From Alphaproteobacteria bacterium MarineAlpha5_Bin9 (GTDB lineage: Bacteria; Pseudomonadota; Alphaproteobacteria; HIMB59; GCA-002718135), in assembly GCA_002937895.1 (NCBI GenBank), contig PTKV01000011.1, forward strand, positions 1-64,000: a stretch of 64,000 bases of DNA, in the 5' to 3' direction. Each line of letters starts with the position of its first letter. The stretch's first letter is position 1. The notes below the pieces were generated by a model. That model was given only the letters and a program-made list of their open reading frames with translations, had not been told where the DNA came from and did no database searches. Shown here in pieces: positions 1 through 64,000 of the stretch. The position numbers were made by a program, and so were the translations under genes.

Positions 1-778
1 AGAATTAGTTCCTGCCGAATCAGCTTCTAGATATGAAGCGGTTAGAATTGGTGATCTACACGTTGCTCATGAAACTTGGGAGTCAACTATGGCTCTTCCT
101 TTTTATGAAGCTATGGATAAAGGTGGGCTTATTGATGCAGGAAGTCATGACCTAATTACATTCGAAGAAATGGGTGTTCCGAATTGGGTTATTGATGAAG
201 GATTATGTCCAGGTCTTCCTAGTTGGGAAGCTTTAAAATCTCCTGAATGTGCTGCAAATTTTGCTACTGCTGATTCAGATGGAAAAGGTCGTTGGTTAGA
301 AGGTCCTTACGAATGGCATACTGAAGTTATGCCTAACAGACTTAAAGGTCTTGGTATCGATGATTTATGGACAGTTAAATTTGCAGGTAGTGCGGATGCT
401 CTATGGGCTGAATTAGAAGCAGCTAAAAAAGAAGGTCGTGGAACAGTAATATTTAACTGGTCTCCAAATTTTACTGATGCAGCTGGTTTCACATTCATTG
501 ATTTTCCGCCATACTTTGAAGGTTGTAGATTGGAAAATGGTGGAACTTTAGAAACTACTGGTTGTGGTTCTCCTAAAGGCTGGCTTAAAAAAGCTGCTCA
601 TATTAAATTTCCATTATCGCATCCAGATGCATATAAATTTTATACAAAAATGGCTTTTACAGCACCACAAATTGGTCTAATGGCTGATTTAGTTGATAGT
701 CAAGGAATGGATCATGCTGCAGCTGCTACAGAATTTATTGCACAACATAGAGATCTGATCGATCTTTGGAAAAAATAA
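1..778 (+). CDS. Glycine betaine/proline-type ABC transporter substrate-binding protein (ProX/OpuAC-like), 5' partial
   Basis: The frame stays open upstream of the listed ATG to the window edge (ELVPAESASRYEAVRIGDLHVAHETWESTM...). Followed by ProV- and ProW-like genes. Confidence 0.8.
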   Translation, partial: ELVPAESASRYEAVRIGDLHVAHETWESTMALPFYEAMDKGGLIDAGSHDLITFEEMGVPNWVIDEGLCPGLPSWEALKSPECAANFATADSDGKGRWLEGPYEWHTEVMPNRLKGLGIDDLWTVKFAGSADALWAELEAAKKEGRGTVIFNWSPNFTDAAGFTFIDFPPYFEGCRLENGGTLETTGCGSPKGWLKKAAHIKFPLSHPDAYKFYTKMAFTAPQIGLMADLVDSQGMDHAAAATEFIAQHRDLIDLWKK

Positions 779-795
779 AAAATATATATAATTTC

Positions 796-828
796 AAAAA
801 TCCTCCCCAATATAGGGAGGATTTTTTT
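796..828 (+). terminator. Rho-independent terminator after the substrate-binding protein gene
   Basis: Inverted repeat AAAAATCCTCCC-CAATATA-GGGAGGATTTTTTT with a T-tract. Confidence 0.85.
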
Positions 829-864
829 ATTTTAATTAGGTTTAAAATATATTAAGGTTTTAAA

Positions 865-1905
865 ATGTCACAATTAATTGAAGAAAAGAACTCTACTCCT
901 GTAATTAAATGTGAATCAGTTTATAAAATTTTTGGTAATAATGCCCAAAGACTTCTAGAAAATTCTAACGGTCAAGTTGATGCAAAAACTTTTCAAGAGT
1001 CTGGCTGCATTGTTGGAGTAAACAATGCTTCATTTGATGTTATGAAAGGTGAAATGATGGTTGTTATGGGTTTATCAGGCTCAGGAAAATCTACTTTGCT
1101 GAGATGTATATCAAGACTTACTGAAGCTACTTCTGGAAATATATTTATTGATGGCGAAGATCTTTTATCTATGAACAATAAACAATTAATCGAACTTAGA
1201 AGAAATAAAATGGGCATGGTTTTTCAGAGCTTTGCTTTACTTCCTCATAAAACTGTTATTGAAAACATTGCATTCCCTCTGCAAATCAAAGGAATGACCA
1301 CACAAGATAGCATGTCAAAAGCATTGGAAATGGTTGAGTTGGTAGGTTTAAAAGGTAGAGAAAATTATTTTCCAAGAGAACTTTCAGGAGGTCAACAACA
1401 GCGTGTTGGTATCGCTCGTTCTTTAGCTGTAGAACCAGATATTTGGTTTTTAGATGAACCTTTTTCAGCGCTTGATCCTCTAATAAGAAAAGAAATGCAG
1501 GATGAGTTTCTTAGGTTGCAAGGAGTGCTAAATAAAACAATAATGTTTGTAACTCATGATTTTGATGAAGCACTCCGCTTGGCTGATAAAATAGCTATTA
1601 TGAAAGATGGAATTATAGAACAACTTGATACTCCTGATAATATTGTTTTAAATCCTGCCACTGAATATGTAAAAAAATTTACAGAAGATGTTCCTAGGGA
1701 AAAAGTACTTAAAATTGAATCTATAATGGATCCATATGACTCTAATAATTCAGGCTCAAAGCAAGTTTCTAAAGATGCAATTATTGAAACATTGGCTGAA
1801 TCAATTTTAAACAGTAAAGAAGTGTTAACAGTAATTGATAATAAAAATCAAATAGTTGGTTCATTAAATCCTTCTAAAGTAATTAAAGTCATATTTGGAA
1901 AATAA
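865..1905 (+). CDS. proV: Glycine betaine/proline ABC transporter ATPase (ProV/OpuAA-like)
   Basis: Walker A GLSGSGKST, signature LSGGQQQRVGIARSLA, Walker B DIWFLDEPFSALD; C-terminal extension after the ATPase domain. Confidence 0.88.
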   Translation: MSQLIEEKNSTPVIKCESVYKIFGNNAQRLLENSNGQVDAKTFQESGCIVGVNNASFDVMKGEMMVVMGLSGSGKSTLLRCISRLTEATSGNIFIDGEDLLSMNNKQLIELRRNKMGMVFQSFALLPHKTVIENIAFPLQIKGMTTQDSMSKALEMVELVGLKGRENYFPRELSGGQQQRVGIARSLAVEPDIWFLDEPFSALDPLIRKEMQDEFLRLQGVLNKTIMFVTHDFDEALRLADKIAIMKDGIIEQLDTPDNIVLNPATEYVKKFTEDVPREKVLKIESIMDPYDSNNSGSKQVSKDAIIETLAESILNSKEVLTVIDNKNQIVGSLNPSKVIKVIFGK

Positions 1906-1910
1906 TTTAA

Positions 1911-3968
1911 ATGCTAACAGATCTCAAAAATTCAAGATCTAAACAATTTTTGTTGTTATTCATTTCTTTCTTACTTTTATATTTTTTTGTACCTGAAGAT
2001 GAAAATAGTTTATTATGGAGATTACCCCCTCTTTTAAAAGGTATTCCATTATTAATTAATAATTTTCTAGATAATTTAATGTTTAAATGGTTTACTATTC
2101 CAATATGGGATCCAGATTGGCAAATGTATGAAGATAAACCTCTATTTAGATTAATAACTAGATCAATTTCAGATTTTTTATTATTTTTAATTATTTTTAT
2201 AAGAGAAATATTTCTTGGAGGCCTTCAAACTATAGGTTCACTTACAGGAGATTCATTAAAAGCATATAAATGGGTTTACTTGCCAGCATTGCCCTGGACA
2301 GCAGTTGTTATTGGTCTATTTATTTTAGGTTATAAATTAAAAGGAATAGGATTAGCTTTAATAGCAAGCTTGGGATTTTTTTATGTTTCAATCTTTGGTC
2401 AATGGGAGCCTACTATGGAAACTTTATCTTTAGTACTTGTGACTGCACCAATTTGTTTTGTTCTAGGATTATTTTTTGGAATTTTAGGCTATTTAAATAA
2501 AAAAGTTGAGACTTCTTTACAACCTATATTAAACGTCGCTCAAACTATGCCCCATTTCTCCTATCTTGTGCCTATTTTAGTATTATTCGGTATAGGAGAC
2601 CATGCGGGTGCAGTAGCAACAATAATTTTTGCAACTCCTCCAATGATACGTTTAACAATACTCGGTTTGAAAAAAATATCACCTGAAGTAGTTGAGTCAG
2701 GACTAATGAGTGGATGTAATAGGTTCCAACTTCTGTTTAAAGTGTTAATTCCTACTGCAAGAAGAGATATATTAATAGGGGTAAATCAAGTTATAATGCA
2801 ATGTCTTGCAATGACTACAATTGCAGCATTTATTGGAGCTAAAGGATTAGGTTTTAATTTAAAGGTAGCCCTAAATGGTCTTAAAATTGGAAAAGCAGCT
2901 GAAATAGGAATTTGTGTTGTTATTATAGCTGTAGTATTAGATAAACTATCTTTGGCTTGGGCAAACAAGCAAAAGGATTATTTTGCAAATTTAAATTTTT
3001 ATCAAAGAAATAAAGCTTTCATATTTTTTGTTATCTTAACAATTATATTAGCTATTATAGCTTATTTTAGTGCATTCTTTTTTGATAAAGGATTTAATTA
3101 TTTATATTTAATTCCTTTTAATAAAGGATTAACAATTGCTCCAATTTTAGACGCTGGAATAGACTGGATTTGGGAGACATTTTTCTACTACTTAAACGCA
3201 TTTAACAAATTTCTAATAACATATGTTCTTTTTGTTATGAGAGATGCATATCTTGGAATGCCTGTAATATCAACTTTTGTATTGGTAATGGGGGCAGGTT
3301 ATATAATAGGTGGCATAAGATCTTGTTTAATTGTTGGAGCCTTAATACTTTTTATTGCTTTATCTGAGTATTGGAACAGAGCTTTAATTACAGCTTATAT
3401 GGCTACATTTGCTGTAGGAATATCTGCAATACTTGGAATAGTAGTCGGATCTATATGTGCAAGAAATGAAATAGCTGCAAAATTTATACTTTCTGTTTGT
3501 GATTTTTTTCAAACCTTTCCATCATTTATTTATTTAATTCCAGTTATTCTTCTTTTTGGCATTACCGATACTTCAGTAATGATTGCAGCAATTGCCTATG
3601 CTACAGTTCCAGCAACTAGATACACAGTTGAAGGACTCAGAAGCGTGCCACCAGCTTTGCAGGACGCAGGATCAATGTCAGGTGTTTCCAATTTACAAAG
3701 ATTAATTTCAATAGAATTTCCCTTAGCATTTCCCCATATAATGCTTGGAATAAATCAAACAGTTATCTTTGCTCTATTTATGGTAATTTTAGGTGCCTTA
3801 ATAGGGACTGAAGATTTAGGTCAAATAATTATGGGATGCTTGTCAAGACCAAATGGAGCAGGAATTGGTTTAACTTTAGGTATATTTGTTTCTTTTATTT
3901 GCTTAGCAGTTGATAATTTAATCAGAACATGGGCAGATGAAAGGAAAAAATTATTAGGATTAAATTAA
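1911..3968 (+). CDS. proW: Glycine betaine/proline ABC transporter permease, double-length (two ProW-like domains fused)
   Basis: 685 aa, two homologous halves, each with the permease segment (QPILNVAQTMPHFSYLVPILVLFGIGD / VCDFFQTFPSFIYLIPVILLFGITD). Confidence 0.88.
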   Translation: MLTDLKNSRSKQFLLLFISFLLLYFFVPEDENSLLWRLPPLLKGIPLLINNFLDNLMFKWFTIPIWDPDWQMYEDKPLFRLITRSISDFLLFLIIFIREIFLGGLQTIGSLTGDSLKAYKWVYLPALPWTAVVIGLFILGYKLKGIGLALIASLGFFYVSIFGQWEPTMETLSLVLVTAPICFVLGLFFGILGYLNKKVETSLQPILNVAQTMPHFSYLVPILVLFGIGDHAGAVATIIFATPPMIRLTILGLKKISPEVVESGLMSGCNRFQLLFKVLIPTARRDILIGVNQVIMQCLAMTTIAAFIGAKGLGFNLKVALNGLKIGKAAEIGICVVIIAVVLDKLSLAWANKQKDYFANLNFYQRNKAFIFFVILTIILAIIAYFSAFFFDKGFNYLYLIPFNKGLTIAPILDAGIDWIWETFFYYLNAFNKFLITYVLFVMRDAYLGMPVISTFVLVMGAGYIIGGIRSCLIVGALILFIALSEYWNRALITAYMATFAVGISAILGIVVGSICARNEIAAKFILSVCDFFQTFPSFIYLIPVILLFGITDTSVMIAAIAYATVPATRYTVEGLRSVPPALQDAGSMSGVSNLQRLISIEFPLAFPHIMLGINQTVIFALFMVILGALIGTEDLGQIIMGCLSRPNGAGIGLTLGIFVSFICLAVDNLIRTWADERKKLLGLN

Positions 3969-3970
3969 AA

Positions 3971-4873
3971 TTAATTTTTTTTTGAATTTTTTATTATTTC
4001 AGCAATAATATTTTCTTTGTTAGGTCCCATTAAATGAACTCCATTAACACCATTAATTCCTTTAAATAAATCAATTAATTCTAAACAAATTTTCATACTT
4101 TCATCTAGAGGATCTTTTGATTGATTTAATCTATTAATAATTTTGTCAGGTACATTAACACCGAATAAATTATCATTCATCCATTTTGCGCTTTTTGCAG
4201 AACTAAAAGGACCTAATCCTATAATAAAAAATGCTTTTTCAAAAATTCCTTCATCTTCTAGAATTTTCATATACTCTTTTAAAACTATATGATCAAATAC
4301 ATATTGAGTTTGAAAAAAATTTACTCCATTATCTATTTTAGTTTTAATTTTTTTTGGATCTGGTTTTCCTTCCGTAGGAACTTCAGCTCCTCCTATAAAA
4401 AAATATGGTGGTGGATCTATCTTTCTCCCAGAAGGGAACTGACTTTTATCTTTCATCATGTTAGCAGTAGATACTAATCCTAAACTATCAATATCATTAA
4501 CAGATTTTGTTTGTGGCTGATCACCATTACTTGGATCATCTCCAGATAAACATAAGATATTATGAACTCCAAGAGCAGCTGCACCTAGTAAATCTCCTTG
4601 AAGTGCTAATCTATTTCTGTCTCTAACTGTAAATTGTAAGATTGGCTCAAAACTATTTTGAGCTAAAATTATTGAGGCTACAAGAGAAGACATATGAACG
4701 TTAGCTCCTGGACTATCTGTTACATTAATCGCATCTGCGATATCTTTTAATGATGAAATTTTTTTTAAAAGAACATTTTTGTCTGATGAGTCTGGTGGGG
4801 TAGTTTCTGCTGTAAAAACAAAATTTTTTTTTAATAATTTATTGTGAAATGTGCTACTTGGCTGCATAAACAT
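3971..4873 (-). CDS. Methylenetetrahydrofolate reductase (MetF)-like protein
   Basis: FTAETTPPDSS, NVTDSPGANVHMSS, LQFTVRDRNRLALQGDLLGA, LCLSGDDPSNGDQP, FFQTQYVFD motifs of the MTHFR family. Confidence 0.82.
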   Translation of the reverse strand: MFMQPSSTFHNKLLKKNFVFTAETTPPDSSDKNVLLKKISSLKDIADAINVTDSPGANVHMSSLVASIILAQNSFEPILQFTVRDRNRLALQGDLLGAAALGVHNILCLSGDDPSNGDQPQTKSVNDIDSLGLVSTANMMKDKSQFPSGRKIDPPPYFFIGGAEVPTEGKPDPKKIKTKIDNGVNFFQTQYVFDHIVLKEYMKILEDEGIFEKAFFIIGLGPFSSAKSAKWMNDNLFGVNVPDKIINRLNQSKDPLDESMKICLELIDLFKGINGVNGVHLMGPNKENIIAEIIKNSKKN

Positions 4874-4889
4874 TTAATATATACTAATT

Positions 4890-6038
4890 CTATAATTTGC
4901 CACTATAACTATCATTATAAAGGTTATAAAAATCTTGACTATCTAGCTTTATTGGGTTGGTAGAGGTTGATGGATCATTAAAAGCCATAACGCTCATTTC
5001 TTTAAATTTGGAATTATCTTTTATTAGCTCTTTTAAAGTATGAGGAATTGCTAATTTATTTCTTAATTCTAATATCCATTCTAAAAATCCACTGAAGCTT
5101 TTATTTTTAATATCAATATAATTAGCTAAAGAAATTAATTTATCTGAGATAGCTTCTTTATTTCTAATTAAAACATATGGCATAAACACTCCATTAGTTA
5201 AACCATGATGAGTATTATAAATAGCTCCTACTGGATGACTTAAAGAGTGGATAGCTCCCAAGCCTTTTTGAAAAGCAGTAGAGCCCATAGCTGATCCTAC
5301 TAACATATTGCTTCTTGCCTCAAAATCTGTCCCATCATTATAAACTCTTAACAAAAAATTTTTCACTATTAATATTCCCTCAAGAGCAATGCCTTGAGAT
5401 AAAGGGTGAAAATTAGGAGAACAATATGCTTCTAAACAGTGTGCTAATACATCCATACCTGTAAAAGCAGTTAAATTTTTAGGCAGTTTAATTGTTAAAT
5501 CAGGATCTAAAATTACTAAAGATGGAAGCATTTTAGGATGAAAAATAATTTTCTTTTCTTTAGTTTCTTCCTTAGTAAATACAGAAGCTCTTCCTGTCTC
5601 AGACCCCGTGCCAGCAGTAGTAGGAACCGCTATTATCGGAAATATATTATTACTATCTGCTCTTTTCCAATAATCATCAATATCTTCAAAATCCCACAGT
5701 GATCTTTTTTGTCTTGCTAAAAAAGCTATTCCTTTTCCAACATCCATAGCTGATCCACCTCCTACTGCTATGACACCATCAAAACCCCCTTTGTTAAATA
5801 TAGACACTCCTTTCAAAACATTTTGACCTGTTGGATTTCCTTGAACATCACTGAAAATTAAGACTTCATTTGATAATGATGATTTAATTTTTTCAATTAT
5901 ATCTGTTTTTAGTATACCTGGATCAGTTACTATAAGAGGATGTTTTATAGAAAGAGTATCGCAGGCACTTTGTAATTCTTTAATTCTTTCTATTCCAAAC
6001 CAAATATTAGTAGGATAACTCCAATTTGCATTTTTCAT
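4890..6038 (-). CDS. Iron-containing alcohol dehydrogenase
   Basis: GGFDGVIAVGGGSAMDVGKGIA, PTTAGTGSETGRASV, H-rich metal motif AIHSLSHPVGAIYNTHHG. Confidence 0.85.
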   Translation of the reverse strand: MKNANWSYPTNIWFGIERIKELQSACDTLSIKHPLIVTDPGILKTDIIEKIKSSLSNEVLIFSDVQGNPTGQNVLKGVSIFNKGGFDGVIAVGGGSAMDVGKGIAFLARQKRSLWDFEDIDDYWKRADSNNIFPIIAVPTTAGTGSETGRASVFTKEETKEKKIIFHPKMLPSLVILDPDLTIKLPKNLTAFTGMDVLAHCLEAYCSPNFHPLSQGIALEGILIVKNFLLRVYNDGTDFEARSNMLVGSAMGSTAFQKGLGAIHSLSHPVGAIYNTHHGLTNGVFMPYVLIRNKEAISDKLISLANYIDIKNKSFSGFLEWILELRNKLAIPHTLKELIKDNSKFKEMSVMAFNDPSTSTNPIKLDSQDFYNLYNDSYSGKL

Positions 6039-6042
6039 AATA

Positions 6043-7422
6043 TTATATCGTTCTATAATGATAACTTTTAGCTCTTGTTACGTGATCAAAACCTAAAACT
6101 GATAATGTTACTCCGATACCAGTATCTTTAACTCCAGTCCAGGCTAAACCTGGATCAAGATAATCACATCTATTCATAAAAAAAGTTCCAGTATTAATTT
6201 TTTTTCCAAAAGATTTGGCAAAATCATCATCAGAAGTCCATATACATGCTGTTAATCCATAAGGACTATCATTCATCAATTTCTCAGCCTCAGACTCATT
6301 TTCAACCTTCATAATGCCTACTGTGGGACCAAATGTTTCTTCCATCATAAAATTCATATTGTGATTTACATTTATAAGAACAGAAGGGCTAACATAACAA
6401 TTATCTTCTTTAGAAATTTTAAAATTATTTTTATTAATTATATCTTGAGCGCCATTTGCTATTGCTTCTTTGATCTGATTTCTGATAGATTCTGCTGCTG
6501 ATATTCTAACTACTGGCCCAAGATTTGTAGATACTTTCAGAGGATCATCTAAAATATATTTTTCAGTAAAATTCTTTATGCCAGCTACAAAATCTTCATA
6601 AACTTCTTTATCAACATAAATTCTTTCAATTCCACAACATGATTGACCCGAGTTATAAAATGAACCATCTGCTAAGTTTTCAATTGCATGCTTTAAATTA
6701 CAATCTTTTCTAACATACGCAGGATCTTTTCCTCCTAATTCTAAGCCAGCATTTATAAATCTATTACCTATAGCTTTTTTTACCTCTTTCCCTCCGCTCA
6801 CAGATCCAGTAAACAATACGTGATCAATTCTGTTATCTGATATAATTTTTGCTGTTGATTTATGACTTAGATGCAAAAACTGAAAAACATTTTCTGGAAT
6901 TTCTGATTTGATTGCTGCTTTATAAAGTTGTTCGGCACATAAAGGGGTTTGTGATGAATGCTTTAAAATAACACAATTACCAGCTAATAAACTAGGAATA
7001 ATTGAATTTACAGAAGTATTATAAGGATAATTCCATGGAGCTATTACAAATATTGTTCCAAGAGGTTCCTTCATAATAAAATTATCAAACTCTTTATTTT
7101 TTTTGGAAATTATTTTTTTTAGCGCCTCTTCAGATTTGTCAATCATGTATCTTGCTCTTTCTTCAAATCCTTTCATCTCTCCATTACATTGAGAAATTGG
7201 TCTGCCCATTTGTTTACATAATTCTTCCTCAATCTCTTTAGAGTTTTGTAAAAAATTATCGACAAACAAGGAAACTAATTTTTTTCTTTCTTCTAAAGGT
7301 TTATTTTTCCAACTAATTAGAGCTTTTTTTGAATTATCAAGAGATAGATTTATTTCATTATCTGAAGCGTATTGCCTTTCTACATATACTGAATTATCAA
7401 TAGGACTTATAGTTTTAAGCAT
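6043..7422 (-). CDS. NAD(P)-dependent aldehyde dehydrogenase
   Basis: APWNYPYNTSVNSIIPSLLAGNCVILKHSSQTP, FTGSVSGGKEV, LELGGKDPAYV, GQSCCGIERIYV. Confidence 0.88.
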   Translation of the reverse strand: MLKTISPIDNSVYVERQYASDNEINLSLDNSKKALISWKNKPLEERKKLVSLFVDNFLQNSKEIEEELCKQMGRPISQCNGEMKGFEERARYMIDKSEEALKKIISKKNKEFDNFIMKEPLGTIFVIAPWNYPYNTSVNSIIPSLLAGNCVILKHSSQTPLCAEQLYKAAIKSEIPENVFQFLHLSHKSTAKIISDNRIDHVLFTGSVSGGKEVKKAIGNRFINAGLELGGKDPAYVRKDCNLKHAIENLADGSFYNSGQSCCGIERIYVDKEVYEDFVAGIKNFTEKYILDDPLKVSTNLGPVVRISAAESIRNQIKEAIANGAQDIINKNNFKISKEDNCYVSPSVLINVNHNMNFMMEETFGPTVGIMKVENESEAEKLMNDSPYGLTACIWTSDDDFAKSFGKKINTGTFFMNRCDYLDPGLAWTGVKDTGIGVTLSVLGFDHVTRAKSYHYRTI

Positions 7423-7508
7423 ATTTGTATTTTTAAATATATATCCTTTTAAATCAATTATTTTTTTATAATTTATTAATATTTAGGATATATTAAATGT
7501 AATATATT

Positions 7509-8252
7509 ATGAAACTTACCTTTAAAGGCAAAACAGCTATTGTTACAGGAGCAAGTGGTGGAATTGGGATTGATTGTGTTAGAAAACTTAAAGATCAAGA
7601 TTTTACAGTTCTTATGCTTGACATTAAAGAACCTCCTGAAAAATTTAAAAACGTAATTTTTAAAAAAGTTGATATTACTAATTTTTCAAAATTAAAGAAA
7701 ATAATTGATAATTTTTACAAAAAATACAATTCAATAGATTATCTAATAAACGCTACTGGCGTTCTTTGGTTTGAAAAAGATATTTCATCATGCGATATAA
7801 ATATGGATGTTTGGAATAAAGTATTTGATATAAATTTAAAAAGTATGGTTTATCTATCAAAAATTATAATACCTAAAATGAAGAAAAATAAATTTGGTTC
7901 AATGGTTCATATCTCCTCTATTGATGCTTTAAAGGGTGACGACAAACCGCAAGATGCTTACGGAGCCTCAAAAGCAGCAATGATTAGATTATCTAAATCA
8001 CTTTCTATACAATTTGCAAAATATAATATTCGTTCAAATTCTATACTACCTGGCCCGGTAATGACTCCTATGCAAGATAGATGGAAAAAAAATCCTAAAG
8101 CAAAAAAACAACTTTCTAAATCAATTCCAATAGGAAAAATAGGCAAGCCTGATGATATTTCAAACTTAATAATGTTTTTACTTAGCAATCAAAGTAGTTT
8201 TATTACAGGAACAGAAATTATTATAGACGGTGGAATTAATTCAAAACCTTAG
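7509..8252 (+). CDS. Short-chain dehydrogenase/reductase (SDR)
   Basis: TGASGGIG cofactor motif, NATG, YGASKAA catalytic motif, TGTEIIIDGGINS C-terminus. Confidence 0.88.
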   Translation: MKLTFKGKTAIVTGASGGIGIDCVRKLKDQDFTVLMLDIKEPPEKFKNVIFKKVDITNFSKLKKIIDNFYKKYNSIDYLINATGVLWFEKDISSCDINMDVWNKVFDINLKSMVYLSKIIIPKMKKNKFGSMVHISSIDALKGDDKPQDAYGASKAAMIRLSKSLSIQFAKYNIRSNSILPGPVMTPMQDRWKKNPKAKKQLSKSIPIGKIGKPDDISNLIMFLLSNQSSFITGTEIIIDGGINSKP

Positions 8253-8357
8253 ATTATATTTTTCACTCTGACATAAATCTAAAAAAAACGACACGATAAA
8301 ATAATTAATCTATTTAATCAAAGATATGTCTAATTTGTTAAAAGATAATTAAAAATT

Positions 8358-9590
8358 TTACTTAAATCTCTTGGGATCGAAAGGAGAAATATTTATATTA
8401 GTTTTTTTTCTTAATATTATATCACAAATAATTTTCCCACTAATTGCTCCTAAAGTCCATCCTATATGTTGATGTCCAAATGAATAAAATATATTTTTAT
8501 GATTTGCAGACTCTCCAATTATTGGCATTGAGTCAGGTAGAGTGGGTCTAAACCCAATCCAATTAGATTTTACTTCTCCTAATTGAGGAAATAATTTCCT
8601 ACTTTGATCCTCAATCATTTTTAATCTTTTCCTATTAATACCATTTTTTAATCCTGCTATTTCCACTGTTCCTGCTGCTCTCAAACCTTCTTGTAAAGGT
8701 ACAAAATAAATTCCATACTTTGGCCAGCTTACAGGTCGATTTATAATTCTATCCTTATTATTAAATAATAAATGATAACCCCTTTCTGTCTCTAAAGGAA
8801 ATTTATCTCCAACTAATAAAGCTAAATTTTTAGACCAAGAGCCAGCAGCGATTAATATTTTATCAAACAAGCCAGAGTTATTTTGAGATTTTATTAGTAT
8901 TTTATTGTTGTTTTTTTCAATATTAATAACTTTATCATTAATATAATTTCCACCTCTAGAGATAAAACTTTCAAATATTTTTTTACTTACCATCAAAGGA
9001 TTAGTTGTGTATCTTGAACCTTTATACATGACTCCTTTATAATAAATTTGGGCAATATTAGGTTCTAATTCATAAATTTCATTAGAACTTAATTCTTGAA
9101 TTTTAACACCATATTTTTTTCTTAAATTATTAGTATGCTGTGAATTAAGATATTCATCTTTGTCTTTATATAGGCTTAATACTTCAGCATTTTTTATATA
9201 CTCAGACACATTTATATCATTAAATATTTCATCGTATGAACTACTAGCATGGTTTAACAAGTTAGCTAATGAAGAAATAATATAACTTACTTTTTCTTTT
9301 CTACAATTTCTTAAAAATTTTATAGCCCAATTTAAATTATTTAAGATGTACCAATAATTAACTGAAAGTGGACTTTCAGAGTTAATAAGCATTGATGGAA
9401 TTTCTTTAAATAATGAAGGTGAATTTATAGGAATAAAACCATAATTAGCAAAAGTGCAAGCATGTCCATAACTTGTCATAGATCCTGGCTTTTCAGGATC
9501 AAACAATGTTACTTCAAAATTATTTTTTTGTAAAAAATAAGATGAACATATACCTATAATTCCAGAGCCAATTACAGCTACTTTTTCCAC
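8358..9590 (-). CDS. FAD-dependent oxidoreductase, DadA-like (DAO family)
   Basis: VAVIGSGIIGICSSYFLQKNNFEVTLFD dinucleotide motif; GYHLLF, WIGFRPTLPDSMPIIGES, GHQHIGWTLGAISGK. Confidence 0.85.
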   Translation of the reverse strand: MEKVAVIGSGIIGICSSYFLQKNNFEVTLFDPEKPGSMTSYGHACTFANYGFIPINSPSLFKEIPSMLINSESPLSVNYWYILNNLNWAIKFLRNCRKEKVSYIISSLANLLNHASSSYDEIFNDINVSEYIKNAEVLSLYKDKDEYLNSQHTNNLRKKYGVKIQELSSNEIYELEPNIAQIYYKGVMYKGSRYTTNPLMVSKKIFESFISRGGNYINDKVINIEKNNNKILIKSQNNSGLFDKILIAAGSWSKNLALLVGDKFPLETERGYHLLFNNKDRIINRPVSWPKYGIYFVPLQEGLRAAGTVEIAGLKNGINRKRLKMIEDQSRKLFPQLGEVKSNWIGFRPTLPDSMPIIGESANHKNIFYSFGHQHIGWTLGAISGKIICDIILRKKTNINISPFDPKRFK

Positions 9591-9595
9591 AATTT

Positions 9596-10486
9596 TTATC
9601 TAGGTGTTATGCCACGTAATTTTTCAGATCGACGTCTTAACAATTCAACTGTGGTTAATAAAAATATTGACAAAATAACTAAACAAGTAGCCATACATAA
9701 AATAACTGGGCTTATTTCTTGTCTAATACCTGCCCACATTTGTTTAGGAATTGTGAGTTGATCTAAACTAGCCATAAACATAACTATTACTACTTCATCA
9801 AAAGATGTAATAAATGCGAACAAAGCTCCTGATATCACTCCTGGCAGAATTAAAGGCATAACTACTTTAAAAAAAGTTCGTAAAGGTCTAGCTCCTAAAC
9901 TTTGAGAGGCTCTAACCATATTATTATCAAAACCTACTAAAGTTGCTGTTACTGTTATTACAACAAAAGGAGTTGAGAGAGCAACATGGGCAAGAATAAC
10001 CCCAGTAAAAGTGTAAACTAAATTGACTTTTGCATAAAAGAAAAACATACCTGCTGCAGTGATAATTAGGGGCACAATCATTGGGGAAATCAAAATAGAC
10101 ATTATTAACCCTTTATAAGGCATGTGAGGTCTGCTTAATCCTAAAGCAGCAAGAGTTCCTAATGCAGTGGCAATAAAAGTTGAAATAAAACCTATAAAAA
10201 AACTATTAACCGTTCCTACCATCCATTTGTTGCTACATGGTGTAGTTAAATTTTCATCTTCGCAAATACCAACCATATATCTATACCACCTAAAGGACCA
10301 AGCTTCGGGATCAGGAGGCCAAGCTACCATTCCATCAGTAAAAATCATAAATGGAGATTGACTAAATGATATAGGTATGATTGCAACTAGTGGTGCTACT
10401 AAAAAAAACAGGACAGTTCCACAAAAGAAAAGATATAAGTAATAAAAAATTCTTTGGGAAGGTGTAGAGTAACTTGGTAAAGCCAT
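9596..10486 (-). CDS. ABC transporter permease (PotC-like)
   Basis: Hydrophobic TM protein with EAA-type loop SQSLGARPLRTFFKVVMPLILPGV. Confidence 0.85.
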   Translation of the reverse strand: MALPSYSTPSQRIFYYLYLFFCGTVLFFLVAPLVAIIPISFSQSPFMIFTDGMVAWPPDPEAWSFRWYRYMVGICEDENLTTPCSNKWMVGTVNSFFIGFISTFIATALGTLAALGLSRPHMPYKGLIMSILISPMIVPLIITAAGMFFFYAKVNLVYTFTGVILAHVALSTPFVVITVTATLVGFDNNMVRASQSLGARPLRTFFKVVMPLILPGVISGALFAFITSFDEVVIVMFMASLDQLTIPKQMWAGIRQEISPVILCMATCLVILSIFLLTTVELLRRRSEKLRGITPR

Positions 10487-10489
10487 ATA

Positions 10490-11764
10490 TTATCCTAACT
10501 TTATATTATCTATTCCAACAATCTTATTATATAACCAATATAATATAAGCATAATTCCTAACAAAATTGCCCCTAATGCAGAGCATAAACCCCAATTTAA
10601 AGTAGTTTTTAAATGATAAGCTATCCAATGACCAATTAGTTGGCCATCTTTTCCTCCAACTAATTCAGGAGTTATAAAATAACCTATTGCCAAAACAAAT
10701 ACTAGCAAACCTCCTGCACTCATACCTGGAATTGTTTGAGGTAAATAAACCCTTATAAATGCAATAGTTGGCTTTGCACCCAAATTTTGAGCTGCGCGCA
10801 TATGACTTTTTGGGATAACTTTCATTACACTATATAAAGGCAAGATCATAAAAGGCAAAAGTATCTGTGTCATTGCAATAATTGTGCCTGTTTGATTATA
10901 AACCATCTGTATTCTTCCATCATCACTTAAAATTCCAAGCCAAACCAAAACATCATTAATTACTCCATTTTGCTGCAGCATAACAATCCATGCAGTAGTT
11001 CGAACAAGCAAAGAAGTCCAAAATGGTAAAAGAACAAAAATCATTAATATATTACTATATCTTAAGGGTAAACTTGCTAACAAATGGGCAACTGGGAAAC
11101 CTAATAATAAACAAAAAAATGTAACATATATGCTAACTTTAAATGTTTTAATCCAAGTAGAAACATATACTCTTCTATCTTCGTTTTGCATTACTACATT
11201 CTGATCTTGATCAAATGTCCTATCAATTGCATTCCAATAATATATTGATGTTTGCTTATTAATCATTTGACCCATCGCATACCAGAAAGTTGGATCAGCC
11301 CAATTTTCATTGATATCAATTAACGTTTGTTTATATGATAAGGGCTCCTCACCAGATTTAACAATTTTTTTTATTCCTCTTTGTGTTTTTTTAATTAGGC
11401 TTTTCCAACCTGATTTAGAATAGTTCATTCTAGTTAAGGCTCTACCAAGCTGAAGTTTATCTCCGTATGCTATTTCAAGAAATAAAGCTTTATAAACAGA
11501 CTCTGGAGGCAATTCATCTTTTGATTTGTCCCATTTTTTGTATTCTTCAAATGTTTTTTCATAAACTGTGTTAATTTGGCTATCATCAACACTTCTTAAC
11601 ATCATGTCGCCTATTGGCACGACAAAAGTTATAATTATAAATATTAAAAGAGGAAATACTAAGAAAAAAGCTCTGATTTTATTATTTCGCTCAGCTTTTT
11701 TAAGACTCTCTTTTAAAGGAATTCCATCAGTAGTTAAAATTTGTTCTGTAATAATAACCTCCAA
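10490..11764 (-). CDS. ABC transporter permease (PotB-like); exact start uncertain
   Basis: EAA-type loop AQNLGAKPTIAFIRVYLPQTIPGM. The track start at 11764 is TTG. A GGAGG lies inside the first codons and no early in-frame ATG/GTG is present. Confidence 0.8.
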   Translation of the reverse strand: MEVIITEQILTTDGIPLKESLKKAERNNKIRAFFLVFPLLIFIIITFVVPIGDMMLRSVDDSQINTVYEKTFEEYKKWDKSKDELPPESVYKALFLEIAYGDKLQLGRALTRMNYSKSGWKSLIKKTQRGIKKIVKSGEEPLSYKQTLIDINENWADPTFWYAMGQMINKQTSIYYWNAIDRTFDQDQNVVMQNEDRRVYVSTWIKTFKVSIYVTFFCLLLGFPVAHLLASLPLRYSNILMIFVLLPFWTSLLVRTTAWIVMLQQNGVINDVLVWLGILSDDGRIQMVYNQTGTIIAMTQILLPFMILPLYSVMKVIPKSHMRAAQNLGAKPTIAFIRVYLPQTIPGMSAGGLLVFVLAIGYFITPELVGGKDGQLIGHWIAYHLKTTLNWGLCSALGAILLGIMLILYWLYNKIVGIDNIKLG

Positions 11765-11790
11765 AAAAAAGGGCGAGTTATACTCGCCCT
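11763..11790 (-). terminator. Hairpin plus U-tract between the substrate-binding protein gene and the downstream permease
   Basis: On the minus strand: AGGGCGAGTATAACTCGCCCTTTTTTTT (8-bp stem, 3-nt loop, 8 T). Confidence 0.85.
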
Positions 11791-11822
11791 TAGATTAAAT
11801 TAAATTATATTTATAATCAAGC

Positions 11823-12920
11823 TTAGTTACCCATCCAAGCACCATAGCGCTCGTTGATTTCAGCTCCATTATCTGCCCACCATACAGGATCAGCCACAAC
11901 TGATATTTCTAATTTATCAGGAGTATTAGGCATATGATCTAATACATTTATGCCAGTATGAAACCATGGTTCGTTTGCTGCAATAATATCTATACCTGAA
12001 GCTCTCATAGGACCATAAGTTATATATTTAGCTTGTCCTGCTTGTTGTTCAGGCGCTGAAGCCCATTTCATCCACTCTAGAGCTTCATCGAAATTAGGTG
12101 TTCCAGCAGTCATACAAATATATTCTTGCTCAAGAGTTTGACCTTCCCAAATGTATTCAAAGTTTTCACCTTCACTTAAGTTAGCTGCTCCAACTCTACC
12201 ATTGTATGCAATTGACATTATAACTTCGCCACTTTTAACTAATTCTAATGGTTTTGATCCAGCAGACCAAAAAACAACATCATCTTTAATTGTATCAAGT
12301 TTATTAAAAATTCTATCAACAACTCCAGATTGACTATCAAGAACAGTATTAACAGCAGAAGGTGTTACTCCGTCAGCAACTAGTGCTAGTTCAGCAATAC
12401 CATTTGCCCAAGTGTGAATACCTCTTTTTCCAGGAAATCTTTCTGTATCAAAAAAATCTGCAGCTCTAGATGGTTTTTCACCTGAAAAAGCATCTGGATC
12501 GAAAAATACTACATAAGTCCAGAAAATTTGAGGAGCGCAACAATCTGAAAGATTTGTCACTCCACTATTTGCCATATCCGCAATCATGCCAGTTCCATCT
12601 GGTGCTTTTGGGAAATCATCGTAATGCATAGAAATATCTTGAAATAAACCTTCATCACAGCCAACAATAGCTTCAGATGGTAAAACGTCTACAACGTCCC
12701 ATTTGATATTTCCACTTTCAACCTGAGCTCTAACTTCTCCCAGACCTCCGTTGTATGCTTCAAACTTAACAGATCCTGGATCTTTATAAGTATCTACATA
12801 TGCCTTAATTTGACTTTCTGTATATGCACCGCCCCATGAAGCTACAGTAATATCTGCATTAGCTCCAAATGGAAATGCAAGAAAAGAAATAAATAAGAAG
12901 GCTTTAAAAAAATTTGACAT
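11823..12920 (-). CDS. ABC transporter periplasmic substrate-binding protein (PotD-like)
   Basis: Signal peptide MSNFFKAFLFISFLAFPFGANA; TVASWGGAYTESQ; strong SD (AGGGAGGA) upstream. Confidence 0.85.
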   Translation of the reverse strand: MSNFFKAFLFISFLAFPFGANADITVASWGGAYTESQIKAYVDTYKDPGSVKFEAYNGGLGEVRAQVESGNIKWDVVDVLPSEAIVGCDEGLFQDISMHYDDFPKAPDGTGMIADMANSGVTNLSDCCAPQIFWTYVVFFDPDAFSGEKPSRAADFFDTERFPGKRGIHTWANGIAELALVADGVTPSAVNTVLDSQSGVVDRIFNKLDTIKDDVVFWSAGSKPLELVKSGEVIMSIAYNGRVGAANLSEGENFEYIWEGQTLEQEYICMTAGTPNFDEALEWMKWASAPEQQAGQAKYITYGPMRASGIDIIAANEPWFHTGINVLDHMPNTPDKLEISVVADPVWWADNGAEINERYGAWMGN

Positions 12921-13057
12921 AATCTTCCTCCCTTTTTTAAGTTAACTTTAATTTGTCGTTTATGTCTTTTTCTACGTTGCTCATAACATGCTTAGAAACT
13001 AAAAAAAAGGGTTAAATAGACCGAAAATCTAGGAAAATTAGTATAAAAAATAAATAT

Positions 13058-14149
13058 TTAGTTAAAATCAAGGGCTCTAATATCTTTTGCATCCCATGAA
13101 ACATTTATGTTTGAACCTTCTTCAATATTTATATTTCCTTCGTTAGGGATTTTGACTATAAATTCTTCATTATTACATACATTTAATCTAGCTCTGATAT
13201 GATCTCCTAAATAAATCAATTCTTTTACAGTGCCGTTAAATGTATTTACGTCAGCAGAAGATTCTTCTTTTAAAACTACTCTCTCAGGTCTGACTGATAG
13301 TTGAGTTTTTTCCCCAACTGAATTAACATTAATTTTCATTGCTTTTACTATACCGCCTCCATCCAAATCAACTAAACAAAAATCACCTTCAATTTCCTTG
13401 ATAGTACCCGTCATTCTATTATTTTCTCCTATAAATTGAGCTACAAAGGAATTTTCTGGCTTTTCATATAAAATATCTGGTGTGGAAAGTTGTTGAATAA
13501 CACCATCATTAAATACAGCAATGCGATTAGACATTGTTAAAGCTTCACTTTGATCATGAGTTACATAAACCACGGTTATACCTATTCTTTCATGAATGTG
13601 CTTAATTTCATATTGCATTTGTTCCCTAAGATTTTTATCTAAGGCTCCTAAAGGTTCATCCATTAAAACCAATCGAGGCTCAAAAACTAAAGCCCGAGCA
13701 AGAGCTACTCTTTGTTGCTGACCTCCTGAAAGTTGAGCTGGAAAACGATTTCCAAAATCTCCAAGCTCTACCATATCTAAAGCTTTTTTAACTCTATTTT
13801 CAATATCTGATTTTGATTTTTTTCTAACTTCTAATGGAAAAGATAAATTTTCATTTACAGTCATATGAGGAAACAAAGCATAATTTTGAAAAACCATACC
13901 AATTTCTCTTTCATAAGGTGGAATCTTACTAATAGGTTGATTATCTAAATAAATTTCTCCGTTTGTTGGGGTTTCAAATCCGGCAAGCATCATAAGTGTT
14001 GTTGTCTTGCCTGATCCTGATGGTCCTAGCATTGTAACAAATTCACTTTTATCTATATTTAGGTTTAAGTTTTTAACTACTAAAATTTCACCATCGTAAC
14101 TTTTATCTATTTTTTCAAATTTTACAAATGACTCTATGTTATTATTCAA
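13058..14149 (-). CDS. ABC transporter ATPase (PotA-like) with TOBE-type C-terminus
   Basis: GPSGSGKTTTLMMLAGFE, LSGGQQQRVALARAL, RLVLMDEPLGALD. Confidence 0.88.
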   Translation of the reverse strand: MNNNIESFVKFEKIDKSYDGEILVVKNLNLNIDKSEFVTMLGPSGSGKTTTLMMLAGFETPTNGEIYLDNQPISKIPPYEREIGMVFQNYALFPHMTVNENLSFPLEVRKKSKSDIENRVKKALDMVELGDFGNRFPAQLSGGQQQRVALARALVFEPRLVLMDEPLGALDKNLREQMQYEIKHIHERIGITVVYVTHDQSEALTMSNRIAVFNDGVIQQLSTPDILYEKPENSFVAQFIGENNRMTGTIKEIEGDFCLVDLDGGGIVKAMKINVNSVGEKTQLSVRPERVVLKEESSADVNTFNGTVKELIYLGDHIRARLNVCNNEEFIVKIPNEGNINIEEGSNINVSWDAKDIRALDFN

Positions 14150-14246
14150 ATTATATCTCCTTGTGAAAATAATAAATATATGTGATAAAAGAACTTAGCT
14201 TATTTTTCAAGAAATGCTTTAAATTTATTTCTATTTATTAACAAAT

Positions 14247-15095
14247 ATGAATATTAAAGGTATAATTTATGCGATTAGTGCTGCTTGTTTCTTTGGTTTA
14301 ATTCCAACAACAGCTAAAATATCTTATGAATATGGAGGAGATCCTAATTTAGCGATTTTTGCTAGATTTTCAATTGCATGTTTTTTAATTGCTTTTCCTA
14401 TTTTTTTTATAAAAATAGATTTTAATGAAATCTTTAAACATTTCTATTTTTTATTACTTATATCTTGTGGATTTATATGCTTAACCTTTGGACTTTTAAG
14501 TTCTGTTAATTATATTCCAGTAAGTTTAACAGCTTTAATTTTTTATACTTACCCACTAGTAATAATTAGTTATTTTTTTATAAAAACTAAAAAATTAACA
14601 ATTTCAAAACTTATAGGTTTTCTTTCAGCTTTTATAGGCTTAGGTTTAGCACTAACTCCTACATTTAGTAATTTAAATATTTATGGTGTTTCGCTAGCCT
14701 TACTAGCTTCTTTTGGGGCGTCAATTATATTAATTACAAATGAGTATCTTGCAAAATATCTTAATGCATTGATTATTCACTCATTCATCAACATTTTATG
14801 TTTATGTTTTTTTATAACCATTATATTAGCATTTGATAATTTAGATTTCGATATTCCTTTATTTGGATGGTTTTTTATAATTTTTGCATCTCTATGCTAC
14901 TTCATTGCTCTTCTATTTCAACTGAATGCAGTAAAAGTTATAGGTTCTACTCAAACCTCATTATTGCTATATCTTGAACCACTTGTTGCAATTTCTTCTG
15001 CAATTTTATTTTTAAATGAAAGCTTAACTTTTTTACAAATTATAGGTGTAATAATAGTCATAATTTCATTAATTATGACTAGTAGAAAATTTTAA
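14247..15095 (+). CDS. EamA/DMT-family transporter
   Basis: Ten predicted TM segments; EPLVAISSAILFLNESLTFLQIIGVIIVIISLI typical of EamA. Confidence 0.82.
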   Translation: MNIKGIIYAISAACFFGLIPTTAKISYEYGGDPNLAIFARFSIACFLIAFPIFFIKIDFNEIFKHFYFLLLISCGFICLTFGLLSSVNYIPVSLTALIFYTYPLVIISYFFIKTKKLTISKLIGFLSAFIGLGLALTPTFSNLNIYGVSLALLASFGASIILITNEYLAKYLNALIIHSFINILCLCFFITIILAFDNLDFDIPLFGWFFIIFASLCYFIALLFQLNAVKVIGSTQTSLLLYLEPLVAISSAILFLNESLTFLQIIGVIIVIISLIMTSRKF

Positions 15096-15123
15096 ATATT
15101 TATAGGAGGAAATGCTATAATAT

Positions 15124-15192
15124 TTATGTTGCTAGAAAATAAAGTACTATGACTACAACTACAATTCCAATAATCCAATACCATCTGTTCAT
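15124..15192 (-). CDS. Unannotated 22-aa single-TM peptide MNRWYWIIGIVVVVIVLYFLAT
   Basis: ATG to TAA ORF preceded by AAGGAG with 5-nt spacing; one hydrophobic helix. Below the ORF-track length cut-off. Confidence 0.5.
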   Translation of the reverse strand: MNRWYWIIGIVVVVIVLYFLAT

Positions 15193-15261
15193 ATCAGCTC
15201 CTTATTTATAATTTAAAGTATCTTATTATTAATATATAAAAATTCAATATTTAATTGACTA

Positions 15262-16251
15262 ATGAAAAAAATAAAAACCATAGGCATTATTGGAACTGGC
15301 TTAATTGGTAGTGGATGGGCTGCTAGAGCTATTCATTATGGTGTAAATGTAATAGGATTTGACAAAAATACAAGTCAAGAATCTAGTTTTAAAGAATCTG
15401 TTAATAGAGCTTTACCTTATTTAAAAAAACTAACATCAGATTTGAAGATGCCTAAAAAAGGGAAACTTTGTTTTACAACAAATTTAAATGAATTAATAAA
15501 TTTATCAGATATTTATCAAGAAAATGTTCCAGAGAATTTAAAACTTAAATCAAGAATTCTCTCAGAGATTGATTTAAATTCCGATCCAAAAAAAATTATT
15601 TGCTCAAGCACTTCAGGATTTATGCCAAGTAAATTACAAAAAAACTTTAAAAATCCTGAAAGATTTTTAGTAGCTCATCCTTTTAATCCTGTATACTTAT
15701 GTCCTTTAGTAGAAATAGTTCCTGGTAAAAAAACTTCAAATCATTTTAAAAAATTAGCTAAAAATTTTTATGAAAATATTGGTATGCATGTGCTTTTAGT
15801 AAGAAAAGAAATACCTGGGCATATTTCTGATAGATTACAAGAATCTATGTGGAGAGAAGTTTTATATTTACTAAAAGATAATGTAGCTAACACAAAAGAG
15901 ATTGATGAATCAATTACTCACGGACCTGGACTAAGATGGTCAATAATGGGCATTAACCAGTTATGGTTTTTGGCAGGTGGCAAAGGAGGGACTAAGCATT
16001 TTATAAATCAGTTTGGTCCTGCACTTAAATGGCCTTGGTCACATATGAAAGCTCCAAATCTAAATAAAAAAATAGTTGAAAGATTTTCAAGAGGCACAAA
16101 AAAACAAACCAATGGAAAATCAATAAATGAAATAGAGAAAATAAGAGATGATTGTTTAGTAGCTATTCTTAAAGTATTAAAAAAGCACAACTTTGCTAGT
16201 GGAAATACATTAAATATTTTTGAAAAAAATTTAAAAAAAATAAATAAATAA
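15262..16251 (+). CDS. L-carnitine 3-dehydrogenase-like (3-hydroxyacyl-CoA dehydrogenase superfamily)
   Basis: GIIGTGLIGSGWAARAIHYG; SSTSGFMPSKLQ; VAHPFNPVYLCPLVEIVPG; LRWSIMGINQLWFLAGGKGG, which resembles LcdH proteins. Confidence 0.72.
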   Translation: MKKIKTIGIIGTGLIGSGWAARAIHYGVNVIGFDKNTSQESSFKESVNRALPYLKKLTSDLKMPKKGKLCFTTNLNELINLSDIYQENVPENLKLKSRILSEIDLNSDPKKIICSSTSGFMPSKLQKNFKNPERFLVAHPFNPVYLCPLVEIVPGKKTSNHFKKLAKNFYENIGMHVLLVRKEIPGHISDRLQESMWREVLYLLKDNVANTKEIDESITHGPGLRWSIMGINQLWFLAGGKGGTKHFINQFGPALKWPWSHMKAPNLNKKIVERFSRGTKKQTNGKSINEIEKIRDDCLVAILKVLKKHNFASGNTLNIFEKNLKKINK

Positions 16252-16252
16252 A

Positions 16253-17377
16253 TTATTTATTTCTTAAAAAAGGCAATTTACAAATTTTAGTCTTTATAAA
16301 TTTATCTTTAATTTTGATATTGTATTCACTATTAGTAATATTTTTTGAAAAATTAATTATAGCCAGCCCAATATTTTTTTTTAATCTCGGAGAATAAACA
16401 CTTGATGTTATTTTTCCTATTTTTTCATTATTATCATACAAAATAATATGATCAGCTATATAATCATCAAAATTTGATGTTTCAATTTCTATACCAACCA
16501 ATCTTTTTTTTGGCCCTTCTTCTTTAATCTTTTTCAAATGATTCATTGATAAACAATTAGATTTTTTATCAAAATCTATGAATTTTTCTAAATTAATATC
16601 ATACGGCGTTTCGCTTAAAGACATATCACTACCATAAGAAAGCATGCCAGATTCAATTCTACTTATTTGAGAAGGGGCAGCTGGAGCAATATTAAACTCT
16701 TTTCCAGCTTTCATAATAATTTCCCATAATTCATTTCCTAATTTACCATCGCATAAATATATTTCATATCCTGCTTCACCACTCCAACCACTTCTAGCTA
16801 TATAAACAGGAATATCACTTATTTGAAATTTTTTAAAATTAAAAAATTTTAGATCTCTTACCCATGAACCAACAAGTTTTTCCATAACAGAGGGGGCTTT
16901 TGGACCCTGTAATGATAATGGAGATACATCAGGTTCACCTAATGAAATATCAAAATTTTTTGATGAAGCAATCCCTAAACACCACAATAAGACATCACTA
17001 TCTGCAATTGATAACCAAAAATGATTTTGATCTAATTTTAATAAAACTGGATCATTAACTATTCCACCATTTTTTTCAGTTAATAAAATATACATACATT
17101 GACCTATTTTGCATTTAGAAATATCTCTTGGTGTAATAAATTCTATAAATCTTTCAGCATCTTTACCTTTTATTTCAACTTGTCTTTCTCCTGCAACATC
17201 CCATAATGTTACATCTTTTACCAGAGACCAATAATCATCTACAAATGATTTGTAAAATGTTGGCATATACATTTTATTATATACTGTGTAGCCTTTACAA
17301 CCCCATTTAATGGTTGAATCAAAAAAAGGGGATTTTCTTATTCTAGTGCCAAAACTTATTTCTGGTTTATCGCTCAT
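16253..17377 (-). CDS. GcvT-family aminomethyltransferase, DMSP demethylase (DmdA)-like
   Basis: RIRKSPFFDSTIKWGCKGYTVYNKMYMPTFY, WDVAGERQVEIKGKDA, PDVSPLSLQGPKAPSVM, YIARSGWSGEAGYEIYL resemble DmdA; exact substrate not provable here. Confidence 0.68.
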   Translation of the reverse strand: MSDKPEISFGTRIRKSPFFDSTIKWGCKGYTVYNKMYMPTFYKSFVDDYWSLVKDVTLWDVAGERQVEIKGKDAERFIEFITPRDISKCKIGQCMYILLTEKNGGIVNDPVLLKLDQNHFWLSIADSDVLLWCLGIASSKNFDISLGEPDVSPLSLQGPKAPSVMEKLVGSWVRDLKFFNFKKFQISDIPVYIARSGWSGEAGYEIYLCDGKLGNELWEIIMKAGKEFNIAPAAPSQISRIESGMLSYGSDMSLSETPYDINLEKFIDFDKKSNCLSMNHLKKIKEEGPKKRLVGIEIETSNFDDYIADHIILYDNNEKIGKITSSVYSPRLKKNIGLAIINFSKNITNSEYNIKIKDKFIKTKICKLPFLRNK

Positions 17378-17382
17378 ATATT

Positions 17383-18555
17383 TTAGATTAAGTGAAGTTC
17401 TCGGGGAAAATTACAAAATAGTTCAGCTCCACTTTCAGTTACACGAATAGATTCACTTATTTCTAAACCCCAAGTATCCATCCACATACCAGCCATTAAA
17501 TGATATGTTACATTTGGTCTTAAAATAGTCATTTCATTTTTTCTAATACTTAGAGTATGTTCTCCCCAATCCGGGGGATATCCAATTCCAATAGAATAAC
17601 CACATCTTGATTCTTTTTCCACACCATATTTTTCTAGAACTTTCCAAAATGCAACAGCCACATCATGACAACTATTGCCTGGTTTAGTAGCCTCAATTGC
17701 TTTTTCAACTCCTTCATTTGTAATTTTTAAGGTGTCTGTTATTTTTGGATCTGGTTTCCCTATATATACAGTTCTAGATAATGCACAATGATATCTATTT
17801 TTTACTCCTCCCAACTCAATTATTGTTCCTTCATCTTGCTTTAATTTTTTATCAGTAGGTGTGAGATGAGAGGCAGAAGCTGACTCTCCACTAGCTAAAA
17901 TTATGTTTAAACCAGAATATTCTCCACCAATTTGAATATCTTCATTACCTCCCAAAAGAGTTTGTTGAATCTTGCCAGCAACAAAGCTTTGTTTTATATC
18001 CGGTTTTATTTCATTATAAGCCGTTCGCATTCCAGCTTGAACTAGTTTAGCTGCTTCTTTCATATAAGCTATCTCTGAGTCAGATTTTATATATCTAATC
18101 CAATTAACTAACAAATAACCATTTTTAAAATTTGCATTTGGACAATGATTTAATAATCTATTATGACATTCGGCAGTATAATAATAGCTATCCATTTCAA
18201 CTCCAATATTTTTATTTTCCCATTTATTTTCTTTAATAAAAATAGATAAATAATCAAAAGGATGAGAAGGTGGAGATTGAATTAATTTTTCTGGATATCC
18301 TAGTATATTTTCATTTTTAAGAAAAGTAGTAATTCTTGCACCATTAGAATCTTGCTTTCTTCCAAACCATATTGGCTGATCTTTGTCTAAGGATATTATT
18401 ACCACCTGTGGAACATAAAATGACCATCCATCATATCCTGTTAAATAATTCATATTAGAAGGATCTGAAAGAATAAGAACGTCTAATCCTTTCTCAGACA
18501 TTTTACTTTTTACATTTGTTAATCTAGCGTTATATTCTTGAGTAGTAAAATTCAT
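17383..18555 (-). CDS. doeA: M24/creatinase-fold hydrolase, ectoine hydrolase (DoeA/EutD)-like
   Basis: SDPSNMNYLTGYDGWSFYVPQ, IGVEMDSYYYTAECH, RYHCALSRTVYIGKP, IGIGYPPDWGEHTLSIR, GMWMDTWGLEISESI, as recalled from DoeA/EutD sequences. Confidence 0.75.
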   Translation of the reverse strand: MNFTTQEYNARLTNVKSKMSEKGLDVLILSDPSNMNYLTGYDGWSFYVPQVVIISLDKDQPIWFGRKQDSNGARITTFLKNENILGYPEKLIQSPPSHPFDYLSIFIKENKWENKNIGVEMDSYYYTAECHNRLLNHCPNANFKNGYLLVNWIRYIKSDSEIAYMKEAAKLVQAGMRTAYNEIKPDIKQSFVAGKIQQTLLGGNEDIQIGGEYSGLNIILASGESASASHLTPTDKKLKQDEGTIIELGGVKNRYHCALSRTVYIGKPDPKITDTLKITNEGVEKAIEATKPGNSCHDVAVAFWKVLEKYGVEKESRCGYSIGIGYPPDWGEHTLSIRKNEMTILRPNVTYHLMAGMWMDTWGLEISESIRVTESGAELFCNFPRELHLI

Positions 18556-18598
18556 AATTTCTATCTATTCATTTTAAAAAAATTGTCTATGAACTTAA

Positions 18599-19165
18599 TT
18601 ATCTTTCTAAGATTTCATAACCAAATTGTTTAGAGGAATTTATTAAAATTTCCCAAATTGATAAGGCAAAACCCCTAGGTATGAAAAGATAATAATTATT
18701 GTTGGAAAACTTGATCAATTTTATACTGACATGATGAATTGAAGAACTTACTGATGAAGTGTGAGATAATATATTTTCTCTAAGATCTATGGGTATGTGT
18801 CTATTTAGTAAAGATGTAGCTTCATTTCCTGAAATGATTAGACAGGTAAATGCATGAGACATATCTAAAGTTGATCCTAAATTTTCAGATAAAAATATAT
18901 TTTTATTTAATAACCACCATTTCAAAGGTTCCATTCTCCAAAGAGAAAATTCCTTATTAATAATTCCTTTATTAAAACCAGGTAAATTGCTTAAATTCAA
19001 TTCATCTATTACAAAACTTTCAAAATTAGGCAAAGTATTTGGCCAGCAAGCTATTTGTTGTAAATTTAAATTATTATATTCTTTAAAAGAAACATTTATT
19101 TTATTATTAAAAGGATAACTTCCAGTAAAATAATTAGAATCTAAAGCTGAATATCTTTTAAACAT
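18599..19165 (-). CDS. soxG: Sarcosine oxidase gamma subunit (divergent)
   Basis: Position immediately downstream of soxA, small GcvT-like protein (SLWRMEPLKWWLL, LDMSHAFTCLIISGNEATSLLNRHIPIDLR). Start set at the internal Met after the soxA stop region. Confidence 0.72.
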   Translation of the reverse strand: MFKRYSALDSNYFTGSYPFNNKINVSFKEYNNLNLQQIACWPNTLPNFESFVIDELNLSNLPGFNKGIINKEFSLWRMEPLKWWLLNKNIFLSENLGSTLDMSHAFTCLIISGNEATSLLNRHIPIDLRENILSHTSSVSSSIHHVSIKLIKFSNNNYYLFIPRGFALSIWEILINSSKQFGYEILER

Positions 19166-22121
19166 GCATTCGTTTTCCCTCTGGATCAATCATATGTGGC
19201 GAAACCACTTTTAATTCCATTTGTTTATTACGTACAGGATCACTTCCTATTAAAGTAATATTTTTCCATCTTTCTTTTCCTCCTTTTACAAAGCCTATTC
19301 CTATCCAATGGCCAAGTTCTGGCGAATGAGTAACAGAAGTAATTCTTCCTACTCCAAAACCTTTGATACTATTTTTTTCACAAACTATTGTTCCAGCACC
19401 AAAAGTGTGTTTTTTATTAATGGGAAAAAATCCTACAAGTTGCTCTCTTTCTAAAGAGTTTAAAACTCCTCTTTTTCTCATTGCACTACCAACATAAGAT
19501 TTTTTACTTGAAGCCATTTTGCCTAAACCAGCATCTTCTATTGTAACCCTCCCATCAAGTTCAGCACCTGTAACATGACCTTTTTCTACTCGAAGTGCTC
19601 CCAATGCTTCTAAACCATATAAACAACCATTAAATTTTTTTACTTCTCTCCAAAGCAAATTCATCATTGTGTTAGCGTAATCAGATTCAATATAAATTTC
19701 ATAACCTAGTTCACCTGAAAAACTTATTCTTACAATCCTGCATGGAATACCATCTATTAATTTTGTCGAAACAAATCCCATAAAAGGAAGATTTTCAATT
19801 AAAATTGAATTTTCAACGCAACTTTTAATAACGTCTCTAGATTTTGGTCCTGAAATAGCGACTGCTGCCCATTGCTCTGAAACACTTGTTACATTTACTT
19901 TTAGATCAGTCCAACGAGTTTGTAATAATTCCTCAAGCCATGACATAACTTTACCTGCTTGAGCAGTCGAAGTAGTCATTAAATATTCATTTTCTGACAG
20001 TCTCCAGGAGGTTCCATCATCCATTACTATTCCATCATCTCGTAACATAATCCCATACCTAGTTTTATTAATAGGGAGTTTTGCAAATGGATTTGCATAT
20101 ATTCTATTAATAAACTCAGTAGAGTCAATTCCTTGAATTGAAATTTTTCCCAAAGATGTTACATCGCACATTCCTACTGATTTTCTTACAATTGTTGCCT
20201 CTCTAATGTAAGAATCAGTTAAAGTTTCATTTTTTTTGGGAAAATACCATGGTCTTTGATAAAGACCTGCTTCAATCATAACAGCTCCATTATCTAAATT
20301 CCATTGATGCATAGGAGTTACTCTCAAAGGTCTAAAATGTTTACCAACATGTCTTCCGGCAAGAGCTCCAATTGCAATAGGCGTATAAGGAGGACGGAAA
20401 ACAGTAGTTCCAACTTCAGATATTTTTTTATCTAAAAGATCAGCCATTAGAGAAATTGCAATTATATTGCCCATTTTTCCTTGATCATTTGCCATTCCTA
20501 AAGTGGTATAGCGTTTTAAATGTTCTACTGATTCAAATCCTTCACGATGAGCTAATCGTATATCATCTGTTGTAACATCATGTTGATAATCTACAAAACT
20601 TTTTGAAATTAATTTTTTATGTTTTACTTCATAAAGTGGGTGAATTGGGTTTTTCCAACCGCCTTCTTTTGGAAAAAAATAATTTGTTTTTGTTAAACCC
20701 ATTTTGTTCATAGCATCTAAAGCACCAGCTATACCTGATTTAATACATTCTTCTCTATTCCATATCCCTCTAGCTGCACCTATAATTGAAATATTTTCTT
20801 TTGTATTACCTGGTAAAAAACATAAATTATCTATATTCCAAGTAGGAGAACTTCCTCTATGTGACAATAAATGAACTACAGGAGACCATCCGCCTGATAG
20901 AAGAACTTGATCGCATATAATTGTATCTATTTTTTTATAAGAGCTATCTGTTATTGTAGCCAAATCTATACTTTTAATTTTCCTTGAACCATTTATATTA
21001 TATGGGACAGTTTGAAATCTTACTGGAATTTTATCTTTAAAAATTGGAGGTAAACTAATATCTTGTCTAACATCTAATACTGTAACTTTTGCCCCTGCAT
21101 TATATAAACTCTCTGCAGTTTTATAAGCAGAATCATTGTTTGTTGAAATAACTATGTTTTTACCAGTTAGAACTCCGTATCTATTTAAATAATGCTTTGA
21201 AGCATTAACTGTCATAACTCCAGGAACATCGTTATTATTAAACGCTATATGACGTTCTAAAGATCCTGAGCCAATAATAATATGTTTAGCTCTTATTGTC
21301 CAAAATCTTTGTCTAGGTAAACTGTCATTAACTTCAGCTTTGTGATCAGTAACTTTCTCTAAAAGCCCCATTACACAATTGTCATACAAACCAAATGCTG
21401 TAGTTTTACTTAAAATACGAATATTTAAGTTTTTAAGTTCTGAATAAACTTCATCAACATTAAAAACTCTATCCCCTAATTGATCTCCTCCCAAAAGACT
21501 ATCTTGTTCAACTAAAATTACATCAAGTTTTTTATCTGCTGCCTCCTTAGCTGCAGCAATACCAGCTGGTCCAGATCCTACTATCAATACATCACAGAAA
21601 TCATGGGCATGTTCATAATTATCTGGATCAGGCAAAGTAGATAGTTTTCCCATACCAGCAGCTTTTCTAATAAATTTTTCAAAAACCATCCATATTGATG
21701 TGCCTGTGCCCCATTCAAAAGGTGGTATGCCCATAAATGTTTTATAATAAAAACCAGCAGCAAAAAATCTACTTAAGTAATTGTTAATTTCTCCAAGGTC
21801 AAAATTTACATTAGGAAAAGCATTTTGACCATAAGCTGTAAGACCTTGGTATAATTCTTGTGTTGTAGCTCGAACATTAGGATCTCTTTTATCATAAGAT
21901 CCTATAGTAACAAGACCTCCAGACTCTTCTACTCCACATGACATAATACCTCTAGGTCGGTGATACTTAAAACTTCTACCAACAATTTTAATATTGTTTG
22001 CAAGCAATGCCGAAGCAAGAGAGTCTCCCTCATAACCATAATATTTTTTATTTTCCCATTTAAATGAAATAGCTTTTTTTCGATTTACTTTTCCATAATT
22101 TTTTATTCTAAATGAAGTCAT
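19158..22121 (-). CDS. soxA: Sarcosine oxidase alpha subunit
   Basis: 987 aa. N-terminal KYHRPRGIMSCGVEE, FAD motif CDVLIVGSGPAGIAAAKEAADK, C-terminal GcvT domain SVGMCDVTSLGKISIQG. Confidence 0.93.
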   Translation of the reverse strand: MTSFRIKNYGKVNRKKAISFKWENKKYYGYEGDSLASALLANNIKIVGRSFKYHRPRGIMSCGVEESGGLVTIGSYDKRDPNVRATTQELYQGLTAYGQNAFPNVNFDLGEINNYLSRFFAAGFYYKTFMGIPPFEWGTGTSIWMVFEKFIRKAAGMGKLSTLPDPDNYEHAHDFCDVLIVGSGPAGIAAAKEAADKKLDVILVEQDSLLGGDQLGDRVFNVDEVYSELKNLNIRILSKTTAFGLYDNCVMGLLEKVTDHKAEVNDSLPRQRFWTIRAKHIIIGSGSLERHIAFNNNDVPGVMTVNASKHYLNRYGVLTGKNIVISTNNDSAYKTAESLYNAGAKVTVLDVRQDISLPPIFKDKIPVRFQTVPYNINGSRKIKSIDLATITDSSYKKIDTIICDQVLLSGGWSPVVHLLSHRGSSPTWNIDNLCFLPGNTKENISIIGAARGIWNREECIKSGIAGALDAMNKMGLTKTNYFFPKEGGWKNPIHPLYEVKHKKLISKSFVDYQHDVTTDDIRLAHREGFESVEHLKRYTTLGMANDQGKMGNIIAISLMADLLDKKISEVGTTVFRPPYTPIAIGALAGRHVGKHFRPLRVTPMHQWNLDNGAVMIEAGLYQRPWYFPKKNETLTDSYIREATIVRKSVGMCDVTSLGKISIQGIDSTEFINRIYANPFAKLPINKTRYGIMLRDDGIVMDDGTSWRLSENEYLMTTSTAQAGKVMSWLEELLQTRWTDLKVNVTSVSEQWAAVAISGPKSRDVIKSCVENSILIENLPFMGFVSTKLIDGIPCRIVRISFSGELGYEIYIESDYANTMMNLLWREVKKFNGCLYGLEALGALRVEKGHVTGAELDGRVTIEDAGLGKMASSKKSYVGSAMRKRGVLNSLEREQLVGFFPINKKHTFGAGTIVCEKNSIKGFGVGRITSVTHSPELGHWIGIGFVKGGKERWKNITLIGSDPVRNKQMELKVVSPHMIDPEGKRMHV

Positions 22122-22402
22122 TTTTTAGAATCCATTATTTTTTGTAAATCTGGATGGCAAGGCTTAACACTTTTAATTTCATGCGTAACAGTTGATCTTT
22201 CTATCTCTAACCACATTCTACAACCATTTAAATGATGCCAAGTTTCTTTTTGAAATCCTCTTATATTTTCTCTAAAAAAAATAGCCTGAGTCCAATCTTC
22301 TCTAGAGGCATCTAATGCTGGATAACGAATAGAAGCATCACCTCCATAAGTAAATTCGGAGTGATCTCTTTCACCACAATAAGGACATTTAATTCTTATC
22401 AT
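22118..22402 (-). CDS. soxD: Sarcosine oxidase delta subunit
   Basis: MIRIKCPYCGERDHSEFTYGGDA...HLNGCRMWLEIERSTVTHEI. Confidence 0.93.
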   Translation of the reverse strand: MIRIKCPYCGERDHSEFTYGGDASIRYPALDASREDWTQAIFFRENIRGFQKETWHHLNGCRMWLEIERSTVTHEIKSVKPCHPDLQKIMDSKK

Positions 22403-22404
22403 AC

Positions 22405-23670
22405 TTATCCGTGTAACTTAGGATCCGGGCCAGCACCTCTTTCATCCAAATTGATTCCTTGTTCAAATCTTTCTAAATGGTGATGTTGGATATATTTGTG
22501 AGGTTGTTCGTTTGCTATCAAATCAGCAAAATACCATCCTGAAGCTGGGCTTGCCTTAAAGCCACCATAGTTCCAACCAGCATTAAGATATAAATTTGAG
22601 ATTGGAGTTTTACAAATAAAAAAAGTCCCGTCCATAGACATATCCATTATACCAGCCCAGTGCCTAAGTAAACGAAGTCTTCCTATTGATGGAAGTATAG
22701 CCATTGCAGCTTCAGCGACATCTTGCACAATAGGCAGATTACCTCTTTGAGCATAAGATTTATACCAATCTAAATCTCCACCAAAAACTAGACTTCCTTT
22801 GTCTGTCTGAGAAATATAAAAATGAGCGCCACCTACTCCATATACAACCACATGATCTAAGAATGGTTTAATTGCCTCAGTAACAAATGCTTGCAGTTTA
22901 TGAGATTCTATAGGTAAGTTTCCTAATTGAGCCATTTGCCATAAACGTGATGTATTTCCAGCTACAGCAAAACCAATTTTTTTTCCTTTAATACTACCCT
23001 TGGAAGTTTGAAGGCTATCAATATTGCCATTTTGTCTAGTTATACCTGTAACTTCGCAGTTTTGAATTATATCAACTCCTAATGCATTTGCAGATCTAGC
23101 ATATCCCCATACTGCAGAATCATGTCTAGCATTACCAGCACGAGGTTGAACAGCTGCTCCCATAATTGGAAATCGAGCATTATTATAATTTAAAATTGGA
23201 ATCTTTTTTTTAAGTTTTTTAAGATCCCACAACTCTCCATCTGTTCCGTTTAATCTCATAATATTATACCTTCTTGCATATGAGTCTTTAGCTCCAGGAC
23301 TATGAAAAAGAGATACATGAACTCTTTGACTAAACATTACATTATAATTTAAATCATGACTTAAGTTCTCCCACAATTTTAAAGAATGTTCATAAAATTG
23401 ATGATTGCCAGGCATCATATAATTCGATCTTACAATTGTTGTATTTCTCCCAGCATTACCCCCTCCAATCCATCCTTTTTCTAAAACAGCTATATTGTTT
23501 AAATTATGATTTTTTGCTAAATAATAAGCTGTTGCCAAGCCATGAAGTCCCCCACCTACAATAATAACATCATAGTTTGATCTAGGTTCAGGATCTCTCC
23601 ATTGTCTGCTCCATCCTTTTTGTCCATTCAAACCATTCTTAAAAACATTCCAAGCATTAAATCTAGTCAT
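22405..23670 (-). CDS. soxB: Sarcosine oxidase beta subunit
   Basis: YDVIIVGGGLHGLATAYYLAKNH, GNAGRNTTIVRSNYM, QPRAGNARHDSAVWGYAR, NAGWNYGGFKASPASGW. Confidence 0.93.
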   Translation of the reverse strand: MTRFNAWNVFKNGLNGQKGWSRQWRDPEPRSNYDVIIVGGGLHGLATAYYLAKNHNLNNIAVLEKGWIGGGNAGRNTTIVRSNYMMPGNHQFYEHSLKLWENLSHDLNYNVMFSQRVHVSLFHSPGAKDSYARRYNIMRLNGTDGELWDLKKLKKKIPILNYNNARFPIMGAAVQPRAGNARHDSAVWGYARSANALGVDIIQNCEVTGITRQNGNIDSLQTSKGSIKGKKIGFAVAGNTSRLWQMAQLGNLPIESHKLQAFVTEAIKPFLDHVVVYGVGGAHFYISQTDKGSLVFGGDLDWYKSYAQRGNLPIVQDVAEAAMAILPSIGRLRLLRHWAGIMDMSMDGTFFICKTPISNLYLNAGWNYGGFKASPASGWYFADLIANEQPHKYIQHHHLERFEQGINLDERGAGPDPKLHG

Positions 23671-23678
23671 AGAAAAAA

Positions 23679-24326
23679 TTATTTCTCATCAATTAAATCA
23701 ATTATTGTATTTTTTTTAATATATCCAGGAATAACTTTGTTATTTATTACTAGAGTTGGGGTTCCTTTTCCTCCTATTCTTCTTGCTAAAAAATAAGAGA
23801 CCTCCAAAATTTCTTCTAATTCTACCATATTAATATTTTGCATATATTTTTCTATATCAATTTCATTTTTAATTAAAATTTCTTCAAGAATTTTATCATT
23901 TATTTTTGACTCAATTAACATCAGCGAATTATGAACATTTATAGCTTTTTGACGATCTTGTTTAGTTAGTGCTAATATAGTAAGAGCATAAAATCTTGAA
24001 GTTTCAGATATAACTGGAAATTGAAGTATGTATAATTTTACATCTTCTCTTTGATTAATAACATCCATAATTTCAGGATGAACTTTCTTACAATATATGC
24101 AATTATAATCAACAAACTCAATTATAATGTTTTCAGCATCTTCATTTCCAAAATAAAGATCATTCAATTCTGGCATAACTTCTAAAATTTTTTTGGATAA
24201 ATTTCTATTATCGGATTTATCTAACAAAGGCTTAAAATTAATTTCTGATTGAATTTCACTGTTAAGAAAAACAAAACATGTTAATAAGAAAAAAAACTTT
24301 TTCATTTTTTTAATGACAAGAAACAT
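23679..24326 (-). CDS. Thioredoxin-fold DsbA-like secreted protein
   Basis: N-terminal signal-like helix; FVDYNCIYCKKVHPEI (CxxC); GKGTPTLVINNKVIPGY. Confidence 0.82.
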   Translation of the reverse strand: MFLVIKKMKKFFFLLTCFVFLNSEIQSEINFKPLLDKSDNRNLSKKILEVMPELNDLYFGNEDAENIIIEFVDYNCIYCKKVHPEIMDVINQREDVKLYILQFPVISETSRFYALTILALTKQDRQKAINVHNSLMLIESKINDKILEEILIKNEIDIEKYMQNINMVELEEILEVSYFLARRIGGKGTPTLVINNKVIPGYIKKNTIIDLIDEK

Positions 24327-24768
24327 TATATTTTTTTAACCTCCAATAATTATAAGGCAAAGGAGTAAAAAAACCCACTAAAAGCATGATAGGAATCACC
24401 CACCAAACTAATTTTGCTTCTCCAATTAATAATAAATCAACTAAATTCATTGAAATTTCCATACTTAACATAGAAATTAAACTCATACCTGTTGCTGTTT
24501 TTAGAGCTTGAATAAAATTCATTTGGCTTAACAAAACGAACGTTTCTAAAGCAATACTTGTAATTATTCCATTAATTATTGCTAATATCATTATAATAAT
24601 GACATTAATTTCATAATCTGAAAATTGAAAAAAGAGAATAGTGCCAAAATCTCCAATACTACATCCAATTAAACACCAAAAAGTATTCTTGATACTTTTA
24701 ATAAGTAATTTATTTTCAAGAAAATTAAATAACGATATATATTTATTCAAAATTAATTTTTTTTTCAT
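24310..24768 (-). CDS. Small integral membrane protein, DUF4396-like
   Basis: FWCLIGCSIGDFGTILFFQ, three to four TM segments, terminal ...YNVSCH; overlaps the DsbA-like gene by 17 bp. Confidence 0.6.
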   Translation of the reverse strand: MKKKLILNKYISLFNFLENKLLIKSIKNTFWCLIGCSIGDFGTILFFQFSDYEINVIIIMILAIINGIITSIALETFVLLSQMNFIQALKTATGMSLISMLSMEISMNLVDLLLIGEAKLVWWVIPIMLLVGFFTPLPYNYWRLKKYNVSCH

Positions 24769-24783
24769 TTTTTATATTATAAA

Positions 24784-25809
24784 TTATAAATTTGTTGGCC
24801 ATGTGTCGTTTAGTCTATAACCTTCAGGAAAAGGATCATCTTTATCTAGATAAAATTCTTGATAACCAGAAATAAATGCAGAACCTTTTATTTTTGGTCT
24901 AATATATTTCTTATCATTTTCAATATATTCTTGCGAAATTCTACAATAAAATTTTGAATCAATAATAGATTTTGAAATAAATACTTCATTTATATCAATT
25001 TCTTTTTTCTCTCTCATTAAAGCAAGCCTTGCTGAAGTTCCAGTGCCACATGGAGATCTGTCAAGTTTCCCTGGTCTAATACAAACAGTATTTTTTGCTT
25101 CTTTTATACCTTGGGAGTTTATATTTACCGGTTCTACAAATTGACAAAAGGAAATATAATTCAAACTATCCAATTCAGGATGTTTAAATCCTATTTGCTC
25201 ATTTGCAGCTTTTAAAATTTTATAAGAAATGTTTACAAATTGCTTTGCATTTTGAGGAATAATTTTTAAATTAAAATCCGAGGCTTTGCAAACAACAAAG
25301 CTATCTCCTCCGTATGCTGTGCTTACTAAAATTTTTCCATAATCATCTAAATTTATTTCTGCATCCAATTTATCTACGTATGAAGGTAAATTTTCAATTT
25401 CAATTGAATTTACTGATTTATTTAAACATTGAGCCTTTACTTTTACTATTCCTCCAGGAGCTTCTAAAAAAAAATTAGTTTCTGGTTCTATGATTTTTAT
25501 AAAATTTTTTTCTAACAAAACAGTAGCAACACATATACTATTTGAACCACTCATAGGAGGATTATCCTCTGGCTCTAAAATTATAAATCCAAATTGGGCT
25601 TTTTTATTTCTTGATGGAACAACTAAATTATAATGTTTAAAGACACCACCTCGAGGCTCATTTAATAAAAAATTTCTTAATTTGTTATCTTTTAAAAGCT
25701 CTCTAGACTCTTGAAGAATATTTAATTCTCGTAAATTTTTATATCCTCCTATAACCACATCTCCTATTTCACCACAACAATGGGTATTATAAATTTTTAG
25801 CTTATTCAT
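24784..25809 (-). CDS. Proline racemase superfamily; hydroxyproline 2-epimerase-like
   Basis: NTHCCGEIGDVVIGG, PPMSGSNSIC and DRSPCGTGTSARLA motifs (Ser/Cys catalytic pair). Confidence 0.82.
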   Translation of the reverse strand: MNKLKIYNTHCCGEIGDVVIGGYKNLRELNILQESRELLKDNKLRNFLLNEPRGGVFKHYNLVVPSRNKKAQFGFIILEPEDNPPMSGSNSICVATVLLEKNFIKIIEPETNFFLEAPGGIVKVKAQCLNKSVNSIEIENLPSYVDKLDAEINLDDYGKILVSTAYGGDSFVVCKASDFNLKIIPQNAKQFVNISYKILKAANEQIGFKHPELDSLNYISFCQFVEPVNINSQGIKEAKNTVCIRPGKLDRSPCGTGTSARLALMREKKEIDINEVFISKSIIDSKFYCRISQEYIENDKKYIRPKIKGSAFISGYQEFYLDKDDPFPEGYRLNDTWPTNL

Positions 25810-26963
25810 TTTTTTATTATTAAGTCTTCAATTTTTTTCGAATGATAAGTTATTTGTTCATAGCCATTTTCAGTAATTATAAAACTATCACCTACTTGGG
25901 CACGAAAATCATCTGTATTGGCGCCTCCATCTACAGCAAAAACCATTCCAGGTTGAAGAACAGTTTTATTTCCTACAACCAATTGAGGCTCTTCTAAAAA
26001 ACTAAATCCTGTTCCTCTTCCACATCTAAAAGTAGGATAAGGATAACCTTCACTTTGAATTGTATCTGCATAAGCTGCATGAACTTCCTCAGCAGTAACT
26101 CCTGGACGGAGCATGCTTAAAGCAGTTTTTTGTGATTTTACTGCAACTTCAAATGCTTTAATTTGATCTTCATCTTGAATTTCATTCACCCAAAAAACTC
26201 GGTCAAAACCTAATTTAAATTTATGAAAATTAGATGATCCACAATAACAGCAAAAAATAGGATCGCCATTTTTTACCAATTTTGTTGAAGCACGATGGTG
26301 GGTTTTTGGTAAATCTCTTCCTGAAGATAAAGCAGGTAAAAAATGAATATTTGGAGACATATTAATACTGTTGGGATAATGGGCATTCAATAATTCAGCA
26401 GCTTTCCTTGTTCCTGCTTGCGATTGAGCTAGAGCAATTTCATACTCTGGTACATTATGACCTATAACTGATTTTGCCCCTTCCATCATAGCCATTGCAA
26501 CTTCACCAGTGTGTCTTGCTATTTTTAATTCTTCTGCAGATTTGATCATACGAATTTCTTCTATAATAGAAGATATATCTCCAACAACTTTATTGCTAAT
26601 TAATTGATTTAAATAAATATTTACAGTGGCATTAATTTTATATTTTTCGTAAAAGATATTTTTATGTTTATTAATTATGTTAGGTAAAAACTCTCTCCAT
26701 TCATTTCCTATACCATCATTCCATGTTTTTATTTTATCAACAGGAGTATCTTTTGGAACTAACAAAACATCTAATAATGGGGTGATTAAGATACTTTCAT
26801 CATCTTTAGAAACCAAAAGAATAGTAGGACGATTAAAATCCATATGGAGAAAATCATGATATCCAGTAAAATAATATAAGTTATCATCATCTGTAATTAT
26901 AGCTAAATCTATATCGCTCTCATTCATTTTTTTTCTTAATTTATTTAAATTATTCTTAAACAT
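25806..26963 (-). CDS. M24 / creatinase-like hydrolase lacking canonical metal ligands
   Basis: IRMIKSAEELKIARHTGEV...VPEYEIALAQSQ, THHRASTKLVKNGD; 'pita-bread' family layout, but D, D, H, E, E ligand positions appear substituted. Confidence 0.72.
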   Translation of the reverse strand: MFKNNLNKLRKKMNESDIDLAIITDDDNLYYFTGYHDFLHMDFNRPTILLVSKDDESILITPLLDVLLVPKDTPVDKIKTWNDGIGNEWREFLPNIINKHKNIFYEKYKINATVNIYLNQLISNKVVGDISSIIEEIRMIKSAEELKIARHTGEVAMAMMEGAKSVIGHNVPEYEIALAQSQAGTRKAAELLNAHYPNSINMSPNIHFLPALSSGRDLPKTHHRASTKLVKNGDPIFCCYCGSSNFHKFKLGFDRVFWVNEIQDEDQIKAFEVAVKSQKTALSMLRPGVTAEEVHAAYADTIQSEGYPYPTFRCGRGTGFSFLEEPQLVVGNKTVLQPGMVFAVDGGANTDDFRAQVGDSFIITENGYEQITYHSKKIEDLIIKK

Positions 26964-28130
26964 TTAATTCTGATCTAATTTCAATTGTTGTTCTACTAAT
27001 TCTACCCAATATGAAGAACCAATAACTAATAATTCGTCATTGAAATCATAATCAGCAGCATGCAAAGGTTTTCCATTTGATCCAGATGTTCCATTTCCCA
27101 TTAAAACAAAACAGCTTGGTTTACTATCTGCCATAAAGGAAAAATCTTCAGAAAATTGTCTAGGTGCGATATCTCCATTAGCATTTTCTTTACCCAATAA
27201 TTTTTTTGCCGCTCTTGTAGCTGACTCAACTTGTTCAGATTGATTAAAAGTCATTGGACATGTAGTTTTATAACTCACTTTAAATGAAACCCCATAAGAT
27301 TCACAAATACCTTTTACAATTTGACGAATATTATTTTCTATAATTCTGTTAGTCTTGTCAGAAAAAGCTCTTGCATCTCCTTTTATTAAGCCTTTTCCAG
27401 GCAAAATATTTTTTTTTCCATCAGTAATAAATTCAGTGACAGACAATACTCCTGTTTCAACAGGATCTAATTTTCGAGATACAATAGTTTGTAAGGCAAT
27501 TATGATTTGACTTCCAATAATAATTGCATCCTTGGTCATATGAGGAAGAGCTGCATGTCCACCTTTACCACTAAATGATATTTCAAATAAATTTTCACTG
27601 GTAGTTATTCCTCCTTTTCTTGTTCCAAATTTTCCAAGGGTCATTCCAGGTATATTATGCATTGCATATACCTCGTCTATAGAAAAATTATTAAACAAAC
27701 CTTCTTCAATCATCATTTTAGCACCTTGGCAGTTTTCTTCGTCTGGTTGAAAAATAAAATATATAGTTCCATCAAAATTTCCGTGTTCTGTTAAATATTT
27801 TGCAGCACCTAGTAACATAGTTGTGTGCCCATCATGACCACAAGCATGCATTCTATTTTCAATTTTTGACTTATATGAAAATGTATTTAATTCATTGATA
27901 GGTAAAGCATCTATATCTGCACGTATTCCAATGCTTCTACTACTTTTTCCTTTTTTTAGAACTCCAATTACACCAGTTTTTGCAATGCCTTTATGCACTT
28001 TTATTCCAAATTCATTCAGTAATTTAGCTACTTTATTCGAAGCATATTTTTCCTCAAAACTTACTTGGGGATTCATATGTAAATCATGTCTCCATTCTGT
28101 TAATAAATTATGTAAATTTTTCGTTTTCAT
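26964..28130 (-). CDS. M20-family amidohydrolase (hippurate/N-acyl-amino acid hydrolase-like)
   Basis: WRHDLHMNPQVSFEE, GIRADIDALPINE, MHACGHDGHTTMLLGAAKYL, DEENCQGAKMMIEEG. Confidence 0.88.
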   Translation of the reverse strand: MKTKNLHNLLTEWRHDLHMNPQVSFEEKYASNKVAKLLNEFGIKVHKGIAKTGVIGVLKKGKSSRSIGIRADIDALPINELNTFSYKSKIENRMHACGHDGHTTMLLGAAKYLTEHGNFDGTIYFIFQPDEENCQGAKMMIEEGLFNNFSIDEVYAMHNIPGMTLGKFGTRKGGITTSENLFEISFSGKGGHAALPHMTKDAIIIGSQIIIALQTIVSRKLDPVETGVLSVTEFITDGKKNILPGKGLIKGDARAFSDKTNRIIENNIRQIVKGICESYGVSFKVSYKTTCPMTFNQSEQVESATRAAKKLLGKENANGDIAPRQFSEDFSFMADSKPSCFVLMGNGTSGSNGKPLHAADYDFNDELLVIGSSYWVELVEQQLKLDQN

Positions 28131-28135
28131 TTATA

Positions 28136-29578
28136 TTACATACTATTAAATTCTTTAATTTGATTATCAAGAGAAAGCATATAATTATAATGTTCATTCC
28201 AAAAAGTTTGATTTTTTCTTTTTTCAAAGTCATTAATTTCGATTCCCTGTTGTTCTACCCAAGTATAATAACCAAGATTAAAAATTCTTTCTTTTTCTCT
28301 TTGATTGAGTTCAAGGGTATGATCAGTTGAAACTCCCTTAAGATATTGAGCATATATTTCTGAACATGCAGTTTGATCATATATTCCTTTAAATTCTTTT
28401 CTTGTTTTTTCTAGTTCTGAAAGATACAAATCAGCCCCATCAGTGGCAACTGTTATGATTGCATCGTTAGATCCTAATTTCATATGTTTTGCTAATTTTA
28501 TTGAGGCCAGAATATTCGCAATCGAAGAAAAACCGAATTCAGGAAGTCTATTTACAAAATTACTTTCAAAATTTTTTGTTAAATGCAAAAATTTTTGACC
28601 CTCTAATGTATTAAAAATCATATTAAGATTATTAGTTGCTTTATCGGAAACTCCGATAACAAAATCAGTATTCATTACATTGTGAATTAATGGAACATGT
28701 TTGTCTCCTATTCCTTGAATATTATGTTCTCCGTAGCCATTATAAAGTAAAGTAGGACATTCCTCAGCTTCTACTACAGCTATTTTTACATTTAGATTTT
28801 CTTTCAAGTAATCTCCTGCAGCTAATGTTCCACTTGAACCTGAAGCTGCGACATAAAATCTCGGTATTAAATTTGTATCACTTTTTACTTTCAAAAAAGA
28901 TTTTTGAAAAGAAGGTCCAGTTACTGCTCGATGAATTGAATAATTATAATATTCTTTAAATTGATTTATTATATCATATCTTGGATCTTTTTTTAGTTTA
29001 TTACACGCATCATATATTTCTTTAACATTGCTTTCAGTTCCAATTGTTTTAATTATATCATTTTTGTTATTTACCCATTTCTCTAACCAGTCAAAGCGTT
29101 CTTTACTCATCCCCTCGGGTAAAACTGCAACACTTTTTAATCCAAGTATTCTTGAAATAGCAACTCCTCCCCTGCAATAATTACCTGTTGAAGGCCAAAC
29201 AGTTTTATGATTTTCATAATCAAAAGTTCCATTTAAAATTCTTGGAATTAAACAACCATATGCAGCAAGAACTTTATGAGCAGTTATTAATGGAAATAAT
29301 CTTCCAATATTAACAATTATTTTTGCTTCTACACCTGTAAATTCATTAGGAAGCACAATATGTTCAGGCACTTCGGAAAAACCAGAATGATCTAAATTAT
29401 TAAACCAATGCACTCTAAATAAATTTAGAGGATTAATTTCATCTTTATTAATATTTTTGAGTCTGTTTTTAATATCTATATCAATTAAGTTAGGGTCACA
29501 AAGTTCTGAAATCGTAGGTAAAATTATTCCATTTTTTTTAAAATATTCAGAAGTTTTATTAATAACAGACTCATTCAT
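28136..29578 (-). CDS. Fold-type II PLP-dependent enzyme (cysteine synthase/ammonia-lyase superfamily)
   Basis: Candidate PLP-Lys segment TAHKVLAAYG; STGNYCRGGVAISRILGLKSVAVLPEGMS; Gly-rich AASGSSGTLAAGDYL. Confidence 0.72.
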   Translation of the reverse strand: MNESVINKTSEYFKKNGIILPTISELCDPNLIDIDIKNRLKNINKDEINPLNLFRVHWFNNLDHSGFSEVPEHIVLPNEFTGVEAKIIVNIGRLFPLITAHKVLAAYGCLIPRILNGTFDYENHKTVWPSTGNYCRGGVAISRILGLKSVAVLPEGMSKERFDWLEKWVNNKNDIIKTIGTESNVKEIYDACNKLKKDPRYDIINQFKEYYNYSIHRAVTGPSFQKSFLKVKSDTNLIPRFYVAASGSSGTLAAGDYLKENLNVKIAVVEAEECPTLLYNGYGEHNIQGIGDKHVPLIHNVMNTDFVIGVSDKATNNLNMIFNTLEGQKFLHLTKNFESNFVNRLPEFGFSSIANILASIKLAKHMKLGSNDAIITVATDGADLYLSELEKTRKEFKGIYDQTACSEIYAQYLKGVSTDHTLELNQREKERIFNLGYYTWVEQQGIEINDFEKRKNQTFWNEHYNYMLSLDNQIKEFNSM

Positions 29579-29581
29579 AAA

Positions 29582-30562
29582 TTAACCAATTTTTATTCCC
29601 AGATTCAAATGCATAGCAATTCTATATGTTTCTCTTGCTATTGCAGTATCTTGAACTCCTGTGCCAGTCAAGTCACATACAGTAATATCTTCCTTTCTTC
29701 TTCTTCCTAATTTTGAATTTAGAATAACATTACCTAGTTCATTATAATGATTACTTGATGAAACAACCTTATTTAATATAGCGTGGTTTAGTTCACCTAA
29801 AATCTTTGTTTGAGATAGGCAGTCTGGAATATATATATCACAATTTTTTATTATAAGAGGGTCTAATTCATTTTTTTGTTCAGCATCTGATCCTACAGCA
29901 GTAATATGCATACCCTTTTTTAACCATTCATATTTAATTATAAATGATCTACTTGGAGTATTTGTTACAATAATTTCAGATTGTCGAACTACTTCTTCTG
30001 GCGTTGCACAAGCTTTAAGATTTATATTTAATTTTTTCATATCGCGAATATAATTATTAACTTTGTCAATGTCTCTTGCCCATATATATACATTTTTTAT
30101 TTTTCTTACTAAAGTCAGTGCTTGAAGTTGTAATTTTGCTTGAATTCCTGCTCCTATTATTCCTACAATAGTAGAGTCAGAATTTGATAAATATTTAGCA
30201 GCTATAGCTCCAGCAATTGCTGTTCTAATATCAGTTAAATATCCTTTATCTAATAAAATAGATTTTAACACGCCAGTTTTTGCGTCTAATAATATCATTA
30301 GCCCATTGCTAGAGGGAATACCAAGCTTTGGATTATTAAAAAATCCAGAGGCCACTTTTATTGCATAGCTATCTAAACCGTCAATATAAGCTGCTTTAAC
30401 ATCTGATTCACCGTGATATTTTTCTATATCAAGTCTTAAAATCGGTGGCATTGTTGCTTTTCCTAAAGCTAAACTTTTAAAAGCTTCTTCTATTATAGAA
30501 ATCATTTTATTATCTAATCGAACACATCTTTTTATTTCTTCAGAATTTAAAATTATTGTCAT
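29582..30562 (-). CDS. eutC: Ornithine cyclodeaminase/mu-crystallin family, EutC-like
   Basis: MPPILRLDIEKYHGESDVKAAYIDGLDSYAIKVASGFFNNPKLGIPSSNGLMILLDAKTG; GIIGAGIQAKLQLQAL; adjacent to EutB/EutA-like genes. Confidence 0.8.
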   Translation of the reverse strand: MTIILNSEEIKRCVRLDNKMISIIEEAFKSLALGKATMPPILRLDIEKYHGESDVKAAYIDGLDSYAIKVASGFFNNPKLGIPSSNGLMILLDAKTGVLKSILLDKGYLTDIRTAIAGAIAAKYLSNSDSTIVGIIGAGIQAKLQLQALTLVRKIKNVYIWARDIDKVNNYIRDMKKLNINLKACATPEEVVRQSEIIVTNTPSRSFIIKYEWLKKGMHITAVGSDAEQKNELDPLIIKNCDIYIPDCLSQTKILGELNHAILNKVVSSSNHYNELGNVILNSKLGRRRKEDITVCDLTGTGVQDTAIARETYRIAMHLNLGIKIG

Positions 30563-31509
30563 GAAATAATTTCTTTAAATAGCTTAGCCTCAATATTTCC
30601 ACCACAAATCAAGCAAATAACATTTTTTCCAATAAGATTTGACATGTTATCTTTTACTACCATTACACTTGTTGCTGCTGCTCCTTCAGAAATTATTTTA
30701 TGTTCAAAAAAATTGATTCTTATTCCCTCAGCGATCTTATTTTCATTTATTAGAACAAAATCATCAATTCTTTCTTTAGCAATCTTAAAAGTATATTTAT
30801 TATTTAGTCCAATACTTCCTCCAAGACAGTCAGCGAGTGTTTCCAATTCCTCTACATCTACTGGTTTTCCAATTTTTAAACTCTCATACATCGAAGGTCC
30901 GCGCTCCATAGAAACTCCAATAACTTTAATTTGTGGATTTTGTAATTTTAAAGCTAGTGCAATGCCACCTATTAAACCTCCTCCAGAAGTAGGAATAATT
31001 ACGCTATCTACATCTGGAAAATCATTGATCATTTCTAAACCTGCTGTCCCTTGTCCTATAATTATTTCTTCATCATCAAAAGGGTGAACAAGGGTTATGT
31101 TATTATTTTTTGCAATATTTCTGGCATATAAATCAGCTTCATCACTATTTTTACCTACAATTTCTACATTTGCTCCCAAGGATTCAATTGCTAATTTTCT
31201 ATATTTAGGGACCATTGATGACATATAAATAGTAGATTTAATTCCTAATAAACTTGATGCATATGCAACACCTTTCCCATGATTACCCGTAGATACAGCT
31301 ATTACACCTTTATTTTTTTGCTCCTCTGATAATGATAATAGTTTATTTAAAGCTCCTCTTATTTTAAATGATCCTGTTTTTTGAAGAGATTCTAATTTTA
31401 ATTTAACATTTCTTTTTTTAGATAAAAAATCAGAATGTATTAAAGGAGTATAATTTATATATGGAGAAATTTTTTTATGTGCTTCTCTAATTTTATCTAA
31501 AGAAATCAT
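30559..31509 (-). CDS. eutB: Threonine dehydratase-like PLP enzyme, EutB-like
   Basis: KTGSFKIRGALNKL (PLP Lys), STGNHGKGVAYAS, PTSGGGLIGGIALALK. Confidence 0.8.
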   Translation of the reverse strand: MISLDKIREAHKKISPYINYTPLIHSDFLSKKRNVKLKLESLQKTGSFKIRGALNKLLSLSEEQKNKGVIAVSTGNHGKGVAYASSLLGIKSTIYMSSMVPKYRKLAIESLGANVEIVGKNSDEADLYARNIAKNNNITLVHPFDDEEIIIGQGTAGLEMINDFPDVDSVIIPTSGGGLIGGIALALKLQNPQIKVIGVSMERGPSMYESLKIGKPVDVEELETLADCLGGSIGLNNKYTFKIAKERIDDFVLINENKIAEGIRINFFEHKIISEGAAATSVMVVKDNMSNLIGKNVICLICGGNIEAKLFKEIIS

Positions 31510-31515
31510 ATGGGA

Positions 31516-32268
31516 TTAATTTTCAAATAATTTTCCATATCCTAAAACTTTAGTGTTAATATCTAAAAGCTTTAAACAATGCCATATAATCGCTTGATTA
31601 CTTGAAATTACAGTAGTATTAAATTTTTTTTCTACCTCATCTATAATATCAACAATTTTAAGAGCTGTACAAGATACAAATAATCCTTCAATTTTTTCTA
31701 AGTTTATATTGTGAATACCATCAATGATACTTTCGTGACTAACTTTAGCAATTTCCGAATCATAATTTAAATTAAAAGAACTAAAAGAATCTATATTTAA
31801 ATTATTTTTTTTTAAGTAATTAAAAACTGTTAAATTTACATCTTTTGGATAAGGGGTTAGAACAGCAATATTTTTAATTTTCATTTCTTTAAAAGCACTG
31901 ATAGCTGCTGTAATTGGTGTTGTAACTTTAGCTTCTGGTTTAGATTGTTGAACTTGAGTTAATATATTTTTCTCACCTATAGCAATGGTGCCAGAAGTAC
32001 ATCCATATGCAATAATATCAATTTTTTGTCCTGGTAAAATTTGACTAGTAACTTCAGGAATATGTTCTGCCATTTTTAGATAATTTTCATAATTCAAAGG
32101 ATTAATAAAAGGTATTCTATTAAAGAATATATCTAGAGGTAAATCATGACAGATTTTTCTAAAATCTTGCTCTATAGTAAAATCAGTTGATAAAGTTATA
32201 ACACCTACTCTTGGATTAGTTGTTTGTTTTATTACAGGTTTTAAATAATTTTGTTCAAAATTATCCAT
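31516..32268 (-). CDS. eutA: Asp/Glu racemase/maleate isomerase superfamily, EutA-like
   Basis: RVGVITLSTDFTIEQDFRKI, IAYGCTSGTIAIGE, GLFVSCTALKIVDIIDEVE, SSNQAIIWHCL. Confidence 0.8.
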   Translation of the reverse strand: MDNFEQNYLKPVIKQTTNPRVGVITLSTDFTIEQDFRKICHDLPLDIFFNRIPFINPLNYENYLKMAEHIPEVTSQILPGQKIDIIAYGCTSGTIAIGEKNILTQVQQSKPEAKVTTPITAAISAFKEMKIKNIAVLTPYPKDVNLTVFNYLKKNNLNIDSFSSFNLNYDSEIAKVSHESIIDGIHNINLEKIEGLFVSCTALKIVDIIDEVEKKFNTTVISSNQAIIWHCLKLLDINTKVLGYGKLFEN

Positions 32269-33383
32269 TATTGATTAGGAAAATAATCTTCGCATTTACC
32301 CTCTCGATAAACATCTGTTGTTGCGCAGTGAAGAGCTCCCCCAAAAGGATATGCATCTCTAAAAGGTACTGGAACTACTTCAAAGCCCAGCTTATCTAAT
32401 TGATCCATTTGGTATACTTCACTAGATTCTACACATACTGTATTAGGATCTATCATTAAAACATTCATACTTAACCATACACTTGAATAACAAAGTGGTG
32501 GAGGTTGATTATGAGCTGGCTTAGCTGCATCAACAATTTTCCAATCATTATTATAAAAAATTTTTTTCTGTTCTTCAGGCAATCTTCTTTCAGGATTATT
32601 CAACATTATCCCTGGTTTCAAGGGTGTAAACGTTGCATCAATATGTGTTGGAAAAGGATCCCCTGGAAAGTTTAAGATATGAATTCTATGATTCGAAAAA
32701 TGTCTTTTAATCCACTCTATTCCTTTTAAATTGGTAGTAAAGCCATGTTGAATAAAAAGATCTTTTCCCATTCTTAAAACATCTGCGGCATCAAACAGAG
32801 GTTCTTTTTCAGTTGTTATGAATTTTTTATCTCTTACCCATTCATATCTTTGATCTAATGTAATGTTATCACTTAAGTAATTGTCTCTATAAGATTCATC
32901 TGTTAATCTTGGTTTTGGAGCTGAAGACCATATCATTTTTGGATCTTCTTCAAAAAATTTTTCTAGTATTGGTCTATAACATAGATATTCAAACCATCTT
33001 GATCTAAAAGACATTGTTGCTTCAAGCATTTCACTTCCTAAAGTCAAAATTACATCTCTTGGCGGCATGCAACCAAACATGGTATCAATATCCCAGTCAG
33101 GAGTTCCGATTTTTTGATTAAAATTTATTGGTTTGGGCCTATCAACTTTGATTCCTCTTTTAGTTAATATTGAAGCAAAATTATCTAATTGAAAATTAGC
33201 TTTATCAATAGTATCTTGTGGTCTTGGTCCAAATTTACCTTTCATATCACTTTCTTCAGGAATTTTTGGCGCCATAGCTGGTTCAGCAGGAGGAATACAA
33301 CATCCATCAGCTCTACCAACAATCACATGCTTCAAAGGATCCCATTCATTCCATGAATTAACAATAGTTTTTTTATTTTTCAT
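32268..33383 (-). CDS. Glycine amidinotransferase (AGAT)-like
   Basis: NSWNEWDPLKHVIVGRADG, FPTHIDATFTPLKPGIMLNNPERR, FGGALHCATTDVYREG (catalytic Cys). Confidence 0.85.
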   Translation of the reverse strand: MKNKKTIVNSWNEWDPLKHVIVGRADGCCIPPAEPAMAPKIPEESDMKGKFGPRPQDTIDKANFQLDNFASILTKRGIKVDRPKPINFNQKIGTPDWDIDTMFGCMPPRDVILTLGSEMLEATMSFRSRWFEYLCYRPILEKFFEEDPKMIWSSAPKPRLTDESYRDNYLSDNITLDQRYEWVRDKKFITTEKEPLFDAADVLRMGKDLFIQHGFTTNLKGIEWIKRHFSNHRIHILNFPGDPFPTHIDATFTPLKPGIMLNNPERRLPEEQKKIFYNNDWKIVDAAKPAHNQPPPLCYSSVWLSMNVLMIDPNTVCVESSEVYQMDQLDKLGFEVVPVPFRDAYPFGGALHCATTDVYREGKCEDYFPNQ

Positions 33384-33420
33384 TGTAGCCTTATAAAGTT
33401 TGTTTTTTTGATTTCTATCT

Positions 33421-33434
33421 TATAATATAAATAT
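33421..33434 (+). promoter_or_regulatory. Candidate -10 element immediately upstream of the SSADH-like gene (possible leaderless start)
   Basis: Exact TATAAT at 33421-33426, ATG at 33435, no purine-rich SD in between. Confidence 0.4.
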
Positions 33435-34886
33435 ATGAATATTTCTAATAAATCTCTTTTTAAAAACAAATGCTTTGTTAATGGAGAATGGATAAATAGT
33501 GCAAATAATTCATCTATAGATGTAATTAATCCGGCTACATTAAAAAGTATTGGCAAAGTTCCTGATTGTGGGACCAAAGAAACACATGAAGCTATTAAAA
33601 AAGCCTACGAAAGCTGGAAAAATTGGAAAGAGAAAACTGCCCTTGAAAGATCTATTTTGTTAAAAAAATGGAATGATTTAATCCTAGCAAATCAAGAAGA
33701 CCTTGCTCAAATCATGACTATTGAACAGGGGAAGCCAATATCAGAATCTAGAGCTGAAATCGTATATGGTGCTTCATTTGTAGAATGGTTCGCTGAAGAA
33801 TGTAAAAGAGTGTATGGAGATATAATACCAGATAGATTTAAAGATAAAAGAACTGTTGTTATTAAACAACCGATAGGTGTTGTTGGAGCAATTACTCCTT
33901 GGAACTTTCCTAGCTCTATGATCACTAGAAAATGTGCTCCTGCTCTAGCAGTAGGTTGTCCTGTGATAATTAAACCAGCACCCCAAACGCCTTTTTCTGC
34001 TTTAGCATTAGCTTCATTAGCAGAAAAAGCTGGATTCCCAAAGGGAGTTATCAATATTCTAACTGGTGATGCAGAAAAAATAGGAAAAGAATTATGTTCA
34101 AATTCCTTAGTAAGAAAGATTTCTTTTACAGGATCTACTGAAGTTGGAAAAATTTTACTGAAACAATCTGCACCAACTGTAAAAAAAGTTTCTTTAGAAT
34201 TAGGAGGTCATGCACCTTTTATTGCTTTTGAAGATTGTGATATTGATGAAGCTGTAACTGGAGCAATACAAAGCAAATTTAGAAACACAGGTCAAACCTG
34301 TGTTTGCGCAAATAGAATTTTTATACATGAAAAAATATACGAAATATTTATAAAAAAATTTACAGAAGAAGTATCAAAAATTAAAGTAGGAAACGGATTA
34401 GAGGAAAATGTTACAGCTGGTCCTTTAATCGATAACCTTGCAGTTGAAAAAGTAAAGGATCATATTCAAGATGCTATTAAAAAAGGATCTAAAATTGCTA
34501 TAGGTGGAAAACCTCATGATTTAGGAGGAAATTTTTATGAACCAACAATTTTATATGATGTATCAATAAAAGCTAAAATTACAAACGAAGAAACTTTTGG
34601 ACCTGTTGCTCCAATATATAAATTCTCTTCTGAAAAAGAAGTAATAGAGATGGCAAATAATAGTGAATATGGATTGGCATCCTATTTTTTTTCAAGAGAT
34701 ATTGGAAGGATTTGGCGAGTATCTGAAGCACTTGAATACGGTATAGTTGGAGTTAATACTGGTCTTCCTTCTAAAGCAGAAATTCCATTTGGAGGAATGA
34801 AACAATCAGGCTTAGGAAGAGAAGGATCTAAATATGGATTAGAAGATTTTTTAGAAATAAAATATATTAATATGGCAGGGATATAA
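33435..34886 (+). CDS. Aldehyde dehydrogenase, succinate-semialdehyde dehydrogenase-like
   Basis: TPWNFPSSMITRKCAPALAVGCPVIIKPAPQTP, FTGSTEVGK, SLELGGHAPFIAFEDCD, NTGQTCVCANRIFIHE, GGMKQSGLGREGSKYGLEDFLEIKY. Confidence 0.88.
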   Translation: MNISNKSLFKNKCFVNGEWINSANNSSIDVINPATLKSIGKVPDCGTKETHEAIKKAYESWKNWKEKTALERSILLKKWNDLILANQEDLAQIMTIEQGKPISESRAEIVYGASFVEWFAEECKRVYGDIIPDRFKDKRTVVIKQPIGVVGAITPWNFPSSMITRKCAPALAVGCPVIIKPAPQTPFSALALASLAEKAGFPKGVINILTGDAEKIGKELCSNSLVRKISFTGSTEVGKILLKQSAPTVKKVSLELGGHAPFIAFEDCDIDEAVTGAIQSKFRNTGQTCVCANRIFIHEKIYEIFIKKFTEEVSKIKVGNGLEENVTAGPLIDNLAVEKVKDHIQDAIKKGSKIAIGGKPHDLGGNFYEPTILYDVSIKAKITNEETFGPVAPIYKFSSEKEVIEMANNSEYGLASYFFSRDIGRIWRVSEALEYGIVGVNTGLPSKAEIPFGGMKQSGLGREGSKYGLEDFLEIKYINMAGI

Positions 34887-34888
34887 TT

Positions 34889-35776
34889 TTATAACCAGGC
34901 AGCTCCTCTTACTCCACTTGAATCACCGTGTATATTTTTTACAATCCTTGTTTTAACATAATCACTAAAAACATATTTCGATATTACTTTATTAATATTT
35001 TCATAAATAAATTCTATATTTGACATCCCTCCGCCTAAGATTATTATATCAGGATCTAAAATATTTATTACAGCAGATAAAGACCTTGCTAGTCTATCAA
35101 CGTAATCTTCTAATGCTTTAATGGCTCTAGTATCTTTTTTTTTATATAATTCAACTATATCTTCAGATGTAATATTTGTTTGATTAATTTTATTAAAAAT
35201 CCCCGTAAAACCTGGTCCCGATAAAAAAGTTTCAATACACCCACTTAAACCACAATAACATTTTTTTGCTAAATTGATCTCTTTGTCATTACTTCTAGGT
35301 AAAGAGGTATGTCCAAACTCTCCAGCAGCATAATTATTTCCCCTGATAATTTTTTTATCTATTACTATTCCTGCTCCAGTTCCAGTGCCTATTATTACTC
35401 CAAATACGATCGAATATGATTTTCCTGCTCCATCTACTGCTTCTGATAAAGTAAAACAATTTGCATCATTTTCAATTTTTACTTTTTTTTGCAACAATTT
35501 TTCAAGATCTGATTTAAATGGTTTTCCATTCATCCATATAGAGTTTGCACTTTTAATTAGAGAAGTTTCAAGAGAAATTGCTCCTGGCATTCCAATTCCT
35601 ATCGAATTGATATTCTTAAATTTTTGTTCTATTTCACTTATTAGTTCTACTATCCCGTTTAATGTTCCTTGATAATTTTTTTGTGTTGGAATTCTTTTAG
35701 AATAAATTTTATTGCCTTTTTCATCAATCAAAAGCGCTTCTGTCTTAGTTCCACCAAGATCAATTCCAACTTTCAT
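34889..35776 (-). CDS. ROK-family sugar kinase
   Basis: VGIDLGGTKTEALLID, GVIIGTGTGAGIVID, GEFGHTSLP, CYCGLSGCIETFLSGPG zinc-type motif. Confidence 0.88.
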   Translation of the reverse strand: MKVGIDLGGTKTEALLIDEKGNKIYSKRIPTQKNYQGTLNGIVELISEIEQKFKNINSIGIGMPGAISLETSLIKSANSIWMNGKPFKSDLEKLLQKKVKIENDANCFTLSEAVDGAGKSYSIVFGVIIGTGTGAGIVIDKKIIRGNNYAAGEFGHTSLPRSNDKEINLAKKCYCGLSGCIETFLSGPGFTGIFNKINQTNITSEDIVELYKKKDTRAIKALEDYVDRLARSLSAVINILDPDIIILGGGMSNIEFIYENINKVISKYVFSDYVKTRIVKNIHGDSSGVRGAAWL

Positions 35777-35786
35777 TTATAAATTG

Positions 35787-36353
35787 TTAACTTTTTACAA
35801 TCTTCCAAATTTGAGGCACTAAGATAAGAGCTAAACCAATTTTAAATATTTCACTTGGTATAAATGGTAATAATCCAGCTTGTAAAGCTCTATCAAAACC
35901 TATGATTGTTCCTAAATATCCAACTCCAAAAGTAAAGATAATTATGGTTCCCAAAGAAAGGGGTAATAAACATTTAAGTATATTTTTTCCATAACCTAAA
36001 TCTGCAAAATATCCCATTATAGCTGAGGCAATAAGCATTCCTAATAAATATCCACCTGTAGGTCCTACTAAATAAGCTATGCCTGATCCAGTTGCAAAAA
36101 CAGGTATGCCTAGGGCTCCTTGAAATAAATAAAATGCTAAAGTACTAAATGCCAATCTCCAACCATAGGCCATTGAAATAAACATAACTACAAAAGTTTG
36201 CATTGTCATTGGAACAGGCCAAAAAGGGACTTGAATTTTAGAGGAGATAGCTATTAAAAGTGATCCAAAAAAAACATATAAGATAAATTTCGTGCTTTTG
36301 CTGTTTATATTGTTTAAAGGTATTAAGTTAAAAATTAATGTATTATTTTTCAT
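35787..36353 (-). CDS. bioY: BioY-family biotin ECF transporter S component
   Basis: SKIQVPFWPVPMTMQTFVVMFISMAYGWRLAFSTLAFYLFQGALGIPVFA...GPTGGYLLGM. Confidence 0.9.
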   Translation of the reverse strand: MKNNTLIFNLIPLNNINSKSTKFILYVFFGSLLIAISSKIQVPFWPVPMTMQTFVVMFISMAYGWRLAFSTLAFYLFQGALGIPVFATGSGIAYLVGPTGGYLLGMLIASAIMGYFADLGYGKNILKCLLPLSLGTIIIFTFGVGYLGTIIGFDRALQAGLLPFIPSEIFKIGLALILVPQIWKIVKS

Positions 36354-36406
36354 AAATATCTCCTATTTTCTATAATATTAAACTATAAAATATTTAGCTT
36401 CAACAA

Positions 36407-37786
36407 TTAGATTAAAAAAAATGTTGCTAAACCTAAAAAAGATAAAAATCCAAAAACATCAGTAATTGTAGTTAATAAAACCCCTGAAGCAAGTGCGGGA
36501 TCAATTTTAAGCTTATGAAGAGTAATAGGAATAACAGCGCCTACGAAACCCGCTATTAATAAATTAGCTACCATGGCAATTGCTAAAATAAATCCTAAAA
36601 AATTATCACTGAACCAATATGCGGATATAATTCCAGTAATAACAGCGAATATAAGACCATTGATTATTCCAACAAATATTTCTTTACTAATAATTTTAAA
36701 GGTATTGTTAGGTGTTAATTCTCTTGTAGCAATTGCTCTTACAGCTACTGTCATTGTTTGAGTGCCTGCATTTCCTCCCATAGAAGCTACTATTGGCATA
36801 AGAACTGCTAATGCTACAACTTTTTCTATTGAAGCTTGAAAAAAAGCTATAACTATTGAGGCAACTATTGCTGTTAAAAGATTAATTAATAGCCATGAAA
36901 ATCTAGACTTAATAGTATTAATAGTAGCTTCGAAAATATCTATCTGTCCTACACCACCTAATTTTAAAATATCTTCTTCTCTTTCTTCTTCAATAACCTC
37001 AACAACATCATCTACAGTAATAGATCCAATTACATGATTATAATCATCTACAACAGGAGCGCTTACCAGTGCATATTTAGTAAATTGATAAGCAACATCT
37101 TCTTGATCTGTTAAATAATTAATAACTCTTGTTTCTTTATGTTGAATGTTAATAAGAGCAACATCTCTTTTAGAACTCATAATTCTACCAAGTGAAACAA
37201 TTCCAGAAATTTTATTTTTTGAGTCTATTAAATAAATTTCATAAAAATCAATTGGTAAATTTTTTCTCTGTGAACGCAAATAGTCAATAGCTTCTCCTAC
37301 ATTCCAATTGCTGTTTATAGATACAAATTTTCTTTGCATTAATCTACCTGCACTATCTTCTGGAAAAGTTAATCCTTCTTCGATCAATTTTCTTTCAGAA
37401 ATAGGCAAAGATTTTAGAATTATTTCTTGATCTGACTTTTCTAGATCTTCAACAACATCTAAAGCATCATCGGTTTCTAATTCTTTTAATTCTTCTGCTA
37501 GATCTTGTAGATCAATTTTATTAATAATTTCTTCTTTTATTCCATCATTCAAATAAGTTAAAATTTCTGGATCAAACTGATCTTTTAGAATAAGAATAAA
37601 TTTTTCACGGTAATTTGCATCTAAATTTTGTAATATTTCAGCAATATCTGCATTGTGAATTTTTCTAGTAAAATTAAATAAATCATTATTATTAGTAGTA
37701 TCCAAAATTTTTTTTATTTGCTCTAAATATGTCTCAATTAATGTTTCTTTTTTAATTTGAAATATATCTTTGTCTCTTATATTCAT
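36407..37786 (-). CDS. mgtE: Magnesium transporter MgtE
   Basis: N-domain, CBS pair (YDHVIGSITVDDVVEVIEEE), TM domain with MPIVASMGGNAGTQTMTVAVRAIA. Confidence 0.93.
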   Translation of the reverse strand: MNIRDKDIFQIKKETLIETYLEQIKKILDTTNNNDLFNFTRKIHNADIAEILQNLDANYREKFILILKDQFDPEILTYLNDGIKEEIINKIDLQDLAEELKELETDDALDVVEDLEKSDQEIILKSLPISERKLIEEGLTFPEDSAGRLMQRKFVSINSNWNVGEAIDYLRSQRKNLPIDFYEIYLIDSKNKISGIVSLGRIMSSKRDVALINIQHKETRVINYLTDQEDVAYQFTKYALVSAPVVDDYNHVIGSITVDDVVEVIEEEREEDILKLGGVGQIDIFEATINTIKSRFSWLLINLLTAIVASIVIAFFQASIEKVVALAVLMPIVASMGGNAGTQTMTVAVRAIATRELTPNNTFKIISKEIFVGIINGLIFAVITGIISAYWFSDNFLGFILAIAMVANLLIAGFVGAVIPITLHKLKIDPALASGVLLTTITDVFGFLSFLGLATFFLI

Positions 37787-37797
37787 AAAAGTCCTTT

Positions 37798-37884
37798 TGG
37801 TGCGGCTAAGAAGACTTGAACTTCTACAGGATAAATCCTACAGCGACCTCAACGCTGCGCGTATACCAATTCCGCCATAGCCGC
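37798..37884 (-). tRNA. tRNA-Leu (anticodon GAG), CCA encoded
   Basis: Minus strand GCGGCTA...CAGCG-TTGAGGT-CGCTG...TTCAAGT...TAGCCGC-A-CCA: acceptor, anticodon and T arms plus long variable arm. Confirm with tRNAscan-SE. Confidence 0.92.
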
Positions 37885-37942
37885 AAAATAAGTCTATCAA
37901 TTATCAGATACTTTAAATATTATCAATAAAACGAAAAAATTA

Positions 37943-38587
37943 ATGGAAATAAATAAAAAAAAATCTCATAAACTAATTGATTATAAATATGCAATAAAAT
38001 TTATGGAAAAAAAAGTTGATCAAATTATTCAACAAAAATCTAATGAATTAATTTGGTTTTTGACTCACAATGATGTGTACACATGCGGAACAAGTGCACA
38101 AAAAAAAGAAATATTAAAAATTACTAATATACCCATAATTAGCACAAATAGAGGTGGCAAAACTACTTATCATGGAAAGGGTCAAAGAATAGTTTATCTA
38201 ATGATTAATCTGAATAATAGAAAAAAAGATATAAGACTTTTTATTAATATTTTAGAAAAAACAATTCATAATTTATTATACGAATTAGAAATAAAATCTA
38301 AAAGTTATAAAAACCGAATAGGAATATGGGTCACTGAAGTAAAAGGAATAAAATTAAAAAAAGAAAAAAAAATCGGATCAATAGGACTTAGAATTAAAAA
38401 ATGGGTTACCTTTCATGGTCTAAGTTTTAATATATGTCCAAATTTAAGTTACTACGATAATATTGTTGCTTGTGGACTAGAAAATTATGAAACTACATCA
38501 TTAAAAGATCTTGGGATAATTTTAAGTGATAAAGAATTTGATGAAAAATTTGCTTATCATTTTTTAAAAGAGATAAATAAATTTTAA
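37943..38587 (+). CDS. lipB: Lipoyl(octanoyl) transferase LipB
   Basis: NRGGKTTYHGKGQRIVYLMINL, KKIGSIGLRIKKWVTFHGLSFNI. Confidence 0.9.
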   Translation: MEINKKKSHKLIDYKYAIKFMEKKVDQIIQQKSNELIWFLTHNDVYTCGTSAQKKEILKITNIPIISTNRGGKTTYHGKGQRIVYLMINLNNRKKDIRLFINILEKTIHNLLYELEIKSKSYKNRIGIWVTEVKGIKLKKEKKIGSIGLRIKKWVTFHGLSFNICPNLSYYDNIVACGLENYETTSLKDLGIILSDKEFDEKFAYHFLKEINKF

Positions 38588-39492
38588 TAATTTTTTATCA
38601 TAATGTTCTTTTCTGATATATTCATCTTATTTAAAATATTTTTCATGTAATAGGGTAAGTTACTAAAATATTCATATTTTTTACCATGTATTTTAAAATT
38701 TAAACTATATGCATTTAACATTAATTTATATTTAAATTTATTTTTTGCTGAATTATATTTAATATCTCCCATTATTGGACAATTTAAATATTTTGAAACT
38801 ATTCTTAATTGATGTGTTCTGCCAGTAATAGGTGTAAAAACAATTAAAGTTTTTTTATCATAAATTTTTAATATTTTATATTTTGTAATTGATTCATATG
38901 AATTATTTTTTTTATTTTTTAAGTTTAATTTAACTGTTGAAGATTTATTTTTTGGTATTCCATCACAAATTGCTAAATATTTTTTATTAATCTGATTTTC
39001 TTTAAAAAGTTTTCCAAATATTTTCGTAGTTTGATAATTTTTTGACACAATTAATAATCCTGTAGTATCTTTATCTAATCTATGAACTAAATTATAATCA
39101 CTTGAAATTTTTTTGATAAGATCATTAATTGAAATTCCTGTTTTTTTTCCACCTTGAGTTGAAATACCCTCCCATTTATTTAAAATTAGAAAATTTTGAG
39201 AATCAAATAATATTGATTTTTTAAATTTAGATATTAAATGCTTTGGAATTTTTTTTGTTATAATTTTATTGTTGTTAATAAGAATTATATTAGAAAAATT
39301 AAAAATATATAATTTATCCTTATATAATAATCTATAATTAGATTTGGTTTTTTTTCTATTTACTTTAATATTTCCTTTTCTGAGATTATTTTCAATAAAA
39401 TTTTGAGTAAGCGAAAATTTTTTTTTAAGCCATCTGTCTATTCTTATATCTGATTCTTCTTTAGAAATTAGAATAACTTTATTATTTTTCAA
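38584..39492 (-). CDS. RluC/RluD-family 23S rRNA pseudouridine synthase
   Basis: S4-like N-terminus; LVHRLDKDTTGLLIVSK; PITGRTHQLRIVSKYLNCPIMGDIKY. Confidence 0.9.
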   Translation of the reverse strand: MKNNKVILISKEESDIRIDRWLKKKFSLTQNFIENNLRKGNIKVNRKKTKSNYRLLYKDKLYIFNFSNIILINNNKIITKKIPKHLISKFKKSILFDSQNFLILNKWEGISTQGGKKTGISINDLIKKISSDYNLVHRLDKDTTGLLIVSKNYQTTKIFGKLFKENQINKKYLAICDGIPKNKSSTVKLNLKNKKNNSYESITKYKILKIYDKKTLIVFTPITGRTHQLRIVSKYLNCPIMGDIKYNSAKNKFKYKLMLNAYSLNFKIHGKKYEYFSNLPYYMKNILNKMNISEKNIMIKNY

Positions 39493-39494
39493 AA

Positions 39495-39866
39495 CTAAAG
39501 CTTTATATAATAATAACCTAAATATGCAAAAAATAAACTTAATGATATAGAAATAGCTACATATAACGTTGAAATAATTAATTTACCATTTTTTAATAAT
39601 TCTATAATTTCGAAAGAGAATGTAGAAAAAGTTGTATATGATCCAAGCAAACCAATAACAAAAAAATACTTTATTAGAATTTCTGATGAATTTTTGCTTT
39701 CAAGAAAATTAATAAGAAGGCCAATTAAGAAAGATCCAGATACATTAACAAATAAAGTTGATAAAGGAATTTGAGTTATATTTGTTTTTAACAAGTATGA
39801 AGTTAAAAATCTCATTACTGATCCCAAAGAACCACCTGCAGCTATATATATAATTTTTATTATCAA
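39495..39866 (-). CDS. crcB: Fluoride ion channel CrcB/Fluc
   Basis: GGSLGSVMRFLTSYLL, PLSTLFVNVSGSFLIGLL, GLLGSYTTFSTFSFE. Confidence 0.9.
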   Translation of the reverse strand: MIIKIIYIAAGGSLGSVMRFLTSYLLKTNITQIPLSTLFVNVSGSFLIGLLINFLESKNSSEILIKYFFVIGLLGSYTTFSTFSFEIIELLKNGKLIISTLYVAISISLSLFFAYLGYYYIKL

Positions 39867-39878
39867 AATTAATAAAAC

Positions 39879-40304
39879 TTAATTTTCTTCTTGATTAATA
39901 GATTTTTTTTCAATTACAGGGCCACTATCTAATCCCTTAGCCTCAACATCCCTATCAACTAGTTCAATTATTGCTTTTGGGGCATTATCACCATATCTAT
40001 ATCCTGATTTAATTATTCTAGTATATCCACCTTTTCTGTTTTTATATCTAGTTGAGTATGTATCAAAAATTTTTTTTAAATTTTTTTCATCATTTAAAAT
40101 AGAATTAACTTTTCTTCTTGAATTTAGATCTCCTTTTTTCCCCAAAGTTATGATTTTCTCAACAAAAGATCTTAATTCTTTAGCTTTAGGAAGAGTTGTT
40201 GTTATTTGTTCGTGTTTTAACAAAGCATTTGATAGGTTCGCCAACATAGCTTTTCTATGTGATGAGTTTCTATTTAGTTTTCTGTGAGTAATGTTATGCT
40301 TCAT
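39879..40304 (-). CDS. rplQ: 50S ribosomal protein L17
   Basis: [24 protein letters not shown]; start re-set to the internal Met just after the rpoA stop. Confidence 0.95.
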
Positions 40305-40305
40305 A

Positions 40306-41328
40306 TTATTTATTAAAAGGATCTTCAAATTTTTTTGCAAGTTCTTCAATGTTTTCTGGTGGCCAATCATTAACATTAATTCCTAGTGACAACTCCATTT
40401 GAGAGAGAACTTCCTTAATTTCATTTAGAGACTTTCTTCCAAAATTTGGAGTTCTTAGCATTTCAGACTCTGTTTTTTGAACTAAATCTCCAATATAAAT
40501 TATATTATCATTTTTTAGACAATTAGCTGAACGAACTGATAGCTCTAATTCCTCAACTTTTTTAAGTAGATTAGGATTAAATGGTAATGTTTCTTGAGAA
40601 GATTTTTCTGGCTCTACTTCTGGTTCATCAAAATTTATAAAAGGTTGAAGTTGATCTTGTAAAATTCTAGCTGCAAGAGCAACCGCATCATCTGGTGATA
40701 CAGCTCCATTTGTTTCTACTTCTATAATCAATTTATCATAATCAGTTACTTGACCAACTCTACTATTTTCAACTTTGTAGGTTACTTTTTTAACAGGACT
40801 AAACATCGAATCCAGATAAATTTCTCCAATTGACTTATTTTCATCCTCTGCTACTTCTGCAGAAATATAACCTTTTCCTGTATTAACATTGGCCTCGATT
40901 TCAACATCAGCATTGCTATCTAAAGTCATAATAAGTTGATCAGGATCCATTACTTCTGTTTCAGAGTCTGTTTCAAAATTACCAGCTCTTATTTCGCCAG
41001 AGCCTTTTGCCTTTATGTACATTTTTCTCGCGCCTGGTGAATGAACCTTAATGCCAACTGATTTTAAATTTAATATAATATCTGTTAAATCTTCTTTTAC
41101 CCCGGGTATAGTTGTAAATTCATGAACAGCCCCTTTTACTTTAATTGAAGTTATAGCTGCGCCCTGCAAAGATGAAAGCATTACCCTTCTTAGTGCATTT
41201 CCTAAGGTTAAACCAAAACCTCTTTCAAGTGGTTCAGCTACTATTACTCCATAACGACCATTGTTTTCCTCAACATTAATTTCCATTTTAGTAGGCTTTA
41301 TTAATTCTAACCAATTTTTTTGTAACAC
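40306..41328 (-). CDS. rpoA: DNA-directed RNA polymerase subunit alpha
   Basis: [24 protein letters not shown]-terminal [22 protein letters not shown]...[11 protein letters not shown]. Confidence 0.97.
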
Positions 41329-41349
41329 TTCTATAATCTCCTTTTTTTA

Positions 41350-41736
41350 TTAAACTCTTCTTCTTTTTCTGGGTCTGCAACCATTATGTGGAATTGGTGT
41401 AACATCTGTAATTGATGAAATAATATATCCAACTGACTGCAATGATCGTAAAGCAGATTCTCTTCCTGATCCTGGTCCTGAAACTTCTACTTTTAAATTT
41501 TTTAATCCATATTCTTTAGCTTTATTTCCAGCATCTTCTGCTGCAATTTGTGCTGCAAATGGAGTGGACTTTCTAGACCCTTTAAAACCTTTTAGACCTG
41601 CAGAGGACCAAGATAAAACATTACCATTTAAATCACTTATAGTAATAATGGTGTTATTAAATGAAGATACAATATGTGCTATTCCATTTAAAACTTTTTG
41701 TTTAGTTTTTTGTTTTGCTTTTTTCTTTTCTACCAC
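41350..41736 (-). CDS. rpsK: 30S ribosomal protein S11
   Basis: [23 protein letters not shown]...[13 protein letters not shown]. Confidence 0.97.
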
Positions 41737-41738
41737 TG

Positions 41739-42119
41739 CTATCCCTTTGTAACTTTTTTCTTACCGGCTATAGCAACTGCTTTTCCTTTTCTGGTTCTAG
41801 CATTTGTATGAGTTCTTTGTCCTCTAACTGGAAGTTTTTTTCTGTGCCTCAATCCTTTATAACACCCCAAATCATTTAATCTCTTTATATTTAGTGAAAC
41901 TTCTCTTCTTAAATCTCCTTCAACTATAAAATCTTTATCAATTAATTCTCTTATTTTAGTAATTTCATCATCATTTAATTGATTTACTCTTTTTGATTGA
42001 TTGATTGATGCTTTTGTGCAGATATCTGAGGCTCTTTTTGTGCCAATTCCATATATATATGTAAGAGCTATACAAACCCTTTTATTTGTTGGTATATTTA
42101 CTCCAGAGATTCTAGCCAT
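41739..42119 (-). CDS. rpsM: 30S ribosomal protein S13
   Basis: [15 protein letters not shown]...[24 protein letters not shown]. Confidence 0.97.
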
Positions 42120-42156
42120 TTTTTTATATCAGGTATTAATGCGAATAAGATTTGGG

Positions 42157-42186
42157 TGAATACATGATTTTTTATATAAAAGTCAA
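42157..42186 (-). promoter_or_regulatory. Candidate sigma70-like promoter upstream of rpsM
   Basis: Minus strand TTGACT, about 17-18-nt AT-rich spacer, GTATTC/TATTCA, within the 99-bp adk-rpsM gap. Confidence 0.5.
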
Positions 42187-42218
42187 GATAAAGTTAAATA
42201 TAAATCTTTAAAAAATTC

Positions 42219-42788
42219 CTATTTTTCAAGCTTTTTCATAATTTCTGAATGTATTATGCTAATTTCTTGATCTCCTTTCACTGTAAAATATAACTCTGGC
42301 TGAGTGCTCTTATAGTGCTTCAAAACAGGCACAGTATCATTAAAATACTTATTTAATCTTGTTTTGATTGTATCAATACTATCATCTGCTCTATTTTCTT
42401 CAAATGATCTTTTGTTAATTCTTTTTATAGTTTCATTTTGATTTAAAGTTATTTCAAACAAATAATTAATCTTCAATTGATTATTTTGAAAAAAAATATC
42501 AATATAATTAGCTTGATTTATTGTTCTTGGATATCCATCAAAAATAAAACCTTTTTTACAATCTTTTTTAGTTATTCTTTTAGAAATTATATCGTTGATT
42601 AATTCATCAGAAACAAGACTTCCACTATTGATAATCACTTTAAGCTTTTGGGAGAGTTTTGATTCTTGTAAAAGTTCATCTCTTAAAATATCCCCTGTAG
42701 ATAAATGCAAAATATTTAATTTTTCAGAAAGAATTTTTGCCTGGGTTCCTTTCCCAGCTCCAGGAGCTCCAAAAAGAAATATGATCAT
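42219..42788 (-). CDS. adk: Adenylate kinase
   Basis: FLFGAPGAGKGTQAKILSEKLNILHLSTGDILRDEL; GFIFDGYPRTINQA. LID domain appears short. Confidence 0.95.
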   Translation of the reverse strand: MIIFLFGAPGAGKGTQAKILSEKLNILHLSTGDILRDELLQESKLSQKLKVIINSGSLVSDELINDIISKRITKKDCKKGFIFDGYPRTINQANYIDIFFQNNQLKINYLFEITLNQNETIKRINKRSFEENRADDSIDTIKTRLNKYFNDTVPVLKHYKSTQPELYFTVKGDQEISIIHSEIMKKLEK

Positions 42789-42801
42789 TAAAAATGATTC
42801 C

Positions 42802-44139
42802 TTAGCGGCCTTTTAATCTAGTTTTTTTCAAAAGACCTTCGTATTGATGAGCAAATAAATGTGATTGAATTTGAGTAATAAAATCCATCATTACTACAAT
42901 AACTATTAATAAACTTGTTCCCCCTAGATAAAAAGGAATGGATGTTTGTGAAATTAAATATTCTGGCAAAAGAGCAACTAATGATAAGTATATTGCGCCA
43001 ACTGTCGTTAATCGGGTTAATACATAATCTATATAAATAGATGTCTTCTCTCCAGGTCTAATACCAGGAATAAAACCCCCATATTTTCTTAAATTTTCTG
43101 CTTGTTCATCAGGATTAAAAACAATTCCAGTATAAAAAAATGCAAAAAATATAATCATTGATGCAAATAAAATCATATACAAAGGTTGTCCTCTACCAAG
43201 ATAGCTTGAAATCATAAAAAATATATCACTGGATGAATCTGCTCCAAAACCTGACATAGTATTTGGTAATAACAAAATTGAAGAAGCAAAAATCACTGGT
43301 ATAACACCTGCGGTATTAATTTTTAGAGGGAGATGAGAACTCTGACCACCATATATTTTATTACCAACTTGTCTTTTAGGATATTGTACCATTAATCTTC
43401 TTTGACCTTTTTCAATAAATACTATGAAAATTATCAATGCTAAAACCATAATAAGAATAAATAAAATAAAACTAATTGATAATTCACCAGTTCTTCCTAG
43501 ATCAAGAGTTGAAAAAAGGGCACTTGGTAAATTAGCTATAATACCTGCAGATATTATTAAAGATATTCCATTTCCTATTCCTCTAGATGTAATTTGCTCT
43601 CCTAACCACATTAAAAAAATAGTGCCTCCAACAAGAGTTATTACACTTGTTACTTTAAAAAATAATCCAGGATCTAAGACTACATTACCAGTAGTTGTTT
43701 GAAGAGATTCTAATCCAACAGCTACACCATATCCTTGAAGAGCTGCGATAATTACTGTTAAATATCTAGAATATTGAATTATTTTTCTTCTTCCTTTAGA
43801 GCCTTGTTCTTTAAGAGTTTTTAGAGCAGGTATGCTTGATTGAAGTAAAGTCATTATAATCGATGCAGAGATATAAGGCATAACCCCTAAGGCAAAAATT
43901 CCCATTCTTCCTAAGGCTCCTCCTGAAAAAGTATCAAAAATTCCTAGTATACCAGAAGACTGTTGTTCAAAAAATTGCTGAAGAGAAATTGGATTTATAC
44001 CTGGTATTGGCAAAAAAGTACCAAGTCTAAATACTAAAAGTGCTCCTAAAGTAAAAAATAGTCTATTTCTAAGTTCTTTAGCTTTTCCTAAAGCACCTAA
44101 GTTCAAATTTGAAGCTAATTTTTCCATTTGATTAGCCAT
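42802..44139 (-). CDS. secY: Preprotein translocase subunit SecY
   Basis: RLGTFLPIPGINP, LGVMPYISASIIMTLL, FYTGIVFNPDEQAENLRKYGGFIPGIRPG. Confidence 0.97.
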   Translation of the reverse strand: MANQMEKLASNLNLGALGKAKELRNRLFFTLGALLVFRLGTFLPIPGINPISLQQFFEQQSSGILGIFDTFSGGALGRMGIFALGVMPYISASIIMTLLQSSIPALKTLKEQGSKGRRKIIQYSRYLTVIIAALQGYGVAVGLESLQTTTGNVVLDPGLFFKVTSVITLVGGTIFLMWLGEQITSRGIGNGISLIISAGIIANLPSALFSTLDLGRTGELSISFILFILIMVLALIIFIVFIEKGQRRLMVQYPKRQVGNKIYGGQSSHLPLKINTAGVIPVIFASSILLLPNTMSGFGADSSSDIFFMISSYLGRGQPLYMILFASMIIFFAFFYTGIVFNPDEQAENLRKYGGFIPGIRPGEKTSIYIDYVLTRLTTVGAIYLSLVALLPEYLISQTSIPFYLGGTSLLIVIVVMMDFITQIQSHLFAHQYEGLLKKTRLKGR

Positions 44140-44143
44140 ATTA

Positions 44144-44608
44144 TTATTCCTTACTTATTTTTGTAGTAATTTTACCGCCTGCTTGCTCAATCTGTTCTAT
44201 AGCTTTTTTTGAAGCAAAAGATATTTCAATATTAATTTTTGTTGAAAGTTTTCCCACATTAAGTAATTTTAACATTCCTTTTGATTTATGAAATAAATTT
44301 CTTTTAAAAAAATCAGATTCTTTTAAATTATTTGAGTCCAACTTATTTTTATTAATTATATCTTGTAATTGAAAAAAATTTATTGTTTGAATTTTTTTTG
44401 CAAAACGATTTTTGAAACCTTTTTTTGGCAATCTTCTATACAGTGGCATTTGACCACCCTCAAATCCATTTATGGATACTCCTGATCTAGATTTTTGTCC
44501 CTTAACACCTCTTCCAGAAGTTTTGCCTAAACCAGATCCCGCACCTCTTCCTCTTCGTTTTCGTGCTTTCTTTGATTTATGATTATAAGATAATTGATTA
44601 ATTTTCAT
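44144..44608 (-). CDS. rplO: 50S ribosomal protein L15
   Basis: [28 protein letters not shown]. Confidence 0.95.
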
Positions 44609-45128
44609 TTTTCTCTTTATTATTTTTTGTTGATCCTACAATTTCAGAAATTTTTTTATTTCTTTTAGAAGCTATACTTTTTGGAGAAGCTGAATTATAA
44701 AATGCATCAAATGTTGCTTTTATCATATTATGAGGATTAGAACTTCCAGTCGATTTAGCTACAACATCTTTGATTCCCAAAGACTCAAAAATAGATCTCA
44801 TTGGACCTCCAGCTATTATACCAGTCCCAGGTCTAGCAGATCTTAAAACTACTTTTCCTGAACCAAAAGTGCCTACAATATCATGATGAAGAGTTCTTCC
44901 TTCTTTTAAATTAACTCTAATCATATTATTTTTTGCATTTTCAGTCGCTTTTTGAATGGCATTTGGAACTTCTTTTGCTTTACCAGTGCCGTAGCCCACT
45001 TTACCTTTTGTATCTCCTATAACTACTACAGCTGCAAAACCAAATCTTCTACCACCTTTCACAACTTTCGCTACTCTATTAATTGAGACTAAGTGCTCAC
45101 TAAAATCAGTTTTATCATTTTCAAACAT
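44598..45128 (-). CDS. rpsE: 30S ribosomal protein S5
   Basis: [37 protein letters not shown]; start re-set to MFEN after rplR. Confidence 0.96.
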
Positions 45129-45129
45129 A

Positions 45130-45477
45130 TTAAAAATCCAATCCAGCATTTCTAGCTGCTTCTGCTAAAATTTTTATTATACCATGATATCTATATTTTC
45201 CTTTATCAAAAGATATAGATTTTATACCTTTGGCTAATGAACGTTTTGCTATTTCTTCGCCTATTTTTTTTGCCAAATCTTTTCTAGTAAGATCTTTGTT
45301 TTCTCTATAATTTTTTTCTAGGCTTGATGCACTAGCTAAAGTTATCCCTTTTTTATCATCAATAATTTGTGCATAAATATGATTATTAGATTTAAAAACA
45401 CTTAGTCTATCTCTTTCAGATATTTTTTTTAATTTATTTCTAGTTCTTTTTTTTCTTCTGGTTGATTTATCAAGCAT
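45130..45477 (-). CDS. rplR: 50S ribosomal protein L18
   Basis: [28 protein letters not shown]. Confidence 0.95.
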
Positions 45478-46010
45478 TATTTCTTCTTTCCTTCTTTACG
45501 AAAAATATATTCATTTTTATATTTTATACCTTTTCCTTTAAATGGTTCAGGTTTTCTAAAAGATCTTATTTTAGAAGCAACCTTGCCTAAAAGATCTATA
45601 TTAGAAGATGATATGTTAATAATATTTGGCTTAGGACATTCAACTTTAACACCTTGTGGAATTTCATAATCTATGTCATGACTAAATCCAAGTTGAAGTT
45701 TTAATCTAGTTCCAGAAATAGAAGCTCTATATCCTGTTCCATTTAACTCTAGTGTCTTAATAAATTTTTTGTTAACACCTAAAATCGAATTATATATATG
45801 TGCTCTTGTTGTTCCCCAAATTGGATTTTCTTTATCTTTATCATTTATAGGAAGAACATATAATTTATTATTTTCATCTTTTATTGTATATTTTTTATCT
45901 ATTTTTACAGTTAATTCACCTTCTTTGCCTGTAACTACAAATAAATTATTTTCAAAAGTATATTTAGTACCTTCTGGAATATCTATATGATTTTTCGCAA
46001 CTCTTGACAT
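45477..46010 (-). CDS. rplF: 50S ribosomal protein L6
   Basis: MSRVAKNHIDIPEGTKY...KPEPFKGKGIKYKNE; start re-set to MSRV. Confidence 0.95.
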   Translation of the reverse strand: MSRVAKNHIDIPEGTKYTFENNLFVVTGKEGELTVKIDKKYTIKDENNKLYVLPINDKDKENPIWGTTRAHIYNSILGVNKKFIKTLELNGTGYRASISGTRLKLQLGFSHDIDYEIPQGVKVECPKPNIINISSSNIDLLGKVASKIRSFRKPEPFKGKGIKYKNEYIFRKEGKKK

Positions 46011-46011
46011 C

Positions 46012-46410
46012 TTAAAATACCTCACAGAGGATTTCTCCCCCAACATTTTTAGCTCTAGCTTTACTATCAGACATAACTCCCATTGGCGTAGAAATAATTG
46101 AAATACCTAATCCCCCATATGGTTTAGATAATTCTTTAATTTTTGAATAAACTCTAATTCCTGGCTTAGATATTCTTTTGATCTTTTTAATTACTGGGGT
46201 CCCATCAAAATATTTTAATTCAATCTTGATCTGCTTAACACCTTTTCTCACATCAATATGACTAAAATCCCTAATATAACCTTCATCCTTTAATACATTA
46301 AGAACATTTGAATTTAATTTAGAAGAATAACAATGAGTAAAACTTTTGTTAGTTTGTTGAGCATTTTTTATTCTTGCTAACATATCTGACAAAGAATCAT
46401 TAAATGACAT
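46012..46410 (-). CDS. rpsH: 30S ribosomal protein S8
   Basis: DSLSDMLARIKNAQQ...GLGISIISTPMGVMSDSKARAKNVGGEILCEVF. Confidence 0.95.
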   Translation of the reverse strand: MSFNDSLSDMLARIKNAQQTNKSFTHCYSSKLNSNVLNVLKDEGYIRDFSHIDVRKGVKQIKIELKYFDGTPVIKKIKRISKPGIRVYSKIKELSKPYGGLGISIISTPMGVMSDSKARAKNVGGEILCEVF

Positions 46411-46422
46411 AAATTGCGCTCC

Positions 46423-46728
46423 TTACCAACTAGCCTTAACTACTCCAGGTAGTGATCCAGACATAGATAATTCTCTTATTTTGATTCTAGAAAGACCAAA
46501 TTTTCTATAAACTGCTCTTGGTCTACCTGTAATTTGACATCTGTTTCTAACTCGAGTTCTAGAACTATCTCGAGGAAGATCATTTAGTTTATTTTGTAGT
46601 TTAATTCTATCTTCAAGACTTAAATTTTTATCTTTAATTTTATTTTTTAAATTCTTTCTAAGATTTTTATATTTATTAGATAAAAATATTCTTTTGTTAT
46701 TTTTCTGAATTAATATCTTTCTAGCCAT
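46423..46728 (-). CDS. rpsN: 30S ribosomal protein S14
   Basis: [43 protein letters not shown]; non-zinc form. Confidence 0.95.
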
Positions 46729-46729
46729 T

Positions 46730-47281
46730 TTAATTATTCTCCTTATTTTCAAAAGGCATATTAAAAGCCTTTAACAATTCAAGAGCCTCAGTATTGTTTA
46801 AAGCACTAGTACAAATAGTGATGTCAAGACCTCTAACTTTATCAATTTTATCATATTCTATTTCTGGAAAAATTATTTGTTCCTTTATGCCCATAGAAAA
46901 ATTTCCATTACCATCAAAACTTTTAGAATTTAGACCCTTGAAATCTCTAATTCTTGGCAAAGCAATATTAATTAATCGGTCCAAAAATTCATACATTATC
47001 TTATTTCTCAATGTTGCGCTAACTCCTATGTTCATTCCTTTTCTAATTTTAAATCCAGCAATTGCTTTTTTTGTAGATGTTTTTATTGCTTTTTGTCCGG
47101 CTATTAATGTTAGTTCTTCTTGGGCTTTATCTAGAATTTTTGATTCTTCTTTAGCTTCACCTATTCCCATATTAAGAACAATTTTTGTAATTTTTGGAAC
47201 TTCAAAAATATTTTTATAATTAAGCTTTTTAAAAAGCAAAGGCTTAATTGTTTTATTAAATTCTAAAGCTAATCTTGCCAT
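46730..47281 (-). CDS. rplE: 50S ribosomal protein L5
   Basis: [16 protein letters not shown]...[21 protein letters not shown]. Confidence 0.95.
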
Positions 47282-47601
47282 TATTTTATTTCCTTGCCAG
47301 TTTTTTTATTAATTCTAATCTTTTTATTTTTCTCCGTTATTTTAAATCCAATTTTTATACCTTTTTTTATTGAAGCATCATAATATGCAAGATTAGACAC
47401 ATGAATTGGCATTTCTTTTTCCTGAATTCCCCCTGGTTGATTATTATTTGGCTTTTGATGTTTCTTAACTTTATTAATACCTGAAACTACAACTTTTCTT
47501 AATGTTGGCTTTATAAAAGATATTTTTCCAGTTTTACCCTTATCTTTACCAGTTAAAACTATCACTTCATCACCCTTTTTAAGTTTTATTTTGTTAATCA
47601 T
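47281..47601 (-). CDS. rplX: 50S ribosomal protein L24
   Basis: [21 protein letters not shown]...[16 protein letters not shown]. Confidence 0.95.
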
Positions 47602-47604
47602 ACT

Positions 47605-47973
47605 TTATAACACCTCAGGGGCTAAACTTATTATTTTCATAAATTTTTTTGTTCTTAACTCTCTTGTAACTGGGCCAAAGATTCTTGTGGCAATGGGTTC
47701 TTCCTGTTTATCTAACAACACTGCTGCATTTTTATCAAATCTAATTGATGTTCCGTCAACTCTTTTAAAATCTTTTTTTACCCTAACAACAACTGCTTTA
47801 AATACCTCGCCCTTTTTAACTTTACCATTTGGAATTGCATCTTTTACTGAAACTACAATCAAGTCGCCTAAAGAAGCGTATCGTCTTTTAGACCCACCCA
47901 AAACTTTAATGCATTGAATTCTTCTTGCACCTGAATTATCTGCAACTTCTAAATTTGATTCGACTTGTATCAT
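47605..47973 (-). CDS. rplN: 50S ribosomal protein L14
   Basis: [33 protein letters not shown]. Confidence 0.97.
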
Positions 47974-48215
47974 TTACTTTCTTCCTTAGTTGCTTCCATT
48001 ACTACCCATTTTTTTAATTTTGAAATTGGTTTTGATTCCTGAATAGATACTGAAGTTCCAATTTCATAAGATTTATTTGTATGTGCATGGAATTTTTTAT
48101 TTTTTTTAATTATTTTTTTATAAATTTCATGCTTTACTGTTCTAATCACTTCAACAACAACTGTGTTTTTATTCTTATTAGATACTATTTTCCCGTTTAA
48201 AATTCTTTTAGGCAT
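47970..48215 (-). CDS. rpsQ: 30S ribosomal protein S17
   Basis: [36 protein letters not shown]. Confidence 0.95.
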
Positions 48216-48405
48216 TTTTACTTTCTTGTTTTTTATTTATTTGAGTTAATAACTGAGCTATTTTTTTTCTAGTTTTTTTGATTCCATCTGTTTTTTCTAA
48301 TTGACCAGATGATTTTTGGAATCTAAAATTCAATAATTTTTTTCTTAAAGAATTAATCTCACTATAATTAGCTTGTAAACTTGATTTTTTATTTTTAGGT
48401 GACAT
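48208..48405 (-). CDS. rpmC: 50S ribosomal protein L29
   Basis: Position between rplP and rpsQ; LRKKLLNFRFQKSSGQLEKTDGIKKTRKKIAQLLT. Confidence 0.92.
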   Translation of the reverse strand: MSPKNKKSSLQANYSEINSLRKKLLNFRFQKSSGQLEKTDGIKKTRKKIAQLLTQINKKQESKNA

Positions 48406-48821
48406 TAATGATTCCTTTGAACAAATTTACATTTTATAGGAAGCTTAGCTGCTCCAAGAGTCATAGCTTTTTTAGCATTAATTAAATCAACTCCATCAAC
48501 CTCAAACATTATTCTTCCAGGTTTTACTCTACAAGCCCAGAATTCAATAGAACCTTTGCCTTTGCCCATTCTAACTTCGGCAGGTTTTTTTGAAACTGGA
48601 ACATCTGGAAAAATTCTTATCCATAATCTTCCTACTCTTTTTAAATACCTTGTAATAGCTTTTCTTGCAGCTTCTATTTGTCTAGAGGTAATTCTTTCTG
48701 GTTCTAAAGCTTTTAATCCATAGCTTCCAAAATTTAGTGAGTAGTTACCTTTAGCATTTCCATGGATTCTACCTTTGAATTGTTTTCTAAATTTAGTTCT
48801 TTTAGGGGATAACATATTCAT
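48405..48821 (-). CDS. rplP: 50S ribosomal protein L16
   Basis: [23 protein letters not shown]...[24 protein letters not shown]. Confidence 0.97.
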
Positions 48822-49498
48822 TATCTTATATTTCCTTGTTCTTGAAGATTCTTTTCACTTGCAAGTGGATCTTTAGCTAATATTTCTCCTTTATTAATCC
48901 AAACTTTTACACCACATATGCCATAAGTTGTTTCAGCTCTAGCTGTAGCATAATCTATATCATTTCTAAGAGTATGCAGAGGTACACTTCCTTCATGGTA
49001 TTTTTCTGTTCTAGCTATTTCTGTTCCACCTAATCGACCACTAACTTCTACTTTAACTCCCTTAGCACCAAGTCTCATTGAAGATTGAACTGCTTTTTTC
49101 ATAGCTCTTCTAAAAGAAATTCTTTTTTCAAGCTGATTTGCTATATTTTCAGCTACAAGTATAGCTTCAATTTCTGGCTTTCTTATTTCCTTTATATCTA
49201 AAAATATTTCTAAATTAATCATTTTAGACAGAGTTTTCTTTAAATTTTCAATATCTGTGCCTTTTTTCCCAATAATTATTCCTGGCTTAGAACTATAAAG
49301 AGTAATTCTTACTTTTTTAGCAGCTCTTTCAATTACAATTTTTGAAACACTTGCATTAAATAGCTTCTTTGCTATAAATTCTTTTATTTTTAAATCCTCG
49401 TGCAAGTATTTGGCATAATTTTTATTTGAGTACCATCTAGAAGACCAAGTTTTATTTATTCCTAATCTAAGACCATTTGGATTAATTTTTTGACCCAT
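48821..49498 (-). CDS. rpsC: 30S ribosomal protein S3
   Basis: [25 protein letters not shown] domain [15 protein letters not shown]. Confidence 0.97.
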
Positions 49499-49881
49499 TA
49501 TTTTTTCTCTTTCTTTTTCTTTTCAATTTGTTTTTTTCTTCTTTCTTCCAAAATAATTGTTAATTTACTGAAAGGTTTTAGTATTTGTGAAGCTCTTCCT
49601 TTGGCCCTAGGTCTAAATCTTTTCATTACAAGACCTTTGCCTACAAAAGCTTCTTTTACATACAAAGAATCAATATCCAATTGTTTATTATTTTCTGCAT
49701 TTGCAATAGCTGAATTAAGAACTTTTAAAACTGAAGATGAAATTCTTTTTTGACTAAATTTTAATTGGTTTATAGCTGTATTTACTTTTTTATTTATAAT
49801 TAACTTTGTCATTGCATTAAGTTTTTGTGTACTTATTCTCATTTGATTATCTTTTGCCATAACTATCAAATTTTTATCCAT
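49498..49881 (-). CDS. rplV: 50S ribosomal protein L22
   Basis: [24 protein letters not shown]...[25 protein letters not shown]. Confidence 0.95.
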
Positions 49882-49883
49882 AC

Positions 49884-50165
49884 CTATTTTGACTCAACTT
49901 TTTTGTCTGCTGGCGTGTGACCTTTAAAAGTTCTTGTAGGAGCAAATTCTCCAAATTTATGTCCAACCATATTTTCATTAACTGATACAGGGATAAACTT
50001 TTGCCCATTATAAACACTAAACGTTAATCCGATAAAAGAAGGGAGGATAGTGGATCTTCTTGACCATGTTTTTATTACTTCTCTTTTTCCTGATTCAGAT
50101 ACTTTAGCAGCTTTTTTTACTAAAGTTTGATCTACAAAAGGTCCTTTCCAAACAGATCTTGTCAT
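49884..50165 (-). CDS. rpsS: 30S ribosomal protein S19
   Basis: [15 protein letters not shown]...[19 protein letters not shown]...[15 protein letters not shown]. Confidence 0.97.
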
Positions 50166-50166
50166 T

Positions 50167-50994
50167 TTATTTCTTCTTTCTTCTTTTAATAATTAAATAA
50201 TTAGTACGTTTGTTATTTCTTGTCTTCTTACCTTTTGTCGATTTACCCCATGGTGTTACTGGATGTCTACCCCCTGAAGTTCTACCTTCTCCACCTCCAT
50301 GAGGATGATCAACTGGATTCATAACAACCCCTCTTACTTTAGGTCTAAAACCAAGTTTTCTTTTTCTTCCTGCTTTTCCAAATTTAATATTTTGATTGTC
50401 TGAATTTGATACTGCACCAATTGTTGCATAACAGTTAATATTAATTAATCTAATTTCACCTGAGACCAGTCTTAGCTGGGCAAAATTGGCCTCTTTTGCA
50501 ATAATTTGAGCATATGTTCCTGCTGATCTAGCTAATTGCCCGCCAGCTCCCGGTTTTAATTCAACATTATGAATATTTGTTCCAAGAGGAATATTCTTAA
50601 TTGGAAGTGCATTTCCATCATTTATTTCAACTTGCTCACCTGAAACAACTTTACTTCCAATTTTTATATTTTTTGGCGAAATAATATATCTATATTCTCC
50701 ATCTTTATATTTAATTAAACTTATAAAACTTGAACGATTAGGATCATATTCATTTCTTACAACTTCTGCTTCAATACCAAATTTATTTCTTTTAAAGTCA
50801 ATGATTCTATATTTTCTTTTTACTCCACCACCCATTCTTCTTGATGTAATTCTGCCCTGATTATTTCTTCCACCAGTTGAACTTATTTTTTTAACTAGAG
50901 ATTTCATTGGTTTCTTTTTCCATAATACAGATTTATCAATTAAAACTGTGCCTCTTTGTCCAGGTGTAGTTGGTTTTAAATGTTTTAAACTCAT
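50167..50994 (-). CDS. rplB: 50S ribosomal protein L2
   Basis: [23 protein letters not shown]...[38 protein letters not shown]. Confidence 0.97.
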
Positions 50995-51314
50995 TTAATC
51001 TCCTGAGATGAATCAATGATTTGACCTTCTTTAAGTGTAACAATAGCCTTTTTATAATTCTTTTGATATCCATAATTACCTTTGAAGGATTTTGCTTTGC
51101 CACTAACGATTAATGTATTAATTTTTGACACCTTAACTTTGAATAATTTTTCGATAGCTTTCCTAATTTCGAAAGAAGTAGAATTTAGATTAACTTTAAA
51201 TGAGTATTGATTAAATTGATTTAATGTTGTAGATTTTTCTGTAAGAATTGGTTTTTCTAAAATGTTAATAGATTTGCCGTCTGAAATATCTTTATTTTTA
51301 TAAATTTTTCTCAT
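50991..51314 (-). CDS. rplW: 50S ribosomal protein L23
   Basis: [45 protein letters not shown]. Confidence 0.95.
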
Positions 51315-51934
51315 GATAATTTTTCTGTTATATGATTAATAGATTCTTTAATTATGAAAATTTTTTCATTTAAATTTAAATCTTTTACATTAATTCCTAA
51401 ATGAGAGATTAAATTAACTTTAGGAATGTTTTCTGAAGCTTTTTTAAAATTATCATCTAATTTGGCTGGATCATAAACAAATAAAGCTGATTTAAATTTA
51501 AATTTATTTAGTCGAATGGCTAACTCTTTTGTTTTATGTGATGATAAATTCATATTGTCTAAAATAATAATTTCATCACATTTATTTTTTTCTGAAAGAG
51601 CACATTTTATAGCAAGTTTTTTTTGTTTCTTATTTAAAGCAAAAGAAAAATCTCTATTTTGTGGCCCCATGCTAACTGCTCCGCCTCTAAAATTAGGAGG
51701 TTTTGAACTTCCTTGTCTTGCATTTCCAGTTCCCTTTTGGGAAAAAGGCTTCTTAGCCCTACCTCTAACTTCTGATCTTGTTTTTGTGCTTCTACTTCCT
51801 TGTCTATTTTTTGCATCTTGATATCTAATAGATTGATGTATTAAATCAGGTAAAACTTTCAAATTGAAAATAAGATCTGGCAAATCAATTTCACCAGTAC
51901 TTTTATTATCTAAACTAACTATTTTCTTTTTCAT
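51311..51934 (-). CDS. rplD: 50S ribosomal protein L4
   Basis: RQGSRSTKTRSEVRGRAKKPFSQKGTGNARQGSSKPPNFRGGAVSMGP. Confidence 0.96.
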   Translation of the reverse strand: MKKKIVSLDNKSTGEIDLPDLIFNLKVLPDLIHQSIRYQDAKNRQGSRSTKTRSEVRGRAKKPFSQKGTGNARQGSSKPPNFRGGAVSMGPQNRDFSFALNKKQKKLAIKCALSEKNKCDEIIILDNMNLSSHKTKELAIRLNKFKFKSALFVYDPAKLDDNFKKASENIPKVNLISHLGINVKDLNLNEKIFIIKESINHITEKLS

Positions 51935-52583
51935 TTTTAATATTATTTTTTTTTATAGAATCTTTAATAATTACAATTGAATTTGGCTTACCTGGGACAG
52001 AACCTTTTATTAGTAAAATTTTATTTTCTTTATCTATGTCAATAACTACTAGATTTTGTTTTGTAACTTTTTTTGCACCCATATGTCCTGCCATCTTCTT
52101 TCCTTTAAATACTCTTCCAGGATCTTGACAATTTCCTGTAGAACCATGAGATCTATGAGATATTGAAACCCCATGAGAAGCTCTTAGGCCTGCAAAGTTG
52201 TGTCGCTTCATTGATCCTGCAAAACCTTTTCCAATACTTGTGCCAGAAACATCAACATGTTGTCCTTTAACAAAATGAGAAATATCAATTTTACTACCAA
52301 CGTCTTTAAAATTATCTTTATTAATTCTAAATTCTCTTAAATATCTTTTCGGTGAAATATCTAATTCGGCAAAAATTTTCTTTTGAGGTTTTTTAATATT
52401 TTTAAGTTTTAGGTTATTTTCAATACTTGCAATTTGAAGAGCATCATAGCCATTTTTTTCCTTTGTTCTAACGTTTGAGACTATACACTCATCTATTTTA
52501 ATTAATGTAACTGGAATCATTTTTCCATCATCATTAAAATACGATGACGATCCTATTTTAGTTCCTATTAATCCAGTACGCAT
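51915..52583 (-). CDS. rplC: 50S ribosomal protein L3
   Basis: RTGLIGTKIGSSSYFNDDGKMIPVTLIK...GVSISHRSHGSTGNCQDPGRVFKGKKMAGHMG. Confidence 0.96.
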   Translation of the reverse strand: MRTGLIGTKIGSSSYFNDDGKMIPVTLIKIDECIVSNVRTKEKNGYDALQIASIENNLKLKNIKKPQKKIFAELDISPKRYLREFRINKDNFKDVGSKIDISHFVKGQHVDVSGTSIGKGFAGSMKRHNFAGLRASHGVSISHRSHGSTGNCQDPGRVFKGKKMAGHMGAKKVTKQNLVVIDIDKENKILLIKGSVPGKPNSIVIIKDSIKKNNIKNEKENS

Positions 52584-52585
52584 AA

Positions 52586-52894
52586 TTATATTTTTATCTC
52601 CACTTCAACACCAGCTGATAAATCTAATTTCATTAATGCATCGACTGTCTGAGGTGTTGGGTCTATTATATCTAATAATCTTTTATGTGTTCTAATTTCA
52701 AATTGTTCTCTACTTTTTTTATCAACATGAGGTGATCTATTTACTGTAAATCTTTCTGTTTTATTTGGAAGAGGAATAGGTCCTCTTATTTTTGCTCCTG
52801 TTCGTTTAGCAGTATTTATTATATCTATAGTACTGGTATCCAATAATTTACTATCATATGCTCTTAGTCTAATTCTAATATCTTGTTTATCCAT
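52586..52894 (-). CDS. rpsJ: 30S ribosomal protein S10
   Basis: [41 protein letters not shown]. Confidence 0.97.
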
Positions 52895-54966
52895 TATGCT
52901 AATTTTGCTTTAACCTCTTCTGCTACATTTGTTGGAACTTGCTCATAATGATCAAATTGCATTGTATAATTAGCCCTACCTTGCGATAAGGATCTTAGAT
53001 TATTAACATATCCAAACATATTGGCTAAAGGAACCATTGCATCAATAACATTTGCATTTCCTCGTGTAGACATTTCTTGAACCTGACCTCTTCTACTATT
53101 TAAATCTCCTATTACATCACCCATGTATTCTTCAGGAGTAACTACTTCTACTTTCATCATTGGCTCTAGAAGGGCTGGGTCTGCTTTGGCAATTCCTTCA
53201 CGAAAAGCTGCTCTTGATGCAATTTCAAATGCCAAAACACTTGAATCCACATCATGATGATTTCCGTCATAAACTGTCGCCTTAAAATCAATAGTAGGAA
53301 AGCCTGCTATAACACCTGTCTGTCTTTGAGATTCTAATCCTTTTTCAACACCTGGGATCATTTCTGTAGGTATAACTCCACCTTTAACTTGATTCACAAA
53401 TTCATAACCACTTCCTGCTTCACTAGGCTCAAACTTGATTTTAACTCTAGCAAATTGTCCAGCGCCTCCTGATTGCTTTTTATGAGTATAGTCAACATCA
53501 TAAGATTTTGTAATAGTTTCTCTATAAGCAACTTGTGGAGCTCCAACATTTGCCTCTACTTTAAATTCTCTTTTCATTCTATCAACCAATATTTCTAAAT
53601 GAAGCTCACCCATACCCTTGATAATTGTTTGTCCACTTTCTTCATCAGTTGTAACTCTAAAACTTGGATCTTCCTGAGCTAGCCTACCTAAAGCTGTCCC
53701 CATTTTTTCATGATCTGCTTTTGTTTTAGGTTCTACGGCAACTTCTATAACTGGATCTGGGAAATCCATTTTTTCTAAAATTATTGGTTTATCAATATCA
53801 CATAATGTTTCGCCTGTTGTAACGCCTTTTAATCCAACTAATGCAACTATATCCCCTGCATGAGCTTCTTTTATTTCTTCTCTATTATTTGCATGCATTA
53901 AAAGCATTCTACCAATATTTTCTTTTTTATCTGCAGTTGAATTTAAAACATTGTCCTTAGAATTAAGTGTTCCTGAATATATTCTTGCAAAGGTTAAAGT
54001 TCCAACATATGGATCAGTCATAATTTTAAAAGCTAAAGCACTAAAAGGTTCACTATCATCACAATCTCTTGTTAGTTCTTTTCCGTCCTCTGATAAACCT
54101 TTAACACTTTCTACATCTTCAGGAGAGGGTAAATAATCAACAACAGCATCTAACAAAGGCTGTACACCTTTATTTTTAAAAGCAGAACCAGTTAAAACAG
54201 GAACAAAAGATCCTTTAATGGTTCCAGATCTAATACATTTTTTAATCTCTTCTTCTGTAAGTTCTTTTCCATCAAGATATGATTCCATTAATTTGTCATC
54301 TTCTTCTACGATTTTCTCAATCAATTTTTCTCTATATTTTTTCGAAGATTCCACTAAATCTTCAGGTATCTCGGTTATATCAAATTCAGCACCTAATTTT
54401 TCTTCTTTCCATACTATGGCTTTGTTTGAAACTAAATCTACCACTCCTTTTAAATCGCTTTCAATACCTATTGGTAATTGAATTACTAGTGGGTATGATC
54501 CTAAACGATCTTTAATCATATCCACAGTCATAAAAAAATTAGCTCCTGTTCTATCAAGTTTATTCACAAAACACATTCTAGGAACTTTGTATTTGTCTGC
54601 TTGACGCCAAACAGTTTCTGATTGAGGTTCAACTCCCGCCACTCCATCAAAAACTGCTACTGCACCATCAAGAACCTTAAGAGATCTTTCGACTTCTATT
54701 GTAAAATCAACGTGTCCTGGAGTGTCTATGATATTAATTCTATGATCATTCCAAAAACAAGTTGTTGCTGCTGAAGTTATAGTTATACCTCTTTCTTGCT
54801 CTTGCTCCATCCAGTCCATTGTAGCTGCACCATCGTGAACTTCCCCTATTTTATGAGACTTTCCAGTATAATAAAGAATTCTCTCAGTGGTTGTAGTTTT
54901 TCCAGCATCTATATGAGCCATAATTCCAATATTTCTGTACTTCTGTATAGGATGTTTTCTAGCCAT
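52894..54966 (-). CDS. fusA: Elongation factor G
   Basis: [44 protein letters not shown]; domain [18 protein letters not shown]. Confidence 0.98.
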
Positions 54967-54972
54967 ACTTAA

Positions 54973-55443
54973 TTACCATCTAAAATGTGAGAAGGCCCTG
55001 TTAGCTTCTGCCATCTTATGAGTTTCTTCTCTTTTTTTAACTGCATTACCCTTATTATTAAATGCATCGATTAATTCATAAGCTATTTTTTCTTTCATAG
55101 TTTTTTCTCCACGTTTTCTTGCAGAGTCAACTATCCACTTCATAGCTAATGTTTGTGCTCTCACGGATCTTACTTCCATAGGAACCTGATAAGTAGCTCC
55201 TCCTACTCTTCTAGATCTAACCTCTAAACCAGGTTTAACATTATCTAAAGCATTGTGAAAAAAATTAATAGCCTCTTTTTTAGTTTTTTCAGCAACCATA
55301 TCTAGAGCTCCATAAACAATTGTTTCAGATACTGATTTTTTGCCATCAAGCATCAATCTATTCATAAACTTTGTTAAAACTTTATCTCTATATTTGTGAT
55401 CAGGTAAAACTTCTCTTTTTATAGCTGCTCTTCTTCTAGACAT
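54973..55443 (-). CDS. rpsG: 30S ribosomal protein S7
   Basis: [37 protein letters not shown]. Confidence 0.97.
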
Positions 55444-55452
55444 ATCTAAATC

Positions 55453-55824
55453 TTATTTTGGTTTCTTAGATCCATAAACAGATCTTCTTTGTTTTCTATT
55501 CGCAACACCTTGTGTGTCTAATGTTCCTCTTAAAATATGATATCTTACTCCTGGTAAATCTTTTACTCTACCACCCCTAATTAAAACAACTGAATGCTCT
55601 TGTAAATTATGTCCTTCACCAGGTATATATGCAGATACTTCTTGACCATTTGTCAATTTAACTCTTGCAACCTTTCTTAAAGCTGAGTTTGGTTTCTTTG
55701 GTGTTGTTGTGTATACTCTAGTACATACTCCTCTTTTTTGCGGACATGCAGCTAGTGCAGGAACTTTATTTCTTTTGTTAATTTTTTTTCTGCCTTTTCT
55801 AATTAATTGATTAATAGTTGGCAT
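55453..55824 (-). CDS. rpsL: 30S ribosomal protein S12
   Basis: [12 protein letters not shown]...[63 protein letters not shown]. Confidence 0.98.
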
Positions 55825-55896
55825 TATTTAATTCCTTTCATCAAGCGTTTGGAGTGAATTCTCCACCACCATTGATTTCAAAAGTAAAGATGCGAG

Positions 55897-55925
55897 TGTT
55901 TATTAATATGTGTAGAAAAAGTCAA
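55897..55925 (-). promoter_or_regulatory. Candidate sigma70-like promoter upstream of rpsL
   Basis: Minus strand TTGACT + ~17 nt + TAAACA (alternative -10s TATTAA/TAATAA) in the 120-bp rpoC-rpsL gap; -35 context (cTTGACTTTT) shared with the rpsM candidate. Confidence 0.5.
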
Positions 55926-55944
55926 GCAAAATAAGGGAATTTAG

Positions 55945-58900
55945 TTAAGTTTCTTTATTTTCTTCGTTTTTTTCAAGAGAACTAAGTTTTTCTGCATCTC
56001 TCTTTTTTGCAATTGAGTGATACAATGAAGTCATTCTGCCTGTGCCAGCTGGGATTAATCTTCCAACTATTACGTTTTCTTTTAAACCAGATAATCTATC
56101 AATTTTTCCTTGAACAGCTGCTTCAGTTAACACTTTTGTTGTTTCTTGAAATGATGCTGCTGAAATAAAAGAGTTAGTTTGAAGACTAGCTTTAGTTATG
56201 CCTAATAATACAGGTTCGGTTTGGACTAATTTCTTTCCTTCATTTTCAAGTTTTTGATTTAAATCATTTAATTCATTTTTATGAATTTGCTCTCCTTCTA
56301 AAAAAGTAGAATCTCCAGGATCTAATATTTGAACTTTCTGCAACATTTGCCTTGCTATTACTTCAATATGTTTATCATTAATAGTAACACCTTGGAGTCT
56401 ATATACAGATTGAACCTCCCTAACTAAATATCTTGCTAATTCCTCTACTCCTAATATTCTAAGAATATCATGAGGGACAGGAGTTCCATCAACTAATATA
56501 TCTCCCTTTTTAACATAATCACCTTCTTGCACAGTTAAATATTTAGCTCTAGGTATTAGTATTTCAATTTCTTTATCTTTTTCTTTATCAGAAATTATTA
56601 ATCTTCTTTTATTTTTGTAATCTTTACCAAAGCTAATTTTTCCATCAATTTCACTAATAATAGCAGGGTCCTTTGGTTTTCTTGCCTCAAATAATTCTGC
56701 AACTCTTGGAAGTCCTCCTGTTATATCTTTTGTTTTAGATGACTCTTTTGGTATTCTTGCAATAACTTGACCTATTTTAACTTCGTTACCATCATCAACA
56801 CTAAGAATAGTTTCAATCGACATTGGATAAATAACCTCCCTACCATCTTCAAAAGTTAATATTTTATTTTTTGAGTCAACTAAATTAATAGAAGGTTTTA
56901 AGTTTTTAGTTTTTGTGTCTTGGCTCCAATCTGAAATAACTTTACTTGAAATTCCAGTAGTATCATCAATAATCTCTTTATAAGTTTGCCCTTGCTTTAA
57001 ATCAACAAAACTTACATAACCATTTTTTTCTGCAATAATTGGAATAGTATATGGATCCCAATCTGCTAACATTTGGTTTTGTTTAACTTCTTGATTATTT
57101 TGAATTAAAATTCTAGAACCATAAGGAACATTTAAAGAAAATTTTTCATTGTCATTTTCTAAAATTTTTATTTTCGCATTTCTACTTAGCAATATTTTAT
57201 TATTATTTTCATCAGTAATAATTTTTAAATTATCTATAACTACTTTTCCTTTAATTGGTGAATAGGCAGATGACTGCTCTACGGATGAGCTTGCAGCGCC
57301 TCCTATATGGAAAGTTCTCATTGTCAATTGAGTGCCAGGTTCACCAATTGATTGAGCTGCTATAATTCCAACTGATTCTCCAATATTTACAGGAGTCCCA
57401 CGGGCAAGATCTCTCCCATAACATTTAGCACATATGCCTCTTTGCGTTTCACAAGTTAAAACAGATCTTATTTTTATTGACTTCTTTTCAAGTAGCTTAA
57501 TGTTCTCAAGAACATTCTCCTCTATTATTTCGCCAGCAGAAATAATATTGTTTCCATCTTTATCCAATATATCTTCACAAGCTGTTCTACCTAGAATTCT
57601 TTCTCCTAGAGAAACTGTTAAATTTCCAGATTCAATAATTTCTTCAATAATTACTCCTTTTTCTGTGCCACAATCTTCTTCAATAATAGTAGCATCCTGA
57701 GCAACATCAACTAATCTTCTTGTAAGGTATCCAGAATTGGCAGTTTTAAGAGCAGTATCTGCAAGTCCTTTTCTAGCTCCATGAGTAGACGTAAAATATT
57801 CTAAAACTGATAATCCTTCTTTAAAATTTGATCTAATTGGATTTTCTATAATTTCTCCTGAAGGCTTTGCCATTAAACCTCTCATACCAGATAATTGTTT
57901 TAATTGAGCTGCGGAACCTCTAGCACCAGAATGAGCCATTATATATACAGAATTGACAGGCTGGCCTTCTGAAGGTGTAGAAATGGTTTCTAACATTTTG
58001 TCTGCAACTTTATTTGTACAATCAGACCAAGCATCTACAACTTTATTATATTTCTCACCCTGGGTGATAAGTCCTTCTTGATACTGATTTTCATATTCTT
58101 TAACCTTTTCCTGAGTTTTATCTAATAAAGACTGTTTATCAAAAGGAATAATTAAATCATCTTTTCCAAAAGATATACCAGCCTTAGCAGCATACTTAAA
58201 ACCCAAGTTCATTAATTGATCTGCAAAAATAACAGTTTCTTTCTGTCCACAATATCTATAAACAGAGTCAATAATATTGCTTATCTCTTTTTTAGTCAGA
58301 GTTTTATTAACAATTCTCATATGAATATTTTCATTCTTAGGTAATACACTAGCTAAAAGCATTCTTCCTGGGGTTGTTTCGACTCTCTCAAATTCATTAT
58401 TATTTGATTTAATTCTAGTTATTATACTACTATGCAAATGAATGTCTTTGTTATCTAAAGCTTTAATTATTTCATCAAGACCTGTAAAAATTTTTCCATG
58501 GCCTATAAGATTGTCTCTTTTTATTGATAAATAATAAATTCCAAGAACTATATCTTGAGATGGAACTATTATAGGTTTTCCACTTGAGGGTGAAAGTATG
58601 TTATTTGTACTCATCATTAATACTCTTGCTTCTAACTGAGATTCTAAACTTAAAGGAACATGAATTGCCATTTGATCACCATCAAAGTCAGCATTAAAAG
58701 CTGTACATACAAGGGGATGAAGTTGAATTGATTTACCTTCAATTAGCATAGGTTCAAAAGCCTGAATACCTAGTCTATGAAGTGTAGGAGCTCTATTTAG
58801 TAAAACTGGATGCTCTCTTATAACTTCTTCTAATATATCCCAAACTCTAGGATCCTCTCTTTCAACTAATTTTTTTGCTGCTTTAATAGTATTGGCCCAT

Positions 58901-60072
58901 CCGTAAATATCTAACTTATGAAATATAAAAGGTTTAAATAATTCTAAAGCCATTTTTTTTGGAACACCACATTGATGTAGTTTTAAATTAGGTCCAACTA
59001 CAATTACTGATCTTCCTGAATAATCAACTCTTTTACCCAAAAGATTTTGTCTAAATCTACCTTGTTTTCCTTTAAGCATGTCCGAAAGAGATTTTAATGG
59101 TCTTTTGTTTGTTGAAGTAATTACTCTTCCTCTTCTTCCATTATCAAATAATGCATCTACTGCTTCTTGCAGCATTCTTTTTTCATTTCTTATAATAATG
59201 TCTGGGGCTCTTAGATCAATTAATCTTCTTAATCTATTATTTCTATTAATTACTCTTCTGTATAAATCATTTAAATCACTTGTTGCAAATCTTCCCCCAT
59301 CTAAAGGAACTAATGGACGAAGTTCAGGAGGAATAACAGGTAAAATTTTTAAAATCATCCACTCTGGTTTTGTTTTTGATTCAATAAAAGAATCAATTAA
59401 TTTTAATCTCTTTATAAACTTTTTTCTTTTCAAATCAGACTTGGTATTTGCTAGTTCTTCTTTCAAATTTAAGCTTGTTTCTTTTAAATCAATATTTTGA
59501 AGAAGTTGTTCAATAGCTTCTGCACCAATGGATGCACTAAATGAATCTTCGCCATAATCATCTTGATATTGAGAATATTCTTCATCTGTTAAAAGTTGGC
59601 CAGATTTTAATTCTGTTAAACCTGGTTCAATTACAATAAATTGTTCAAAATATAAAACTTTTTCTAAATTTTTTATAGTCATATCAAGCATAGTAGCTAT
59701 TCTACTTGGCAAAGATTTTGTAAGCCAAATGTGGGCAACAGGTGCAGCTAAATCAATATGACCCATTCTATCTCTTCTTACTTTTGATAATGTAACTTCT
59801 ACTCCACATTTTTCACAAATTATTCCTCTGAATTTCATTCTTTTGTATTTTCCACATAAACACTCATAATCTTTGACTGGTCCAAAAATTCTGGCACAAA
59901 ATAAACCATCCTTTTCAGGTTTAAATGTTCTATAATTGATAGTTTCTGGTTTTTTTATTTCACCATATGACCAAGAACGAATTTGTTCAGGACTTGAAAT
60001 AGATATTTTTATTTTATCAAAATTTTCTATACCTTGATCTTGATTAAATATGTTAGCTAATTGTTTATTCAT
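55945..60072 (-). CDS. rpoC: DNA-directed RNA polymerase subunit beta'
   Basis: [23 protein letters not shown] zinc motif; [16 protein letters not shown] catalytic motif. Confidence 0.98.
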
Positions 60073-63000
60073 TCATTGACTCTATTTCTTTAACTTGTTC
60101 ATTTTCTTCTTTAGTTTGTTTTAATTCAACATTTAAGCCTAGAGATTTTAATTCTTTAACCATTACATTAAATGATTCAGGTGTCCCCGTTTCAAAATTT
60201 TGATCTCCTTTAACAATAGATTCATATACTTTTGTTCTTCCAGCAACATCATCAGCTTTAATAGTTAACATTTCTTGAAGAGTATACGCTGCTCCATAGG
60301 CCTCCAGAGCCCAAACTTCCATCTCACCAAATCTTTGACCCCCAAATTGAGCTTTACCACCTAATGGTTGCTGAGTTACTAAGCTATATGGTCCTATAGA
60401 CCTAGCATGAATTTTTTCATCAACTAAGTGATGAAGTTTTAGCATGTATATATAACCTACTGTAATTGGTCTTTCAAATTTTTCCCCAGAAACACCATCA
60501 TAAAGAATTTCTTGACCAGTTTGACTTACTCCTGACTTTTCTAATAGATTTGTGATGTCGAGTTCTTTAGCTCCATCAAATACTGGTGTTGCAAAAGGTA
60601 CTCCATTTTTCAAATTACTAGATAATTCAATAACTTCATCATCATTCATTTTTTTAATTACATTTTGATGCTTTTCATCATCATATATTTCAAGTAATTT
60701 TTTTCTTACATTCTTAGAATGACCTTCTTGATTTATATTTTTTAATATGTCTGAAACTTGTTTTCCTAAAGATGCTGATGCCCATCCAAGATGAGTTTCT
60801 AATATCTGTCCGATGTTCATACGACTAGGAACCCCAAGGGGATTTAAAACTATATCAACTGGAGTTCCATCAGATAAATAAGGCATATCCTCAACTGGAC
60901 AAATTTTTGATATTACTCCTTTATTTCCATGTCTTCCAGCCATTTTGTCTCCTGGCTGTAATTTTCTTTTAACCGCAACAAATACTTTTACCAATTTTAA
61001 AACACCAGGTAATAGCTCATCACCGCTTTGAATTTTATCAATTTTATTTTCAAACTTTTGATTTATTTCACCGATTTGTTCGTTAAATATTTTATTTCTA
61101 TTTTCAATCTCTGTAGTAGTTTTTTCATCCGTTATATCGATATTTAACAATTTATTTAAACTAAAATTTTCAAGATCTTCATAAGATAATTTCTGATCTT
61201 TTTTTAAATTTTCAAAACTAGAAGACAAAGTATTACCAATAAATAGCTCTCTTAATTGATTTGCAAAACTTTTTTCTACAATATTAATTTCGTCCTCTTT
61301 ATCTCTAGAAAGAGTTTCTATTTCTGCTTTCTCAATACTAATAGCTCTTTCATCTTTTTCGATTCCTCTTCGTGAAAAAACTCTTATTTCAACAATTGTC
61401 CCTTTAACTCCTGGAGGAACTCTTAAACTTGTATCTTTTACATCTGCAGCTTTTTCACCGAAGATAGCTCTTAACAATTTTTCTTCTGGAGTCATTGGCG
61501 ACTCACCTTTAGGCGTTACTTTACCAATTAAAATATCCCCAGACTTTACCTCAGCTCCAATGTAAACCATTCCTGTTTCATCTAAATTTTTAAGTAAATC
61601 TTCGCTTGCATTTGGCACATCTCTGGTTATTTCTTCGGGTCCAAGTTTTGTATCTCTGGCCATTACTTCAAATTCTTCTACATGAATTGAAGAAAAAACA
61701 TCATCATGAACAATTTTTTCAGATATAAGAATTGAGTCCTCAAAATTGTATCCATTCCAAGGCATAAAAGCAACTAGAACATTTCTACCTAATGCTAATT
61801 CCCCTAAATCAGTTGCAGGTCCATCAGCAATTATTTGACCTTTAGTAATTTTTTCACCAACACTTACAAGGGGTCGTTGATTAATACAAGTATTTTGATT
61901 AGATCTTTGAAATTTTAAAAGACTATAAATATCAACCTTACTATTTTTTTGAGATCTTGATTCACTTGCCCTAATAACTATTCTATTTGCATCTAATTGA
62001 TCTACTACCCCGTCTCTTTTTGCTACTAAAGTCGACCCACTGTCAACCGCAACAGTATGTTCCATTCCAGTACCTATAATTGGAGCCTGAGGTTTAATTA
62101 ATGGCACAGCCTGACGCATCATATTTGAACCCATAAGAGCTCTATTCGCATCATCATTTTCTAAAAATGGAATAAGTGAAGAAGCAACAGAAACTAATTG
62201 TTGAGGTGAAACATCCATTAAATCAATTTCATCAATAGACGAAGTTATAAACTCTCCATTTTGTCTACAACTTATTATTTCATTTTTAAATTGACCTTTT
62301 TTGTCTATTTCTGCATTAGCTTGGGCTATAACATAATCTTCTTCGTCAATAGCACTTAAATATATAACATTATTAGTAACCTTACCACCTGCTACAATTC
62401 GATAAGGAGTTTCTATAAACCCATACTGATTAATTCTTGAATAAGAAGCCAAACTATTAATTAATCCTATATTTGCACCTTCAGGGGTTTCAATTGGACA
62501 AATCCTTCCATAATGTGTTTGATGAACGTCTCGTACTTCAAAACCTGCTCTTTCTCTATTTAACCCTCCGGGTCCTAAAGCGGACACTCTTCTTTTATGA
62601 GTTATTGCACTTAAGGGGTTGGTTTGATCCATAAATTGACTTAATTGACTTGTGCCAAAAAATTCCTTTATGGATGCAATTACAGGTTTTGGATTGATTA
62701 TGTCTTGAGGCATAATTTTGTCTACTTCTAGAGAGCTTAATCTTTCCTTAATAGCTCTATCCATTTTTAATAATCCAACTCTATATTGGTTTTCTAGAAG
62801 CTCTCCTACTGAACGAACTCTTCTATTTCCTAAGTGATCGATATCATCAATTTCTCCAACACCATCTATTAACTTATGCATATGCTTAATAACATCTAAA
62901 ATGTCAGATTTTTCTAAGACTCTTTTCTCTATAGGAGTAGTTTTCTTAAATTTTGAATTAAGTTTTACTCTTCCTATAGCAGATAAATCATATCTATCAG

Positions 63001-64000
63001 AATTAAAAAATAAGTTATTAAATAATATCTCAGCTGTTTCTATAGTAGGTGGTTCTCCAGGTCTTAAAATTTTGAATAACTCAAAAAGAGCCTCTTCTCT
63101 AGATCTAGCTTTATCTAGCTGTAATGTATTTCTTATTGAAGGATATATCTCTACATTGTCAATTTTTAAAAGATATAAATTTTTTAACTTTATTTCTTCT
63201 AAAAAGTTTAGAAACTCTTCGTCTATCTCATACCCAGCTTCATAATAAATTTTACCAGTTTTTTCATCTATAATATCATTTGCAATATAGTTACCTATTA
63301 GAGAAATTTTTTCTATACAAAACTCATTGCGTTTTTTCTTGTTTATCTCATTAATAATTTTAAAATTAACTTTAGTTCCTTTTTTAATTAAAATTTTTCC
63401 ATTTTTAGGATCAAGTATATCAAAATTTATAATTTTGCCCTTAAAAAAATTAAGATCTAATTTAGCAATCCAACCATATTTATCAGCTTTATAATTAACT
63501 GCTTCATAAAAATTGCTGAGAATTTCTTCGTTTGACATACCTTGTAATTTTTTTGGATCAGGCTCTATCTTATCTTTTAAACACTTATTGGTATATTCTT
63601 CAGAAACTTTGCTTGTTAAACATTTTAATAAAGTGGTTACTGGAAATTTTCTTTTACGATCAATTCTCGCATGAATATTATTTTTAGCATCATGTTCAAA
63701 ATCTAACCAAGATCCTCTATAAGGAATAATTCTTGCGTTAAATAAATATTTTCCACTTACATGTGTTTTTCCGAAATCATGATCAAAAAATACACCAGGT
63801 GATCTATGCATTTGACTAACTACCACCCTCTCAGTTCCATTTACAACAAATGTTGCATCTTTTGTCATTAGTGGAATATCTCCCATATGAACTTCTTGAT
63901 CTTTAATATCTCTCACAGATTTTGTTCCTGCTTCTTCATCAATATCCCATACTATTAATCTAAATCTTGCCTCAAGTGGGCCGCTATATGTCATTCCTCT
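60065..64000 (-). CDS. rpoB: DNA-directed RNA polymerase subunit beta, N-terminus outside window
   Basis: [59 protein letters not shown]; the frame runs to the window edge. Confidence 0.97.

Follow-up and report, generated by a model that had tools for sequence, protein, structure and literature searches.

A gene for a peptide of 22-23 amino acids, preceded by its own Shine-Dalgarno sequence, is conserved in the bacterial family GCA-002718135, which very probably belongs to order HIMB59 (AEGEAN-169), and in three of its genera the sequence behind the stop codon is complementary to a loop of the structured RNA IMES-4, which is encoded in the same genomes. The interpretation we favour, by a modest measure, is that the peptide is a small protein of the inner membrane and that, in genera g1, g3 and g5, IMES-4 pairs with the 3'UTR of its mRNA. 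If this is true, an orphan marine RNA known for years by comparative sequence analysis would be tied to a host family and to a first candidate mRNA target, and a testable target of this kind is a way into the function of IMES-4.

The window, meaning the whole stretch of 64,000 nucleotides analysed here, belongs to a genome of genus g1 (G000). A sequence-only reading had proposed an unannotated single-helix peptide with a strong ribosome-binding site on the minus strand, where 166 bp separate two plus-strand genes. Translation and coordinates confirm both the reading frame, with its AAGGAG-CTGAT-ATG start region, and its location:

15124..15192, minus strand: 22-codon open reading frame, MNRWYWIIGIVVVVIVLYFLAT and stop, supported by translation, homologs and pN/pS
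15190-15192, minus strand: start codon ATG of this frame
15198-15203, minus strand: Shine-Dalgarno sequence AAGGAG, with the 5-nt spacer CTGAT at 15193-15197
15096-15261: intergenic gap of 166 bp holding the frame
14247-15095, plus strand: EamA/DMT-type transporter gene, one flank of the gap
15262-16251, plus strand: 3-hydroxyacyl-CoA-dehydrogenase-like gene, the other flank

The peptide has a GRAVY of 1.8, and its one helix is a prediction from hydropathy (maximal 19-mer 2.4-2.7), framed by a basic N-terminus and two aromatic belts (W4/Y5/W6 and Y18/F19). No other hydrophobic frame of 18-40 amino acids with a Shine-Dalgarno sequence occurs within the 64-kb window. Since about 0.45 such frames are expected per Markov-1 random window of equal size, the sequence alone could not settle whether the peptide is real. 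A scan of positions 14900-15500 for sigma-70 promoters yielded no canonical promoter.

What makes the peptide certain is its conservation. The peptide was used as a query against 100 relatives and a profile was then run against 110 genomes of the family, which recovered one copy each in 20 of the 110 (E<=1e-10), with homologs in g3, g5 and g6 as well as in g1; the next-best profile match (E=0.017) lies inside a long reading frame and represents noise. Start, Shine-Dalgarno sequence, frame and stop are kept in all 20 homologs, the Shine-Dalgarno sequences being comparable and purine-rich throughout, and the loss of frame or ribosome-binding site that the sequence-only reading had named as counterevidence was thus looked for and not seen. 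The homologs comprise 22 or 23 codons, the sole length change being one whole codon, and share the consensus MNNKWTWIIAAVVVIVILYFVFS, in which W7, Y19 and F20 (consensus numbering) are invariant. A comparison of the Ka/Ks type, also suggested beforehand, gave a summed pN/pS of 0.26 over the 20 genomes, with changes at third positions, which indicates purifying selection. For so short a frame, one example of which is not rare by chance, it might be argued that the frame is accidental and that only a function of the RNA or DNA keeps the sequence conserved. The pN/pS value, the third-position changes, the whole-codon length change and the constancy of start, Shine-Dalgarno sequence and stop leave this explanation with very little probability, and judged by its substitution pattern the peptide is a real, conserved gene under purifying selection.

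None of the 52 sister-family genomes in the order had a homolog, and 289 sampled genomes of the class gave short chance matches only. Searches of Pfam, NCBIfam, PHROGs and PDB sequences, and of viral contigs and phages, returned no significant match to the peptide. When mapped on a protein tree of the deaminase encoded next to IMES-4, the peptide is distributed clade-wise: it occurs across the family, one large clade lacks it, and isolated absences fall mostly in incomplete genomes. It is therefore an old gene that has been passed on vertically and that one clade can do without. For that clade, a CIA30 match was considered as the syntenic counterpart of the locus without the peptide; it was rejected as uninformative, being only distantly paralogous (about 35%), with a different context and no peptide. 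The result is a conserved family of 22-23-amino-acid proteins, missed by standard cut-offs and gene finders, in an ocean lineage that is both streamlined and abundant.

At least five distinct neighbourhoods of the gene were seen, and its neighbours are unrelated between genera:

Genus g1 (this genome): DMT / 3HCDH
Genus g5: rppH / SDR-atpC
Genus g3: 2OG-oxygenase-like gene
Genus g6: FMO/CIA30, aldehyde dehydrogenase or others

In the loci read, the gene 3' of the peptide is convergent. A function as leader peptide was rejected, since the neighbours are antiparallel or unrelated and differ between genera. A near-perfect 14-bp inverted repeat with a 5-nt loop (15052-15084), located in the DMT coding sequence at its 3' end, may terminate transcription of the minus strand, although it has no T run.

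Small single-pass bacterial membrane proteins of the CydX, AcrZ, KdpF and MgtS class have 20-50 amino acids, one helix and a ribosome-binding site of their own. The peptide resembles them in size, in its one predicted helix, own ribosome-binding site and few charges, and in having been missed by annotation, but it differs from them in lacking any sequence relation in the four protein collections named above and in having no partner operon, its neighbours changing between genera. We propose that the gene is monocistronic and that its product would insert as an N-in/C-out single-pass protein of the inner membrane, representing a new family; most likely it would serve as an accessory or regulatory subunit packing against a larger membrane protein.

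The more informative parts of the locus are those which the sequence-only reading overlooked, namely the identity of the gene, which stays constant amid changing neighbours, and an element in its 3'UTR:

15105-15115, minus strand: 3'UTR element GCATTTCCTCC, separated from the stop by 8 nt, candidate IMES-4 pairing site
15093..15126, minus strand: A+T-rich hairpin with CAUUUCCUC in its loop, arms at 15093-15100 and 15119-15126

Five genomes from the three genera g1, g3 and g5 provide the support for this site. Behind the peptide they carry TAA-N7/8-GCATTTCCTC followed by C or T, and the remaining flank sequence differs. In g3 and g5, different stems surround the same loop as in the hairpin of this genome; the z-scores of the hairpins are modest (-1.4 to -4.1). 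The site is absent from the g6 homologs, where an intrinsic terminator (ACCTCTCTT..AAGAGAGGT) usually stands in its place, and pairing would therefore be unneeded for the peptide in that genus. About 40-110 nt past the peptide stop in G018 and G119, other hairpins (e.g. GGAGG..CGAGGGtttaaatCCCTCG..CCTCC) replace the g6 terminator.

An Rfam search identified the other intergenic place with the element as IMES-4 (RF02037; 72.6 bits in this genome), an RNA that reportedly goes back to marine metagenome comparisons by Weinberg and colleagues:

G000:C21:40994-41075: IMES-4 of this genome, on a contig other than that of the peptide

The element GCATTTCCTCC is the reverse complement of the apical third loop of IMES-4, GGGAGGAAAUGC, which is nearly invariant and exact in this genome, so that its own loop is an exact complement of its own 3'UTR element. 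The first loop, CACGCAAAGG, otherwise conserved, is lost in this genome. Of the 110 family genomes 78 have IMES-4; none of the 52 sister-family genomes has it, nor does any other genome in the class sample, so that within this material it is confined to the same family as the peptide; this specificity amounts to a host assignment for an orphan structured marine RNA. The literature searched, mostly outside subscription journals, contained no paper naming IMES-4, be it for a target, a host family or a partner gene. In the family, IMES-4 is a near-universal single locus which ends in a strong intrinsic terminator; it is flanked, in the majority of the genomes read, by anmK or a DMT gene on one side and a deaminase gene on the other. 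Orthology of the DMT gene in the window with the IMES-4-adjacent DMT gene elsewhere was rejected, the two sharing only weak, general EamA similarity. Tandem copies of IMES-4 about 218 bp apart are found in two genomes (G111:C1:43256-43553 and G017:C1:473889-474186), and in the latter the copies differ in their stems and share their loops.

For each genome, pairing was computed between its own IMES-4 loop and its own peptide 3'UTR, except that for G010 the loop of g5 relatives was used. The predicted duplexes comprise 12-13 bp, with energies of -21.7 (G000), -21.8 (G002) and -23.1 kcal/mol (G004, G006, G010); shuffled sequences average -7 to -9 kcal/mol, and 0 of 300 reach the observed values. 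When the full-length RNAs are cofolded, the interaction amounts to -12.3 to -13.1 kcal/mol in G000, G002, G004 and G006, but only to -1.7 and 0 in a pair of g6 genomes that lack the site. In most g6 genomes the 3'UTR offers at best 6 bp to IMES-4 (-9.8), close to the shuffles. Conserved complementarity to an exposed, conserved IMES-4 loop of the same genome is therefore seen in g1, g3 and g5 and not in g6. At one pairing position IMES-4 A faces target U in g3 and C faces G in g5, with an A:A mismatch in g1; over the three genera the comparison yields one change on both sides plus one G-U.

In seven genomes, a search for GCATTTCCTCY returned 28 sites. Nineteen lie within long reading frames, 16 of them antisense, and GGAGGAAATG often encodes Gly-Gly-Asn; the nine intergenic sites are IMES-4 itself (five) and the peptide 3'UTR (four). 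When the whole window was scanned in 60-nt segments, better pairing than that of the 3'UTR was obtained at only one further place, the antisense strand of an mgtE-like gene, where a 13-nt exact complement of the IMES-4 loop (36767-36779, plus strand) lies across Gly-Gly-Asn codons (GGAGGAAAT). As a second target this 13/13 match was rejected, being on the antisense strand like 16 of the 19 coding matches.

The element might instead have nothing to do with IMES-4 and be a remnant or variant of the 5' arm of a terminator (CCTCTC...), or a sequence folding back on the Shine-Dalgarno sequence of its own mRNA. The g6 terminators occupy the same place, the g3 element GCATTTCCTCTCTCT looks intermediate, and in the minimum free energy (MFE) structure of this genome the Shine-Dalgarno sequence is paired with CUCC of the element. 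Against this, the conserved part includes GCATTT, which is superfluous for a terminator arm as well as for Shine-Dalgarno pairing, and duplexes between the own 5'UTR and 3'UTR are weak, at -5.6 to -8.9 (G000, G002, G004, G006) vs. -21.7 to -23.1 with the IMES-4 loop. A chance 11-mer match to the conserved loop is, moreover, very unlikely. On balance we regard this explanation as unlikely, though it is the most serious of the alternatives.

Covariation cannot tell a target of IMES-4 from a mimic, because a sequence complementary to the loop reads, on the opposite strand, as the loop itself. The functional strand could accordingly be the plus strand. The convergent gene, at its 3' end, or an antisense RNA would then contain a hairpin like that of IMES-4 (loop GGAGGAAATGC), which would either mimic IMES-4 or serve as its decoy, or else be an antisense antitoxin against the peptide. 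In this genome the plus-strand hairpin (TATA-GGAGGAAATGC-TATA) does resemble the third hairpin of IMES-4, and an extended -10-like box, TGCTATAAT, at 15113-15121 on the plus strand would fire antisense to the peptide. Its TATAAT is kept neither in g3 nor in g5, however, and in these genera the fold of the plus strand does not surpass that of shuffled sequences. The convergent gene also differs per genus (DMT, rppH, 2OG-oxygenase-like), whereas the spacing between element and peptide stop is fixed; the peptide mRNA is therefore the transcript that would always contain the element. We consider a plus-strand function rather improbable. The fixed spacing seen in the aligned loci argues for a target of IMES-4, without proving it.

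With its size and hydrophobicity and the complementary 3'UTR, the peptide also fits the architecture of a type I toxin-antitoxin pair, in which it would be a membrane-depolarising toxin and IMES-4 a trans-encoded RNA antitoxin, comparable to bsrG/SR4 or shoB/OhsC. The toxin mRNAs of Bacillus subtilis meet their antitoxin RNAs at the 3' ends, in the case of bsrG/SR4 via loop-loop contacts (PMC6562991). Shared with bsrG/SR4 and txpA/RatA is a short mRNA for a hydrophobic peptide, with RNA pairing at its 3' end, but here the RNA is trans-encoded, the complementarity spans 12-13 bp vs. about 100 bp, and the partners occur apart. The peptide occurs as a single copy, is passed on vertically and is conserved from end to end, unlike BsrG, of which even close relatives preserve the transmembrane domain alone (PMC6562991). 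The linkage and co-occurrence expected of an antitoxin are not seen, IMES-4 lying on another contig and being present without the peptide, as in the big g6 clade. Because g6 genomes keep the peptide, with a strong Shine-Dalgarno sequence, without the site and keep IMES-4 without the peptide, a dedicated toxin-antitoxin pair has a low probability, below that of a plus-strand function.

To return to the favoured reading of a membrane protein with an IMES-4-paired mRNA, in g1, g3 and g5 the short mRNA would end in a hairpin, and 12-13 bp would form between the loop of this hairpin and the third loop of IMES-4, presumed to be a trans-encoded, terminator-ended small RNA. By this loop-loop contact just behind the stop codon, IMES-4 would set the stability, the 3' end or the translation of the mRNA in the cell. 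The effect could even be a release of translation, since the element also pairs with the Shine-Dalgarno sequence in the MFE structure, in G000 alone. Action of small RNAs on 3'UTRs has precedents, such as GadY, which acts on the gadX 3'UTR. Spot 42 is likewise reported to act on the hilD 3'UTR (PMC5991649). Both cases share with ours a small RNA, trans or cis, on a 3'UTR; they differ from it in that the present site lies 7-8 nt past the stop of a 22-codon frame and in a predicted hairpin loop. Whether IMES-4 is a family-specific trans-acting regulator whose third loop kisses the loop behind the stop of this membrane protein family, which would give IMES-4 a first known target and small-RNA control of a micropeptide a new position, we judge to be an evenly balanced question.

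Two further Rfam matches had low E-values and scores below threshold, a glycine-GGAnGA riboswitch at L060:573-738 on the minus strand (70 vs. 110 bits) and Rp_sR47 at L028:2389-2512 on the plus strand (56.5 vs. 60 bits).
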